NCBI GenBank assembly: GCA_017889545.1
Contig: JAGFZV010000023.1
Location: 1-44,014 of the forward strand
DNA: 44,014 nt
From: Bacillota bacterium
Lineage (GTDB): Bacteria; Bacillota; Negativicutes; CTSoil-072
Direction: 5' to 3'
Shown: in pieces, positions 1-44,014 of the stretch
Position numbering within the stretch: position 1 is the stretch's first letter
Layout: every line of letters begins with the position of its first letter
Notes under the pieces: generated by a model
Seen by the model: only the letters and a program-made list of their open reading frames with translations
Database searches by the model: none
What the model was told of the DNA's origin: nothing
Program-made: the position numbers and the translations under genes

Positions 1-220
1 TATATACCTTGTCGTAGCTGATTTCGCCGCAAATATAAAACTGCGGCAGAGACCTGATATAGTCAGTCATAAAGCGAACCAATGACTCAGGATTCGTAGC
101 TCTTTCTTCCTTCAAAAAAACGATGGGAGTTTGGTTCTCTTCCTGTGCGGCCAAAACTGGCTGAACCGTTAAAACCATAAACGCCATTGCGATCAGGCCG
201 GCAATGATTTTTAGTTTCAT
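1..220 (-). CDS. Partial secreted protein, DUF2092-like (3' end off the window)
   Basis: Only the first 73 codons are present; the gene runs off the left edge. The start is clear: AAGGAGG (226-232) lies five bases upstream of the ATG at 220. Residues 1-24 form a signal peptide (basic start, long hydrophobic stretch, Leu-Ala-Ala near the cleavage site), so the product is exported to the periplasm or outer membrane. The mature start contains NPESLVRFMTDYIRSLPQFY followed by a Tyr-Asp pair. I read this as similar to the N-terminus of DUF2092 proteins, periplasmic proteins of unknown role, but too little is visible to be sure. It follows a small membrane-protein gene on the same strand, 73 bases away, and may share its transcript. 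Confidence 0.6.
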   Translation of the reverse strand, partial: MKLKIIAGLIAMAFMVLTVQPVLAAQEENQTPIVFLKEERATNPESLVRFMTDYIRSLPQFYICGEISYDKVY

Positions 221-293
221 ACGAACCTCCTTATATTTTTAGATTTGTTTACGCTAAGAAAAGGTTCCCGCTCAATTCAATGCCATGAACACG

Positions 294-692
294 CTATTCA
301 TGTTTCCGCTTCACTCCCGCAGCCGTGCTGATCCGGGTAACAAGGCCACGGAGAAGCAAATAGGGGACAATCGCCAAGGCTATGGCAACAATCAGCGCAT
401 GAAGCGGATATAACCGCGGCAACTCCAGGAACTGGTATGCAAGATCCAGAGCAAAGGCCAGCAGAAAGACTTTGGATACAGATTTCCAACCTTCACGCAG
501 ATGTTTTCGCCGCTGATCCGGTTCGCTGAACAAAGACCAAAAATAGGGAGTCCGCCCAACTTTCGCATCGGCAATGCCCGCTTTGACTGCGAGCAGCGTC
601 GCCATGACAGGTTGTAATAATAACCGAAAATGCAGCGGACCGTCTACCCGGCCCAGCAGCAATTCCCCCAATCTGTTCAACAGATCCTCCAT
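294..692 (-). CDS. Small integral membrane protein, unknown function
   Basis: A 132-residue protein with no function I can assign. The start ATG at 692 is chosen because the Shine-Dalgarno sequence GGAGGAGG (702-709) has good spacing to it; the in-frame TTG at 698 would sit almost on top of that site. An amphipathic N-terminus with PLHFRLLLQPVMATLLAVKAG is followed by a charged loop containing PYFWSLFSEPDQRRKHLREG. Two hydrophobic segments then fill the C-terminal half (about residues 73-90 and 97-117), before a basic tail. It probably sits in the inner membrane. It lies downstream of an outer-membrane barrel gene and a maturase relic, and upstream of the exported protein at the left edge, so an envelope role is likely but unproven. 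Confidence 0.65.
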   Translation of the reverse strand: MEDLLNRLGELLLGRVDGPLHFRLLLQPVMATLLAVKAGIADAKVGRTPYFWSLFSEPDQRRKHLREGWKSVSKVFLLAFALDLAYQFLELPRLYPLHALIVAIALAIVPYLLLRGLVTRISTAAGVKRKHE

Positions 693-730
693 CTGCAAGC
701 CTCCTCCAGTTTTTTTGAAAAAATCTCTAA

Positions 731-784
731 CCCGTGCGGATCAGTTCAGACATGTATTTCGTAGATGGATCGGCAGGAATGAAA
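731..784 (-). pseudogene. Relic of a second sulfatase-maturase C-terminus
   Basis: These 54 bases match 1908-1961, the 3' coding end of the complete maturase gene, at 51 of 54 positions in the same orientation. Read on the minus strand in the original frame they still give ADPSTKYMSELIRTG and then a TAG stop; the intact gene has ADPSMKYMSELIRTG and continues. The fragment begins immediately after the stop codon of the barrel gene at 785-1708 and has no start of its own. It is best explained as what remains of a tandem duplication of the maturase region. Confidence 0.8.
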
Positions 785-1708
785 TCAGAACTTATATCCG
801 ATAATAAATTGCCCATAATCGCCCTTCGCACGGTGCTCCTGATCTACGTCAAAGATCCACTTGGCAATAACGGAGAGATTCCCTTTATAAGCAGGGGGTG
901 TCCAAAGAATAGCCGGCCCGATGCCAAGGGCTTCGCCTTTGAAGCTTCCCAGTAATGCACCGCTGCCGCTGTCACCGGAAAGCTGTTTATAGTAGTAGCC
1001 TTGAACACCTATTGCATAGTGTTGTTTGAAATAATGATGATTCAGGGCAAAGTCAACATGGAACTCGTTGCCTGACTTATAATTGGTTGAGTTGTTCTCC
1101 GTATTGAACAAAATGCCGGGCGCAATCGATACTTCATCCCCCGTTTTCATGTTTACCCAAGTCATTGCGTAAGTGGTATCGAAACCCCAGTAGTTCTTGC
1201 CGGCGTTCGCAAGCTTGCCATCTGTGTACGCACCGATCGGAACATAGACCGATTGAGTCACCTTATGATGGTAATTGCCATTTTTCCAATACAGAGAAGC
1301 TGAAATCATCCCATCACCAAGTCCGTCGCCGGTTTGAGATCGCGATATGGAATTTGCGGTTGCGTTAATATCCACTTTCCCATAGGCAAAAGCAGCGCCT
1401 AACTGCAACTTGGCGTCACCCATTACCGGTTTATCATAAGTATAGAATCCACCCACATAGTTGTAAAAAGCATCCACTTTTACATTCAGGTTAACACGGC
1501 CGCCTAAAACCGTCTTGTCAACCTTCCCGCCGAGAAACAACATCTGGTTAGCGGCCAGCCAGCCGGGATGTGGTTCCAGGGCTGGCGCAAAGGTTGCGGA
1601 AATGCCAGGAAAGTAGTAACTCGATCCCCCTTCTGTGGCATAGGTCGTGTGCTGTCCTGCAAATAAGAAACATACCAATAATAAAACGATAATCGCCATG
1701 CGCTTCAT
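785..1708 (-). CDS. Outer-membrane beta-barrel protein, SphA/Phenol_MetA_deg family
   Basis: A 307-residue protein with a clear signal peptide (residues 1-24, ending ...TTYA) and then a barrel-like alternation of aromatic and polar residues ending in a C-terminal phenylalanine (FIIGYKF), as in outer-membrane beta-barrels. The pattern matches the Phenol_MetA_deg/SphA group, proteins often labelled transporters and found near aromatic or sulfate-ester degradation genes. The phrase GDGLGDGMISASLYWKNGNYHHK and the end WTPPAYKGNLSVIAKW are typical of that family in style. A strong AAGGAGG-type site precedes the ATG. It lies 147 bases downstream of the sulfatase maturase gene on the same strand, which suggests uptake of a substrate for a sulfatase outside the window; that link is inference. 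Confidence 0.8.
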   Translation of the reverse strand: MKRMAIIVLLLVCFLFAGQHTTYATEGGSSYYFPGISATFAPALEPHPGWLAANQMLFLGGKVDKTVLGGRVNLNVKVDAFYNYVGGFYTYDKPVMGDAKLQLGAAFAYGKVDINATANSISRSQTGDGLGDGMISASLYWKNGNYHHKVTQSVYVPIGAYTDGKLANAGKNYWGFDTTYAMTWVNMKTGDEVSIAPGILFNTENNSTNYKSGNEFHVDFALNHHYFKQHYAIGVQGYYYKQLSGDSGSGALLGSFKGEALGIGPAILWTPPAYKGNLSVIAKWIFDVDQEHRAKGDYGQFIIGYKF

Positions 1709-1855
1709 AGAGATTCCTCCTTTTCGCTCCTTGAAATTTTTATCTTTCCCATAATTTTTTTATTTATTTTTAAAAATTCCCCCTCTTCTCAATGTTCAAA
1801 TTATTGCTGCCAGACGAGTATTACAAGGCCCCTTTTAGCAGGCTCCTGATTAGCT

Positions 1856-3088
1856 CTAGCTCTTATTTTCCGTGTTTTTTAAATTCATGATGTCCTCAGC
1901 CAACCTGCCCGTTCGGATCAGTTCAGACATGTATTTCATAGATGGATCGGCATGAATGAAAAAGGATTTGTAGGCTTCACACAGATAATTGAGACCCGGT
2001 TCTCCGTCAACCGTATCAACAAAGCGGTTCTTGGGACATTCGCCGTTGCAGACAAAGAGAAAATCACATTTCCGGCAAACCTGCGGCAGGGTGTCCCGTT
2101 TGTCACGACCGAACTTGCGCTGTTTTTCAGAGGCGATGATTTCGGCCATCGGTGTCTGCAAAATGTTGCCGAGGAAATAATTCGGTTCGACGAAATGGTC
2201 GCAGGAATACAGGTCGCCATTGTCCTCTAACGCCATACCCAGGCCGCAGGTAGGCCCGAAGATACAGACGGTTCCTGCCATTCCCAGCCAGCCAGCCAGC
2301 GCACCGTCGAAATTCAAAACAAACGTCCTTCCAACATCCCGCCTCACCCATTCGTCAAAAATTTCTATCAAGAAGCGTCCATACTGCGCCGGCCGTACGG
2401 AGCGGTCCGTCACCTGGCTGCCTTCCTGATATCCGGTCTCGTTGTCCCGTTCCACGATGGGAATGAACTGGATGTAGGGTGTACGGGCCTCATCCCGGAA
2501 AAAGCGATACACTGCCATCGGGTGATCGGCGTTTTTTGAGTTGACGGTGCAGAGGATATTGAACTCTACCTTGTGTTTCTGAAGTAACCGGACTGCCTTC
2601 ATGACCCGGTCGAAGGTTCCCCGTCCCCCCTTGTCCTTCCGGTAGGTGTCGTGAAGTTCCTTGGGACCATCAAGGCTCAGGCCAACAAGAAAGTTGTTGG
2701 CGCGAAAGAAGCGGCACCACTCGTCATTAAGAAGAATGCCATTGGTTTGGAACGTGTTCTCGATCACAGTGCCCGGCTTCTTGTTTTTTTTCTGGAATTT
2801 TATGGAGCGTCGGAAAAAATCAAGTCCCATGAGAGTTGGTTCTCCACCCTGCCAGGCGATCGTTATCTGTGGCACCTGATGAGCGGCAAAAAGTTGCGTG
2901 ATATAGGCGTCGTGCACCTCGGCAGACATATGGAATTTGCTGTCCGGATAGAGCTTGTCTTTCTTAAGGAAGAAGCAATATTCACAATTGAGGTTGCAGG
3001 CTGCACCCGTCGGTTTGGCCATTACATGGAAGGCCGGCGGGGCATTTGTTCGAGAAATAAACGGATCCTGTTTCAAAATATCCTCCAT
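1856..3088 (-). CDS. Anaerobic sulfatase-maturating enzyme (radical SAM/SPASM)
   Basis: A 410-residue radical SAM enzyme. Cys31, Cys35 and Cys38 form the CxxxCxxC motif (CNLNCEYC) that binds the SAM-cleaving iron-sulfur cluster. The C-terminal SPASM region carries further cysteines, including Cys338, 341, 347, 351 and 370 (CRKCDFLFVCNGEC). This layout and length fit anSME, which converts an active-site Cys or Ser of a sulfatase to formylglycine in the cytoplasm without oxygen. No sulfatase is encoded in the window. Start: the ATG at 3088 has a poor upstream site, whereas GGAGG inside its first codons is well spaced from the in-frame TTG at 3076, so the true start may be four codons later. The 3' end is the parent of the 54-base relic at 731-784. 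Confidence 0.88.
   Translation of the reverse strand: MEDILKQDPFISRTNAPPAFHVMAKPTGAACNLNCEYCFFLKKDKLYPDSKFHMSAEVHDAYITQLFAAHQVPQITIAWQGGEPTLMGLDFFRRSIKFQKKNKKPGTVIENTFQTNGILLNDEWCRFFRANNFLVGLSLDGPKELHDTYRKDKGGRGTFDRVMKAVRLLQKHKVEFNILCTVNSKNADHPMAVYRFFRDEARTPYIQFIPIVERDNETGYQEGSQVTDRSVRPAQYGRFLIEIFDEWVRRDVGRTFVLNFDGALAGWLGMAGTVCIFGPTCGLGMALEDNGDLYSCDHFVEPNYFLGNILQTPMAEIIASEKQRKFGRDKRDTLPQVCRKCDFLFVCNGECPKNRFVDTVDGEPGLNYLCEAYKSFFIHADPSMKYMSELIRTGRLAEDIMNLKNTENKS
1908..1961 (-). repeat. Direct repeat partner of 731-784
   Basis: This is the part of the maturase gene that is repeated at 731-784 (3 mismatches in 54). The two copies are in direct orientation and flank 1.1 kb carrying the maturase 3' end and the whole barrel gene at 785-1708, so recombination between them would delete that barrel gene and shorten the maturase by about twenty residues. 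Confidence 0.85.
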
Positions 3089-3191
3089 TCTGCGGCGGAA
3101 CTACATCCACTCAAGCGTTTTCTTCGGAGGCAGGAAGCAATCTTTTCATCCTGCATCCATTCCATTCATACCAATGATCACTTTTTCGAAA

Positions 3192-3914
3192 CTATCGGAA
3201 GATGATCAGGAACGCCGCATATGCTACAGCTCCCGATAGAAAAGGAATGAACCTGCCTTCCTCGCCTTTGGGCAGTTCCACAATGCCGGTCACCGACAAT
3301 ACCCCGCCGCTGACAAAACCAAATAGGAGCATCACGACGAATTTCGGCAACTCGACCATCGTCCCCACCAACCAGCCGGCCAGACAAAACGCGGCGAGCA
3401 CGTACCGGCCAATACGGTCGTAATCTTCTTTATGCACATCCCGAAGACCAAAGCCAATAAGACTGAAATGCATACTCATCGATACAGCATAGAGCAACCG
3501 GGAAATCTCTTCTTCCGCCAGAGACCGGACAAGCAAATAGCCGATTAGACAGATATACCCGCCATAGCCCAGGATTTGTACCCAAAACGCCACTCGATCC
3601 CTGTTTTTTTCTGTGCTCCCGGTCGGCAGCGGCCGCATCTCATCCAGGCCGTAGAAGAAAACAAATCCCAGCATCATTGCCAAATTTATGCCATAGGCGC
3701 CCTCATATGGCAGAAAACTTTTCGCTTCATGGTGAAACATCATGGCGATCGTTTCAATCTCCGGCAGCAAATTCACAAATATATAGGCGATGGATGCGCC
3801 TGCCGCAGCAGACAGCGCACGCCGCCGGCCCAATGTTTTTTCGATAGAAAAGCGGCCTGTAAGCATGAATATGGCTGCCAATACAATAGCGGTAAGAAAC
3901 GATCCCGGGTTCAT
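3192..3914 (-). CDS. Polytopic membrane protein, possibly ZIP-like
   Basis: A roughly 240-residue protein with about seven hydrophobic segments. The ATG at 3914 gives a conventional start; a GTG at 3920 is better spaced from the AGGGGA site and is an alternative. Starts further upstream would overlap the preceding DUF202 gene. Short phrases such as AGASIAYIFVNLLPEIE and the last helix pair VLSVTGIVELPKGEE resemble in spacing the H/N-LPE helices of ZIP metal transporters, but the histidine-rich HxxxE motif of true ZIP proteins is not visible, so this is weak. It follows the DUF202 gene with a 22-base gap and is probably co-transcribed with it. Confidence 0.6.
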   Translation of the reverse strand: MNPGSFLTAIVLAAIFMLTGRFSIEKTLGRRRALSAAAGASIAYIFVNLLPEIETIAMMFHHEAKSFLPYEGAYGINLAMMLGFVFFYGLDEMRPLPTGSTEKNRDRVAFWVQILGYGGYICLIGYLLVRSLAEEEISRLLYAVSMSMHFSLIGFGLRDVHKEDYDRIGRYVLAAFCLAGWLVGTMVELPKFVVMLLFGFVSGGVLSVTGIVELPKGEEGRFIPFLSGAVAYAAFLIIFR

Positions 3915-3936
3915 TAACACACAGCTCACATCCCCT

Positions 3937-4347
3937 TTACAGGACTTGCCAATTAAAGACAATATTGATAAAAAGCACGATGCCGAGCAGCAAAACTACG
4001 AAAGCCAGACCAAAGGTCGGGGAAAGCAGAGCATCTCTTGCCGTTCCGCCAAGATCTCTCACCGTTCGATAGAAATGATACATTCCGACCGTCAGCGGCA
4101 ATGTCCCAACGACCAAGAGAAAAATGCCGACATGCCCGCCCTCCGCGGCCAACAATTTTATCGACATGGTCTGTGCCACCGATTGCAGCAACTTAACCAT
4201 GGTAAAGCCGAAGCTGATAAAAGACAGGGCCGTTCTCACCCAAGCCAGCAATGTGCGGTCCGCCGCCATCACCGTGCGTCTTTTTCCCAGATTTAAGGAC
4301 ACTCGAGGGTTTTTTTTAGCCTGACCATTCAATTGTTTCTCTTCCAT
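3937..4347 (-). CDS. DUF202 family membrane protein (YidH-like)
   Basis: A 136-residue inner-membrane protein. The N-terminal third is basic and cytoplasmic. It is followed by the DUF202 signature AADRTLLAWVRTALSFISFG and three hydrophobic segments (about residues 35-57, 72-90 and 108-132). DUF202 proteins are widespread small membrane proteins; their function is not established. The ATG at 4347 is preferred over the GTG at 4353 because the purine-rich GGGGGGAG lies five bases before it. The next gene begins shortly after its stop, so the two are probably one unit. Confidence 0.82.
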   Translation of the reverse strand: MEEKQLNGQAKKNPRVSLNLGKRRTVMAADRTLLAWVRTALSFISFGFTMVKLLQSVAQTMSIKLLAAEGGHVGIFLLVVGTLPLTVGMYHFYRTVRDLGGTARDALLSPTFGLAFVVLLLGIVLFINIVFNWQVL

Positions 4348-4408
4348 CTTCACTCCCCCCTCTCAACCGCTGTGTCGCCGACGGAAAGCCTCCCTTGACG
4401 ATACCTAT

Positions 4409-5230
4409 TTACTTAGGAAACAGAAATGTAAACTGAAAACGATAATTCCATACGGCTGCATTCTCCGGCCGAATGGCATTGTAGTAGGCTCCCACGCTTA
4501 TACTTGCCGGTTGTGCGCCGATTTTCAACATTTGGCTGACCCCCATACCGATCGGCACAGTCCAGCGATCACCCGAAGCACGCGTGTAATCACAAGTAAT
4601 GCCCGGCGAGAAGGAAAGCGCCATGCCGCGTCGGTGCGGCAGATTATAGTTGACAAACGGTTGGATATACAGCAGACTCGTATATTGACCGGACGAAGAT
4701 TTATCGAAAGATCCTATATAGTTTACCAACCCGCCGTAAACCCATTGTTTATCCATCTTGACAATCACTGCGGTCGGCCCGGCGCCGTACGTTTTCGTTC
4801 CGAACCGCGTATCACTCGCTGTAGGCAACTGCACGATCGGTCCTACTCCCCAAGTAGTCGAACCGGAAGTACGCGGACTGAAAAAGAAACTTATGTTGCT
4901 GTCACCAGCGCCGGATACCGTTTTGCCTGTCGAAGTCGGCACAGACATCAAAGGAATAATGGTCCGGGTAATCAGGTTCCATTCCTTGTTAAGCTGAACT
5001 GGGACAACGGGCTGGATGTTTAAAACGCGCACCGTTCCTCCCGCTCCACCCGTATACCAATTATACTGCAACGGCACCGACATCATATCGGCGATAGGGT
5101 TCTGCGATTTCTTAGCTAAGGCTTCCGCATCTTCAGGCGGCTTATCCGCAGCCATTCCAATAAGACTTTGGAAACAAAAACTGACTCCCAACACGGCAAT
5201 ACTGGCTAAAATTCTCAATTTTCTTCGCAT
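4409..5230 (-). CDS. Outer-membrane transporter-like barrel (COG4313 type, often mislabelled neuromedin U)
   Basis: A 273-residue exported protein. The ATG at 5230 is chosen because GAGAGG lies nine bases upstream; the ATG at 5266 abuts the previous stop codon and lacks a site. After a signal peptide (to about ...GMA) comes the characteristic start ALAKKSQNPIADMMSVPLQY, then NIQPVVPVQLNKEWNLITRT, WGVGPIVQLPTA and a terminal RFQFTFLFPK. These phrases are hallmarks of an outer-membrane family commonly named transporter or, wrongly, neuromedin U. It presumably forms a barrel pore; the substrate is unknown. It is preceded by a shortened paralogue and, further up, a c-di-GMP riboswitch, so its level may respond to that messenger. 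Confidence 0.8.
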   Translation of the reverse strand: MRRKLRILASIAVLGVSFCFQSLIGMAADKPPEDAEALAKKSQNPIADMMSVPLQYNWYTGGAGGTVRVLNIQPVVPVQLNKEWNLITRTIIPLMSVPTSTGKTVSGAGDSNISFFFSPRTSGSTTWGVGPIVQLPTASDTRFGTKTYGAGPTAVIVKMDKQWVYGGLVNYIGSFDKSSSGQYTSLLYIQPFVNYNLPHRRGMALSFSPGITCDYTRASGDRWTVPIGMGVSQMLKIGAQPASISVGAYYNAIRPENAAVWNYRFQFTFLFPK

Positions 5231-5266
5231 CCGTACCATCCTCTCGTTTGAACGTATACTATCCAT

Positions 5267-5563
5267 TTACTTAGGAAACAGAAACATAACCTGAAAACGA
5301 TAATTCCACACGGGTGCATTCTCCGGCCTAATGGCATTATAGTAGGCTCCCAAACTTATATTCACCGTTCCTGCCGCCCCGCCGGCAGTCACATTGTACT
5401 GCATAGGCAGTGATATCATATTGCCGATGGGGTTTTGCGCTTTTTTCGCTAATTCTTCTATATCTGCAGACGGATCCTCCGCAGCGAATCCGATAACACT
5501 CGGAAAATAAAAATTCATGACCCAAACTGCAATAATCGTTAACGTTCGCAAACCTCTTCGCAT
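5267..5563 (-). CDS. Internally deleted paralogue of the 4409-5230 barrel protein
   Basis: A 98-residue open frame with intact start and stop. It has a signal peptide, then ELAKKAQNPIGNMISLPMQY, as in its neighbour, then jumps within a few residues to the neighbour's last strands (LGAYYNAIRPEN ... RFQVMFLFPK). About 170 central residues are missing with no frameshift. The last roughly 90 bases are about 90 percent identical to the end of the neighbouring gene, so the pair arose by tandem duplication. The start ATG at 5563 follows GGGGGG by nine bases. The product cannot form a normal barrel, so it is either a decaying gene or a short exported peptide. It is the first gene downstream of the riboswitch. 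Confidence 0.75.
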   Translation of the reverse strand: MRRGLRTLTIIAVWVMNFYFPSVIGFAAEDPSADIEELAKKAQNPIGNMISLPMQYNVTAGGAAGTVNISLGAYYNAIRPENAPVWNYRFQVMFLFPK

Positions 5564-5711
5564 CGAGATCAGCCCCCCGATTGTTCCAACGAGGAATTTC
5601 ATTGCAATACTTGGCAAAATCAAATCCGCCTATTGTTTGGAAAAATTCATCATTTCTGAAAATTCGCTCTTTTATATAGAAATAAGACTGTCAAGCGGCA
5701 ATCAAATCTCT

Positions 5712-5800
5712 TCATTGCAACCTGGCAGTCATAAAGCTAATATTTATGCTTATTAGACCCATGGTTTTGCGTCCCTGTCTTTCAACAGGTTTGCTGATTT
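5712..5800 (-). promoter_or_regulatory. Cyclic-di-GMP-I (GEMM) riboswitch
   Basis: On the minus strand the conserved blocks of the class-I c-di-GMP aptamer appear in order: GCAAACC (5794-5788), a hairpin CCTGTT-GAAA-GACAGG closing a GAAA tetraloop (5780-5783), GGGACGCAAA (to 5766), a receptor-like TCTAAT...TATGA around the hairpin AAGC/GCTT, and the closing GGTTGC (5722-5717), which pairs with GCAA-CC. The reading strand points to the barrel genes at 5267-5563 and 4409-5230. A TTGACA (minus strand, 5826-5821) lies just upstream and may be a -35 box, although its best -10 would start the RNA very close to the aptamer. I see no clear terminator between aptamer and start codon, so the expression platform is unknown. 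Confidence 0.85.
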
Positions 5801-6110
5801 CATACTTATTTACTACAATATGTCAAGGAGCGCAACAAGCATTTCATGCAGTCAACAAGTAAGTATTTGATCCTACACATTGTCTTTCGTCATCTTTAGC
5901 TGCGTCTTGTCATTTGCTAGTACATGGTCAAATAGTATTTTTTTAGGTAATTTCTATAATTTGTAATATTATTATACAAAATCTAATCAATTATTGTCAA
6001 TAACCATTTCTCTTCTAATAATCCGGCAAAGCAAACGCCATTCCACTTGTAAATACTCCTTGCGAATGGAAATTTTTTCTGGTTTCAAAAAGAAAAATGA
6101 TCATACCATA
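5801..6110. other. AT-rich intergenic stretch
   Basis: Apart from the putative -35 box for the riboswitch transcript (5821-5826) this stretch holds no gene I can support. A weak inverted repeat, CCATTC with GAATGG (about 6033-6070), lies downstream of the cupin gene but lacks the stem strength of a terminator. Confidence 0.5.
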
Positions 6111-6458
6111 TCAGACGTAGAGTATTAAAGCAATAAACTCTAGATCAACAGTCCCAATATTTTCGATTGAATGGCTTTCCCCATTGCCTGTGTACATTAC
6201 ATCGCCGGCGGTAACCAATACTTTTGTTCCATTATCGTCTACCATGCCTTCACCGCTAAGAATATAATACGCCTCGATATCCCCTTTGTGCTCATGCAAC
6301 CCCAAGGACGCTCCGGGCGGCAACGTATTGCGAGCAAATAATCTGCCTTTTCCCTGCAACTGCGCATCGTCCAGAAGTTTCATAATCTTGATGTCCCCTT
6401 GCCCGCCAAACCGTTTGGAAAACACTTCTGATTTCAATTCCGTACCACGTTTTATCAT
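6111..6458 (-). CDS. Small single-domain cupin protein
   Basis: A 115-residue protein consisting of one cupin barrel. Both cupin motifs are present: GASLGLHEHKGDIEAYYILSG supplies His, His and Glu metal ligands, and GDVMYTGNGESHSIEN supplies the second-motif histidine. The ATG at 6458 follows AAGGGAG by nine bases; upstream in-frame starts lack a site. Small cupins like this bind a metal and act as enzymes (isomerases, dioxygenases) or as sensors for small ligands; the sequence alone does not say which. The gene follows the formyl-THF cyclo-ligase gene by 79 bases on the same strand. Confidence 0.85.
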   Translation of the reverse strand: MIKRGTELKSEVFSKRFGGQGDIKIMKLLDDAQLQGKGRLFARNTLPPGASLGLHEHKGDIEAYYILSGEGMVDDNGTKVLVTAGDVMYTGNGESHSIENIGTVDLEFIALILYV

Positions 6459-6537
6459 GAGCCAGCACTCCCTTTCATCGGTTACTATCATTATATATTC
6501 TAGGCAATAAACCAACATCCTTTTAAATCTGACAAAA

Positions 6538-7134
6538 TTAAGTCCTGCAGGATAGAAAACCGTCTTCTGTCAACAACCATTGCATCCGGATATCATGTTC
6601 TTCGCTGGGAAGGTTTTCCGTCAACTGACAAGTAAAAGCCAAGCCAAGCAATACCGTATTTACTCGGACCTGAGCCAAAAAGCGGTCATAATAGCCCGCG
6701 CCCATGCCAATCCGATTGCCTTGCCGGTCAAAAGCAACAGCCGGCACTACCACGAGATCAATCAATGACGGGGCAATCATTTTCGCCTTATTCGAATCCG
6801 GCGCCCTTAAATTGAATTTCCCAACAGAAAGGTCATCCAGACTCATCATCTCAACTGCGTTCATTTCGCCATATTTTGCTCCCAGTAACGGAACACAGAC
6901 CTTTTTCCCTTGCTTTAAGGCATCGGTAATCAAAAGGTCCGCCTGTACCTCGTCCGGCATGGCTAGATAAAACATAACCGTTTCACACACTTGGTAATGC
7001 GGCCAAGTACAAAAATACTCAGCAATTTTTTGACTCTTGTCAGCGATTTCCGTTGCAGAAAGGCTGCGGCGTCTTGCCAAAATATCACGGCGCAACTGTT
7101 TTTTTTCCTCTTGCTTTACCCCTTTAGTCACCAT
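6538..7134 (-). CDS. fau: 5-formyltetrahydrofolate cyclo-ligase
   Basis: A 198-residue cytoplasmic enzyme of normal length for the family. It uses ATP to convert 5-formyl-THF to 5,10-methenyl-THF, returning the stored folate to one-carbon metabolism. Recognition rests on the basic start EEKKQLRRDILARRRSLS and the family signature FDRQGNRIGMGAGYYDRFLA, which forms the nucleotide- and folate-binding loop. The ATG at 7134 is preceded by a GAGG site. On the minus strand a TATAAT near 7225 could be its -10 element. In many bacteria this gene lies beside 6S RNA; I could not confirm a 6S RNA upstream here. Confidence 0.93.
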   Translation of the reverse strand: MVTKGVKQEEKKQLRRDILARRRSLSATEIADKSQKIAEYFCTWPHYQVCETVMFYLAMPDEVQADLLITDALKQGKKVCVPLLGAKYGEMNAVEMMSLDDLSVGKFNLRAPDSNKAKMIAPSLIDLVVVPAVAFDRQGNRIGMGAGYYDRFLAQVRVNTVLLGLAFTCQLTENLPSEEHDIRMQWLLTEDGFLSCRT

Positions 7135-7330
7135 AAATCATCCTCATCCGTTTTCTTTCGTCTCATAGAAAGTATAAATACTTTCTATTTTTTTATTCCA
7201 TAGTCTGGAAGGGTATTGAGACCACGCTGACGAAATTTTCATTATAACTATCTATACCAGTCACCAGAGCATCTTTTTTGAGTATGCTCTGGAAAAGTGC
7301 ACATACTGAACGGCAAATAGGAGACATCAT
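7135..7330. promoter_or_regulatory. Divergent promoter region with two hairpins
   Basis: This region separates fau (minus) from the AI-2E family gene (plus). It contains a perfect 9-bp inverted repeat CCAGAGCAT/ATGCTCTGG (7264-7292) with an 11-base loop and no T-run. A second palindrome, ATAGAAAGTA/TACTTTCTAT, is followed on the plus strand by seven T residues (about 7166-7197) and looks like a terminator for plus-strand RNA, although no plus-strand gene precedes it. TATAAT on the minus strand near 7225 may serve fau. Confidence 0.4.
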
Positions 7331-8365
7331 ATGACAAGATTACTTGATAACTGGATGAAAATCGGCATCATTTTACTATCCCTCTATATCATAAGCCAGA
7401 TCACTTCTATTTTTCTGCCTATTCTCGCATCCATTGTTTTAACTTTTATATTGAACCCGGTAGTCAATTATTTTTGCACGTTGCGTGTTGGACCGGGCAA
7501 ATGGCAGATCAACCGTTCCCTAGCTGTTTTCTTGGCCTTTTTATGTTTTGTTCTTGTATTGGGCATAATAGCAACTTTTGTGCTGTTTCCCTTTATCAGT
7601 GAATTCAATAAGTTCGTTCTCGATTTGCCATCTTTATTAGAAAAACTTGATCGAATTACCACTGAGTTCGGGCAATTCATCACGGCTGCTCCCATGCCGG
7701 CGCGCATTGCATCAATTGTCGAGCAGGTCTCAGCCAATATCGCTGCAATCCTGCCGAAATTAGCCAGTGACGTTGCGAGCTCTTTATTAACGTTTGCAAC
7801 CCGCACAATAGAATTAGTCGTTGTGCCTATCTTGACCTATTATTTTTTGAAAGATTGGCAAGTATTGCGTGAATCGTTTCTAACAATTTTCAAGGCAAAA
7901 AGCCGGGGGAAAATCGGTGTCGTGATCGACGAAATGGCCTTTGTAGTCAGCGGCTATATTCGCGGTCAATTCATTGTCAGTATCGTGATCGGAGCGATGG
8001 TTTTTTGCGGAATGTATTTTCTGGACGTAGGTTATCCACTTGTACTAGGTCTATTGGCAACCCTTACGGAATCAGTCCCGATCATCGGCCCAATTATCGG
8101 CGCTGTCCCGGCAATTATCTTAGCTTACCTGGTAGAACCTGCGCTGGCGTTCAAAGTTTTGTTGTTTTTCATCGTGATCCACCAAATAGAAAATAACATT
8201 GTTGTACCGAAAGTTATGGGACATACAATCGCTCTGCACCCAGCCATCATCATTATCAGTCTGCTGGTTGGAGGAAAACTGTTTGGCATCCCTGGCATGA
8301 TCTTGGCTGTACCTGTAACTGCCTTATTAAGAGTTTTGCTTAAGCATATATGGTTTCATCAATAA
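7331..8365 (+). CDS. AI-2E family transporter (UPF0118 permease)
   Basis: A 344-residue inner-membrane protein with about seven or eight hydrophobic segments. The order is typical of the AI-2E/PerM/YdiK family: two N-terminal helices, a soluble region (about residues 85-150), then a helix-rich half with GLLATLTESVPIIGPIIGAVPA and the late signature HQIENNIVVPKVMGHTIALH. Family members export small molecules or act in sodium/proton exchange; the autoinducer-2 role of one member should not be transferred here. TAGGAGA lies six bases before the ATG. It is one of only two plus-strand genes in the window and converges on the next gene with 16 bases between stop codons. Confidence 0.88.
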   Translation: MTRLLDNWMKIGIILLSLYIISQITSIFLPILASIVLTFILNPVVNYFCTLRVGPGKWQINRSLAVFLAFLCFVLVLGIIATFVLFPFISEFNKFVLDLPSLLEKLDRITTEFGQFITAAPMPARIASIVEQVSANIAAILPKLASDVASSLLTFATRTIELVVVPILTYYFLKDWQVLRESFLTIFKAKSRGKIGVVIDEMAFVVSGYIRGQFIVSIVIGAMVFCGMYFLDVGYPLVLGLLATLTESVPIIGPIIGAVPAIILAYLVEPALAFKVLLFFIVIHQIENNIVVPKVMGHTIALHPAIIIISLLVGGKLFGIPGMILAVPVTALLRVLLKHIWFHQ

Positions 8366-8381
8366 CTTGAGCGGATTTTCA

Positions 8382-9581
8382 TTACGGAACTCCATATATT
8401 TTGAAAGCGATGAGTTCACTAATGACAGTGACCAGATAGGCCAGTCCATATTTCAGTTTAATTTCTCTATGCAAAATATCCAGTTTTTCTTGACGGTATT
8501 GAGCTTTTCTGCGGTACATGCTGGCATTAAACAATTGTTTTTCAACATCATCTGCCATAGAATGTTCTTTTTTAATCCGGTTCATTTCCAGCCATATATC
8601 CCGCTTTAATCGCCCGATCTGATAACGGATTTCTGCAGCCTGAAACTCCGTGCTCTGATGTTCTTTTTTTAGCTTCAAACGCAGCTGGTACAGCCATCGT
8701 CCTATATTCATGATCATCAAACTGGCAACAAATATAATGAGCGTGGAAAAAAAAGACCACGATAAAGTAACTTGTTCATATTCAAGCACCAGATAGGGGC
8801 GAATGAGCAAAAACGAAAATGATACGAGAATAGCGATCAGAGATAATTGCCAAATATCTGTGAAATTAAAAACCCGGGAAGCCTGGCTTGCGATCGTCGT
8901 GCCTGCACTCTTTTTAATCTTTTCTCGTCCTTCGGGAGAGATCTTGTGAATATCAAACTGTAAATTCCCTTGGCTGGTCTTTGCATCAATGACAAAAAAA
9001 TTATATTGAATTTGATCCCCGCTATCCCGCAGATACTTCGCGATGGGAGGATAGGAACAGGTTTTCAGATATTCATGCATGTCGATCACCATAGTATCAC
9101 TGTAAACACGCAAAAACATTCCTTCGCGAATGATCATCGGATTGAAAAAAAAGCCGATTAGGCTCATGGCAATATACATCAACCGCTGCGACAAAAACTG
9201 TGGGAGGATGGTAACTTCCGATAAGTGAACCGATTTCAACTGTAATACCATGCTGGACGTTTTATGATCATGCCAAAAATCAACGATCTCCGTGTCAATA
9301 TATAAGGGAATATAGAAGCGACTCATTACCCTAATTCTTATTAAATTATTTTCTTCCAATTCAACCGTTATATACCGGATGAAACGCAATAATCCCTTTT
9401 GTTGCTTATCCAATTTGCTTAAAGAAATTTCCTTTTTCAGCCAATGGTTGATCTCTTTTTCCGGACATTCCGTCACGGGAGTTTCCGGCATCACAGCAGA
9501 CAAATCAACCGAAACTGACAGATCTTCCTCTTTTGGCTGCTGTTTTTGAAAAGCTTTCCTTATTTTATTTATCATACGCAT
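8382..9581 (-). CDS. Membrane protein of unknown function with C-terminal coiled coil
   Basis: A 399-residue protein I do not recognise. The ATG at 9581 is chosen because GAGAGGAAG precedes it at good spacing; a longer reading frame to 9770 runs backwards through the terminator at 9719-9756 and is not credible. The N-terminal 60 residues are charged. The middle (about 80-250) is a soluble, strand-rich region. Two hydrophobic helices follow (FTDIWQLSLIAILVSFSFLL and SWSFFSTLIIFVASLMIMNI), then a long charged helix rich in Lys, Arg and Glu, and a last hydrophobic segment near the C-terminus. It could anchor a cytoplasmic coiled coil to the membrane. The neighbours give no functional clue. Confidence 0.6.
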   Translation of the reverse strand: MRMINKIRKAFQKQQPKEEDLSVSVDLSAVMPETPVTECPEKEINHWLKKEISLSKLDKQQKGLLRFIRYITVELEENNLIRIRVMSRFYIPLYIDTEIVDFWHDHKTSSMVLQLKSVHLSEVTILPQFLSQRLMYIAMSLIGFFFNPMIIREGMFLRVYSDTMVIDMHEYLKTCSYPPIAKYLRDSGDQIQYNFFVIDAKTSQGNLQFDIHKISPEGREKIKKSAGTTIASQASRVFNFTDIWQLSLIAILVSFSFLLIRPYLVLEYEQVTLSWSFFSTLIIFVASLMIMNIGRWLYQLRLKLKKEHQSTEFQAAEIRYQIGRLKRDIWLEMNRIKKEHSMADDVEKQLFNASMYRRKAQYRQEKLDILHREIKLKYGLAYLVTVISELIAFKIYGVP

Positions 9582-9718
9582 AACAGTCCGCTTCCTCTCT
9601 TCCTGCTGTTCGTTTGCCGCCGGGGGAAATAAAGAAATCGTTTCTCTGACACGACTGTAGCAAAAGCAGAACATTGAGGCAATCGCTTGGTTTACATATA
9701 TATTCCTATAAAAAGACG

Positions 9719-9756
9719 CAAAATCCTGCAAGCTTCGCGAAGCCTGCAGGATTTTG
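9719..9756 (-). terminator. Intrinsic terminator of the carboxynorspermidine operon
   Basis: A 12-bp stem CAAAATCCTGCA/TGCAGGATTTTG encloses a second self-complementary stretch (GCTTCGCGAAGC). On the minus strand the stem runs into TTTTGCGTCTTTTT. It lies 26 bases beyond the stop codon of the dehydrogenase gene at 9782. Confidence 0.8.
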
Positions 9757-9781
9757 TCGAAAGTCTTCATTTATGTCTATA

Positions 9782-11041
9782 TCACACTGTTTCCAGCGGT
9801 TCAATTACGGGCGCTTCAAATCCTACCGGAGTTTCAATCACTTCTGTTGGTAAACCCATTGTGTCGAGTAAAGCAATAAACGGCTCAGGATTCAATTCTT
9901 CTACATTGACCATTTTTTTCACGTCCCAAACACCGCTGGCAATCAAAATTGCCGCTGCCACTGGCGGTACTCCGGCCGTATAGCTGATCGCCTGCGCTTC
10001 CACTTCCTGATAGCACTCGGCATGATCACAAATATTATAAATAAAGATTTCCTTTTCCTGATTGTTTTTTGTGCCGCGAATAAAATTACCGATACAGGTT
10101 TTGCCGGTATAACCTGGAGCCAACGAAGACGGATCCGGCAGCAATGCTTTCAGCAGCTTAAGCGGCGCAATTTCCACGCCTTCAGCGACTTTAACCGGTT
10201 TCTCCGAAAGAAGTCCCAGATTGGATAAAACAGAGAATACATTCAAATAGTGATCGCCGAAACCCATCCAGAAGCGGATAGAGTTTGCATCAATATGTTT
10301 AGAAAGAGAATGCAGTTCGTCATGCCCTGTCAAGTATACCGGACATTTTCCCACAACCGGAAAATCGTAGTCGACTTTTATGGAGTGAACCTTTTGCAGC
10401 ACCCATTTCCGATCAATCCAAGTCCATACTTTCTTGAATTCCCGGAAATTAATTTCCGGATCAAAATTAGTGGCGAAATACTTGCCATGACTTCCGGCGT
10501 TTACATCCAGAATATCAATCGTGTCTATTGTATCGAAGTATTTTTTCTGTGCCAATGCACACCAGGCATTAACCACACCAGGGTCAAAGCCAATGCCCAG
10601 AATAGCGGTAATCCCCTTTTCTGCGCAACGTTCTTTGCGTTTCCACTCATAATTGGCATACCAAGGTGGATTTTCGCAAACCTTGTCAGGCTCTTCGTGT
10701 ATTGCCGTGTCCATATATACTGCTCCGGTTTCAATACACGCTTCCAAAACTGACATATTGACATAAGACTGGCCTACATTGATCACAATTTCCGACTTTG
10801 TATCCTTGATTAACTGAATTACAGAGGGAATATCTAAAGCATTCACTTGGCGCGAATACAATTTTTTCGTAGAATCTTTCAGATGATTTTTGCGCAATAC
10901 ACTCTCAATAATTGTCTCGCACTTCTTTTGCGTGCGTGACGCGATGCAGATATCCCCTAAAACATCATTGTTCATCGCACATTTGTGAGCAACAACATGG
11001 GCCACCCCGCCAGCACCAATAATTAACACATTTTTTTTCAT
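9782..11041 (-). CDS. Carboxynorspermidine dehydrogenase (saccharopine dehydrogenase-like)
   Basis: A 419-residue cytoplasmic oxidoreductase. The N-terminal Rossmann motif is GAGGVAHVVAHKCA, and the middle carries GITAILGIGFDPGVVNAWCA and the signatures of the LYS9/saccharopine reductase-like family. It condenses aspartate semialdehyde with a diamine (1,3-diaminopropane or putrescine) using NADPH, giving carboxynorspermidine or carboxyspermidine. The assignment is strengthened by the decarboxylase gene for the next step, which lies 28 bases upstream in the same operon. AAAGGAGG precedes the ATG. The terminator at 9719-9756 closes the operon. Whether the cell makes norspermidine or spermidine cannot be told from this gene alone. 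Confidence 0.9.
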   Translation of the reverse strand: MKKNVLIIGAGGVAHVVAHKCAMNNDVLGDICIASRTQKKCETIIESVLRKNHLKDSTKKLYSRQVNALDIPSVIQLIKDTKSEIVINVGQSYVNMSVLEACIETGAVYMDTAIHEEPDKVCENPPWYANYEWKRKERCAEKGITAILGIGFDPGVVNAWCALAQKKYFDTIDTIDILDVNAGSHGKYFATNFDPEINFREFKKVWTWIDRKWVLQKVHSIKVDYDFPVVGKCPVYLTGHDELHSLSKHIDANSIRFWMGFGDHYLNVFSVLSNLGLLSEKPVKVAEGVEIAPLKLLKALLPDPSSLAPGYTGKTCIGNFIRGTKNNQEKEIFIYNICDHAECYQEVEAQAISYTAGVPPVAAAILIASGVWDVKKMVNVEELNPEPFIALLDTMGLPTEVIETPVGFEAPVIEPLETV

Positions 11042-11069
11042 TTTTTTCCTCCTTTAGTTGACTATAAAG

Positions 11070-12173
11070 CTATGATAAATTATTCATAAAATCTAAGTAG
11101 TCAAACCGCCGAACCACTTCTATGGCGCCATTCAGTCTGCGAACAGCAATGGCCGGCATCTGCAGACCATTAAACCAATTCTTCTTCACCATCGTGTACC
11201 CAGCTGCATCGGCAAAACGGATTTCACTGCCGACTTCCAATTGGTCTTTAAACTGGAATGTCCCAAAAACATCTCCCGCCAGACAAGACCGGCCGGCAAC
11301 AATATATTTATAGTCTCCCATGTTGTCATTTTCCATTTTAGCGGAAAGACGATAAATCAATAAGTCCAGCATGTGCGCCTCGACTGAAGCGTCAACAATC
11401 GCAATATCCATTTCATTATGCACTACGTCAACCACGCTGGTTACCAATTCAGCACAGCCGGTAATCGCGCTTTCACCCGGTTCTAAATATAGCTGAACAC
11501 CAAACGTTTTGGCAAACTCAGCCAGTTTTTTGCTAAACTTTTCAACCGGATAGCCTTCTTTCGTAAAATAATATCCTCCGCCAAGACTCACCCATTCCAA
11601 TTGCTGAATAATATCTCCGTACTCGTCGGCAATCGTATCAAGTTGGCTGGAAAATGCTGCAAAGTCATCATTTTCACAGTTGTAGTGAAACATCAAACCG
11701 CTAAGAAGAGAGATGTGATCCGCCAATGCTTTTTTATCCGTCACACCCAGTCGTGAATTCTTGCGTGCCGGATCAGCCAGGTCAAAGTGAGAATAGCTGA
11801 TTTGAGGATTTACACGCAAGCCAAGTTTTGCCGGTTTCGCTGTATTGCAATATCTCTCCAGCTGAGAAACAGAATTAAAGATGATTTTATCTGCAAATTG
11901 GGCTACGGCCAGAACATCTTCCTCTGAATAGCCCACACAATAAGCATGAGTTTCCTTGCCAAATTTTTCATAACCAAGACGAGCTTCAAAAAGCGAACTG
12001 GATGTCGTCCCGTCCATGTATTTCTGCATCAAATCAAATACACACCAAGTAGAAAAACATTTTAAGGCAAGTACCGATTTTGCGCCGGAAAGCTGACGCA
12101 CCTGCTGAATAATTTGCAGATTACGCAACAGTTTTTTTTCGTCAATCAGATAATAGGGAGTGGCAATTTTCAT
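11070..12173 (-). CDS. nspC: Carboxynorspermidine decarboxylase
   Basis: A 367-residue PLP-dependent decarboxylase of the alanine-racemase fold (fold type III). It removes CO2 from carboxy(nor)spermidine to give the triamine. Visible signatures: TPYYLIDEKKLLRNL at the start, the PLP lysine in SVLALKCFSTW, FHYNCEN, EWVSLGGGYYFTKEGYP, and the C-terminal GRSCLAGDVFGTF that completes the active site across the dimer. The ATG at 12173 follows CAGGAGA by eight bases; a longer frame to 12206 lacks a site. It is first in a two-gene operon with the matching dehydrogenase. A good promoter (12212-12240) lies just upstream. Confidence 0.92.
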   Translation of the reverse strand: MKIATPYYLIDEKKLLRNLQIIQQVRQLSGAKSVLALKCFSTWCVFDLMQKYMDGTTSSSLFEARLGYEKFGKETHAYCVGYSEEDVLAVAQFADKIIFNSVSQLERYCNTAKPAKLGLRVNPQISYSHFDLADPARKNSRLGVTDKKALADHISLLSGLMFHYNCENDDFAAFSSQLDTIADEYGDIIQQLEWVSLGGGYYFTKEGYPVEKFSKKLAEFAKTFGVQLYLEPGESAITGCAELVTSVVDVVHNEMDIAIVDASVEAHMLDLLIYRLSAKMENDNMGDYKYIVAGRSCLAGDVFGTFQFKDQLEVGSEIRFADAAGYTMVKKNWFNGLQMPAIAVRRLNGAIEVVRRFDYLDFMNNLS

Positions 12174-12211
12174 TCTATAAATCTCCTGTAAGACTATTTT
12201 CTTCAAAACTA

Positions 12212-12240
12212 ATCATAGCAAAATTGGCCGCATTTGTCGA
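12212..12240 (-). promoter_or_regulatory. Promoter of the nspC operon
   Basis: On the minus strand TCGACA (12240-12235) and TATGAT (12217-12212) are separated by exactly 17 bases, a good match to a housekeeping sigma promoter. The predicted start of transcription is about 30 bases upstream of the nspC ATG. Confidence 0.65.
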
Positions 12241-12341
12241 TTATTCTTAAAAAACAACCTTTTTTCGCATGAAATCGCAGTTGAAAATACATGAAAATTA
12301 TCCAGTTTGAAGAAAAACGATCCATACGCAATGCACGCTAA

Positions 12342-13910
12342 TCACATCGTATTTGCAGGTTGTTCCCGATACAAAACAACGCAATTTCTCCCTGTTTCTT
12401 TAGCCGAATAAAGAGCATGATCCGCTTCCCTCAGCAATTTATCCAAATCCATGTTGTTCGCATCAAGTGTTGCTGTAACTCCAAAGCTTGCCGTAACAGA
12501 AATGTAACGGTTTTCAAAACGCACCAAAATACCAGAGATGAGCAAACGCAAACGTTCAGCAATCGCGCAAGCTTCTTCATGGGCAGTATTTGCCAAGCAC
12601 ACGGCAAATTCTTCGCCCCCGTATCGTCCGATCAAATCGGTGGGCCGCAAGTTCTCCTTGCAGCGTTGCGCAATAGTGTATAACATCAGATCTCCAGCGG
12701 CATGTCCATAATTGTCGTTAATTTGTTTGAAGAAGTCAACATCGAAAAGTATTGCTGCAACCGGTTTATGAATGGACCGGGCCTGTACTATTTCCTGAAT
12801 GCTTGCTTGTGTAAATTTCCTTCGGTTATAAATTTGGGTCGTTTCATCGATCATGGCCAACGAATGCAATTTCTCAAGTAAAAGAACCCGTTCCGTTATG
12901 TCTCGCAAAACAATCGTTTTCCCGATCAAGATCCCACGCCGGTTAGTAATAGGAGAAACACGTGAATGAAAATAGCGATCATCTTTGCCGGTACCAGTTT
13001 TGATTTCAAATTCAAATATATCCAGTAAAATTTTCGTCATAAACTCCGCATGAGACACAATTTCATCAATCGGCTTGCCAATCGAATCCGTCGATAATTC
13101 CGGTAAAATATCGTGAGCTGCCGGATTAAAATCGGCTATCCGGTTCTGTTCATCAAGAACGACAACTCCTTCCCGTATGCCTTCAAACACCTTGTCTCTA
13201 GCAATCGGAACCAGATCAAACAACCGGAACTGAAATAAACTCCAAGCATACAAGGGGCTTGAAAAAGCAATCATAAAGGGGCTTAAATCGATCCCCCATG
13301 GGCTATATCCGGCTAAATAAATGAAATTGCCTATCAACGGCAGAAGCGATCCGATCATCATGCTTGCCACCTGCAGTTTATGGGAAGAGGTTACCCGGCG
13401 ATACGTTTGCAGCAATAAAAGGTTTCCATAAATCAACGAAAAATAAGTATATGCCAAATTTACCCAATACCAAGAGCCTTTCGCAAGACTAGCGACAAAA
13501 AAATCCCCTCTTGCTTCAACAACAATTTCTTTGTAAAACCAATGATGTGCATCGTTTGTATAGTGTAAAACAAGAGTGATTACAGGAATAACAAACAAGC
13601 CGACAACAAGCGGTCGGTTCAACCGGTTGTCCGCTCCAACGTATTCCCATACAAGAAGAAGCCACAATGCCGGGAAAAATGCAATGCCAAGATATTCTAC
13701 TCTCAGCCATAGAATAACTTCTTCCAACGTTGAACTGCTTATTTCAAAAGCATATCCGAGGGAATAAAAAGTCAGCGCCAATACAATCCCAATATAAGGG
13801 ATCGCACCGATCTTATTACGCCTGTGATAATAAGCATAAACAGCCAAAAAAGCATTCACAACACTCGCAATAAGTAAAACGTTGAAATAAGGCGTATTAT
13901 ATACGATCAC
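12342..13910 (-). CDS. Diguanylate cyclase with 7TM sensor, PAS and GGDEF domains
   Basis: A 522-residue membrane enzyme that makes cyclic di-GMP from two GTP. The GTG at 13910 is chosen because AGAGGG lies eight bases upstream; a longer frame beginning with TTG at 14015 adds an unlikely N-terminus. Residues 1-220 hold seven hydrophobic segments resembling the HisKA_7TM sensor domain. A PAS domain follows (about 235-345, EGIREGVVVLDEQNRIADFN), then GGDEF with an intact GGEEF active site (residues 431-435). RPTD (422-425), five residues before it, is an intact inhibitory I-site, so product feedback is expected. It lies next to polyamine genes and about 7 kb from a c-di-GMP riboswitch. Confidence 0.9.
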   Translation of the reverse strand: MIVYNTPYFNVLLIASVVNAFLAVYAYYHRRNKIGAIPYIGIVLALTFYSLGYAFEISSSTLEEVILWLRVEYLGIAFFPALWLLLVWEYVGADNRLNRPLVVGLFVIPVITLVLHYTNDAHHWFYKEIVVEARGDFFVASLAKGSWYWVNLAYTYFSLIYGNLLLLQTYRRVTSSHKLQVASMMIGSLLPLIGNFIYLAGYSPWGIDLSPFMIAFSSPLYAWSLFQFRLFDLVPIARDKVFEGIREGVVVLDEQNRIADFNPAAHDILPELSTDSIGKPIDEIVSHAEFMTKILLDIFEFEIKTGTGKDDRYFHSRVSPITNRRGILIGKTIVLRDITERVLLLEKLHSLAMIDETTQIYNRRKFTQASIQEIVQARSIHKPVAAILFDVDFFKQINDNYGHAAGDLMLYTIAQRCKENLRPTDLIGRYGGEEFAVCLANTAHEEACAIAERLRLLISGILVRFENRYISVTASFGVTATLDANNMDLDKLLREADHALYSAKETGRNCVVLYREQPANTM

Positions 13911-14123
13911 TATAAAAGCCCTCTTTTGATTATTACTTGCATCACATACACTGCTCTTCACTCCGCTTGCCAAATGCCATGCGAAACGGCTTACTACACT
14001 TGCAAATTTTAACAAATATTAGTTTGTAATTCTCCATAACAAACTGTAAATCCTTTAAATTATGCGAATTTTTCATTCTCCGCAAGGACAAACACAAAAT
14101 TACAGCACTTCCGCAGCGAATCT

Positions 14124-14167
14124 AAAATGCCTGAGGTATCGCAAGCACGCGATTCATCAGGCATTTT
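14124..14167 (-). terminator. Hairpin terminator after the GNAT/small peptide genes
   Basis: Perfect 11-bp arms AAAATGCCTGA/TCAGGCATTTT with an inner ATCGC/GCGAT pairing. It lies 27 bases beyond the stop of the small reading frame at 14194 and is followed by only a short T-run, so it is probable rather than certain. Confidence 0.55.
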
Positions 14168-14193
14168 GCCAATTCTACATTTATTTATTGTTT

Positions 14194-14271
14194 TCAAGCA
14201 GCGAGCAGTTTCAAACCGTCATAAAAAAGGAACCCGGCAAAAACAATTAACACTAATCCCAGCATCCGCAT
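14194..14271 (-). CDS. Possible 25-residue single-helix membrane peptide
   Basis: A short frame on the minus strand reads MRMLGLVLIVFAGFLFYDGL and five more residues, then stops. It is almost entirely one transmembrane helix with a positive residue at the start, a common pattern for real bacterial small membrane proteins. It fits between the GNAT gene (stop at 14302) and the hairpin at 14124-14167, so it could be the last gene of the MarR-GNAT transcript. No convincing Shine-Dalgarno site is visible, which lowers confidence. Confidence 0.4.
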   Translation of the reverse strand: MRMLGLVLIVFAGFLFYDGLKLLAA

Positions 14272-14301
14272 CGTTATAGACTGCAAATTCTTGCGCAAAA
14301 A

Positions 14302-14793
14302 TCAAATAGCCATTTGATAAAATTTGGTGTCGACTTTCATGATTGGAAAGGTATTCGGCAAAGCATTTTTGTCAATTTGGAGAAACCCATTTTTTTCATA
14401 AAACCGATGCGCCGCTAAAAATTTCCCGGTGGTCCCAAGATAGATTGCGTTCATATTGCGCTGTTGTGCCCACTCCACCAGTTTTTGCAAAAGCAAGTTC
14501 GCTACGTTATAGGTGCGGCCCCTATAAGCCTTTTTGACAAACATTTTCCGCAACGCACCCTGCTGGTTTCCAATATCGATTAATGCAATCGTTCCGATTA
14601 TCTGGTTCTTAGCATTCACTGCTACCCAAAAGTTTCCATTGCCGGATTGATAAAAATTAGGGATATCGCTGAGATCCGGCTGATCGTCTTTGCTGATAGG
14701 AATTTCGAATTCATTGCGCTGTATATCGAGAATTAAATCCATAATATCATTCTTATCTTCTTTCACATAGGCTCTTATCATGATTTCTGCCAT
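14302..14793 (-). CDS. GNAT family N-acetyltransferase
   Basis: A 163-residue cytoplasmic enzyme of the Gcn5-related acetyltransferase fold, transferring acetyl from acetyl-CoA to an unknown amine. The order of elements is clear: FWVAVNAKNQIIGTIALIDI (strands 2-4), then KMFVKKAYRGRTYNVANLLL, the acetyl-CoA pyrophosphate loop (R/Q-x-x-G-x-A type, here RGRTYNVA), then AIYLGTTGKFLAAHRFYEKNGF. The ATG at 14793 follows GGGAGGAA by five bases. It lies 17 bases after a MarR regulator gene on the same strand, so the regulator probably controls it. MarR-GNAT pairs often respond to antibiotics or other small compounds, but no substrate is evident. Confidence 0.87.
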   Translation of the reverse strand: MAEIMIRAYVKEDKNDIMDLILDIQRNEFEIPISKDDQPDLSDIPNFYQSGNGNFWVAVNAKNQIIGTIALIDIGNQQGALRKMFVKKAYRGRTYNVANLLLQKLVEWAQQRNMNAIYLGTTGKFLAAHRFYEKNGFLQIDKNALPNTFPIMKVDTKFYQMAI

Positions 14794-14810
14794 AAGAATT
14801 CCTCCCGTTA

Positions 14811-15248
14811 TCATTTTTCTTCTTTCAATGTTTTTTGCTTTTTCCAATCCTGTTCAATATTTTCCCTCATCCGTTTCAATAGACTATATGCATTTTCTTT
14901 TTCACTGACAGTAAATCCGGAAAAACAATTTTCGATATTTCGATTTTCTTCTTCAATAATATATTGATAAACTTTTTCCGCTTTGAGTGATGGAAAAAGA
15001 TGCCACATTCTTTTGTCCCCGGCACTGCGTTCCCGTCTCACATATCCCTCTTCCATCAGCTTCTGTACCGCTTTTGTAGTCGTTGCTTTGTCTACTTTTA
15101 AAATATTGGAAAGATCAATTAAATTGATCCCTTTCTGTTCACAAATACGTGTCAAAAAAACAAATTGACCTCTTTGTAATTTGATTTCACGAAATTTAAT
15201 GTCACTGATGGATTGTACACAACGTGCAAGCATTCCAGCCTCTCTCAA
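14811..15248 (-). CDS. MarR family transcriptional regulator
   Basis: A regulator of about 145 residues with a winged-helix domain: IKLQRGQFVFLTRICEQKGI, then LIDLSNILKVDKATTTKAVQ (helix-turn-helix) and KLMEEGYVRRERSAGDKRMW (wing). It probably acts as a dimeric repressor released by a small ligand. The start is uncertain: TTG at 15248 has GAAGGA seven bases upstream and keeps the conserved REAGMLARC start; the ATG at 15233 has GAGAGAGG close by; a TTG at 15293 has no site. A palindrome overlapping its promoter (15311-15347) is the likely autoregulatory operator. The GNAT gene follows in the same operon. Confidence 0.87.
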   Translation of the reverse strand: MREAGMLARCVQSISDIKFREIKLQRGQFVFLTRICEQKGINLIDLSNILKVDKATTTKAVQKLMEEGYVRRERSAGDKRMWHLFPSLKAEKVYQYIIEEENRNIENCFSGFTVSEKENAYSLLKRMRENIEQDWKKQKTLKEEK

Positions 15249-15310
15249 GATCTGATCCTTCAGTATAGCGATAGATATCCCCCCAACGTACAATTTCGTT
15301 TATCATTTAT

Positions 15311-15347
15311 ATCATAATTTATTTTTAGTTGAAGTGTCAACTAAAAA
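15311..15347 (-). promoter_or_regulatory. Promoter and MarR-type operator of the MarR-GNAT operon
   Basis: Positions 15322-15347 form a perfect inverted repeat: TTTTTAGTTGA, four bases, TCAACTAAAAA. On the minus strand its core contains the -35 box TTGACA (15340-15335), and TATGAT (15316-15311) follows after 18 bases. The operator therefore covers the -35 box of the MarR promoter, as expected for autorepression. It lies inside the last codons of rlmN. Confidence 0.75.
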
Positions 15348-16400
15348 TTGTTTCATTTGTTTACTTCTTAATTGTCCGCAAGCAGCATCAATATCGGCCC
15401 CATGCTCCAACCGAATGCCGCAATGAATACCGTGTTTTTTCAGAACATCGTAGAAGGACAGCATGGTTTCTTTCGCACTGCGCTGATAATGTGCATGCTC
15501 TTCTACCGGATTGTAAGGAATTAAATTCACGGTAATCCGCTGCCGTCTATCGCCGATTAATTTCGCAAGCTGCAAGGCATGCTCTTTTTGGTCATTAATG
15601 CCCTTTAGCAATATATATTCCAACGTAATCTTTCTGTTCGTTTTCTCCAAATAATAGTCGACTGCCTGCATCAATTTTTCGATGGGAAAAGCACGGTTTA
15701 TTTTCATAAGCTGTGTGCGCTGTTCATTGCTTGGCGCATGCAGCGAAATCGCCAAATTTACATTGATGCAAGCATCGACAAGATCAACAATCCGATCCGG
15801 CAGGCCACTGGTCGATATGGTGATATGCCTTGTGCCAATTGCCATCCCTTTATGATCTTGAACGATGTGCAAAAAGTCTGCCAAGTTTTCAAAATTATCC
15901 AAAGGTTCGCCAATTCCCATCACTACAACATGGCTTACCGTCTCGTTCTCTTGCTTTTCATCCAAATATTGTTGAACTTTCATGATTTGTTCAACAATTT
16001 CCGCACTGGATAAATCACGGTCTTTGGTTAACAATCCGCTGGCACAAAAGCTGCATCCCATATTGCAGCCAACTTGAGTTGTAACGCAAACCGACAAACC
16101 AAATTTATGTTTCATCAATACGGTTTCTATCAAGTGCCCATCAGCCAATTTAAATAAAAACTTGAGTGTTCCATCCATTGCTTCCTGTCGGCAATGTTCC
16201 TGCAATGATTGAATGGCAAAACAATCCTGCAACAGATGAATGCAGTCTGCGTTGACATCATCCATCTGCGAAAACTTCGTCGCCCGTTTGCGATAAAGCC
16301 AATCCCATATTTGCAGCGCACGAGATTTTTTATAACCGTTTTCTGACATCCACGTTATCAGCTGGTTCAAAGTCAATCCATAAATAGATGGTTTATTCAT
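15312..16400 (-). CDS. rlmN: 23S rRNA (adenine(2503)-C(2))-methyltransferase
   Basis: A 362-residue radical SAM methyltransferase that methylates C2 of A2503 in 23S rRNA (and A37 of some tRNAs). The SAM-cluster motif is CNMGCSFC within VCVTTQVGCNMGCSFCASGL. The second catalytic cysteine lies in DIDAACGQLRSKQ near the C-terminus. VVVMGIGEPLDN and LAISLHAPSNEQR are further family marks. The ATG at 16400 follows AGAGGA by six bases. The variant ending IRLEHGADIDAACGQLRSKQ resembles RlmN of lactic-acid bacteria and relatives rather than Cfr. Its 3' coding end carries the MarR operator and promoter, and there is no terminator after it, so it may read through into marR. Confidence 0.93.
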   Translation of the reverse strand: MNKPSIYGLTLNQLITWMSENGYKKSRALQIWDWLYRKRATKFSQMDDVNADCIHLLQDCFAIQSLQEHCRQEAMDGTLKFLFKLADGHLIETVLMKHKFGLSVCVTTQVGCNMGCSFCASGLLTKDRDLSSAEIVEQIMKVQQYLDEKQENETVSHVVVMGIGEPLDNFENLADFLHIVQDHKGMAIGTRHITISTSGLPDRIVDLVDACINVNLAISLHAPSNEQRTQLMKINRAFPIEKLMQAVDYYLEKTNRKITLEYILLKGINDQKEHALQLAKLIGDRRQRITVNLIPYNPVEEHAHYQRSAKETMLSFYDVLKKHGIHCGIRLEHGADIDAACGQLRSKQMKQFLVDTSTKNKL

Positions 16401-16506
16401 ACTTCGTCCTCTTCGTAAAACATTCAATGTTTCTTTTTCTCCGTGAAAAGTATACCACGAATTTTTTTTTTATTATAGTTTTCATTCATAAAATACGACA
16501 AAAATA

Positions 16507-16545
16507 GGGCTGAAGAAAACGCATCATTACGTTTTTCTCCAGCCC
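16507..16545 (-). terminator. Terminator of the UxaA/LarA/IlvD operon
   Basis: The minus strand forms a long stem (GGGCTGgAGAAAAACG with CGTTTTCTTCAGCCC) followed by TATTTTTG. It begins nine bases after the stop codon of the IlvD-family gene. Confidence 0.85.
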
Positions 16546-16553
16546 TGAGTTGC

Positions 16554-18203
16554 TTACTTTACAATCGCTCCCGTGTTCGCCGAGGTAACAGAATTGGCAT
16601 ACCGGACAAGATAGCCCTTTGTTATCTTGGGCGGCGGCTGCACCCAGGCGGCTTTTCGGTTGTCTAACTCTTTCTCACTGACATTCACAGTAAGACTTCT
16701 CTGCGGAATATCGATCGTAATGGAATCACCTTCCTGTATGAAAGCAATCGGACCGCCAGATGCCGCTTCCGGAGAAACATGTCCTACGCAAGCGCCCCGC
16801 GTCGCACCACTGAAACGCCCGTCAGTGAGTAAAGCAACTTTAAGACCCATCCCGGCAATAACCGCGGTTGGGTTCAGCATCTCCTGCATTCCCGGGCCGC
16901 CTTTCGGTCCTTCGTAACGGATGACAACGACTTCGCCGTCTTTGATTTGTTTTTCCAGCAATGCACGAATCGCGGTTTCTTCCGAATCAAAAACACGCGC
17001 CGGTCCTTCAAAAAACAACATGTCCTCTGCAACCGCGCTCGCCTTCACGACGGCTCCGTCGGGAGCAATATTCCCATACAGAATAGCGATCCCGCCAGTG
17101 GAACGATAAGGAGAATCGACACTGCGGATCACTTCCGGCCGTTCGATCAATGCGTCCTTTATTCTATCAGCTACCGTTCCGGTTACCGTCTTGGCATTGG
17201 TATGAATAATGCCAAGTTTGCTAAGTTCGTTCATTACCGCAGGAATGCCCCCGGCTTCATTTAAATCTTGCAAATAATGCGTACCGCCCGGACTCATTTT
17301 CGTCAGGTATGGCGTCTTCCCACTTATCTGCTCGAACAAATTGAGCGGCAATTCTATCCCGGCTTCATGCGCAATGGCCGGCAAATGCAGCACCGTGTTT
17401 GTAGATCCGCCGATGGCCATGTCCACCACAATTGCATTTTTAAATGCATCGATGGTCATAATATCCAATGGCTTTATATCCTTCTTGACCAAATCCATGA
17501 TCACTGTTCCAGCGCGTTTCGCCAAAATTTTCCGTTCGCCGAACACTGCCGGTATCGTTCCGTTTCCAGCCAATCCCATTCCCATCACTTCGGTAAGGCA
17601 ATTCATCGTATTAGCCGTAAACAGACCGGCACACGACCCACAGGTCGGACAGCCTGCTTTTTCCAGTCCAGCAAATTCTTCTTCTGTAATATGCCCGCCC
17701 TCATAGCGGCCGGCTCCTTCCAGCACGGTAATAATGTCAATGTTTCGACCTTTGTAGCGCCCCGCCAACATTGGCCCGCCGCTTACAAAAACGCTTGGAA
17801 TATTTAGCCGGGCAGCCGCCATCAGCATCCCAGGAACGATTTTATCGCAATTCGGAATAAAAACCAGTCCGTCGAACCCATGCGCCATAACTACCGCCTC
17901 ACAAGAATCAGCAATTAATTCACGGCTGGCAAGCGAATACTTCATTCCGACATGTCCCATGGCAAAGCAATCGCCAATCCCAATCGACGGAAACTCCATG
18001 GGAGTTCCACCGGCAGCGGCTACGCCTAGTTTTACAGCATCGGCAATTTCCCGCAAGTGGCTGTGTCCCGCAATAATTTCATTGAAGGAATTTACAATCC
18101 CTATCAGCGGTTTTTCCAGTTCTTCCGGTGCATACCCCATACTATAACAAATCGCTCTTGTCGATGCCCGTGTTGAGCCCTTCAATACAACGTCACTTCT
18201 CAT
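16554..18203 (-). CDS. IlvD/EDD family dehydratase (possibly a sugar- or hydroxy-acid dehydratase)
   Basis: A 549-residue dehydratase of the dihydroxy-acid/phosphogluconate dehydratase superfamily, which removes water from hydroxy acids with an iron-sulfur cluster. Cys119 ([11 protein letters not shown]) and the cluster [10 protein letters not shown] (Cys185, 188, 191) are conserved, as are [19 protein letters not shown] and [15 protein letters not shown]. The N-terminus ([20 protein letters not shown], and [11 protein letters not shown] with Cys79) departs from the usual branched-chain IlvD sequence. No other ilv genes are present; instead it is last in an operon with UxaA- and LarA-like genes, so a role in catabolism of a sugar acid or other hydroxy acid is more likely than in valine synthesis. 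True IlvD activity cannot be excluded. Confidence 0.85.
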
Positions 18204-18253
18204 TCAATCACCTTCCCAAACTAGTAATGGCCTGCTGAACAACACAGATTCCT

Positions 18254-19546
18254 CTAAATCATATAACCATCGGAATCGAATTGGAGTTCATAAGGTTCGC
18301 TAATGATTTCAATGTCATCTCTGCCTTTGCACTCCTTATAAAAGCTTTCGGATACTTCAATCTCTTCCATGCATAACGTATTCTTGATTCGCACCACTTT
18401 CGCCTGATTAAAATCAATCCCTGTGCAAGTTCGAATCGCCACAAGAAGAGCTTCTCTGTCATTATTCATATAAATGGGGATCCGTCCGCCATTCATCATC
18501 GTTGCGGTAATAACATTCGTCCAGGTAATATCAAAATCGACCGACCTTACACATTTTAAGGTTGTGACATCCGCCATGGCTAAACCGCAGCCGTTATGAT
18601 GACTTTCTTCCGAAATCCCGCGAATAAACATTTTCTTCAAATCCAAAACGCTCTCAAAACCGGTAGAATTGCTTCTCCCTGTTATATTCGGATCATGCCC
18701 GTTCCCGCTGATGTTTTTACCTATTTCATCGATAATGAGGACATCGATTTGCGGGAACTTAAATTTTGCCACTTTCTCTTTGGCAATCTGCAAGAGGGCA
18801 GCATCTCTTTCCATGATTTGTTCTTTTTCCATCACTTCCAGTTCACTAATTTCATCATAAGCATTCTGGACAATACCAACACCAAACGCTACCGGCGCAT
18901 TCTTCAAAAACACTTCACACACTCTCGGAATTCTGTCGGCAAAAGAAGGAAACCCTTTCATGTGAAACATGGAGGCCCCTTTGTGCTTGGCAAGACCGAT
19001 GGCTATCATTTTGGCCATCCCGCTTTCATATTTCCCCCTAAAATCCGTATGAGGCTTCACCTTATTCAGAACAACAATTCCATCCGATTCATATGCATAT
19101 TTATCGCAATACACCGGAGTTCCATCATCCAATTCGCCAATTTGCACCGTATCCATGGAGGATAAAATCGGCGCTCCGACTGTTTCTTCCGTAATATTAT
19201 AACCGGCAATTAACTCTTTCTGCCCTTCTGCGGTTGCACCGCCGTGACTGCCCATCGCCGGTATGACAAATGGTTTTGCGCCCCATTCCTTTAGTTCAGC
19301 AACAACCGTTTTAATAATCAGATCGAGATGGGGAATCCCCCGGCTGCCTGCCGTGATGCAAATCCTTTTCCCCTTATAATCCTCTTTTTTTTGAATATTT
19401 TTTTGCATTTCCTGAATAACCCAAGCAGCCAAATCTTTAATTTTATTGGCATCATAAATTTGCTTTATTTTCATCATTTTAGGAAATTGAATTGTTTCCG
19501 CTCCCTCAATCACCACATGCACTTCCTGGAAATCAATAAAATTCAT
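18254..19546 (-). CDS. LarA-like (nickel-pincer) lactate racemase family protein
   Basis: A 430-residue protein of the LarA/DUF2088 family. In lactate racemase a nickel-pincer nucleotide cofactor is bound to a lysine and histidines; candidates here are His101 (MGSHGGAT), His166 (VKPHTDF), Lys179 (ESGMAKM) and His188 (LAKHKGA), in the same order and with similar spacing to LarA. Homologues of this type racemise or epimerise various 2-hydroxy acids. The cofactor genes larB, larC and larE are not in the window. AAGGAGG precedes the ATG. It lies between a UxaA-family lyase and an IlvD-family dehydratase, so it probably converts one stereoisomer of the operon's hydroxy-acid substrate to the other; the substrate is unknown. 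Confidence 0.78.
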   Translation of the reverse strand: MNFIDFQEVHVVIEGAETIQFPKMMKIKQIYDANKIKDLAAWVIQEMQKNIQKKEDYKGKRICITAGSRGIPHLDLIIKTVVAELKEWGAKPFVIPAMGSHGGATAEGQKELIAGYNITEETVGAPILSSMDTVQIGELDDGTPVYCDKYAYESDGIVVLNKVKPHTDFRGKYESGMAKMIAIGLAKHKGASMFHMKGFPSFADRIPRVCEVFLKNAPVAFGVGIVQNAYDEISELEVMEKEQIMERDAALLQIAKEKVAKFKFPQIDVLIIDEIGKNISGNGHDPNITGRSNSTGFESVLDLKKMFIRGISEESHHNGCGLAMADVTTLKCVRSVDFDITWTNVITATMMNGGRIPIYMNNDREALLVAIRTCTGIDFNQAKVVRIKNTLCMEEIEVSESFYKECKGRDDIEIISEPYELQFDSDGYMI

Positions 19547-19596
19547 TTTTATAGCCTCCTTGTCAATTTTCCTATTTTTCTCTTGTTGCCATACAG

Positions 19597-20763
19597 CTAC
19601 ACATAGTCACACATTCTCCTGATCACTGTCTCGCTAAAACCAAAGCCATAAATCTCTGTTTTCGTTTTCTTGCCGTTAGCAACTTTTATCATTTCTTCAA
19701 ATACACTGTCCGCCATTTCTTCTAAAGATTTTTTGCCCTGAAGAACAGGACTGAGATCCATATCCATATTGTCATTCATCCTGACGAATAAATCTTCATT
19801 GGCAGTCACCTTGATAACCGGTGCGATCGGATTGCCAATCGGATTGCCCCTGCCGGTTGTGAAAACAATGAGCTGACAACCTGCAGCTACCTTTGCCGTC
19901 ACCGACAGTAAATCATACCCGGGAGTATTCATATAGATCAACCCTTTTTGCGACGGTCTCTGCGCACAGTCTATCACTTCCATAATTGGTTTCGTACCGC
20001 CTTTATGAATACAGCCAAGTGATTTTTCCTCTAACGTTGTGATCCCTCCTGCCTTATTACCGGGCGAAGGCTGCCCTGACCGCAAACTTTCATTGACCTT
20101 CTTCAGATCATTTTCAAGTTCAGTGCAAATATCCAATAGTTTCTGCCCCATTTGCGGCGTATGGCACCGTTTTGCCAAAATATGTTCCGCACCAATGATT
20201 TCCGGAGTTTCGCTGAACATAGACGTCCCGCCACTCTCCACCAAAATATCGCTGACACGCCCCATGACTGGATTGGCAACCAGTCCGGACGTTGCATCAG
20301 AACCACCGCATTCAATCCCCAACATCAATTCCGAAATATTGACTTCCACCGTTCGATTGGAGGATGCTTCGGTTACCATTTGCTGCGCAATCTGAACCGC
20401 CTTGCAAATCGTCTTGACCGTCCCGCCTTCTTCCTGAATGACTAAGGTCTTTAACGGTTTATTCGTCATTTTGCCAATGATTTCAGCCATTACCTCTACA
20501 GAATTCGGTTCGCATCCGAGACCAACGAGGATTGTTCCATAAACGTTGGGGTTAGCGGCCAAACCTGCCAGTACGGTTTGCGTGAGTTTTCGATTGCCTT
20601 CCACCTCCCCGCAGCCATTTTGGTTAATAAGACTTACTGTTCCATTCACAAGTCCTGCGATGATCCGGCAAGTTTCAGTAGCACACCCTACTGTAGGTAA
20701 GATTAGCACGTGGTTTCGAATCCCAACTAATCCATCCGGTCTTTTATATCCATAAAATTTCAT
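19597..20763 (-). CDS. UxaA/SuyB-like lyase, large subunit
   Basis: A 388-residue protein matching the C-terminal part of altronate/galactarate dehydratases (GD_AH_C) and the large subunit of (R)-sulfolactate sulfo-lyase. Recognised from YKRPDGLVGIRNHVLILPTV at the start, NQNGCGEVEGN, LVGLGCEPNS, MLGIECGGSDATSGLVANPV and GLIYMNTPGYDLLSVTAKVA. These enzymes eliminate water or sulfite from a hydroxy acid with an iron-dependent centre. The partner SAF domain is a separate gene 21 bases upstream, a split seen in both UxaA-like and SuyAB systems. The sequence does not decide between a sugar acid and sulfolactate. GAGGGG precedes the ATG at 20763. Confidence 0.82.
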   Translation of the reverse strand: MKFYGYKRPDGLVGIRNHVLILPTVGCATETCRIIAGLVNGTVSLINQNGCGEVEGNRKLTQTVLAGLAANPNVYGTILVGLGCEPNSVEVMAEIIGKMTNKPLKTLVIQEEGGTVKTICKAVQIAQQMVTEASSNRTVEVNISELMLGIECGGSDATSGLVANPVMGRVSDILVESGGTSMFSETPEIIGAEHILAKRCHTPQMGQKLLDICTELENDLKKVNESLRSGQPSPGNKAGGITTLEEKSLGCIHKGGTKPIMEVIDCAQRPSQKGLIYMNTPGYDLLSVTAKVAAGCQLIVFTTGRGNPIGNPIAPVIKVTANEDLFVRMNDNMDMDLSPVLQGKKSLEEMADSVFEEMIKVANGKKTKTEIYGFGFSETVIRRMCDYV

Positions 20764-20784
20764 ATGTTTCGCCCCTCGTATCTA

Positions 20785-21066
20785 TTAAATCGGACTGGCG
20801 ACATTATGATCATGAACGTGACTTCCCGGGGAAATATCTTGGGTCGCCTGACCAATGATCTCCCCATATTTACGAACAGCCTCCTGTTTGACCACTATTC
20901 TTATGGCTACTTTATGAAATCTAGGAATCGTTTCGATAATCGGCACCCGAATAAGCTCGCTATTTTTCAAAAACACAGCAACATCTCCGGGATGCAATTC
21001 AGTTGTAACCGTCGCTACATCATCTAACGGACTGATCAATATCGCATTCATCGCCGAATTTCCCAT
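20785..21066 (-). CDS. UxaA/SuyA-like SAF domain small subunit
   Basis: A 93-residue protein consisting of one SAF domain, corresponding to the N-terminal domain of altronate dehydratase (UxaA) or to SuyA of sulfolactate sulfo-lyase. Typical phrases are NAILISPLDDVATVTTELHP, IPRFHKVAIRIVVKQEAVRK and the end YGEIIGQATQDISPGSHVHDHNV, where the final histidines are conserved. It must work with the large subunit encoded next. AAGGAGG lies seven bases before the ATG at 21066. It is the first gene of a four-gene operon ending at 16554 and has an IclR-type palindrome about 145 bases upstream. Confidence 0.82.
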   Translation of the reverse strand: MGNSAMNAILISPLDDVATVTTELHPGDVAVFLKNSELIRVPIIETIPRFHKVAIRIVVKQEAVRKYGEIIGQATQDISPGSHVHDHNVASPI

Positions 21067-21209
21067 TCGAGAACCTCCTTAGAAGAAATTTTAATAATTG
21101 AGTTAGTATTCGTAATTTTCCATTCGTCAGATTATTATTTCTACAAGAACCGCCCAATGCCTTCTGACTACTCGTTTGCCATGCAATTGAAAAAGAAGCG
21201 GCTCCATAT

Positions 21210-21226
21210 GTTCCGCAATGCGGAAC
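21210..21226. promoter_or_regulatory. IclR-type operator palindrome
   Basis: GTTCCGCAATGCGGAAC is a perfect inverted repeat with 8-bp arms around one base. The TTCCGCA/TGCGGAA form is the usual operator of IclR-family regulators, many of which control hydroxy-acid catabolism. It lies between the SAF-subunit gene (minus) and the LysE gene (plus). No IclR gene is in the window. Confidence 0.65.
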
Positions 21227-21407
21227 GTTGTTCTAATATATTTCAATAAATAAAATATTCCCCTAAACAACAAAAAATCCTTTCAAAAATTCAATTTATT
21301 TGAAATGTTTTCAATATCTTAACTATTCATTTTAGACTAGTATTGCAGGAAATAGCCAATATTTGTATTTTAAAACCGCGATGGTGAGTAAACTTTTTTC
21401 GTAGAAT

Positions 21408-21419
21408 TTATGGTATAAT
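21408..21419 (+). promoter_or_regulatory. Extended -10 promoter of the LysE-family gene
   Basis: TATAAT (21414-21419) is preceded by TGG, giving the TGnTATAAT extended -10 form. No good -35 is seen, as is common for this class. The start codon lies about 40 bases downstream. Confidence 0.6.
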
Positions 21420-21459
21420 ACAAAAACCATTCCAGTTATCAGCCGAAAGGATGAAATGT

Positions 21460-22086
21460 ATGTTGGGAATTCAACATTTTGAACTATTTCTTATTGCCGG
21501 CATTATGTTAAATTTAACGCCAGGTTCAGATACGATTTACATTTTAAGCCGGAGTATCGCGCAAGGAAAACGGGCAGGTATTTATTCGGTTCTGGGAATT
21601 AGTTCCGGGATTGCGGTCCATACACTACTGGCTGCGTTAGGATTATCCATTATTCTATCAACTTCTGCCGCCGCATTTATGATTGTAAAAATCATCGGCG
21701 CTATTTACCTTGGCTATCTGGGATTAACTTCTTTCCTTGCTAAAGAAAATCAATTGCTCGCCTTGACTGACAATGTCATGACCGCCAGAGAAATCTATCT
21801 CCAAGGATTATTGACAAATGTCTTGAATCCTAAAGTCGCCCTATTCTTCCTTTCGTTTTTACCGCAATTTATTGCTCCAGCTAATCCTTACGGATTGCTG
21901 CCTTTTGTTTGTCTCGGATTCACGTTTCTAACTACCGGAACGATATGGTGCTTTTCCTTGGTTCTTTTTTCCTCACACATGACAAAATTTCTGCGCAATA
22001 ACCGCACTGCATCTCTTGTCACAAATAAGCTATGCGGAGCAATCTACCTTGGTCTTGGATTGAAACTATTGATGACAGAAAAATAA
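21460..22086 (+). CDS. LysE/RhtB family amino-acid exporter
   Basis: A 208-residue inner-membrane protein with five or six helices, of the LysE/RhtB exporter family that pumps out amino acids or their derivatives. The family start is clear: FLIAGIMLNLTPGSDTIYIL, with the NxxPGxD motif, followed by GKRAGIYSVLGISSGIAVHT and GAIYLGYLGL, and a C-terminal half with NVLNPKVALFFLSFLPQFI. The ATG at 21460 has GAAAGG nine bases upstream; the ATG at 21451 touches that site. It is divergent from the UxaA/LarA/IlvD operon and could share its regulator, but substrate and link are unknown. Confidence 0.88.
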   Translation: MLGIQHFELFLIAGIMLNLTPGSDTIYILSRSIAQGKRAGIYSVLGISSGIAVHTLLAALGLSIILSTSAAAFMIVKIIGAIYLGYLGLTSFLAKENQLLALTDNVMTAREIYLQGLLTNVLNPKVALFFLSFLPQFIAPANPYGLLPFVCLGFTFLTTGTIWCFSLVLFSSHMTKFLRNNRTASLVTNKLCGAIYLGLGLKLLMTEK

Positions 22087-22094
22087 CCTAAAAA

Positions 22095-22121
22095 GACACA
22101 AGGGAGCACCTCCCCTGTGTC
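22095..22121 (-). terminator. Terminator of the AOR accessory genes
   Basis: The hairpin GACACA-GGGGAG / CTCCCTTGTGTC (minus strand, one mismatch) is followed by TTTTT. It overlaps the stop codon of the ThiF-like gene and lies nine bases beyond the stop of the convergent LysE gene. Confidence 0.8.
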
Positions 22122-22839
22122 ACGTCACTGTTAAGATTTCAAAAACATTCATTTCCGTATCAAAATATAATAATTTATTTCGCAGCGGCTCACCAATTCC
22201 AGTGATCACTTTTACCACTTCCTGCACCTGCAGCGAAGCTGCTAAAGCCGGTGTACCTGCCGGATTGCCGAGCATCGTTTCTACTCCTTGATTTGGCGCA
22301 TTGGTTTGCCTGTAAATTCGCTCAAGACCGTTATCTCCAGGCATAATGGTCATAACCTGCCCGGTAAAGCCGGCAATCGCAGCATATATCAGCGGTATTC
22401 CGTATTGTTTTGTTACCCTATTCACCAACAACCTGGTCGATACATTATCCAACGCATCGACGACAACGTCAACACCTTTCAATAACTTTTCTGCATTCCC
22501 TTCATCCAGCATGCAGGGAATCGCCTCTGCTTGCACATCACAATTAATCACTTCAACCCGGCTGGCTGCCGCATAGGCTTTATTGACTCCAATATTGTGT
22601 TCAGTCGACATTAACTGGCGGTTAAGATTATGAACCGCAAAGGTATCGCCATCAATAATCCGCAGCTGACCGACTCCCAAACGAGCCAAGAGCTCAATTA
22701 CTGTCCCGCCTAATCCGCCTGCACCGACTACTGCAACCTTAGATTTGAGCAAACGTATTTGCCCGGCAATACCGACCGTCCCAAAATTGCGCTGATACCG
22801 TTCCGGCATCTTGCCTTCCGCTAACAGCGCCAACGACAA
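22120..22839 (-). CDS. ThiF/MoeB/HesA-family adenylyltransferase
   Basis: A 239-residue E1-like enzyme. It has the ATP-binding GAGGLGGTVIELLARLGVG, IDGDTFAVHNLNRQL with the conserved Asp and Asn-Arg, and VVDALDNVSTRLLVN. Such enzymes adenylate the C-terminal glycine of a ubiquitin-like sulfur carrier (MoaD or ThiS). The CxxC pairs of the zinc site in MoeB/ThiF are absent, which is usual for shorter HesA-like members. The gene directly follows two MoaD/ThiS-like genes and an aldehyde:ferredoxin oxidoreductase, so it probably helps make the pterin cofactor dithiolene or a related sulfur transfer. The TTG start at 22839 has AAAGGA nearby; a TTG two codons later is equally possible. Confidence 0.85.
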   Translation of the reverse strand: MSLALLAEGKMPERYQRNFGTVGIAGQIRLLKSKVAVVGAGGLGGTVIELLARLGVGQLRIIDGDTFAVHNLNRQLMSTEHNIGVNKAYAAASRVEVINCDVQAEAIPCMLDEGNAEKLLKGVDVVVDALDNVSTRLLVNRVTKQYGIPLIYAAIAGFTGQVMTIMPGDNGLERIYRQTNAPNQGVETMLGNPAGTPALAASLQVQEVVKVITGIGEPLRNKLLYFDTEMNVFEILTVT

Positions 22840-22858
22840 ATTTCCTTTATCTGATATT

Positions 22859-23095
22859 TCAACCGCCCCCTACTGCTGGAAAAAGACCGATTCGGTCGCC
22901 ATCAGCCAAAATACCGTCCATTTCTCTGCCAATCCCGTTGACCATAATCATATGAATTTCTGCCGGGTCAATTTCCAGTTTCTCCACTAGCTCCGCTACC
23001 GAAATACCATCCGGTATATCTGCCGTAAATACTCCATTTGGAATCGATGGCCTATACCGTCTAAGTGTGGCGTATAATCGCACTTCTATCACCAT
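22859..23095 (-). CDS. MoaD/ThiS-like ubiquitin-fold sulfur carrier with Gly-Gly end
   Basis: A 78-residue beta-grasp protein ending in GLFPAVGGG. The free C-terminal glycines are what an E1-like enzyme activates for sulfur transfer, and the candidate enzyme is encoded next, 19 bases downstream. The usual MoaD pattern is visible: VRLYATLRRYRP at the start, DGISVAELVEKLEI in the helix and VNGIGREMDGILADGDRIG before the tail. Its place in the oxidoreductase operon suggests a role in tungsten- or molybdenum-pterin synthesis. AGGAGGG precedes the ATG. Confidence 0.88.
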   Translation of the reverse strand: MVIEVRLYATLRRYRPSIPNGVFTADIPDGISVAELVEKLEIDPAEIHMIMVNGIGREMDGILADGDRIGLFPAVGGG

Positions 23096-23128
23096 ACTTG
23101 TTTTTCCCTCCTGGCATCAGCTGTTCAC

Positions 23129-23470
23129 TTATTGTTCTTCTTTTTTATCCTTCAACGTAAAGCTAAATTTATTCTCCTGGTTTTTTGAATAAAATCCCAG
23201 CGCCATCCGATATGGCCCCGGGCAGCCCGGCGGTACAAAGGCCACACGGTCCCCTGGTTGAATAATGCAATGTAAGGATTGAGCGAAGCCATTTACGAAA
23301 ATGATTTCGATTTCATCTATCGGTATCTCCAGTTTTTCAGCCAACTCAATCCCCGTAATGGGCTTTTCAAGATCAATCAGCAGCGGAACAGGCCAGTTGC
23401 GCTTTTTAAATACCTGATCCAACTGAAGAAAACCTCTTACTTCAATGGCTTTCTTGTCTTGTACTGACAT
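23129..23470 (-). CDS. MoaD/ThiS-like protein without the Gly-Gly end
   Basis: A 113-residue protein whose middle is a ubiquitin-like fold (ITGIELAEKLEIPIDEIEII, FVNGFAQSLHCIIQPGDRVA). The chain does not stop at a diglycine: FVPPGCPGPYRMALGFYSKN replaces it and a charged tail of about 20 residues follows. It therefore cannot act as a normal sulfur carrier unless it is processed after a Gly. It lies between the oxidoreductase gene and a genuine diglycine MoaD-like gene, beyond an internal terminator. It may be a structural partner or chaperone of the oxidoreductase; this is inference. GGAGGG precedes the ATG. Confidence 0.8.
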   Translation of the reverse strand: MSVQDKKAIEVRGFLQLDQVFKKRNWPVPLLIDLEKPITGIELAEKLEIPIDEIEIIFVNGFAQSLHCIIQPGDRVAFVPPGCPGPYRMALGFYSKNQENKFSFTLKDKKEEQ

Positions 23471-23548
23471 GATTATCCCTCCGCACTATTTTTTCGGTTA
23501 TTGTGTATTTCGCCATGCCATTGCCCCTTCTCCTCTTTCCATCTAACC

Positions 23549-23576
23549 AAAAAGCCGGGCCTAGGCCCGGCTTTTT
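23549..23576 (-). terminator. Internal terminator between AOR and its accessory genes
   Basis: A perfect 13-bp inverted repeat, AAAAAGCCGGGCC, TA, GGCCCGGCTTTTT, 20 bases beyond the oxidoreductase stop codon. It works in either direction and should cut the transcript after the oxidoreductase, leaving the accessory genes to read-through or their own promoter. Confidence 0.9.
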
Positions 23577-23596
23577 CCAGGTTAATTATTATACTA

Positions 23597-25339
23597 TTAG
23601 AAATTGTAAACCTCGTCAATTTCTTCTGGAGTGAAATCCCATACCGCATTGTGCGGCGGGCAAGGCTCATACTCAAAGAATTCAGGCAGACGATCGTGCG
23701 CATTACTGAACCCGGCCGCAGCATTGAAAGCACGCTCAACCTTGAGGACGGATTTTCCTAGGGCGGTTACATCGTCAGCGGTCAATGACAAACCGTACCG
23801 GGCATTGATCATATCAACCAAAGCGTTGAATCCTTCCGGAATATCCAAAATAGCGAAGGCAATGAATAGGCACATTCCCGTACTATCAACGGCAGCAGTA
23901 GCAATCTGCAAATTCCGGGACAATTCTACTTGCCCTTCTTTCTTAAGCGGATCAACATAGCCGCCGATCTTCAATACATTGGTCGCGATAGCATAACCGG
24001 CAGTGTGATCAGCCCCCATCGTTGTTGTAGCATATGTCAAGCCAATCCCTTTAATCGAGCGCGGATCGTACGCCGGAATAGCCTGATCTTTGACTACCGG
24101 AACCCGGAACAGTCCGCAAAGTTTACCGACAATCGCAGTCCCGCCGCCGAGAATTCTTCCCAGAGGAGTTGGAACAGCGATTTGTTTAACAATATCCAGA
24201 GCTGCTTTACCGTCACCCCACGGGATCAAACCGCCTTCCATAGCAGTCGCAATGGCAACGGAAACATCAATAGAGTCTACACCAACATCATCCATTGCAC
24301 GGTCAAGATATGCGATATCATCCAGGTCCTGAATGCCGGCATCAGCGCCCAAAGCCCAAACGGTTTCGTATTCAAAGCCGCTGGTAATATATTTGCCATC
24401 TTGATCAGGATACCACTGAGAACACCGCATAATACAGCCGGCATGACAGCCATGAGAAACCTTACCTTCGCCGCCGCGTTCAGTAATCGTAGCGTTCATG
24501 GTTTCCCCGCTAATTTTATCATTAAAGTCGATCCGTCCGGAAGTGAAGTTTCTCGCTGGCAAACCGCCGGCTTCATTGACAATGTTTATCAAAACGTCAG
24601 TACCATAGGCCGCCAAAGCCTGACCGGTAACCGGGTGCTTTAAAAGAGCCTGGGAAAACACCTTTGCTGCAGCCTTGAATTCTTCCGGTTTGGCAAGAGG
24701 AACGCTAAGCGGCGCGCCGGTATCGTCAATAACAACGGCCTTTACCTTCTTGGAACCCATCAATGCACCCAACCCGCCGCGGCCAGCGCTGCGAAGATGA
24801 TCTTCCGGATCTTTAAAAGAAATATTCGCTGTAGGCAGGCGGTACTCGCCAGCCGGACCGGCCAGTGCGATCCCGACTTTAGGGCCATATTTTGCGTTCA
24901 AAACTTCGATCGCCTTGTAGTTGCCGCAGCCACCGATGATTTCAGCCGGCGCATCGTCGATCACGACACCGTTCATTCCGATTTTGATTACATAGAATTT
25001 ATCTTCTGCAGGCATTCCTTCGATAACCAAAGCTTTTATGCCCATTTTCGCCATTTTCTGCGAAAAAGTACCGCCGGTATTGCTCTCTTTAATCGTACCC
25101 GTCAATGGGCTTTTGCCGCCAACGGAAAGTCGTCCGGATTGCGCAGCAGTTGTTCCGCTGAGAAGACCAGGAGCAAATATCAGCTTGTTGTTTTTGCCTA
25201 GGGGATGACAAGTCGGTTTTACCTCATCCGCAACAAAGTTGGAAGTAAGCGCTCGGCCTGCCAGACCTGCGTACTTTTCCGGCACATCCAAAGTGGCGAT
25301 TTGCTTCGTTGTCATGTCTACGCGAATAAATTTGTCCAT
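23597..25339 (-). CDS. aor: Tungsten-type aldehyde:ferredoxin oxidoreductase
   Basis: A 580-residue enzyme of the AOR family, which oxidises aldehydes to acids, or reduces acids, with ferredoxin and a bis-pterin tungsten centre. The N-terminal domain has LAGRALTSNFVADEV, LIFAPGLLSGT and SVGGKSPLTGTIKESNTGGT; SAGRGGLGALMGSKKVKAVV binds pterin. Cluster cysteines are Cys298, 302 and 306 (GCHAGCIMRCS, a C-x3-C-x3-C spacing rather than the C-x2-C-x3-C of the Pyrococcus enzyme) and Cys490 (STGMCLF). GAGGGG precedes the ATG. The 245-base leader contains a terminator just before the gene, so expression is probably controlled by attenuation. Two MoaD-like genes and a ThiF-like gene follow. Confidence 0.92.
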   Translation of the reverse strand: MDKFIRVDMTTKQIATLDVPEKYAGLAGRALTSNFVADEVKPTCHPLGKNNKLIFAPGLLSGTTAAQSGRLSVGGKSPLTGTIKESNTGGTFSQKMAKMGIKALVIEGMPAEDKFYVIKIGMNGVVIDDAPAEIIGGCGNYKAIEVLNAKYGPKVGIALAGPAGEYRLPTANISFKDPEDHLRSAGRGGLGALMGSKKVKAVVIDDTGAPLSVPLAKPEEFKAAAKVFSQALLKHPVTGQALAAYGTDVLINIVNEAGGLPARNFTSGRIDFNDKISGETMNATITERGGEGKVSHGCHAGCIMRCSQWYPDQDGKYITSGFEYETVWALGADAGIQDLDDIAYLDRAMDDVGVDSIDVSVAIATAMEGGLIPWGDGKAALDIVKQIAVPTPLGRILGGGTAIVGKLCGLFRVPVVKDQAIPAYDPRSIKGIGLTYATTTMGADHTAGYAIATNVLKIGGYVDPLKKEGQVELSRNLQIATAAVDSTGMCLFIAFAILDIPEGFNALVDMINARYGLSLTADDVTALGKSVLKVERAFNAAAGFSNAHDRLPEFFEYEPCPPHNAVWDFTPEEIDEVYNF

Positions 25340-25585
25340 GAAAACCCCTCCTATCTTGAATTTGTTTTTGGAGAAAGAAAAAAAGAGGTCCTAAAAATCA
25401 AATTGCATTTTTAGTCCCTCTTCCTTCGCACATTGGCGGGCGTGACAATTGCTTGTCGCACCGTAACGTTTATTGTCTCCCAGTAGGATGGCAATAAATC
25501 GGAAGCAAGATTCAATTTTTTTATTCCTGTTTTTTGAGTGCCGCATGGCACTCCTTGCGGTATTTCAACAAATAATATTCCTCTT
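25340..25585 (-). promoter_or_regulatory. Structured AOR leader with attenuator (riboswitch candidate)
   Basis: The predicted transcript runs about 245 bases before the AOR start codon. Reading along the minus strand: a hairpin GAGTGCC/GGCACTC (25550-25533) that competes with CCGCA/TGCGG pairing; a TTTATTG/CAATAAA stem (about 25498-25470); a GACAA-GCAA-TTGTC hairpin (about 25458-25444); then an intrinsic terminator with arms AGAGG..CTAAAAAT and ATTTTTAG..CCTCT (25421-25384) running into TTTTTT, which ends 35-45 bases before the ATG. This is the layout of a transcriptional riboswitch. A molybdenum/tungsten cofactor ligand would make sense, but I could not match the known Moco/Tuco consensus. 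Confidence 0.65.
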
Positions 25586-25591
25586 ATAATA

Positions 25592-25620
25592 ATTATATGC
25601 TTTTTATATTCGAGTCACAA
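25592..25620 (-). promoter_or_regulatory. AOR promoter
   Basis: On the minus strand TTGTGA (25620-25615), 17 bases, then TATAAT (25597-25592). A second TTGTGAC occurs exactly 60 bases further upstream (25680-25674), which may be a regulator site or chance. Confidence 0.6.
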
Positions 25621-25705
25621 TATGAAATTTTCATAAAATACAAAAATATTTTTACATTGTATTTTGCACAAAGGTCACAAAAAAGCAAAGCGGGCGAAAA
25701 CTTTG

Positions 25706-25909
25706 TTACCGTTGGTATTTCTTAACAAATCCTTTGTATGCTTCTTCCGCTTTTTCCTTAGAGTATCCATATTTTTCCTGCAAAATTCCGGTTAATTTTT
25801 CTACTTTCCCTTCAATTTGAACGAGGTCGTCGTCAGTCAGTTTTCCCCACTGCTCCTTGAGGCCCCCTTTTATTTCTTTCCATTTCCCTTTTAAGATGTC
25901 CTCATTCAT
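25706..25909 (-). CDS. CsbD family stress-response protein
   Basis: A 67-residue, highly charged protein. The start MNEDILKGKWKEIKGGLKEQ and the following WGKLTDDDLVQIEGKVEKLT are the CsbD signature. CsbD proteins form small helical bundles and are commonly induced by general stress; their mechanism is unknown. The ATG at 25909 follows AAGGGAG by eight bases; an earlier in-frame ATG lacks that spacing. It stands alone between the oxidoreductase leader and a metallo-hydrolase gene. A weak hairpin with CTTTTTT follows the stop codon. Confidence 0.9.
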   Translation of the reverse strand: MNEDILKGKWKEIKGGLKEQWGKLTDDDLVQIEGKVEKLTGILQEKYGYSKEKAEEAYKGFVKKYQR

Positions 25910-26057
25910 AACGATCGCTCCCTTCACTCACTACTGATTTAAGCATTCGCCTCGCTTTGCCATGAGTTGATTGAATTTTCTTACTTTACATCTTTCTACA
26001 CGAAAACAAATATTCCCTTTTTCTAAGAGCAGCAGCTCAAGATTTTTCTCTTTGAGA

Positions 26058-26792
26058 TCAGAACACGATTTGTTGCCCCTTATGTGTAATTTCGGCGATA
26101 GCAAATGAAGCATTTTTGAATTTTGCAGTAAACTCTTTGCTGGCGCCAAAATCATCGCCGAAATGCATCGGGAGAAGGAGTTTCGGCTGCAATTTTTGGG
26201 CAAAATATTCAGCACCAACCGCATAAAATTCTTCTAATCTGCGATCGACTGGAAAAAAGGCAATATCAATCGGATAACCTTTGATTCTTTCAATTTCCGC
26301 CTTAAATATCGACTCCGCATAACTTTGTTCCGCTTTGGTTTCCCCTTTCCAATGCCACCAGTTTAAGTCGCCTGCATGAAAAATCGACACATCGTCCGTT
26401 TGGACATAAAACGATAATCCTTCATCCGTAGAACCGAAAGTCTTAACGGAAATGCCTTCCTCGCCAAAGGTTTCGTAGGGCGACAAAAACCGGCTTCTTA
26501 TCTTCTGGTCGCTGATCGCTATGTCGCTGCTGAGGATATAGGTAATCTGGGGATTATCCTTTGCCCAGTTCAAGATGACCGGATCAAAATGATCAGCATG
26601 TCCATGAGAGACAAAGACATAAATATTCGATTTTGTTTTAAGAAATTCACTGCTAATGATTCCATCCGACAATCTGCCGACTTTCTCTGACGGCTGATAA
26701 TAGTCAAATATCAAAAAATGCTGTTTTGTTTCCACCGCATAACCACTATGAAACAGGTAGGTAATCATTGCTTTTGATTTATTCATCGGCAT
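26058..26792 (-). CDS. MBL-fold metallo-hydrolase (UlaG-like)
   Basis: A 244-residue protein of the metallo-beta-lactamase fold. The metal-binding motif is VFVSHGHADHFDPVI (HxHxDH); further ligands are expected in FHAGDLNWWHW and LLPMHFGDD. HSGYAVETKQHFLIFDYYQP near the start is typical of the UlaG/L-ascorbate-6-phosphate lactonase-like branch, whose members cleave diverse esters or lactones. The ATG at 26792 follows GGAGAGGG by seven bases. It follows the gamma-glutamyltransferase gene by 31 bases on the same strand and is probably co-transcribed with it; a shared pathway is not obvious. Confidence 0.85.
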   Translation of the reverse strand: MPMNKSKAMITYLFHSGYAVETKQHFLIFDYYQPSEKVGRLSDGIISSEFLKTKSNIYVFVSHGHADHFDPVILNWAKDNPQITYILSSDIAISDQKIRSRFLSPYETFGEEGISVKTFGSTDEGLSFYVQTDDVSIFHAGDLNWWHWKGETKAEQSYAESIFKAEIERIKGYPIDIAFFPVDRRLEEFYAVGAEYFAQKLQPKLLLPMHFGDDFGASKEFTAKFKNASFAIAEITHKGQQIVF

Positions 26793-26823
26793 GCACGCAC
26801 CCTCTCCAATTTTCAATTCATAT

Positions 26824-28434
26824 TTACCAGGCCGCAACTGCCCCATCCGTCCGCGGTTCTGTTCCTCCCGCTAAAACACCGGCTTCATCACGCCAAATGA
26901 TTTGACCGCGGCCCATCGTAGTATTGCCTACGGTCCTCTCGATCACATGTCCACGTCTGGCCAGAGTTTCGGCAACCGCTTCCGGGAACTGCGGTTCTAC
27001 CTGGATCGTCTTTTCTTGTATCCATTGCCACCGTGGTGCGTCAAGAGCCGCCTGAGGATTTAAGTGAAAATCAACAGTATTCATAATCATTTGAAGATGT
27101 CCCTGCGGTTGTACAAATGCTCCCATAACGCCAAAAGGTCCGACAGCTTTGCCCTGTTTTGTCAAGAACCCTGGAATGATTGTATGGTAAGGTTTTTTCC
27201 CAGGAGCCAGACAATTGGGATGTCGAGAGTCAAGAGAAAAGCCAACACCACGATTATGCAAGGCAATGCCTGTATCAGGGACGACTATACCCGACCCAAA
27301 ACCTTTGTAGTTGCTCTGGATAAATGACACCATGTTGCCGTCCTCATCCGCAGTAGCCAGATAGACCGTACCGCCGTCAGGCGGCGACCCTGGCGCCGGC
27401 AGTAAAGCCTCCTTGCCGATCAAATTCCGGCGTTCGGCAGCGTACGCTTCGGACAAAAGATCCGAGACGCTGGTCGTCATGTACTGCCGGTCGGCAATAT
27501 AAGCAAGGCCATCGGCATAAGCAAGTTTGATTGCCTCGAATTGTTTATGATACGTTTCCGCTGCTTCTTTGGACTCAGGGTCGAAGTCAAAGCCTTTTAA
27601 AATATTAAGCGCCATTAACGTGACAAGGCCATGACCATTCGGCGGAATCTCCCAAACATCATACCCGCGATAATCGACTTTAATCGGTTCGACCCAGTCA
27701 GGCCGAAAATTTGCCAGGTCTTCCTCCCTGAGATAACCGCCGCACTGTTTGGCAAACGATACGATCTGGCCGGCAAGTTTCCCCTCGTAAAAAGCTTTGG
27801 CTTTTGTCTCAGCGATCTGCTGTAAAGTTCTTGCCTGGGCCGGAGACCGCCATTTTTCACCTGCCCTGGGCGCTCGGCCTTCGGGTGCAAAAGTAGTAAA
27901 CCAGGCATGGTATTCTGTTCCCTTTAGACTGTTATATTGTTGGAAAGAAGAATCCCAGATCAAACTGCTTACTATCGAAACCGGGTAGCCTGTTTCAGCA
28001 TATTCGATCGCTGGTTCCATCACTTGTTCCAATGTCAAATTGCCAAAACGTTCAATTAATGCCGTCCATGCCGCTGGCGCACCCGGTACTGTTACAGGCA
28101 GCCATCCGGTCTGCGGCATTTCTTTGAATCCCAGTTTGATTACTTGATCTGCCGTTAGCGACGCCGGTGCCGGTCCGCTGGCATTGAGCCCATAAAGCTG
28201 ATCCTTCATCCAAACCAACGCAAATGCATCGCCGCCAATGCCATTCATGGGCGGTTCCACCACAGTAAGACAAGCTGCTGTCGCTACCGCTGCGTCAACA
28301 GCATTGCCGCCTTTTTTCAACATCGCAAGCCCCGCTTGTGCAGCAAGCGATTGCGATGTCGCTACCATTCCCTTGCTGGCAAAAACAACATTTCGCCGTG
28401 ATGGATATGGGTAATATAGCGGGTCGTATAACAT
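26824..28434 (-). CDS. Gamma-glutamyltransferase family protein (no signal peptide)
   Basis: A 536-residue Ntn-hydrolase. The precursor cleaves itself to expose a threonine nucleophile, here in PDGGTVYLATADEDGNMVSF. Other marks are AAQAGLAMLKKGGNAVDAAV, PPMNGIGGDAFALVW and the late HTIIPGFLTKQGK. The family transfers or hydrolyses gamma-glutamyl groups, for example of glutathione. There is no signal peptide, so unlike the classical secreted enzyme this one stays in the cytoplasm, as in the YwrD-like branch; some of these act on other amide substrates. GAGGAGAG precedes the ATG, 23 bases after the TspO gene. Confidence 0.9.
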   Translation of the reverse strand: MLYDPLYYPYPSRRNVVFASKGMVATSQSLAAQAGLAMLKKGGNAVDAAVATAACLTVVEPPMNGIGGDAFALVWMKDQLYGLNASGPAPASLTADQVIKLGFKEMPQTGWLPVTVPGAPAAWTALIERFGNLTLEQVMEPAIEYAETGYPVSIVSSLIWDSSFQQYNSLKGTEYHAWFTTFAPEGRAPRAGEKWRSPAQARTLQQIAETKAKAFYEGKLAGQIVSFAKQCGGYLREEDLANFRPDWVEPIKVDYRGYDVWEIPPNGHGLVTLMALNILKGFDFDPESKEAAETYHKQFEAIKLAYADGLAYIADRQYMTTSVSDLLSEAYAAERRNLIGKEALLPAPGSPPDGGTVYLATADEDGNMVSFIQSNYKGFGSGIVVPDTGIALHNRGVGFSLDSRHPNCLAPGKKPYHTIIPGFLTKQGKAVGPFGVMGAFVQPQGHLQMIMNTVDFHLNPQAALDAPRWQWIQEKTIQVEPQFPEAVAETLARRGHVIERTVGNTTMGRGQIIWRDEAGVLAGGTEPRTDGAVAAW

Positions 28435-28457
28435 TGCAGTCTCTCCTCGTCAAAAGA

Positions 28458-28928
28458 TCACTTGTTCAGATACCAAAAACCCCAGTTGAGTAACCCGGCA
28501 AAAGAGACCCAGAGTAAATAAGGAACCAGCAGCCAAGCTGCCAGCGTCGATATTTGGCGAAACTGGTGAATCGTTGCCGCGATAACCACCCATAAGCCAA
28601 TGATCATAAACATTCCCCCGCTTATGGAGCGGAGTCCGAAGAATACCGCCGACCACCCGATATTGATCAACAACTGAACGGCAAACAAAATATAAGATGC
28701 CGTTTTTTGTTTCCCTGGACAATGCTGATTCCAAACAAAATAGAAAGCGATGCCCATCATAATATACAAGGTGGTCCAGACTGGTCCAAAGAGCCAATTC
28801 GGCGGAGTGAATATCGGTTTCTGCAGCACTACATACCATCCATCTACGGACTGGGAAGTAAACAGAGCGCCAATACTTGCAGCACCAAGGCATACAGTCA
28901 CACTAACGAGCAGTTTTCTTAGATTCAA
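28458..28928 (-). CDS. tspO: TspO/MBR family membrane protein
   Basis: A 156-residue, five-helix inner-membrane protein. The family signatures are clear: QKPIFTPPNWLFGPVWTTLY (the WxPPxxxFxxVWxxLY region) and later LLINIGWSAVFF and LLVPYLLWVSFAGLLNWGFW. TspO binds porphyrins and related compounds and influences stress responses. The TTG at 28928 is chosen because GAGGGG lies ten bases upstream and it gives a normal N-terminus; the ATG at 28958 adds ten polar residues and has no site. It lies between a flavin-binding protein gene and gamma-glutamyltransferase. Confidence 0.9.
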   Translation of the reverse strand: MNLRKLLVSVTVCLGAASIGALFTSQSVDGWYVVLQKPIFTPPNWLFGPVWTTLYIMMGIAFYFVWNQHCPGKQKTASYILFAVQLLINIGWSAVFFGLRSISGGMFMIIGLWVVIAATIHQFRQISTLAAWLLVPYLLWVSFAGLLNWGFWYLNK

Positions 28929-29011
28929 TGAAAATCCACCCCTCTTCTCCGTATGCATAATGATGTTGCCGTTTTATTGACGCCCTTACCATCCAATCCA
29001 ATCTTGTGCTG

Positions 29012-29437
29012 TTACCGTCCAGTTTTAAAATTCAATTCCGCAATTTTTGCATTTTCATCATCTCGAAATATAACGTGTTCAATTACAAACTGATATACTT
29101 TCATCTCCGGATCATCAATACCGGAAAATAGCCCTTGCGGTAAAACCTGAAGCAAGTCCCTTCGAATTTCCTGACTGGAGGTGCTGCTCTCTTGCTCCGG
29201 AACCAGCCTTCCCTGCAGACGCACTACTTCATAGTTATCGCCAAGAGCACAAAGCTCAACCCTGTTGTTTATCCCAATTTCAATAACCTTTTCTCCCTTT
29301 GCATGACTCACGAACCAAATATGATTTTGCGAGTCAACGAAAGGCCGCATCGGGCGAACATGCGGAATATTATTGCAAGCAGTCCCCATAAAGAATGCTT
29401 TTTCTTTTAACATGCGAAGAACTTTTTCTTCCATCAT
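29012..29437 (-). CDS. Pyridoxamine 5'-phosphate oxidase-like flavin-binding protein
   Basis: A 141-residue split-barrel protein of the PNPOx-like family, which binds FMN or F420-like cofactors. RMLKEKAFFMGTACNNIPHV and RPMRPFVDSQNHIWFVSHAK form the first strands; VELCALGDNYEVVRLQGRLV follows. Many members of this group are uncharacterised reductases. The ATG at 29437 is chosen because TAGGGG lies seven bases upstream; that site overlaps the stop codon of the SDR gene, so the two are translationally coupled. Confidence 0.83.
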   Translation of the reverse strand: MMEEKVLRMLKEKAFFMGTACNNIPHVRPMRPFVDSQNHIWFVSHAKGEKVIEIGINNRVELCALGDNYEVVRLQGRLVPEQESSTSSQEIRRDLLQVLPQGLFSGIDDPEMKVYQFVIEHVIFRDDENAKIAELNFKTGR

Positions 29438-29447
29438 CACTTTGCCC

Positions 29448-30224
29448 CTACCAGGCATATCTGGGATTTTGCACACAGAATTTTCCACCGCTAATCTCTA
29501 TCGCATTACCGGTAACATATCCAGCCGAATCAGAGGCCAGGAAAACCAACACATCGGAAATATCTTCCGGCTCGCCAAGACGGCCTAACGCAACTTGATC
29601 CGTTAAGAACTGCCGTTTTGTTGCAATTACCGGTTCAGTCATTTCGCTTCTGATCATCCCAGGTATATAGGCGACTACACGGATATTAAAAGGCGCCAAT
29701 TCGGCGGCCGAAGTACGCGTAAAACTCAATACCGCCGATTTTGTCGCCGCATATGCACTGCTGCCGGCAGAAGGAATCAGCGAAGCAAACGAGGCGGCGT
29801 TCAAAATAACTCCTTTGCCTTGCGCTTTCATATGCGCAGCGGCAATTCTCGTACCGAGAAAAACAGATTTTACATTGATGCGGAATGTTTCATCCCACTC
29901 CTCTTCCGTCATATCCATAAAAGCTTTTTGCGGGTAAATACCGGCATTATTGATCCATACATCAATGCCGCCATATTGTTGGGCTACTTGATCTGCAAAA
30001 CCAGTTATGGCGCCCGAATTGCCGGCATCCGCAACGCCTCCAAGAATTTCATACCCTTTTTCTTTGAACTCTTCCACTGCATTGTCAATTTTAGACTTTG
30101 TGCGTCCGCAAATTGCCACTTTGCAGCCTTCCTTTAAAAAAGACATTGCGGCTGCCTTGCCGATACCCGTTGCACCACCCGTAATCAAAACAACTTTCCC
30201 TGCTAACTTGAGATCCATATTCAT
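29448..30224 (-). CDS. SDR family NAD(P)-dependent oxidoreductase
   Basis: A 258-residue classical short-chain dehydrogenase. The nucleotide-binding motif is VLITGGATGIGKAAA; NNAGIYPQ, the catalytic Ser in NAASFASLIPSA and the YAATK Tyr/Lys pair are present; the end GYVTGNAIEISGG is typical. The substrate is unknown; members reduce or oxidise ketones, alcohols and sugars. It is first of a likely four- or five-gene transcript (SDR, flavin protein, TspO, Ggt, hydrolase), with its stop overlapping the ribosome site of the flavin protein. Confidence 0.9.
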   Translation of the reverse strand: MNMDLKLAGKVVLITGGATGIGKAAAMSFLKEGCKVAICGRTKSKIDNAVEEFKEKGYEILGGVADAGNSGAITGFADQVAQQYGGIDVWINNAGIYPQKAFMDMTEEEWDETFRINVKSVFLGTRIAAAHMKAQGKGVILNAASFASLIPSAGSSAYAATKSAVLSFTRTSAAELAPFNIRVVAYIPGMIRSEMTEPVIATKRQFLTDQVALGRLGEPEDISDVLVFLASDSAGYVTGNAIEISGGKFCVQNPRYAW

Positions 30225-30280
30225 CCTCCTCTTTTGTTATGAGAGATATTCCAGCCAGGACTTTGTCTCATCATACTACC

Positions 30281-30697
30281 TTAATTGACAAATCTATGAA
30301 AAAACAATGCAATATTAAATAGTATTACCGTAATACGATGCCCATAACGCACCCGCAATACGGACGGATTTTTCAGCAAAACCAGGCCCAACAGCGCAAC
30401 CAAAACGAAAATAATCGCAGCGGTTAGCCCTAAATAAACCCTGTACCCATCCATCGGATAAATTTTAAAAACAAAGTAAGCATGTGCAATGGCAGTAATG
30501 CCAATACCCATCCCTGTGTATTCGTGAATAGCGCGGGCGAACGGAATGGATTTTTGGATAATGGACAACGGCTGACCTTCCCAAGCTTTCCGTTGCAGCA
30601 ACTCTGCCAATTTAGTAAGACTAATATAAGAAACGGACATGGCTATTAATACAATAGTCAGCTTGGCGAACAATTTGGCAAATAGCATATCATCCAA
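30281..30697 (-). CDS. Four-helix membrane protein with conserved-looking histidines
   Basis: A 138-residue inner-membrane protein with four hydrophobic helices. Histidines near the helix ends (ARAIHEYTGMG, TAIAHAYFVF, VRYGHRITV, LFFHRFVN) are spaced as in small b-type cytochromes, so haem binding is possible but not shown. I do not recognise the family. The TTG start at 30697 has GAGGGA six bases upstream; the internal ATG three codons later is too far from it. It lies 56 bases upstream of the SDR gene. Confidence 0.6.
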   Translation of the reverse strand: MDDMLFAKLFAKLTIVLIAMSVSYISLTKLAELLQRKAWEGQPLSIIQKSIPFARAIHEYTGMGIGITAIAHAYFVFKIYPMDGYRVYLGLTAAIIFVLVALLGLVLLKNPSVLRVRYGHRITVILFNIALFFHRFVN

Positions 30698-30856
30698 ATG
30701 GTTTCCCTCGTTTCAAACATCGCTGTTGTTATGCAAAATCCATCCGGCAGGGTTGTCCACTGTCAGCTTGTGTATTTGTTTTCCATGCGGTAAAACCAAT
30801 TTCCTGTAAAGATATCTTTTTTTTTTGAAAATTCATTCTACCAGTTTAGATATTCT

Positions 30857-31930
30857 CTACCCTCTGTTCACTTCCTGCAATAATTTTTTTCCCTGCCGCG
30901 CAGCCAGTTTAATTTCATTGGCCATCACAGCAATTTCGATCAATGAATGCAAATAATAATTATTGTTAATTTTCGCTTGCCAATCCTCAATCGCCTTCAC
31001 CAGCGTCTCCCAATAAGCTTCACTAATCTCCTCCGTCTCAACTGTTTTATTGTCAATAAGAACCCTTCTTAATTTGGTGTTAATTCGATCAATGGTTGCA
31101 CAGCGACTTACCAGCAATTCTAAAATAGCGCCAAATTCAGGAGTAATCGGCGGATACCCGGCAGCTTGCCGCCGCTCATACCGCAAAGGCATCAGATCAT
31201 AAATTCGATCGGCTTTTTCAATAAGGGATTCATTGTAATCGATAAATTTTTCTGCAAAACCAAACCATTGAACTTGTTCCGAGGCGGTTGTTGCAGAAGA
31301 TACCGCCTCGCTTTTTGAAAAATCCAACAACCTATGCAATTCAGCGTTAAGTTGATGAACCCGTTTTTTTTGCTCTCTATCAATTTTCGGTTCTACATTA
31401 TCAATTACGGCATAGCTTTGCAAGGCTGTACAAAAATATTGCGCGGCCATTTGGTTCCCTTCATTTAGCTTCGCCTTAAATTTTTGGCTATATCGCGGCG
31501 GCCAAAATACGATGTTAATCAGCATTGCAGTAAATAACCCCGCAAAAATAACTGCGGTTCTCATCAGCGCATGCGACAAAAATTCTTCCGGACTGGAACT
31601 TAAAATAAATACAGCAGCAACTATTCCTGTAGAAATGCCGCTTTGCAGCTTTATTTTTTGATACAAAATAATAATCAGTATGGTTATTAACCCCATCGAG
31701 AGCGGATTGCCGCCGATAAGATAGCCTAGAGCAATTGCTATCGTCACAGACAAAAGATGTACAAAAATCTGATCCTTCAGCGTTTTGAGCGAGAGAAATA
31801 TGGAAGGCTGCATGTTGATTACAGCGGAAACTGCGCCAAAAACAGCCGGCTCAAGCTGGAAGGTCTTACAGATAAACATTGTAATTGTTACAGCAACTCC
31901 GGTTTTAATAATGCGAGCTCCAATTTTCAA
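30857..31930 (-). CDS. Aromatic acid exporter family protein (FUSC-like)
   Basis: A 357-residue protein. The N-terminal half has about six membrane helices (MKIGARIIKTGVAVTITMFI, FGAVSAVINMQPSIFLSLKT, AIALGYLIGGNPLSMGLI), typical of the ArAE_1 domain; the C-terminal half (from about residue 160) is a helical cytoplasmic domain with many charges. Relatives export aromatic carboxylic acids. The start is a TTG whose ribosome site, AGGTGG, lies 13 bases upstream. A three-codon frame ATG-AAA-CAT-TGA ends overlapping that TTG, which could help by coupling. It is downstream of the terminator at 32028-32071. Confidence 0.82.
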   Translation of the reverse strand: MKIGARIIKTGVAVTITMFICKTFQLEPAVFGAVSAVINMQPSIFLSLKTLKDQIFVHLLSVTIAIALGYLIGGNPLSMGLITILIIILYQKIKLQSGISTGIVAAVFILSSSPEEFLSHALMRTAVIFAGLFTAMLINIVFWPPRYSQKFKAKLNEGNQMAAQYFCTALQSYAVIDNVEPKIDREQKKRVHQLNAELHRLLDFSKSEAVSSATTASEQVQWFGFAEKFIDYNESLIEKADRIYDLMPLRYERRQAAGYPPITPEFGAILELLVSRCATIDRINTKLRRVLIDNKTVETEEISEAYWETLVKAIEDWQAKINNNYYLHSLIEIAVMANEIKLAARQGKKLLQEVNRG

Positions 31931-32027
31931 TGTTTCATGTCACCCACCTTATCACACATCCAGCGGAATGTATTTAGCATCACTTTCTTATCCTCATTTT
32001 ATCATTTCCACCTGTGAATGTCATATG

Positions 32028-32071
32028 AAAAGCCCCAACTCAGTTTTCATTCTTGCTGAGTTGGGGCTTTT
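32028..32071. terminator. Bidirectional terminator after the 3-hydroxyacyl-CoA dehydrogenase
   Basis: A perfect 16-bp stem, AAAAGCCCCAACTCAG and CTGAGTTGGGGCTTTT, with a 12-base loop. It terminates the minus-strand dehydrogenase gene at 32086 and would also stop plus-strand transcripts. Confidence 0.92.
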
Positions 32072-32085
32072 GTTCTTACATTATA

Positions 32086-32925
32086 TTAATAGTCATACCA
32101 TCCCTTACCGGTTTTCCTGCCAAGACGGCCTGCTTCAACCAGTTGTTTTAACGCCAAAGGCGCCTTCCATGCCGTTCCAAGCTGAATTTCATAATATTCC
32201 AGGGAATCTTTCAGAATATCAAGCCCAATGATATCTGCCAATTCAAAAGGCCCAATGGGAAGATACGTAGCTTTCATAGCAGCATCAATTTCTTCTTTGG
32301 TCGCCAAGCCTTCCTCATATGCTTTGAACGCTTCCAGGAAAAGCGGTGTATAGATACGGTTGGCGATGAACCCCGGTGAATCTTTTTTTACTTCTATGCT
32401 GATTTTTCCCATCTGTTTACCTACCGCTTTGGCAATATCGATCGTCTCATCACTGCTATAATACCCACGGGTTATTTCAACCAGTTTGGATGGCGGAATG
32501 AAAAAATGCATCCCGGCCACTTTGTCGGGGCGCTGAGTAGCTGCCGCAATTGTGGTAATTGAAAAGGTAGAAGTACTGGTAACCAGAACAGCTTCTTTTT
32601 TGCACAGCGTATCAAGTTGTGCAAACATCGCCTTTTTGATGTCAAGATTTTCTGCAACAACTTCAATGACAAAGTCTACTGTATCAAAATTTTCGAACTT
32701 GGAAGTCGTGTGAATACGCGCTAAGGCAGCATTGCTCTCTTGTGCAGTCAAAGTATTTTTTTGTACCAGTTTTTGCACTTGCTTTTCAATGCTTTGCAAG
32801 GCTTTTATCAGATTCGCTTCCGTTCTATTTTGTAATATTACCTCATAACCAGCCATAGCGGCACTGATCACAATGCCATTTCCCATTTTACCGGCTCCAA
32901 CTACACCAATAGTTTTCATTTCCAT
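32086..32925 (-). CDS. 3-hydroxyacyl-CoA dehydrogenase family protein, variant active-site loop
   Basis: A 279-residue NAD-dependent dehydrogenase of the Hbd family: GVVGAGKMGNGIVISAA binds NAD, His140 is the catalytic base (GMHFF) and Glu150 its partner (KLVEITRG). Between them the usual FFNPAQVMRLVE stretch is two residues shorter (FFIPPSKLVE), with Asn replaced by Ile, so the substrate pocket differs from that of Hbd at 40319-41179. The C-terminal helices end in GRLGRKTGKGWYDY as usual. It follows an SDR gene by 47 bases on the same strand, and the two probably act on related hydroxyacyl substrates. Confidence 0.87.
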   Translation of the reverse strand: MEMKTIGVVGAGKMGNGIVISAAMAGYEVILQNRTEANLIKALQSIEKQVQKLVQKNTLTAQESNAALARIHTTSKFENFDTVDFVIEVVAENLDIKKAMFAQLDTLCKKEAVLVTSTSTFSITTIAAATQRPDKVAGMHFFIPPSKLVEITRGYYSSDETIDIAKAVGKQMGKISIEVKKDSPGFIANRIYTPLFLEAFKAYEEGLATKEEIDAAMKATYLPIGPFELADIIGLDILKDSLEYYEIQLGTAWKAPLALKQLVEAGRLGRKTGKGWYDY

Positions 32926-32972
32926 AGCCTATCCCCCATCCTTTTCATAGTACCTAAAAACCATCGTCCTGC

Positions 32973-33752
32973 TTATACCATGGATGTTTGACCACCATCA
33001 ACAACAACCAATTGCCCTGTCATATAATTTGATGCAGCAGAAGCCAAAAAGACGATAACCCCTTTAAGATCGTTTTCTCCGCCGTACCTGGCAAGAGGAA
33101 TTCTCGGCATAATTTGCGGAGCCATTTGTTCCAACAATTTGTCATTCATGCTGGTTGGGAACCAGCCGGGAGCAATTGCATTGACTGTGATACCGTATCG
33201 AGCCCATTTTACAGCTAAATCTTTTGTCATGCTGACGACAGCGCCTTTACTGGCTGTATAGGCTACGGAATTTGCATTTTCCGGCAAATCGCCACCCAGT
33301 GCGCCAATGGATGCTGTATTGACAATTTTGCCGTAACCTTGGTTCTTCATCACACGGCCAGCCATCATTGACAATTGGAACGTACCGTTAAGATTGAGGG
33401 CAAGTACCTTTTGCCATTTATCCATCGGGAAGTTCATCGAATCAGCAACCCAGGCAATACCCGCATTGTTGACCAAAACATCAATTTTCCCAAACTCTTC
33501 CATTGTTACATCAATAAGTTTTTGGCAATCTTCTTCTTTGCTGGCATCACAAGCAACCGCAATAGCGCGAGTTCCACAATCTTTCTCAATTTTCGCACAC
33601 ATGTCGGTGCAGCGGTCAACCTTCCGTGCTGCTATAACAACATTGGCCCCGGCTTCCGCTACTGCAACAGCCATCTGTGCTCCCAGGCCAACCGATCCCC
33701 CCGTAATGATTACTGTTTTACCTTTTAAGTCAAAAATTTCTTTTACATGCAT
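32973..33752 (-). CDS. SDR family oxidoreductase (gluconate 5-dehydrogenase/3-oxoacyl reductase type)
   Basis: A 259-residue short-chain dehydrogenase. Marks: VIITGGSVGLGAQMAVAVAE, NNAGIAWVADSM, TASIGALGGD (catalytic Ser), YTASKGAVV (Tyr and Lys) and YMTGQLVVVDGGQ. The ATG at 33752 follows AAGGGGGA; the longer frame to 33818 has no site. It is the first gene of a two-gene unit with the 3-hydroxyacyl-CoA dehydrogenase that ends at the terminator at 32028-32071. GTATAC-type sites lie just upstream (33785 and 33909), suggesting GntR-family control. Confidence 0.9.
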   Translation of the reverse strand: MHVKEIFDLKGKTVIITGGSVGLGAQMAVAVAEAGANVVIAARKVDRCTDMCAKIEKDCGTRAIAVACDASKEEDCQKLIDVTMEEFGKIDVLVNNAGIAWVADSMNFPMDKWQKVLALNLNGTFQLSMMAGRVMKNQGYGKIVNTASIGALGGDLPENANSVAYTASKGAVVSMTKDLAVKWARYGITVNAIAPGWFPTSMNDKLLEQMAPQIMPRIPLARYGGENDLKGVIVFLASAASNYMTGQLVVVDGGQTSMV

Positions 33753-33784
33753 TGCTTTTTCCCCCTTATCCAATTTGAAAATAT

Positions 33785-34150
33785 GTATACTATAATCTAC
33801 TTGCATAATTTGTGCCAATCATTCATTATTCTTGACCAGCATTACTCTAAGGAAATCATTGACGCAACAACATATTTGTATAAATTAGAGACAATTACCT
33901 AATAATTTGTATACTTTCGTTACGTGTGTTTTATATTCGCGGCAACTAGCAAAAATCATCTGTATTCACCGGCGTGTATCGATCTTATATACGTCACAAG
34001 ATTTGATTTTCATAAAAGCCCCCCATCAATAAACATGTTATATGCTTTCATCACATTTCCTGCCTATTGAAGGGGGGTAAGCTATCTATTTCGTATACGT
34101 ACTGTCTACTTTTTGGATAGTGAAGTAATCAGCGAGTCTACTTTGTATAC
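33785..34150. promoter_or_regulatory. Four GTATAC sites, possible GntR-family operators
   Basis: GTATAC occurs at 33785-33790, 33909-33914, 34093-34098 and 34145-34150, in contexts such as TTTGTATACATTTTG and ATTTGTATACTTTC. Operators of FCD-type GntR regulators have this palindromic core (TTGTATACAA). The first two lie upstream of the SDR gene, the last two beyond the porin's stop. No regulator gene is nearby. The stretch 33753-34182 holds no gene I can support. Confidence 0.45.
34019..34077 (-). terminator. Probable terminator of the SLH porin gene
   Basis: Arms CCCCCC-a-TCAATA and TATTGA-a-GGGGGG (12 pairs with one A/A mismatch) around a long loop; on the minus strand the stem runs into CTTTTA. 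It lies about 105 bases beyond the porin stop codon. Confidence 0.5.
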
Positions 34151-34182
34151 ATTTTGTTTTTCAACATCCGTAATCACTTTAT

Positions 34183-35490
34183 TTAGAAAATAAAGGAAAT
34201 TTGTACCCGGCTCCAGTTCCCTGCATTTGGTCCGAGGGTGTATACACCACCGGCGGGATTTTTCGCGTCAAATGCTTGTCCTATGAGCAATTTAAGATTT
34301 TTTGCCATCGTGTAATCAAAGACGACTTCGTATTCTTCAACATTGCTGGTCGGACAGAGAGAAGTAGTATTGTAATCGCCCCAGCCAACAGAAGCATTTC
34401 TCTCGGCTTTCACATAGGCTACGCCCAGACCCCAGGTATGCGGCTTGCTGAAGTCAGCGCCTTTATAGTTCAATCGGACATACGCAGCGCTGTTTTCCGT
34501 GTCATATTCGGTATTTTTGATATAGTCACCACGGAGACGGAAGTTTTTTGCAAAACGAGTATCGAGACCGGCACCCCAAACATTTACATCAGAAGTTGGA
34601 TAACCAATATTGAACTCATCATTCGTATTTTTCAAGTAATAACCATGCAAAGTAGTTGCTTTGCTGGTCGAATACTTCAAGTTGGCATACACGGCGTCCG
34701 AAAAACCAAGTTGATTAGCTTGGGCAACACCCTTATATGCGGTACTCGGGTTTGTAAAGTCGGCTAAACCGAGTTCTACTTTCAGCTTATCACCAATACC
34801 AAAATTCAATTTCGCACCATCCACACCCCAGAAGTTCATCCAGTAGCCAGTAGCACTGATTGCTGTATTGAATCGGCCGATTGTTGCCGTCGTGCCCTTC
34901 ATTCCCAGGAAATTATTCACTTTCAGGTTTGCTTCAATGATTTTATTTTCATCTTTGTCATTTGATCCGAAATTCGTTTGCCGCATGTTAATCATACGGA
35001 AATTCGCCGAGCTATCATCATTGATTTGCGCACTGGCAGACAAGCGCCAGTTCGTTTGGTAAACTCCAGAGTTCTTCGTATCAGAGAACTGGATATAACG
35101 GAAGCTAGCTTCTCCGCCCCAATTCAGTTTATCGGCGTTGACTTTTTTCTCCACCTTGGTCAATCGGGCATTGATCTGTTCCAATTCAGCAGCGAACTCT
35201 TTCGCTAATTTATTGATAAGAGCTTTGTTCTCAGCAGTTGCTTTTTCTTCTTTTGTCATGGCATTAGCGATAATTTGCGCCATTTCATAACGGGTCATCG
35301 TTCTGTCACCGCGGTACGTTCCATCGCCATAACCTTCTACAACACCGTCTTTAGCCAGTTTGTTAACGGCGCCATAGGCCCAGTGGTTAGCAGGGACATC
35401 GCTGTAAAGACTTGTCGGTGCAGCCATGGCAATGCCGGCGACACCCATCAGAAAGATGCACACCAAAGCTGTAACTAATACTTTCTTCAT
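34183..35490 (-). CDS. SLH-domain outer-membrane porin (OmpM type)
   Basis: A 435-residue outer-membrane protein. Residues 1-23 are a signal peptide ending AMAA. An S-layer-homology domain follows (about 27-75: SDVPANHWAYGAVNKLAKDG and DRTMTRYEMAQIIAN), which binds modified peptidoglycan, then a helical coiled-coil stretch (about 78-118) and a C-terminal beta-barrel ending RVQISFIF. In Negativicutes such proteins tether the outer membrane to the cell wall and form its main pores. GGAGGAAG precedes the ATG at good distance. A leader of several hundred bases without a recognisable gene lies upstream. Confidence 0.93.
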   Translation of the reverse strand: MKKVLVTALVCIFLMGVAGIAMAAPTSLYSDVPANHWAYGAVNKLAKDGVVEGYGDGTYRGDRTMTRYEMAQIIANAMTKEEKATAENKALINKLAKEFAAELEQINARLTKVEKKVNADKLNWGGEASFRYIQFSDTKNSGVYQTNWRLSASAQINDDSSANFRMINMRQTNFGSNDKDENKIIEANLKVNNFLGMKGTTATIGRFNTAISATGYWMNFWGVDGAKLNFGIGDKLKVELGLADFTNPSTAYKGVAQANQLGFSDAVYANLKYSTSKATTLHGYYLKNTNDEFNIGYPTSDVNVWGAGLDTRFAKNFRLRGDYIKNTEYDTENSAAYVRLNYKGADFSKPHTWGLGVAYVKAERNASVGWGDYNTTSLCPTSNVEEYEVVFDYTMAKNLKLLIGQAFDAKNPAGGVYTLGPNAGNWSRVQISFIF

Positions 35491-35982
35491 TTGTTCTTCC
35501 TCCTCAAATTTTCGACGATTTGATGTTTGGCTTCAGAGTTTTCGGTAAATAATGAACCACAGATGAGTGAGAATAGAGTTTCCAGTTGTTTTCTCGATAC
35601 TCTCTTGATCTCATCCGATTCATATCGATCACCTACTGCGAAAACCAGGGAACTCTAATCATTCCTCCTTCCCACCCCGGCTCTCTTCGGTGTCCAGATC
35701 GTGCAGCAACTTGCAAGCAGCAGCAGATAATCTTTTTTACGATTTTTTTCATTTTCGTATGCTGGTTTCCAAGGAAATGTATTGCAATAATCATGCCAAT
35801 TTTTCCGAAGAAAAAATATATTCAGTCTTTATAAAACAACCTATTATGGCATCTGCATAGGAAAGGATAAAGGTATTCCCCATGGTACGCGATTGCTATG
35901 CGTAATTACATTCAACATCTCTTTTCCTGATTAATAGTGTCTACAAACAAGACAATGCGTTTAGGGTTTTTAGAAACAATAA
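35491..35982 (-). other. Long untranslated region upstream of the porin gene
   Basis: About 490 bases without a credible gene. On the minus strand two short frames with nearby purine-rich sites exist (9 and 39 codons, around 35659 and 35625) but their spacing or composition is poor. No terminator or known riboswitch was recognised. A long 5' leader on a very abundant porin mRNA would be normal. Confidence 0.45.
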
Positions 35983-36029
35983 ACAAAGCAAAAGCAGCAA
36001 ATATTTTTAGTTTGCTGCTTTTGCTTTGT
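35983..36029 (-). terminator. Strong terminator of the carnitine-dehydrogenase-like operon
   Basis: A perfect 18-bp stem, CAAAGCAAAAGCAGCAAA and TTTGCTGCTTTTGCTTTG, around a 9-base loop, extended by one A-T pair and followed on the minus strand by TTTATTGTTTC. It starts 13 bases after the stop codon at 36043. Confidence 0.92.
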
Positions 36030-36042
36030 ACAATATTTTTCA

Positions 36043-37032
36043 TTATATTTTCTTATGATACTTTAGAAGTTGAAAAAGCCCCTGATCCCGGAATTGAATG
36101 ATTTCTTCGTTGGTTTTCCCAAATTCCGCCGATCGGTTCGTCATTTCCTTGTCAACACCCGCTTGAGCAATATCAGGCCATCCATCAGGAAATTTATCCC
36201 ACTTTGCCATGTCTGCCAACCATTTTTCAGCGGAAGGGTTCATGTGGAGCGATGAGCCTCTAATACCATGTTGTCCGCCGGCCAACTGGAATATCAGGTT
36301 TGGTCCTAACAGCGCCCAACGCAAACCAGGTCCGAAGGTAACCGCTTTATCAATATCTTCTACAGAACAAACTCCTCTAGTAACCAAATCCACTGCTTCC
36401 CGGAATAAGCCCATCTGCAACCGGTTGGCAATGAACCCCAGCGATTCTTTTTGCAAAACGATTGGCTCTTTGCCAAGACGAACGTAAAAATCGCAAGTAC
36501 ATTCCACTGCTTCCGGACTTGTTTTCTCGCCTTTGGTAATTTCGATCAAGGGAATAATATGCGGAGGATTATAGGGGTGCGCTCCGATGCATCGTTCAGG
36601 ATGTGCGGAAAATTTTGCAATTTCAGTGATCAGCAATCCCGAGGTGCTGCTGGCAATGATTGTATCGGGCGACGTAATTTTTTCCACCTGACCTAAAATA
36701 TTTTGCTTAATTTCATAGTTTTCCGGTCCGGATTCTTGGATGAACTGAACATTTTGCACCGCTTCTTCCAGGTGAACCGTGTATGTTATTAATTTTTCCG
36801 CTTCTGCAGCCGCTTGTCGCGTTATGATGGCGTTTTTTTGCAATATTTTCAGATTATTGATTACACTTTTTTTCGCATGATCCAAGTTATCTTGTCCAGT
36901 ATCATATAGGTAAACGGGATACCCTTTTAAACTAAAACTTATCGCCCAGCTGGATCCAATAATCCCGGCTCCCACACAAGCGATCTTCTTGATAACATTC
37001 GTCTTAATCGTAATCCCTCCCATACAAATCAT
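36043..37032 (-). CDS. 3-hydroxy acid dehydrogenase, L-carnitine dehydrogenase/lambda-crystallin type
   Basis: A dehydrogenase of about 320 residues. IACVGAGIIGSSWAISFSLK binds NAD; VQFIQESGPENYEIKQ, SSTSGLLITEIA and AHPYNPPHIIPLIEI are typical of the L-carnitine/L-gulonate dehydrogenase group, which oxidises free 3-hydroxy acids rather than CoA esters. Its product would be a beta-keto acid, the substrate of the BKACE enzyme encoded upstream in the same operon; carnitine to 3-dehydrocarnitine is one possibility. The start is unclear: ATG at 37032 or 37023 has no ribosome site, whereas a perfect GGGAGGG lies six bases before an ATT at 37008. Confidence 0.82.
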   Translation of the reverse strand: MICMGGITIKTNVIKKIACVGAGIIGSSWAISFSLKGYPVYLYDTGQDNLDHAKKSVINNLKILQKNAIITRQAAAEAEKLITYTVHLEEAVQNVQFIQESGPENYEIKQNILGQVEKITSPDTIIASSTSGLLITEIAKFSAHPERCIGAHPYNPPHIIPLIEITKGEKTSPEAVECTCDFYVRLGKEPIVLQKESLGFIANRLQMGLFREAVDLVTRGVCSVEDIDKAVTFGPGLRWALLGPNLIFQLAGGQHGIRGSSLHMNPSAEKWLADMAKWDKFPDGWPDIAQAGVDKEMTNRSAEFGKTNEEIIQFRDQGLFQLLKYHKKI

Positions 37033-37156
37033 TTTGCTGGAGAGTAAATAGTAAATTCATTTCTCAATATCAATCAGAAAATAGAATGTATTCTGTTATT
37101 TTTCGACTTATTTCAGCATTATGATAAACTCACTATTTCCCTCTACATACTGAATG

Positions 37157-38080
37157 TTAATAATTCACTTCAGCGATGCCCTTAAGGCCTAATATACTGC
37201 GTGTCTCTTCTGCGTTCGCTATTTCGAACCCCATTCGCACGGCAATTTCCTTTACCAAAGTGACTTGTTCCGCGCTTGATTTTGCCAATGCCCCCGAATG
37301 AAGATATAGATTATCTTCAAGACCAACCCGGACATTTCCACCCATTGCCATCGCAGCAGTAACCATGGGGAGTTGCGCCCTTCCAGCAGCCGCACAAGAC
37401 CATTTAATATCACCAAGTTCTTCTCTCGCGGTTTTCACCAAATAGGCCAAGTTGTCCACCGTCGCCGGAATGCCGCCTAAAATCCCCATGACAAATTGCA
37501 GATAAATTGCGTTTTTCACGATACCGGTTTTCATTAAGTGAGCGATATTGTGTATCATTCCCACATCATAGACTTCATACTCCGGAATGGTACCACAATG
37601 ATTCATCGTTGAAATGTAATAGGACAATGATGTAAAGGAATTACTGAATATCTGATCCTCAGACCTTTGCAGATAGGGAATTTCCCAATCATATTTGGGT
37701 TCTTTAATCGCTTTTGCAGCACCGGAAAAATTAAAGTTTACTGACCCCGCATTGCAGGAAGCCAATTCAGGCTTAAAATTGGATACCGGAGCCAGCCGTT
37801 CTTCTAACTCCATTCCCGGCGCGCCGCCACTAGTGACACAAATAACGGCATTACATTGTTTCTTAATGCCGGATATAATTTCTTTCATAACATTCAAATC
37901 CGAAGTCGGTCTGCCGTCTGCTGCCGACCTGGCATGAATATGAACGGTTGCCGCACCTGCTTCATGAGCCTTCAAAGCATCTTCAATGATCATCTTCGGC
38001 GTAACAGGCAAATAGGGGCTCATGCTCGGAGTATGAATTCCTCCTGTGATTGCTGCGGTAATGATAATTTTTCTAGCCAT
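37157..38080 (-). CDS. BKACE family beta-keto acid cleavage enzyme (DUF849)
   Basis: A 307-residue TIM-barrel enzyme that condenses a beta-keto acid with acetyl-CoA and splits the product to acetoacetate and a new acyl-CoA. The zinc ligands are His47 and His49 in AATVHIHARS, with the C-terminal VRVGLEDNLYLHSG supplying the Glu. ITAAITGGIHTPSMSPYLPV at the start and NFNFSGAAKAI are further family marks. GAGGGGGGG precedes the ATG. It lies between an OYE-like flavoenzyme gene and the carnitine-dehydrogenase-like gene; the three should form one catabolic route for a 3-hydroxy acid. The substrate cannot be read from the sequence. Confidence 0.9.
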   Translation of the reverse strand: MARKIIITAAITGGIHTPSMSPYLPVTPKMIIEDALKAHEAGAATVHIHARSAADGRPTSDLNVMKEIISGIKKQCNAVICVTSGGAPGMELEERLAPVSNFKPELASCNAGSVNFNFSGAAKAIKEPKYDWEIPYLQRSEDQIFSNSFTSLSYYISTMNHCGTIPEYEVYDVGMIHNIAHLMKTGIVKNAIYLQFVMGILGGIPATVDNLAYLVKTAREELGDIKWSCAAAGRAQLPMVTAAMAMGGNVRVGLEDNLYLHSGALAKSSAEQVTLVKEIAVRMGFEIANAEETRSILGLKGIAEVNY

Positions 38081-38157
38081 ATGAACAGTTTCCCCCCCTC
38101 TTGATTTTTAAATTCCTTTAAAATCAGGTCATTGCAACATAGCGATTTGTTAACTTG

Positions 38158-40191
38158 TTATCCAATTTTTATCGCTTCATCATAAGCATCTTTAATAGCC
38201 GCTTGCATATTTCTTGGTTCACTGGCATCGCCAATAATGGATAGTTTGTCAATTTTCCCTTGGAGTTCTGCAAACAGCTCATCATTGGAACAGGTTCTTC
38301 CGGCATTAATGACTGTATCAATTGAAATTCGCTCTGAACCTGCAGGATTTTGAACAAGAACCTTATTTTGTTTAATCGCAATTACCTCCGCCTGATCCAT
38401 TGTTCTCACGTTAAATTGTTTTAGTCTTTTTAGCTTTGACCATCGAGTGCTCAGCCCAATATCCCTGCCAATCCCCCTGCCCGTTTCCACAATCGTGATC
38501 CGTCGATTGCCTTGCGTTAGCAAATAATATAATTCTTCCGGTCTTTCCGCCTGATGCAGCAGTTGAAAACGCAAGTCCTGAGCACTAATGGTCCCGCTCT
38601 CAGCAAGAAATAAAGCAGTCTCAACTCCTAGCAATCCTCCGCCGATAATGACAATGTCCGAGCCTACTTTCACCTTTTTCTTTAAAACGTCCCATGCGTG
38701 AAGAACCCGCGCTTCTTCGTCTCTTGGAATGAGTAGAGTCATCGGTTTTGCCCCCGTAGCAATTACAACCCGCTCAAAAGCGGCAGAGCGAACTGCCTCC
38801 AGCACATTGTCTGCGGTAGCTTTTTTTTCGTAACAAATCTCCACTTTTAAACCAGCACAAGTGCGAAGCAAATAATTCGGCAATCGTCCAAATTCATGCC
38901 GTCCAGGAGGCTGAGAAGCCAGTCTAACTTGCCCGCCGGAATGCCCGGTTTCTTCCCAAATTGTTACAAAATGGCCACGCATGGCTGCAACTCTGGCATA
39001 TTCCAAACCGGCTAAACCGGCGCCGATTACCAAAATCTTTTCAGGGCTCTCCGACTTGACTTGCACCGGTAATAAAGAATTCAACATAAGATCGACTTCT
39101 CTTCCGGCTTCTGCATTCGCGAGGCAATTCAATTTTCTGCCCAAAAATATGTTATCCATACAACCTTGGTTACAGGCAATGCAAGGGAGGATCGAGTCAT
39201 ATGCGCCGCGTGCCGCTTTATCTGCCAATTGGGGATCAGCAACAAACCCCCTTGCTATACCGATAAAATCCGCATCGCCTCTATCAACAATTTTCTCACC
39301 TAACTGAGCAGTAATTCTGTTGCAAACAACTACCGGGATCGATACCATCGATTTGATCGCCTTCCCTAAATAGCTAAACATACCCGGGGGTACATCCATT
39401 GTGATTTGAGGAACGTTGGTTTCATGCCAACCCCCTGTAACATTCAGAGCATCAACGCCCGCTTTTTCGAAAGCCAAGCAAATTTGTCTCGCCTCTAAAT
39501 TGGTATTTCCTCCCTGAATAAAATCATTTCCGGAAACCCGAACCATAATAGGAAAATCCGGCCCAACCGCCCGACGAACTGCTGCCACAACCTCAAGGGG
39601 AAAAAGCATTCTGTCTTGCAAGTCGCCGCCATACTTATCCTTGCGTTGGTTCGTCAGCGGAGATAAAAATTGCGATATCAAATATCCTGCACTGCCCGCA
39701 AGTTCCAAGCCATCGAAACCCGCTTCCTTAGCCCGTCTTGCCGCCTGGGCAAAAAACGATAGGATTTCCTTAATCTCTTCTTGAGTCATTTCCCGTGGAG
39801 TTTCGCCGGTGAAACGCGAAAACACAGCGGATGGAGCCACAGCCTGTGCCCCACCGTATTCTTTTGATCGGGCATATCTACCTGCATGGAACAATTGCGG
39901 GAAAATCTTAGCCCCTTCCTCATGCACCGCTTCAGTCAAAGAACGAAGCCCTGGTATAAAACAGTCGTCATATAGTTGCAACATGCCATGTTCATTAACG
40001 CGTATAGGGTCAATTCCTACCGCTCCCACAATAATCAGCCCTACGCCTCCCTGGGCTCGCAAACGGTAAAATTCGATGATCCTGTCACTCACTTCACCTT
40101 CCGGACAATATGCCAAATGCATGGGCGTCATAATAAAGCGATTTCTGATTTCGACTCGGCCAATTTTTCCTGGAGAATATAATCTAGACAT
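38158..40191 (-). CDS. FMN/FAD/4Fe-4S enoate reductase (2,4-dienoyl-CoA reductase-like)
   Basis: A 677-residue multidomain flavoenzyme. Residues 1-330 form an old-yellow-enzyme barrel with FMN; Tyr170 (AGSAGYLISQFLSPLTN) and His256 (GGWHE) match catalytic positions of FadH. Cys337, 340, 344 and 356 (CIACNQGC ... NC) bind one 4Fe-4S cluster. An FAD/NAD(P) domain follows (ILVIGAGLAGLEYARVAAMR; IVIIGGGLLGVETALFLAES). The family reduces activated C=C bonds or demethylates amines. In this operon it may handle an unsaturated relative of the beta-keto acid substrate, for example a crotonobetaine-like compound; that is inference. Confidence 0.88.
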   Translation of the reverse strand: MSRLYSPGKIGRVEIRNRFIMTPMHLAYCPEGEVSDRIIEFYRLRAQGGVGLIIVGAVGIDPIRVNEHGMLQLYDDCFIPGLRSLTEAVHEEGAKIFPQLFHAGRYARSKEYGGAQAVAPSAVFSRFTGETPREMTQEEIKEILSFFAQAARRAKEAGFDGLELAGSAGYLISQFLSPLTNQRKDKYGGDLQDRMLFPLEVVAAVRRAVGPDFPIMVRVSGNDFIQGGNTNLEARQICLAFEKAGVDALNVTGGWHETNVPQITMDVPPGMFSYLGKAIKSMVSIPVVVCNRITAQLGEKIVDRGDADFIGIARGFVADPQLADKAARGAYDSILPCIACNQGCMDNIFLGRKLNCLANAEAGREVDLMLNSLLPVQVKSESPEKILVIGAGLAGLEYARVAAMRGHFVTIWEETGHSGGQVRLASQPPGRHEFGRLPNYLLRTCAGLKVEICYEKKATADNVLEAVRSAAFERVVIATGAKPMTLLIPRDEEARVLHAWDVLKKKVKVGSDIVIIGGGLLGVETALFLAESGTISAQDLRFQLLHQAERPEELYYLLTQGNRRITIVETGRGIGRDIGLSTRWSKLKRLKQFNVRTMDQAEVIAIKQNKVLVQNPAGSERISIDTVINAGRTCSNDELFAELQGKIDKLSIIGDASEPRNMQAAIKDAYDEAIKIG

Positions 40192-40255
40192 GGCCTGCTC
40201 CCTTCTCCGTTCTCACACCGGTAATTTGGATTTCAATCTGATCTTTCTTCATTGG

Positions 40256-40307
40256 AAAAATACCTCCGCTAAAACACAACCCGCCATGATTTAGTGGAGG
40301 TATTTTT
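40256..40307 (-). terminator. Terminator after hbd
   Basis: An 18-bp stem with one G-T pair, AAAAATACCTCCGCTAAA and TTTAGTGGAGGTATTTTT, followed on the minus strand by TTTTTCC. It begins 12 bases after the Hbd stop codon, so the flavoenzyme gene downstream needs its own promoter. Confidence 0.9.
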
Positions 40308-40318
40308 GAAATTAATGA

Positions 40319-41179
40319 TTATTTTTCGTAATCATAGAAGCCGGCGCCAACTTTCCTCCCAAGGCGACCAGCCCGGGCGAGTGATTTGATTGCATGCGGC
40401 GCAGCCCATTTTGCATTTTTCGTTTCATCATAGAAATAATCCATGACGGCAATCGTGAGGTCAATCCCGCCAATACTGTCCATCATTTCAAATGGCCCCA
40501 TTGGATAATTCAGCCCCAGTTTGACGCCTGTATCAATATCCTGAGGCGTAGCGACTCCTTCTTCCACCATCTGAAGGGCTTCGAGAAATTGAGCAAACAA
40601 GAGACGGTTTACAATAAACCCAGGAGTATCTTTTTTCGATACGATCGGCGTTTTGCCCAAATCTTTTCCTAATTGTTCAACGATAGCCAACGTTTCGTCG
40701 CTAGTGCTGTAGCCGCGGATAATTTCTACCAGCCGCATGACTTGCGCGGGATTAAAGAAATGCATGCCGATTACTCGATCCGGCCGCTTTGTAGCCGCTG
40801 CAATAGCGGTAACGGACATGGAAGAGCTGTTTGTAGCCAGAATAACATCCGGGCGGCAAATCTTATCCAAGTTTGCAAATGCTTCTGATTTGATTTTCAA
40901 ATTCTCGATAATGGCTTCTACAACAAAATCTACAGATGCAAAATCTTCCATGTTCGTGGTGGTAGACATCCGGTTCAGAATGGCTTCTTTTTCTTCCTCT
41001 GTCAGCTTCTGCTTTGCAATGCTTTTGTCCATCAATTTCGTTGCACGTTGAATAGCACCATCAACAAAACGTTGTTCAATATCGCAAATTACTACTTCAA
41101 AACCTTTCATGGCAGCTACATGAGCAATACCTCCGCCCATTGCCCCTGCGCCCAATACGCCAATTTTTTTAATTCCCAT
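40319..41179 (-). CDS. hbd: 3-hydroxybutyryl-CoA dehydrogenase
   Basis: A 286-residue enzyme of normal length. It interconverts 3-hydroxybutyryl-CoA and acetoacetyl-CoA with NAD(P). GVLGAGAMGGGIAHVAA is the cofactor site; the catalytic pair is His140 (IGMHFFNPAQVM) and Glu152 (LVEIIRG); Asn lies in TPGFIVNRLL; GRLGRKVGAGFYDYEK closes the chain. It is last in an operon with crotonase and a CoA-transferase and is followed by a strong terminator, so it works in butyrate-type or 4-hydroxybutyrate-type CoA metabolism. Confidence 0.94.
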   Translation of the reverse strand: MGIKKIGVLGAGAMGGGIAHVAAMKGFEVVICDIEQRFVDGAIQRATKLMDKSIAKQKLTEEEKEAILNRMSTTTNMEDFASVDFVVEAIIENLKIKSEAFANLDKICRPDVILATNSSSMSVTAIAAATKRPDRVIGMHFFNPAQVMRLVEIIRGYSTSDETLAIVEQLGKDLGKTPIVSKKDTPGFIVNRLLFAQFLEALQMVEEGVATPQDIDTGVKLGLNYPMGPFEMMDSIGGIDLTIAVMDYFYDETKNAKWAAPHAIKSLARAGRLGRKVGAGFYDYEK

Positions 41180-41254
41180 TGTAAACCCTCCATTTTTCTA
41201 CTGTAAACTTATTTTTCAAAATCAATTTATCCTTTTCTAAAACCAGAGAATGAA

Positions 41255-42835
41255 TTATTCTTTGACTTTCGCATTCACTACTTCAGCGACTGCGCCCGGT
41301 TCTTCCCTGAAAATCCCGGCCGGCATCAATTTCGGATTTTTGATAACCGGTTTGAAATCCATTTGCTGCAAGATGTCTTTTTCGAGATCAATCCCTGGGG
41401 CAATTTCGATTAATTCTACGCCTTCCTGAGTCAACTCAAAAACGGCTCTTTCGGTCACATACAAAACCGGTTGCTTGATGCTTTGGGCATATTTGCCGCT
41501 GAAAGTGATTTGCTCGACTTTCGAAATGAATTTTTTCGCTCTGCCTTCTTGAACAATATGCAGTTTTCCATCTTCGACCTTTACTTTTAAACCACCGGTA
41601 GTAAAACTGCCTACGAAGACAGTCTTTTTCGCGTTTTGTGAGATATCAATAAATCCGCCAATGCCGATCGGCTCGCCATTGATTTGGCTGACGTTCATAT
41701 CGCCGGTAGGGTCAACCTGAGCCAAACCAAGGATAGCTACATCGATCATGCCACCGTTAAAAAAGTCAAATTGGTGACCCATTTCTACGATTGCTTCCGA
41801 ATTATAGCAACAACCAAAATCATGCGCCCCTGCAGGAATACCGCCTAAATGACCTGCTTCCGTCGTCATCGTGAAAAGATGGTTGATTTTTTCTTCTGCG
41901 CATACCGCTGCCGCAATTTCCGGAATACCAACGCCATTATTAATAACGGCTCCTGGGAACAACTCCATATTTGCCCGTCTGGCAATAATCTTGCGTTCCG
42001 ACAAAGGCTCTGCCGGAATGGCATCAATCGGAATTTTGATATCGCCGGCATAAACCGGGTTGAAATAAGTCTGCCCGGTTTGAAAATGGTTTTCTGACTT
42101 TGCGACAACCAGATAGTCAACAAAAATTCCGGGAATCTTTACTTCTTTCGGATTTAAAGTGCCTTCCTTGACAATATGCTCCACCTGCGCGATGACAATA
42201 CCGCCGCTGGCTTTAGCTGCTTGAGCACAAGATAATTGTTCCAGAAAATAGCCCTCTCTGTACAGCGAGATATTGCCCTTTTCATCGGCTACAGATCCAC
42301 GAATGATAGCCACATCCAGTTTAGGGATTTTGTAATAAAGCCAGTCTTGACCTTCCAAATTCACTACTTCTATAAGATCTTCACACGCTTCGGTTCTTGC
42401 GTTCAGTTTGCCGCCGCTGCCGACCCGGGGATCCACAAACGTTCCCAACCCGACTTTGGTAACAATCCCGGCTTTACGGGCGGCGATATTGCGCAGCATT
42501 GTAGTCATAATCCCTTGCGGGAAATTATACGCTTCCATTTGGTTCGCCTGCACCATCTTAGTCCAAGCAGGTCCGCAGCCTTTAAAATGCCCGCCGACAG
42601 CTCTTTTTATCAAGCCTTCATGCGCCAAGTGGGCAAACCCCCGGGTAGCGCGGTTACCAATGCCTGATGGATAATAGAACGTCAAATCGCGCGGATGGCC
42701 GGCTTCTTTAAAACCGGTTTCGATTGCCATAGCCACTTCTTCCGCAAACCCACCCAGAGTGATACCGGTGGTATAGATCGTAGCACCATCTTTGATCTGT
42801 TTTACCGCTTCTTCAGCTGTAACTATTTTCGGCAT
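41255..42835 (-). CDS. Acyl-CoA:acetate/propionate CoA-transferase (Pct/YdiF type)
   Basis: A 526-residue fused alpha-beta CoA-transferase. Glu326 in MTTEAGHLGGIPAGAHDFGC is the catalytic residue that forms the glutamyl-CoA intermediate; TTGITLGGFAEEVAMAIE at the start and IDISQNAKKTVFVGSFTTGG in the beta half are typical. The ATG at 42835 has AAGGAG seven bases upstream; a longer frame to 43006 is only translation through the palindromic element upstream. It should activate a short hydroxy acid or fatty acid by taking CoA from acetyl-CoA or butyryl-CoA. It lies between crotonase and Hbd genes. Confidence 0.92.
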   Translation of the reverse strand: MPKIVTAEEAVKQIKDGATIYTTGITLGGFAEEVAMAIETGFKEAGHPRDLTFYYPSGIGNRATRGFAHLAHEGLIKRAVGGHFKGCGPAWTKMVQANQMEAYNFPQGIMTTMLRNIAARKAGIVTKVGLGTFVDPRVGSGGKLNARTEACEDLIEVVNLEGQDWLYYKIPKLDVAIIRGSVADEKGNISLYREGYFLEQLSCAQAAKASGGIVIAQVEHIVKEGTLNPKEVKIPGIFVDYLVVAKSENHFQTGQTYFNPVYAGDIKIPIDAIPAEPLSERKIIARRANMELFPGAVINNGVGIPEIAAAVCAEEKINHLFTMTTEAGHLGGIPAGAHDFGCCYNSEAIVEMGHQFDFFNGGMIDVAILGLAQVDPTGDMNVSQINGEPIGIGGFIDISQNAKKTVFVGSFTTGGLKVKVEDGKLHIVQEGRAKKFISKVEQITFSGKYAQSIKQPVLYVTERAVFELTQEGVELIEIAPGIDLEKDILQQMDFKPVIKNPKLMPAGIFREEPGAVAEVVNAKVKE

Positions 42836-42876
42836 AATTTCACTCCTTGTTAAATTCTTCAGATTTCGTCCTTCAC

Positions 42877-42991
42877 ACAGCCTGTAAGACCCCGCCCTCT
42901 TAGGTCGGGGATTAACAGGCTGTAGCTCGAAGTAAATTCGACTAAACTTCAGATGGAGTTGCACCCAAGGCACAGGCAACTCCATCTGAAG
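42877..42991. mobile_element. Double-hairpin palindromic element (IS200/IS605-derived-like)
   Basis: Two adjacent hairpins in about 115 bases. The first has outer arms ACAGCCTGT/ACAGGCTGT and an inner CCCCG/CGGGG stem (42877-42923), resembling the imperfect palindromes at ends of IS200/IS605 elements. The second has perfect 16-bp arms CTTCAGATGGAGTTGC/GCAACTCCATCTGAAG (42947-42962, 42976-42991). There is no transposase gene. It sits in the gap between crotonase and CoA-transferase genes and may also act as an mRNA processing or stability element. Only one copy is in the window. Confidence 0.6.
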
Positions 42992-43036
42992 TAAGTCTAC
43001 ATTCATCCGGAGTCCATGTTCTGCTTTTTTTGTCTA

Positions 43037-43819
43037 TTATTTATTGATGAAAACCGGTTTCCGTTTTTCAACGAAGGCCTTCATACCTTCTTTTTGATCC
43101 TGTGTTGAACAAACCATGGCAAACCGTGTTTTTTCCAACTCTTTTCCAGCTTCCTGCCCCATATTGACGCCGCAGTTAATCGATTCTTTTGCATACTTTA
43201 AGGCTACAGCCGGTTTTTCAATCAACTTGGCTGCCAATTTTTTTGCTTCTTCCAAAACATCGGCATCCGCGACCACCGTGTTAACCAAACCGATTGCTAA
43301 CGCTTTCTCTGCTTTTACAGGTTTACCCATAAAAATCATTTCTTTCGCACGCGATGCACCGATTAAGTTGGCTAACCGCTGAGTACCGCCACCGCCGGGG
43401 AATACTCCCAAAGTGATTTCCGGAAGGCCAAACAAACTGCCCTCTCCGGCAATGCGGAAATCGAAGGCCAACGATAATTCACAGCCGCCGCCAAAAGCTG
43501 GACCATTCATCGCAGCAATGGTAGGAATAGGCAACCCTTCCAACCGGTCATGCAGATGGTGGGCGCTGCTGACAATCCGGTAGGCTTCGATCGGATCAGC
43601 ATTCATCATTTCAGCGATATCGGCGCCGGCCGCGAAAACCTTGCTGCCGCCAGTGACAATAAGCGCTCTGACTTTCGGATCCGCTTCCAAAATATCCAAT
43701 GCTGCTTCCAGATCGTCATTTAATTCCGTGCAGAGTGCATTGTATGCCTTGGGGCGATTTAGAGTAATGATCGCCAAACCATCCTCTTGTTGTTCGAAAA
43801 TGATGTTCTTAAATTCCAT
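43037..43819 (-). CDS. Enoyl-CoA hydratase/crotonase
   Basis: A 260-residue crotonase. The oxyanion-hole segments FAAGADIAEMM and NGPAFGGGCELSLAFD are present, and both catalytic glutamates are kept: Glu114 in GGGCEL and Glu134 in FGLPEITLG, twenty residues apart as in rat crotonase. It hydrates crotonyl-CoA to 3-hydroxybutyryl-CoA or does the reverse. The operon context (partial dehydratase-like gene, CoA-transferase, Hbd) places it between crotonyl-CoA and 3-hydroxybutyryl-CoA. The ATG at 43819 is preceded by a GGAGA site. Confidence 0.92.
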   Translation of the reverse strand: MEFKNIIFEQQEDGLAIITLNRPKAYNALCTELNDDLEAALDILEADPKVRALIVTGGSKVFAAGADIAEMMNADPIEAYRIVSSAHHLHDRLEGLPIPTIAAMNGPAFGGGCELSLAFDFRIAGEGSLFGLPEITLGVFPGGGGTQRLANLIGASRAKEMIFMGKPVKAEKALAIGLVNTVVADADVLEEAKKLAAKLIEKPAVALKYAKESINCGVNMGQEAGKELEKTRFAMVCSTQDQKEGMKAFVEKRKPVFINK

Positions 43820-43863
43820 AACGTATCTCCTTTACTGTTTTCCTGCAAAATTATGAACTTTTT

Positions 43864-44014
43864 TTATTTCTTCTCGAATTTTTTAAATTTCTCCAACATC
43901 CGGCGCGGGGTTGCGGTCTCACGCTCGTACAGAGGCAAGTCTTCATTAATACCGCAAAGATACTTGGCAATGTTTTTGAGTCCCTCCACATCATAGGCGC
44001 CCATCATTGCAATG
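43864..44014 (-). CDS. Partial gene, C-terminus resembling 4-hydroxybutyryl-CoA dehydratase family
   Basis: Only the last 49 codons are in the window; the start lies beyond the right edge. They read IAMMGAYDVEGLKNIAKYLC followed by GINEDLPLYERE and a basic tail. The run R/I-x-M...D-x-E-x-x-K-x-x-A-K...G-I resembles the C-terminus of the 4-hydroxyphenylacetate 3-hydroxylase/4-hydroxybutyryl-CoA dehydratase (AbfD) family, but the match is from memory and short. If right, the enzyme would make crotonyl-CoA, the substrate of the crotonase encoded 44 bases downstream, which fits the context. Confidence 0.45.
   Translation of the reverse strand, partial: IAMMGAYDVEGLKNIAKYLCGINEDLPLYERETATPRRMLEKFKKFEKK

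Follow-up and report, generated by a model that had tools for sequence, protein, structure and literature searches.

A probable tungsten-cofactor ON riboswitch, diverged from the P3-less form of RF01055, in the leader of an aldehyde:ferredoxin oxidoreductase gene

Why should a gene for a tungsten enzyme begin with a long, folded leader that ends in a terminator? The window considered here, the first 44,014 nucleotides of contig JAGFZV010000023.1 from a Negativicutes bacterium, encodes on its reverse strand a protein (23597-25339 (-)) with the AFOR_N and AFOR_C domains of aldehyde:ferredoxin oxidoreductase (AOR). Its nearest solved structures are the AORs 9mqx and 1aor, and the assignment to the tungsten oxidoreductases made by an earlier, sequence-only reading of this locus is thereby confirmed. 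Behind it lie genes for a MoaD-like ubiquitin-fold protein (Ub-Mut7C, with a marginal Pfam score; 23129-23470 (-)) and, by domain match, a ThiF/MoeB-type E1-like adenylyltransferase (22120-22839 (-)), which are consistent with a role in cofactor sulfur chemistry. The genome holds a second AOR, 88% identical to the first, and the leader of this paralog is 80% identical to that of the window in its terminator-proximal part only. Elsewhere, the window contains a c-di-GMP-I riboswitch (RF01051; 5713-5805 (-); 76 bits) and an operon-like run (16554-20763 (-)) of a dihydroxy-acid dehydratase, a nickel-pincer-cofactor isomerase (group 22) and a galactarate/altronate dehydratase-like gene, perhaps serving sugar-acid use.

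A conserved, covarying block in the leader

The leader spans about 245 nt from a putative sigma-70 promoter to the AOR gene. The promoter proposed by the sequence-only reading (TTGTGA-17-TATAAT; 25592-25620 (-)) matches the consensus at 10 of 12 positions and is the top-scoring sigma-70-like site of the region, where such sites are frequent by chance (seven found against 4.7 expected); conservation of the promoter or of the upstream part of the leader was not found in relatives. An intrinsic terminator (25376-25422 (-)) was also found by folding where that reading had placed one, 35-45 bases before the start: a stem (25422-25407/25398-25383) of -18 to -19 kcal/mol with a U-run, ending about 40 nt 5′ of the ATG and followed by the ribosome binding site AGGAGGGG (25345-25352 (-)). 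A simple terminator scan did not report it, probably because of a GA/GA internal loop. The claim of a structured leader with at least three possible hairpins held in part. The leader does fold more stably than its shuffles (z = -4.5; 0 of 200), but the 5′ hairpins (e.g. GAGTGCC..GGCACTC near 25552-25535) are conserved neither in the paralog nor in relatives, and we have discarded them as switch components. Conservation instead begins abruptly at 25505 and continues into the terminator, so that it covers only about the last 120 nt.

The conserved block opens with an element of four helices (25420-25505 (-); 94.2 bits with our model R1). The P1 5′ strand CUUCC (25501-25505 (-)) is followed by a short P2 without a tetraloop receptor (25469-25498 (-)), by P4 (25439-25462 (-)) with a GCAA loop of the GNRA type at 25449-25452, by P5 with GC/GC pairs (25428-25437 (-)) and by the P1 3′ strand GGAAG (25420-25424 (-)), of which AAG (25420-25422) is common to the 5′ arm of the terminator. 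The minimum free energy (MFE) fold of the isolated segment yields P1, P2, P4 and P5 unguided. The same block of about 90 nt, with its terminator, lies before AOR orthologs of Sporomusa, Lucifera and other Sporomusaceae and in the paralog leader, and at several Sporomusa loci a second copy with its own terminator stands upstream. In a MAFFT-based alignment of 20 sequences, 95.5% of cells are paired (41-52% in slid-structure controls) and double changes occur in 15 of 29 pairs, a level reached by none of 500 shuffles. A larger alignment of 100 sequences, gathered by R1 and aligned to it, gives 95.2% paired cells and double changes in 25 of 28 pairs (0 of 500 shuffles), with 591 double-change cells against 138 in shuffled alignments; because it was fitted to the model, the smaller alignment is the cleaner test. 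The comparison of orthologous AOR leaders that the sequence-only reading had proposed, with absent covariation as its refutation, thus returned strong covariation.

This pattern bears on two other ways in which such a leader could work. Attenuation by a leader peptide or a T-box, or a terminator that arose by chance in a leader free of regulation, is scarcely credible: a five-codon ORF (MQFDF) does follow GGAAGAGGG inside the terminator hairpin of the window, but it is missing in relatives, the window leader has no match to the T-box family RF00230, and strong covariation speaks against an idle leader. We have rejected the leader peptide and the T-box on these grounds, and the comparative data already largely refute this group of explanations. 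Control by a tungstate- or cofactor-sensing protein that binds the leader RNA is improbable, if somewhat less so. The terminator overlap would suit a protein as well as a ligand, and direct ligand binding has never been demonstrated for the RF01055 class; against this, the RNA, about 86 nt long, is a large covarying structure of several helices that shares its topology with a recognised aptamer class, and no single-hairpin protein site is evident in it.

Relationship to RF01055

The aptamer class in question is RF01055, the Moco/Tuco family. The Rfam scan suggested by the sequence-only reading gave a divided answer: at E ≤ 10, RF01055 was not detected in the window leader, where only chance matches to unrelated families appeared (as in the tandem leader at L053), so that the window element fails the gathering cutoff, while AOR-leader elements of relatives reached 40.7, 43.1 and 39.8 bits in whole-genome scoring (cutoff 36). 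The element of the own-genome paralog falls below that cutoff with 28.5 bits (E = 1.4e-4). The order of parts is nevertheless that of RF01055: P1 ending in CC/GG, GA, P2, a GNRA-capped P4, P5, AAA and P1 again, with covarying P1, P2, P4 and P5 around the central junction. The junction letters of the family (CCGA and AAAGG) appear as CUUCCGA and GAAGGAAG in the window and as CCGA...AAAGG in relatives, and nearly all copies have a GNRA loop on P4. The GAAA loop and 11-nt P2 receptor, usual though not universal in RF01055, are absent from the window element. Both marks of the Tuco subtype, a missing P3 and association with tungsten-enzyme genes, are present. An iterated profile search that took the window as its start led to an RF01055 copy of Tepidimicrobium, and canonical RF01055 lies at the equivalent position of AOR orthologs in Clostridia. 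From this topology, the profile link, the scores of the relatives and the Clostridia orthologs we conclude that the window element is, on sequence grounds, a diverged P3-less relative of RF01055 by descent, though it lies under the formal Rfam score. We have rejected a wholly new riboswitch class, which had been raised as a possibility, because AOR-leader elements of relatives exceed the cutoff: what appeared unmatched belongs to a known class, as a diverged member or a variant.

How does this variant differ from the canonical form? Its hallmarks are a P4 loop that is GNRA but not GAAA, the lack of a tetraloop receptor, GC/GC in P5 and overlap of the terminator with the P1 3′ strand. R1 matches with a non-GAAA loop (GCAA, GUAA, GGAA, GGGA and others) nearly all combine GC/GC in P5 with a receptorless P2 of about 27-33 nt; P2 is longer where GAAA occurs with CC/GG, and mixed copies are few. 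Since this set was gathered with R1 it is biased, and we therefore set beside it 40 strong RF01055 copies that these genomes also contain; a pattern allowing either type could read 26 of them. All 26 of these combine GAAA with CC/GG. In every variant copy with a detected terminator (66/66), the terminator stem takes up two or more of the four P1 3′ bases, as against none in the six other copies of the R1 set (canonical or mixed); among the canonical check copies with a detected terminator, it was separate from P1 in 20 of 20. These canonical neighbours belong to the same class and likewise accompany genes of Mo/W metabolism. Compared with the P3-less (Tuco) form described in 2008 (Regulski 2008; PMC2408646), the variant is alike in its P1-P2-P4-P5 order, the GA after P1, the AAA before the P1 3′ strand, the GNRA loop on P4, the absence of P3 and placement before AOR genes; it is unlike it in having GCAA, GUAA or GGAA rather than GAAA, a receptorless P2, GC/GC rather than CC/GG in P5 and a terminator sharing the P1 3′ strand (the ON layout), and the window copy in lying under Rfam detection. 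Four GCAA copies without a receptor were noted in that study and are not treated as a group in its main text. Tandem Tuco-form copies with their own terminators are known from S. wolfei (PMC2408646), and tandem Wco riboswitches (PMC9481103) resemble S. ovata aor1/aor2 in their serial copies and separate terminators, whereas the window has a single copy and the listed Wco tandems precede other genes. A mixed type is seen in Sporomusa ovata, where three serial RF01055 copies (L110:14937-15545 (-)) combine GAAA loops with GC/GC in P5; at another locus of this genome (L109:14106-14180) a group II intron match lies just 5′ of an RF01055 copy.

These differences raise the question of whether the scaffold has been kept and the ligand changed, away from that of canonical copies, to the tungstate or molybdate oxyanion, a metal-free pterin or the nucleotide-free (as against the guanylated) W-bis-pterin of AOR. 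In the variant, GC/GC replaces CC/GG at the near-invariant core pair of P5, the contact between tetraloop and receptor is missing, and AOR genes or operons lie downstream of most variant copies. On the other hand, the Clostridia orthologs of the same AOR carry canonical P3-less RF01055, which suggests the same signal, and variant copies also stand before moeA, ThiF-type and regulator genes. We regard a changed ligand as a tentative possibility. It is equally tentative that the GC/GC, receptorless RNAs form a distinct variant riboswitch with a ligand of their own (for example the nucleotide-free W bis-pterin, or the tungsten but not the molybdenum cofactor) and an activating logic opposite to that of canonical copies in the same cells. 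Our best guess for the ligand remains the tungsten cofactor (Tuco), given the gene association, the absence of P3 and the effect of tungstate described below.

Switching and the response to tungstate

The leader is likely, in our view, to be an ON riboswitch that works by transcription termination, with the diverged P3-less RF01055 member at 25420-25505 as its aptamer. With no ligand, the P1 3′ strand GGAAG would be pulled into the terminator stem and transcription would stop before the AOR gene; once the tungsten cofactor, or a W-pterin closely related to it, is bound, P1 would stay closed, the terminator would be left incomplete and AOR would be expressed. Folded without ligand, the leader has its MFE in the terminated state, at -67.4 kcal/mol; forcing P1 raises this to -60.6, and a ligand that stabilises P1 should therefore permit read-through. 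P1 and the terminator are mutually exclusive, and since their overlap in the window is the three bases AAG, the competition is partial.

Published expression data for S. ovata provide an independent view of this logic. By RT-qPCR, a shift from 1x to 10x tungstate raised aor1-2 30.4-fold, aor4 14.3-fold, mop2 3.8-fold and fdhA2 3.3-fold, and left aor3, mop1 and fdhA1 unchanged; riboswitches go unmentioned in that study (PMC4973070). We matched its genes to the genome by their order, length and contig prefix. Contig 1 has three AORs, namely aor1, aor2 and aor3, and the ORFs of 579 and 484 codons published for aor1/aor2 are found there; the assignments of fdhA and mop, from position and order, are less certain than those of aor. 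Intact tandem elements precede aor1 and aor2, and elements are likewise intact at both AORs of contig 5, which include aor4. An RF01055 copy is present at fdhA2, and no element was found at fdhA1 or mop1 in the stretches searched. The mop2 gene lies further down a cluster headed by an RF01055 copy together with a sigma-54 regulator, and we count it as indirect for this reason. In the aor3 element, P2 and P4 are retained, whereas the P1 3′ strand and the terminator are gone. The responses fit the predicted ON logic, including that of the unresponsive deletion copy. A deletion has removed the P1 3′ strand and the terminator 5′ arm from the AOR leaders of both Sporomusa sp. KB1 (L063:4877-4995) and S. 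ovata aor3 (L017:4894-4963), and these copies are predicted from their sequences to be naturally always on.

The tungstate response of the Sporomusa AORs could instead be set at the promoter by a sigma-54 activator, with the element just fine-tuning it. Sigma-54-type regulators adjoin several AOR and oxidoreductase genes, and because they are common in these loci a transcription factor could cause the rise in S. ovata; TTGGCACAAAAATTGC also lies upstream in the Lucifera AOR leader. Yet aor3, which lacks the P1/terminator segment, does not respond, and a search upstream of the window leader gave no good sigma-54 site, on which ground we have rejected such a promoter there. We consider promoter control of this kind unlikely. 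A transcriptional riboswitch tied to the W/Mo cofactor, as the sequence-only reading had envisaged, is well supported by conservation, covariation, P1/terminator overlap and the published tungstate response; direct binding to the RNA, the exact ligand and an effect of tungstate through the element are what we infer from these.

Distribution and wider implications

Of 380 genomes of the class, 20 have R1 matches, as do 66 of the 398 genomes in a phylum sample when E is limited to ≤ 1e-4; these counts include some canonical copies. The first downstream gene is mostly AOR, whether immediately next or with a small ferredoxin-like gene in between; moeA, a ThiF-type gene, a trigger-factor paralog and sigma-54 regulators belonging to oxidoreductase clusters are found there too.

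In kind, the element is an ordinary Moco/Tuco-type riboswitch; what is new is an AOR-linked ON variant, missed by Rfam and backed by existing expression data. The RF01055 model overlooks a sizeable share of the GC/GC, receptorless copies. Whether P3-less RNAs of the Moco class do sense the tungsten cofactor has been judged from correlation since 2008, as the cofactor is not stable enough for use in binding assays. Our literature search found no experimental work on the Tuco form after Regulski 2008, which the reviews consulted cite alone, and a search for a link between AOR and riboswitches returned that paper and unrelated ones only. The 30-fold effect of tungstate was left unlinked to RNA by its authors (PMC4973070), and the existing S. 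ovata data make the tungsten-sensing hypothesis directly testable; a simple test system is at hand in this AOR family, where single and tandem switches occur intact beside a natural unresponsive deletion copy. If correct, the hypothesis would explain how AOR is switched on in acetogens used for CO2-to-ethanol conversion and would yield a tungsten-responsive expression part.

Two further observations concern genes and promoters around these elements. A sigma-54-promoter-like motif (TTGGCA-N-TTGC) stands before the AOR orthologs at L018, L020, L026 and L035, several of these being loci without a riboswitch. In Sporomusa, trigger-factor paralogs directly follow Moco/Tuco-type elements (L122:1498-2829, and the ORF after L120:7754-7849 (-)), and a chaperone under such control would perhaps serve the maturation of Mo/W enzymes.
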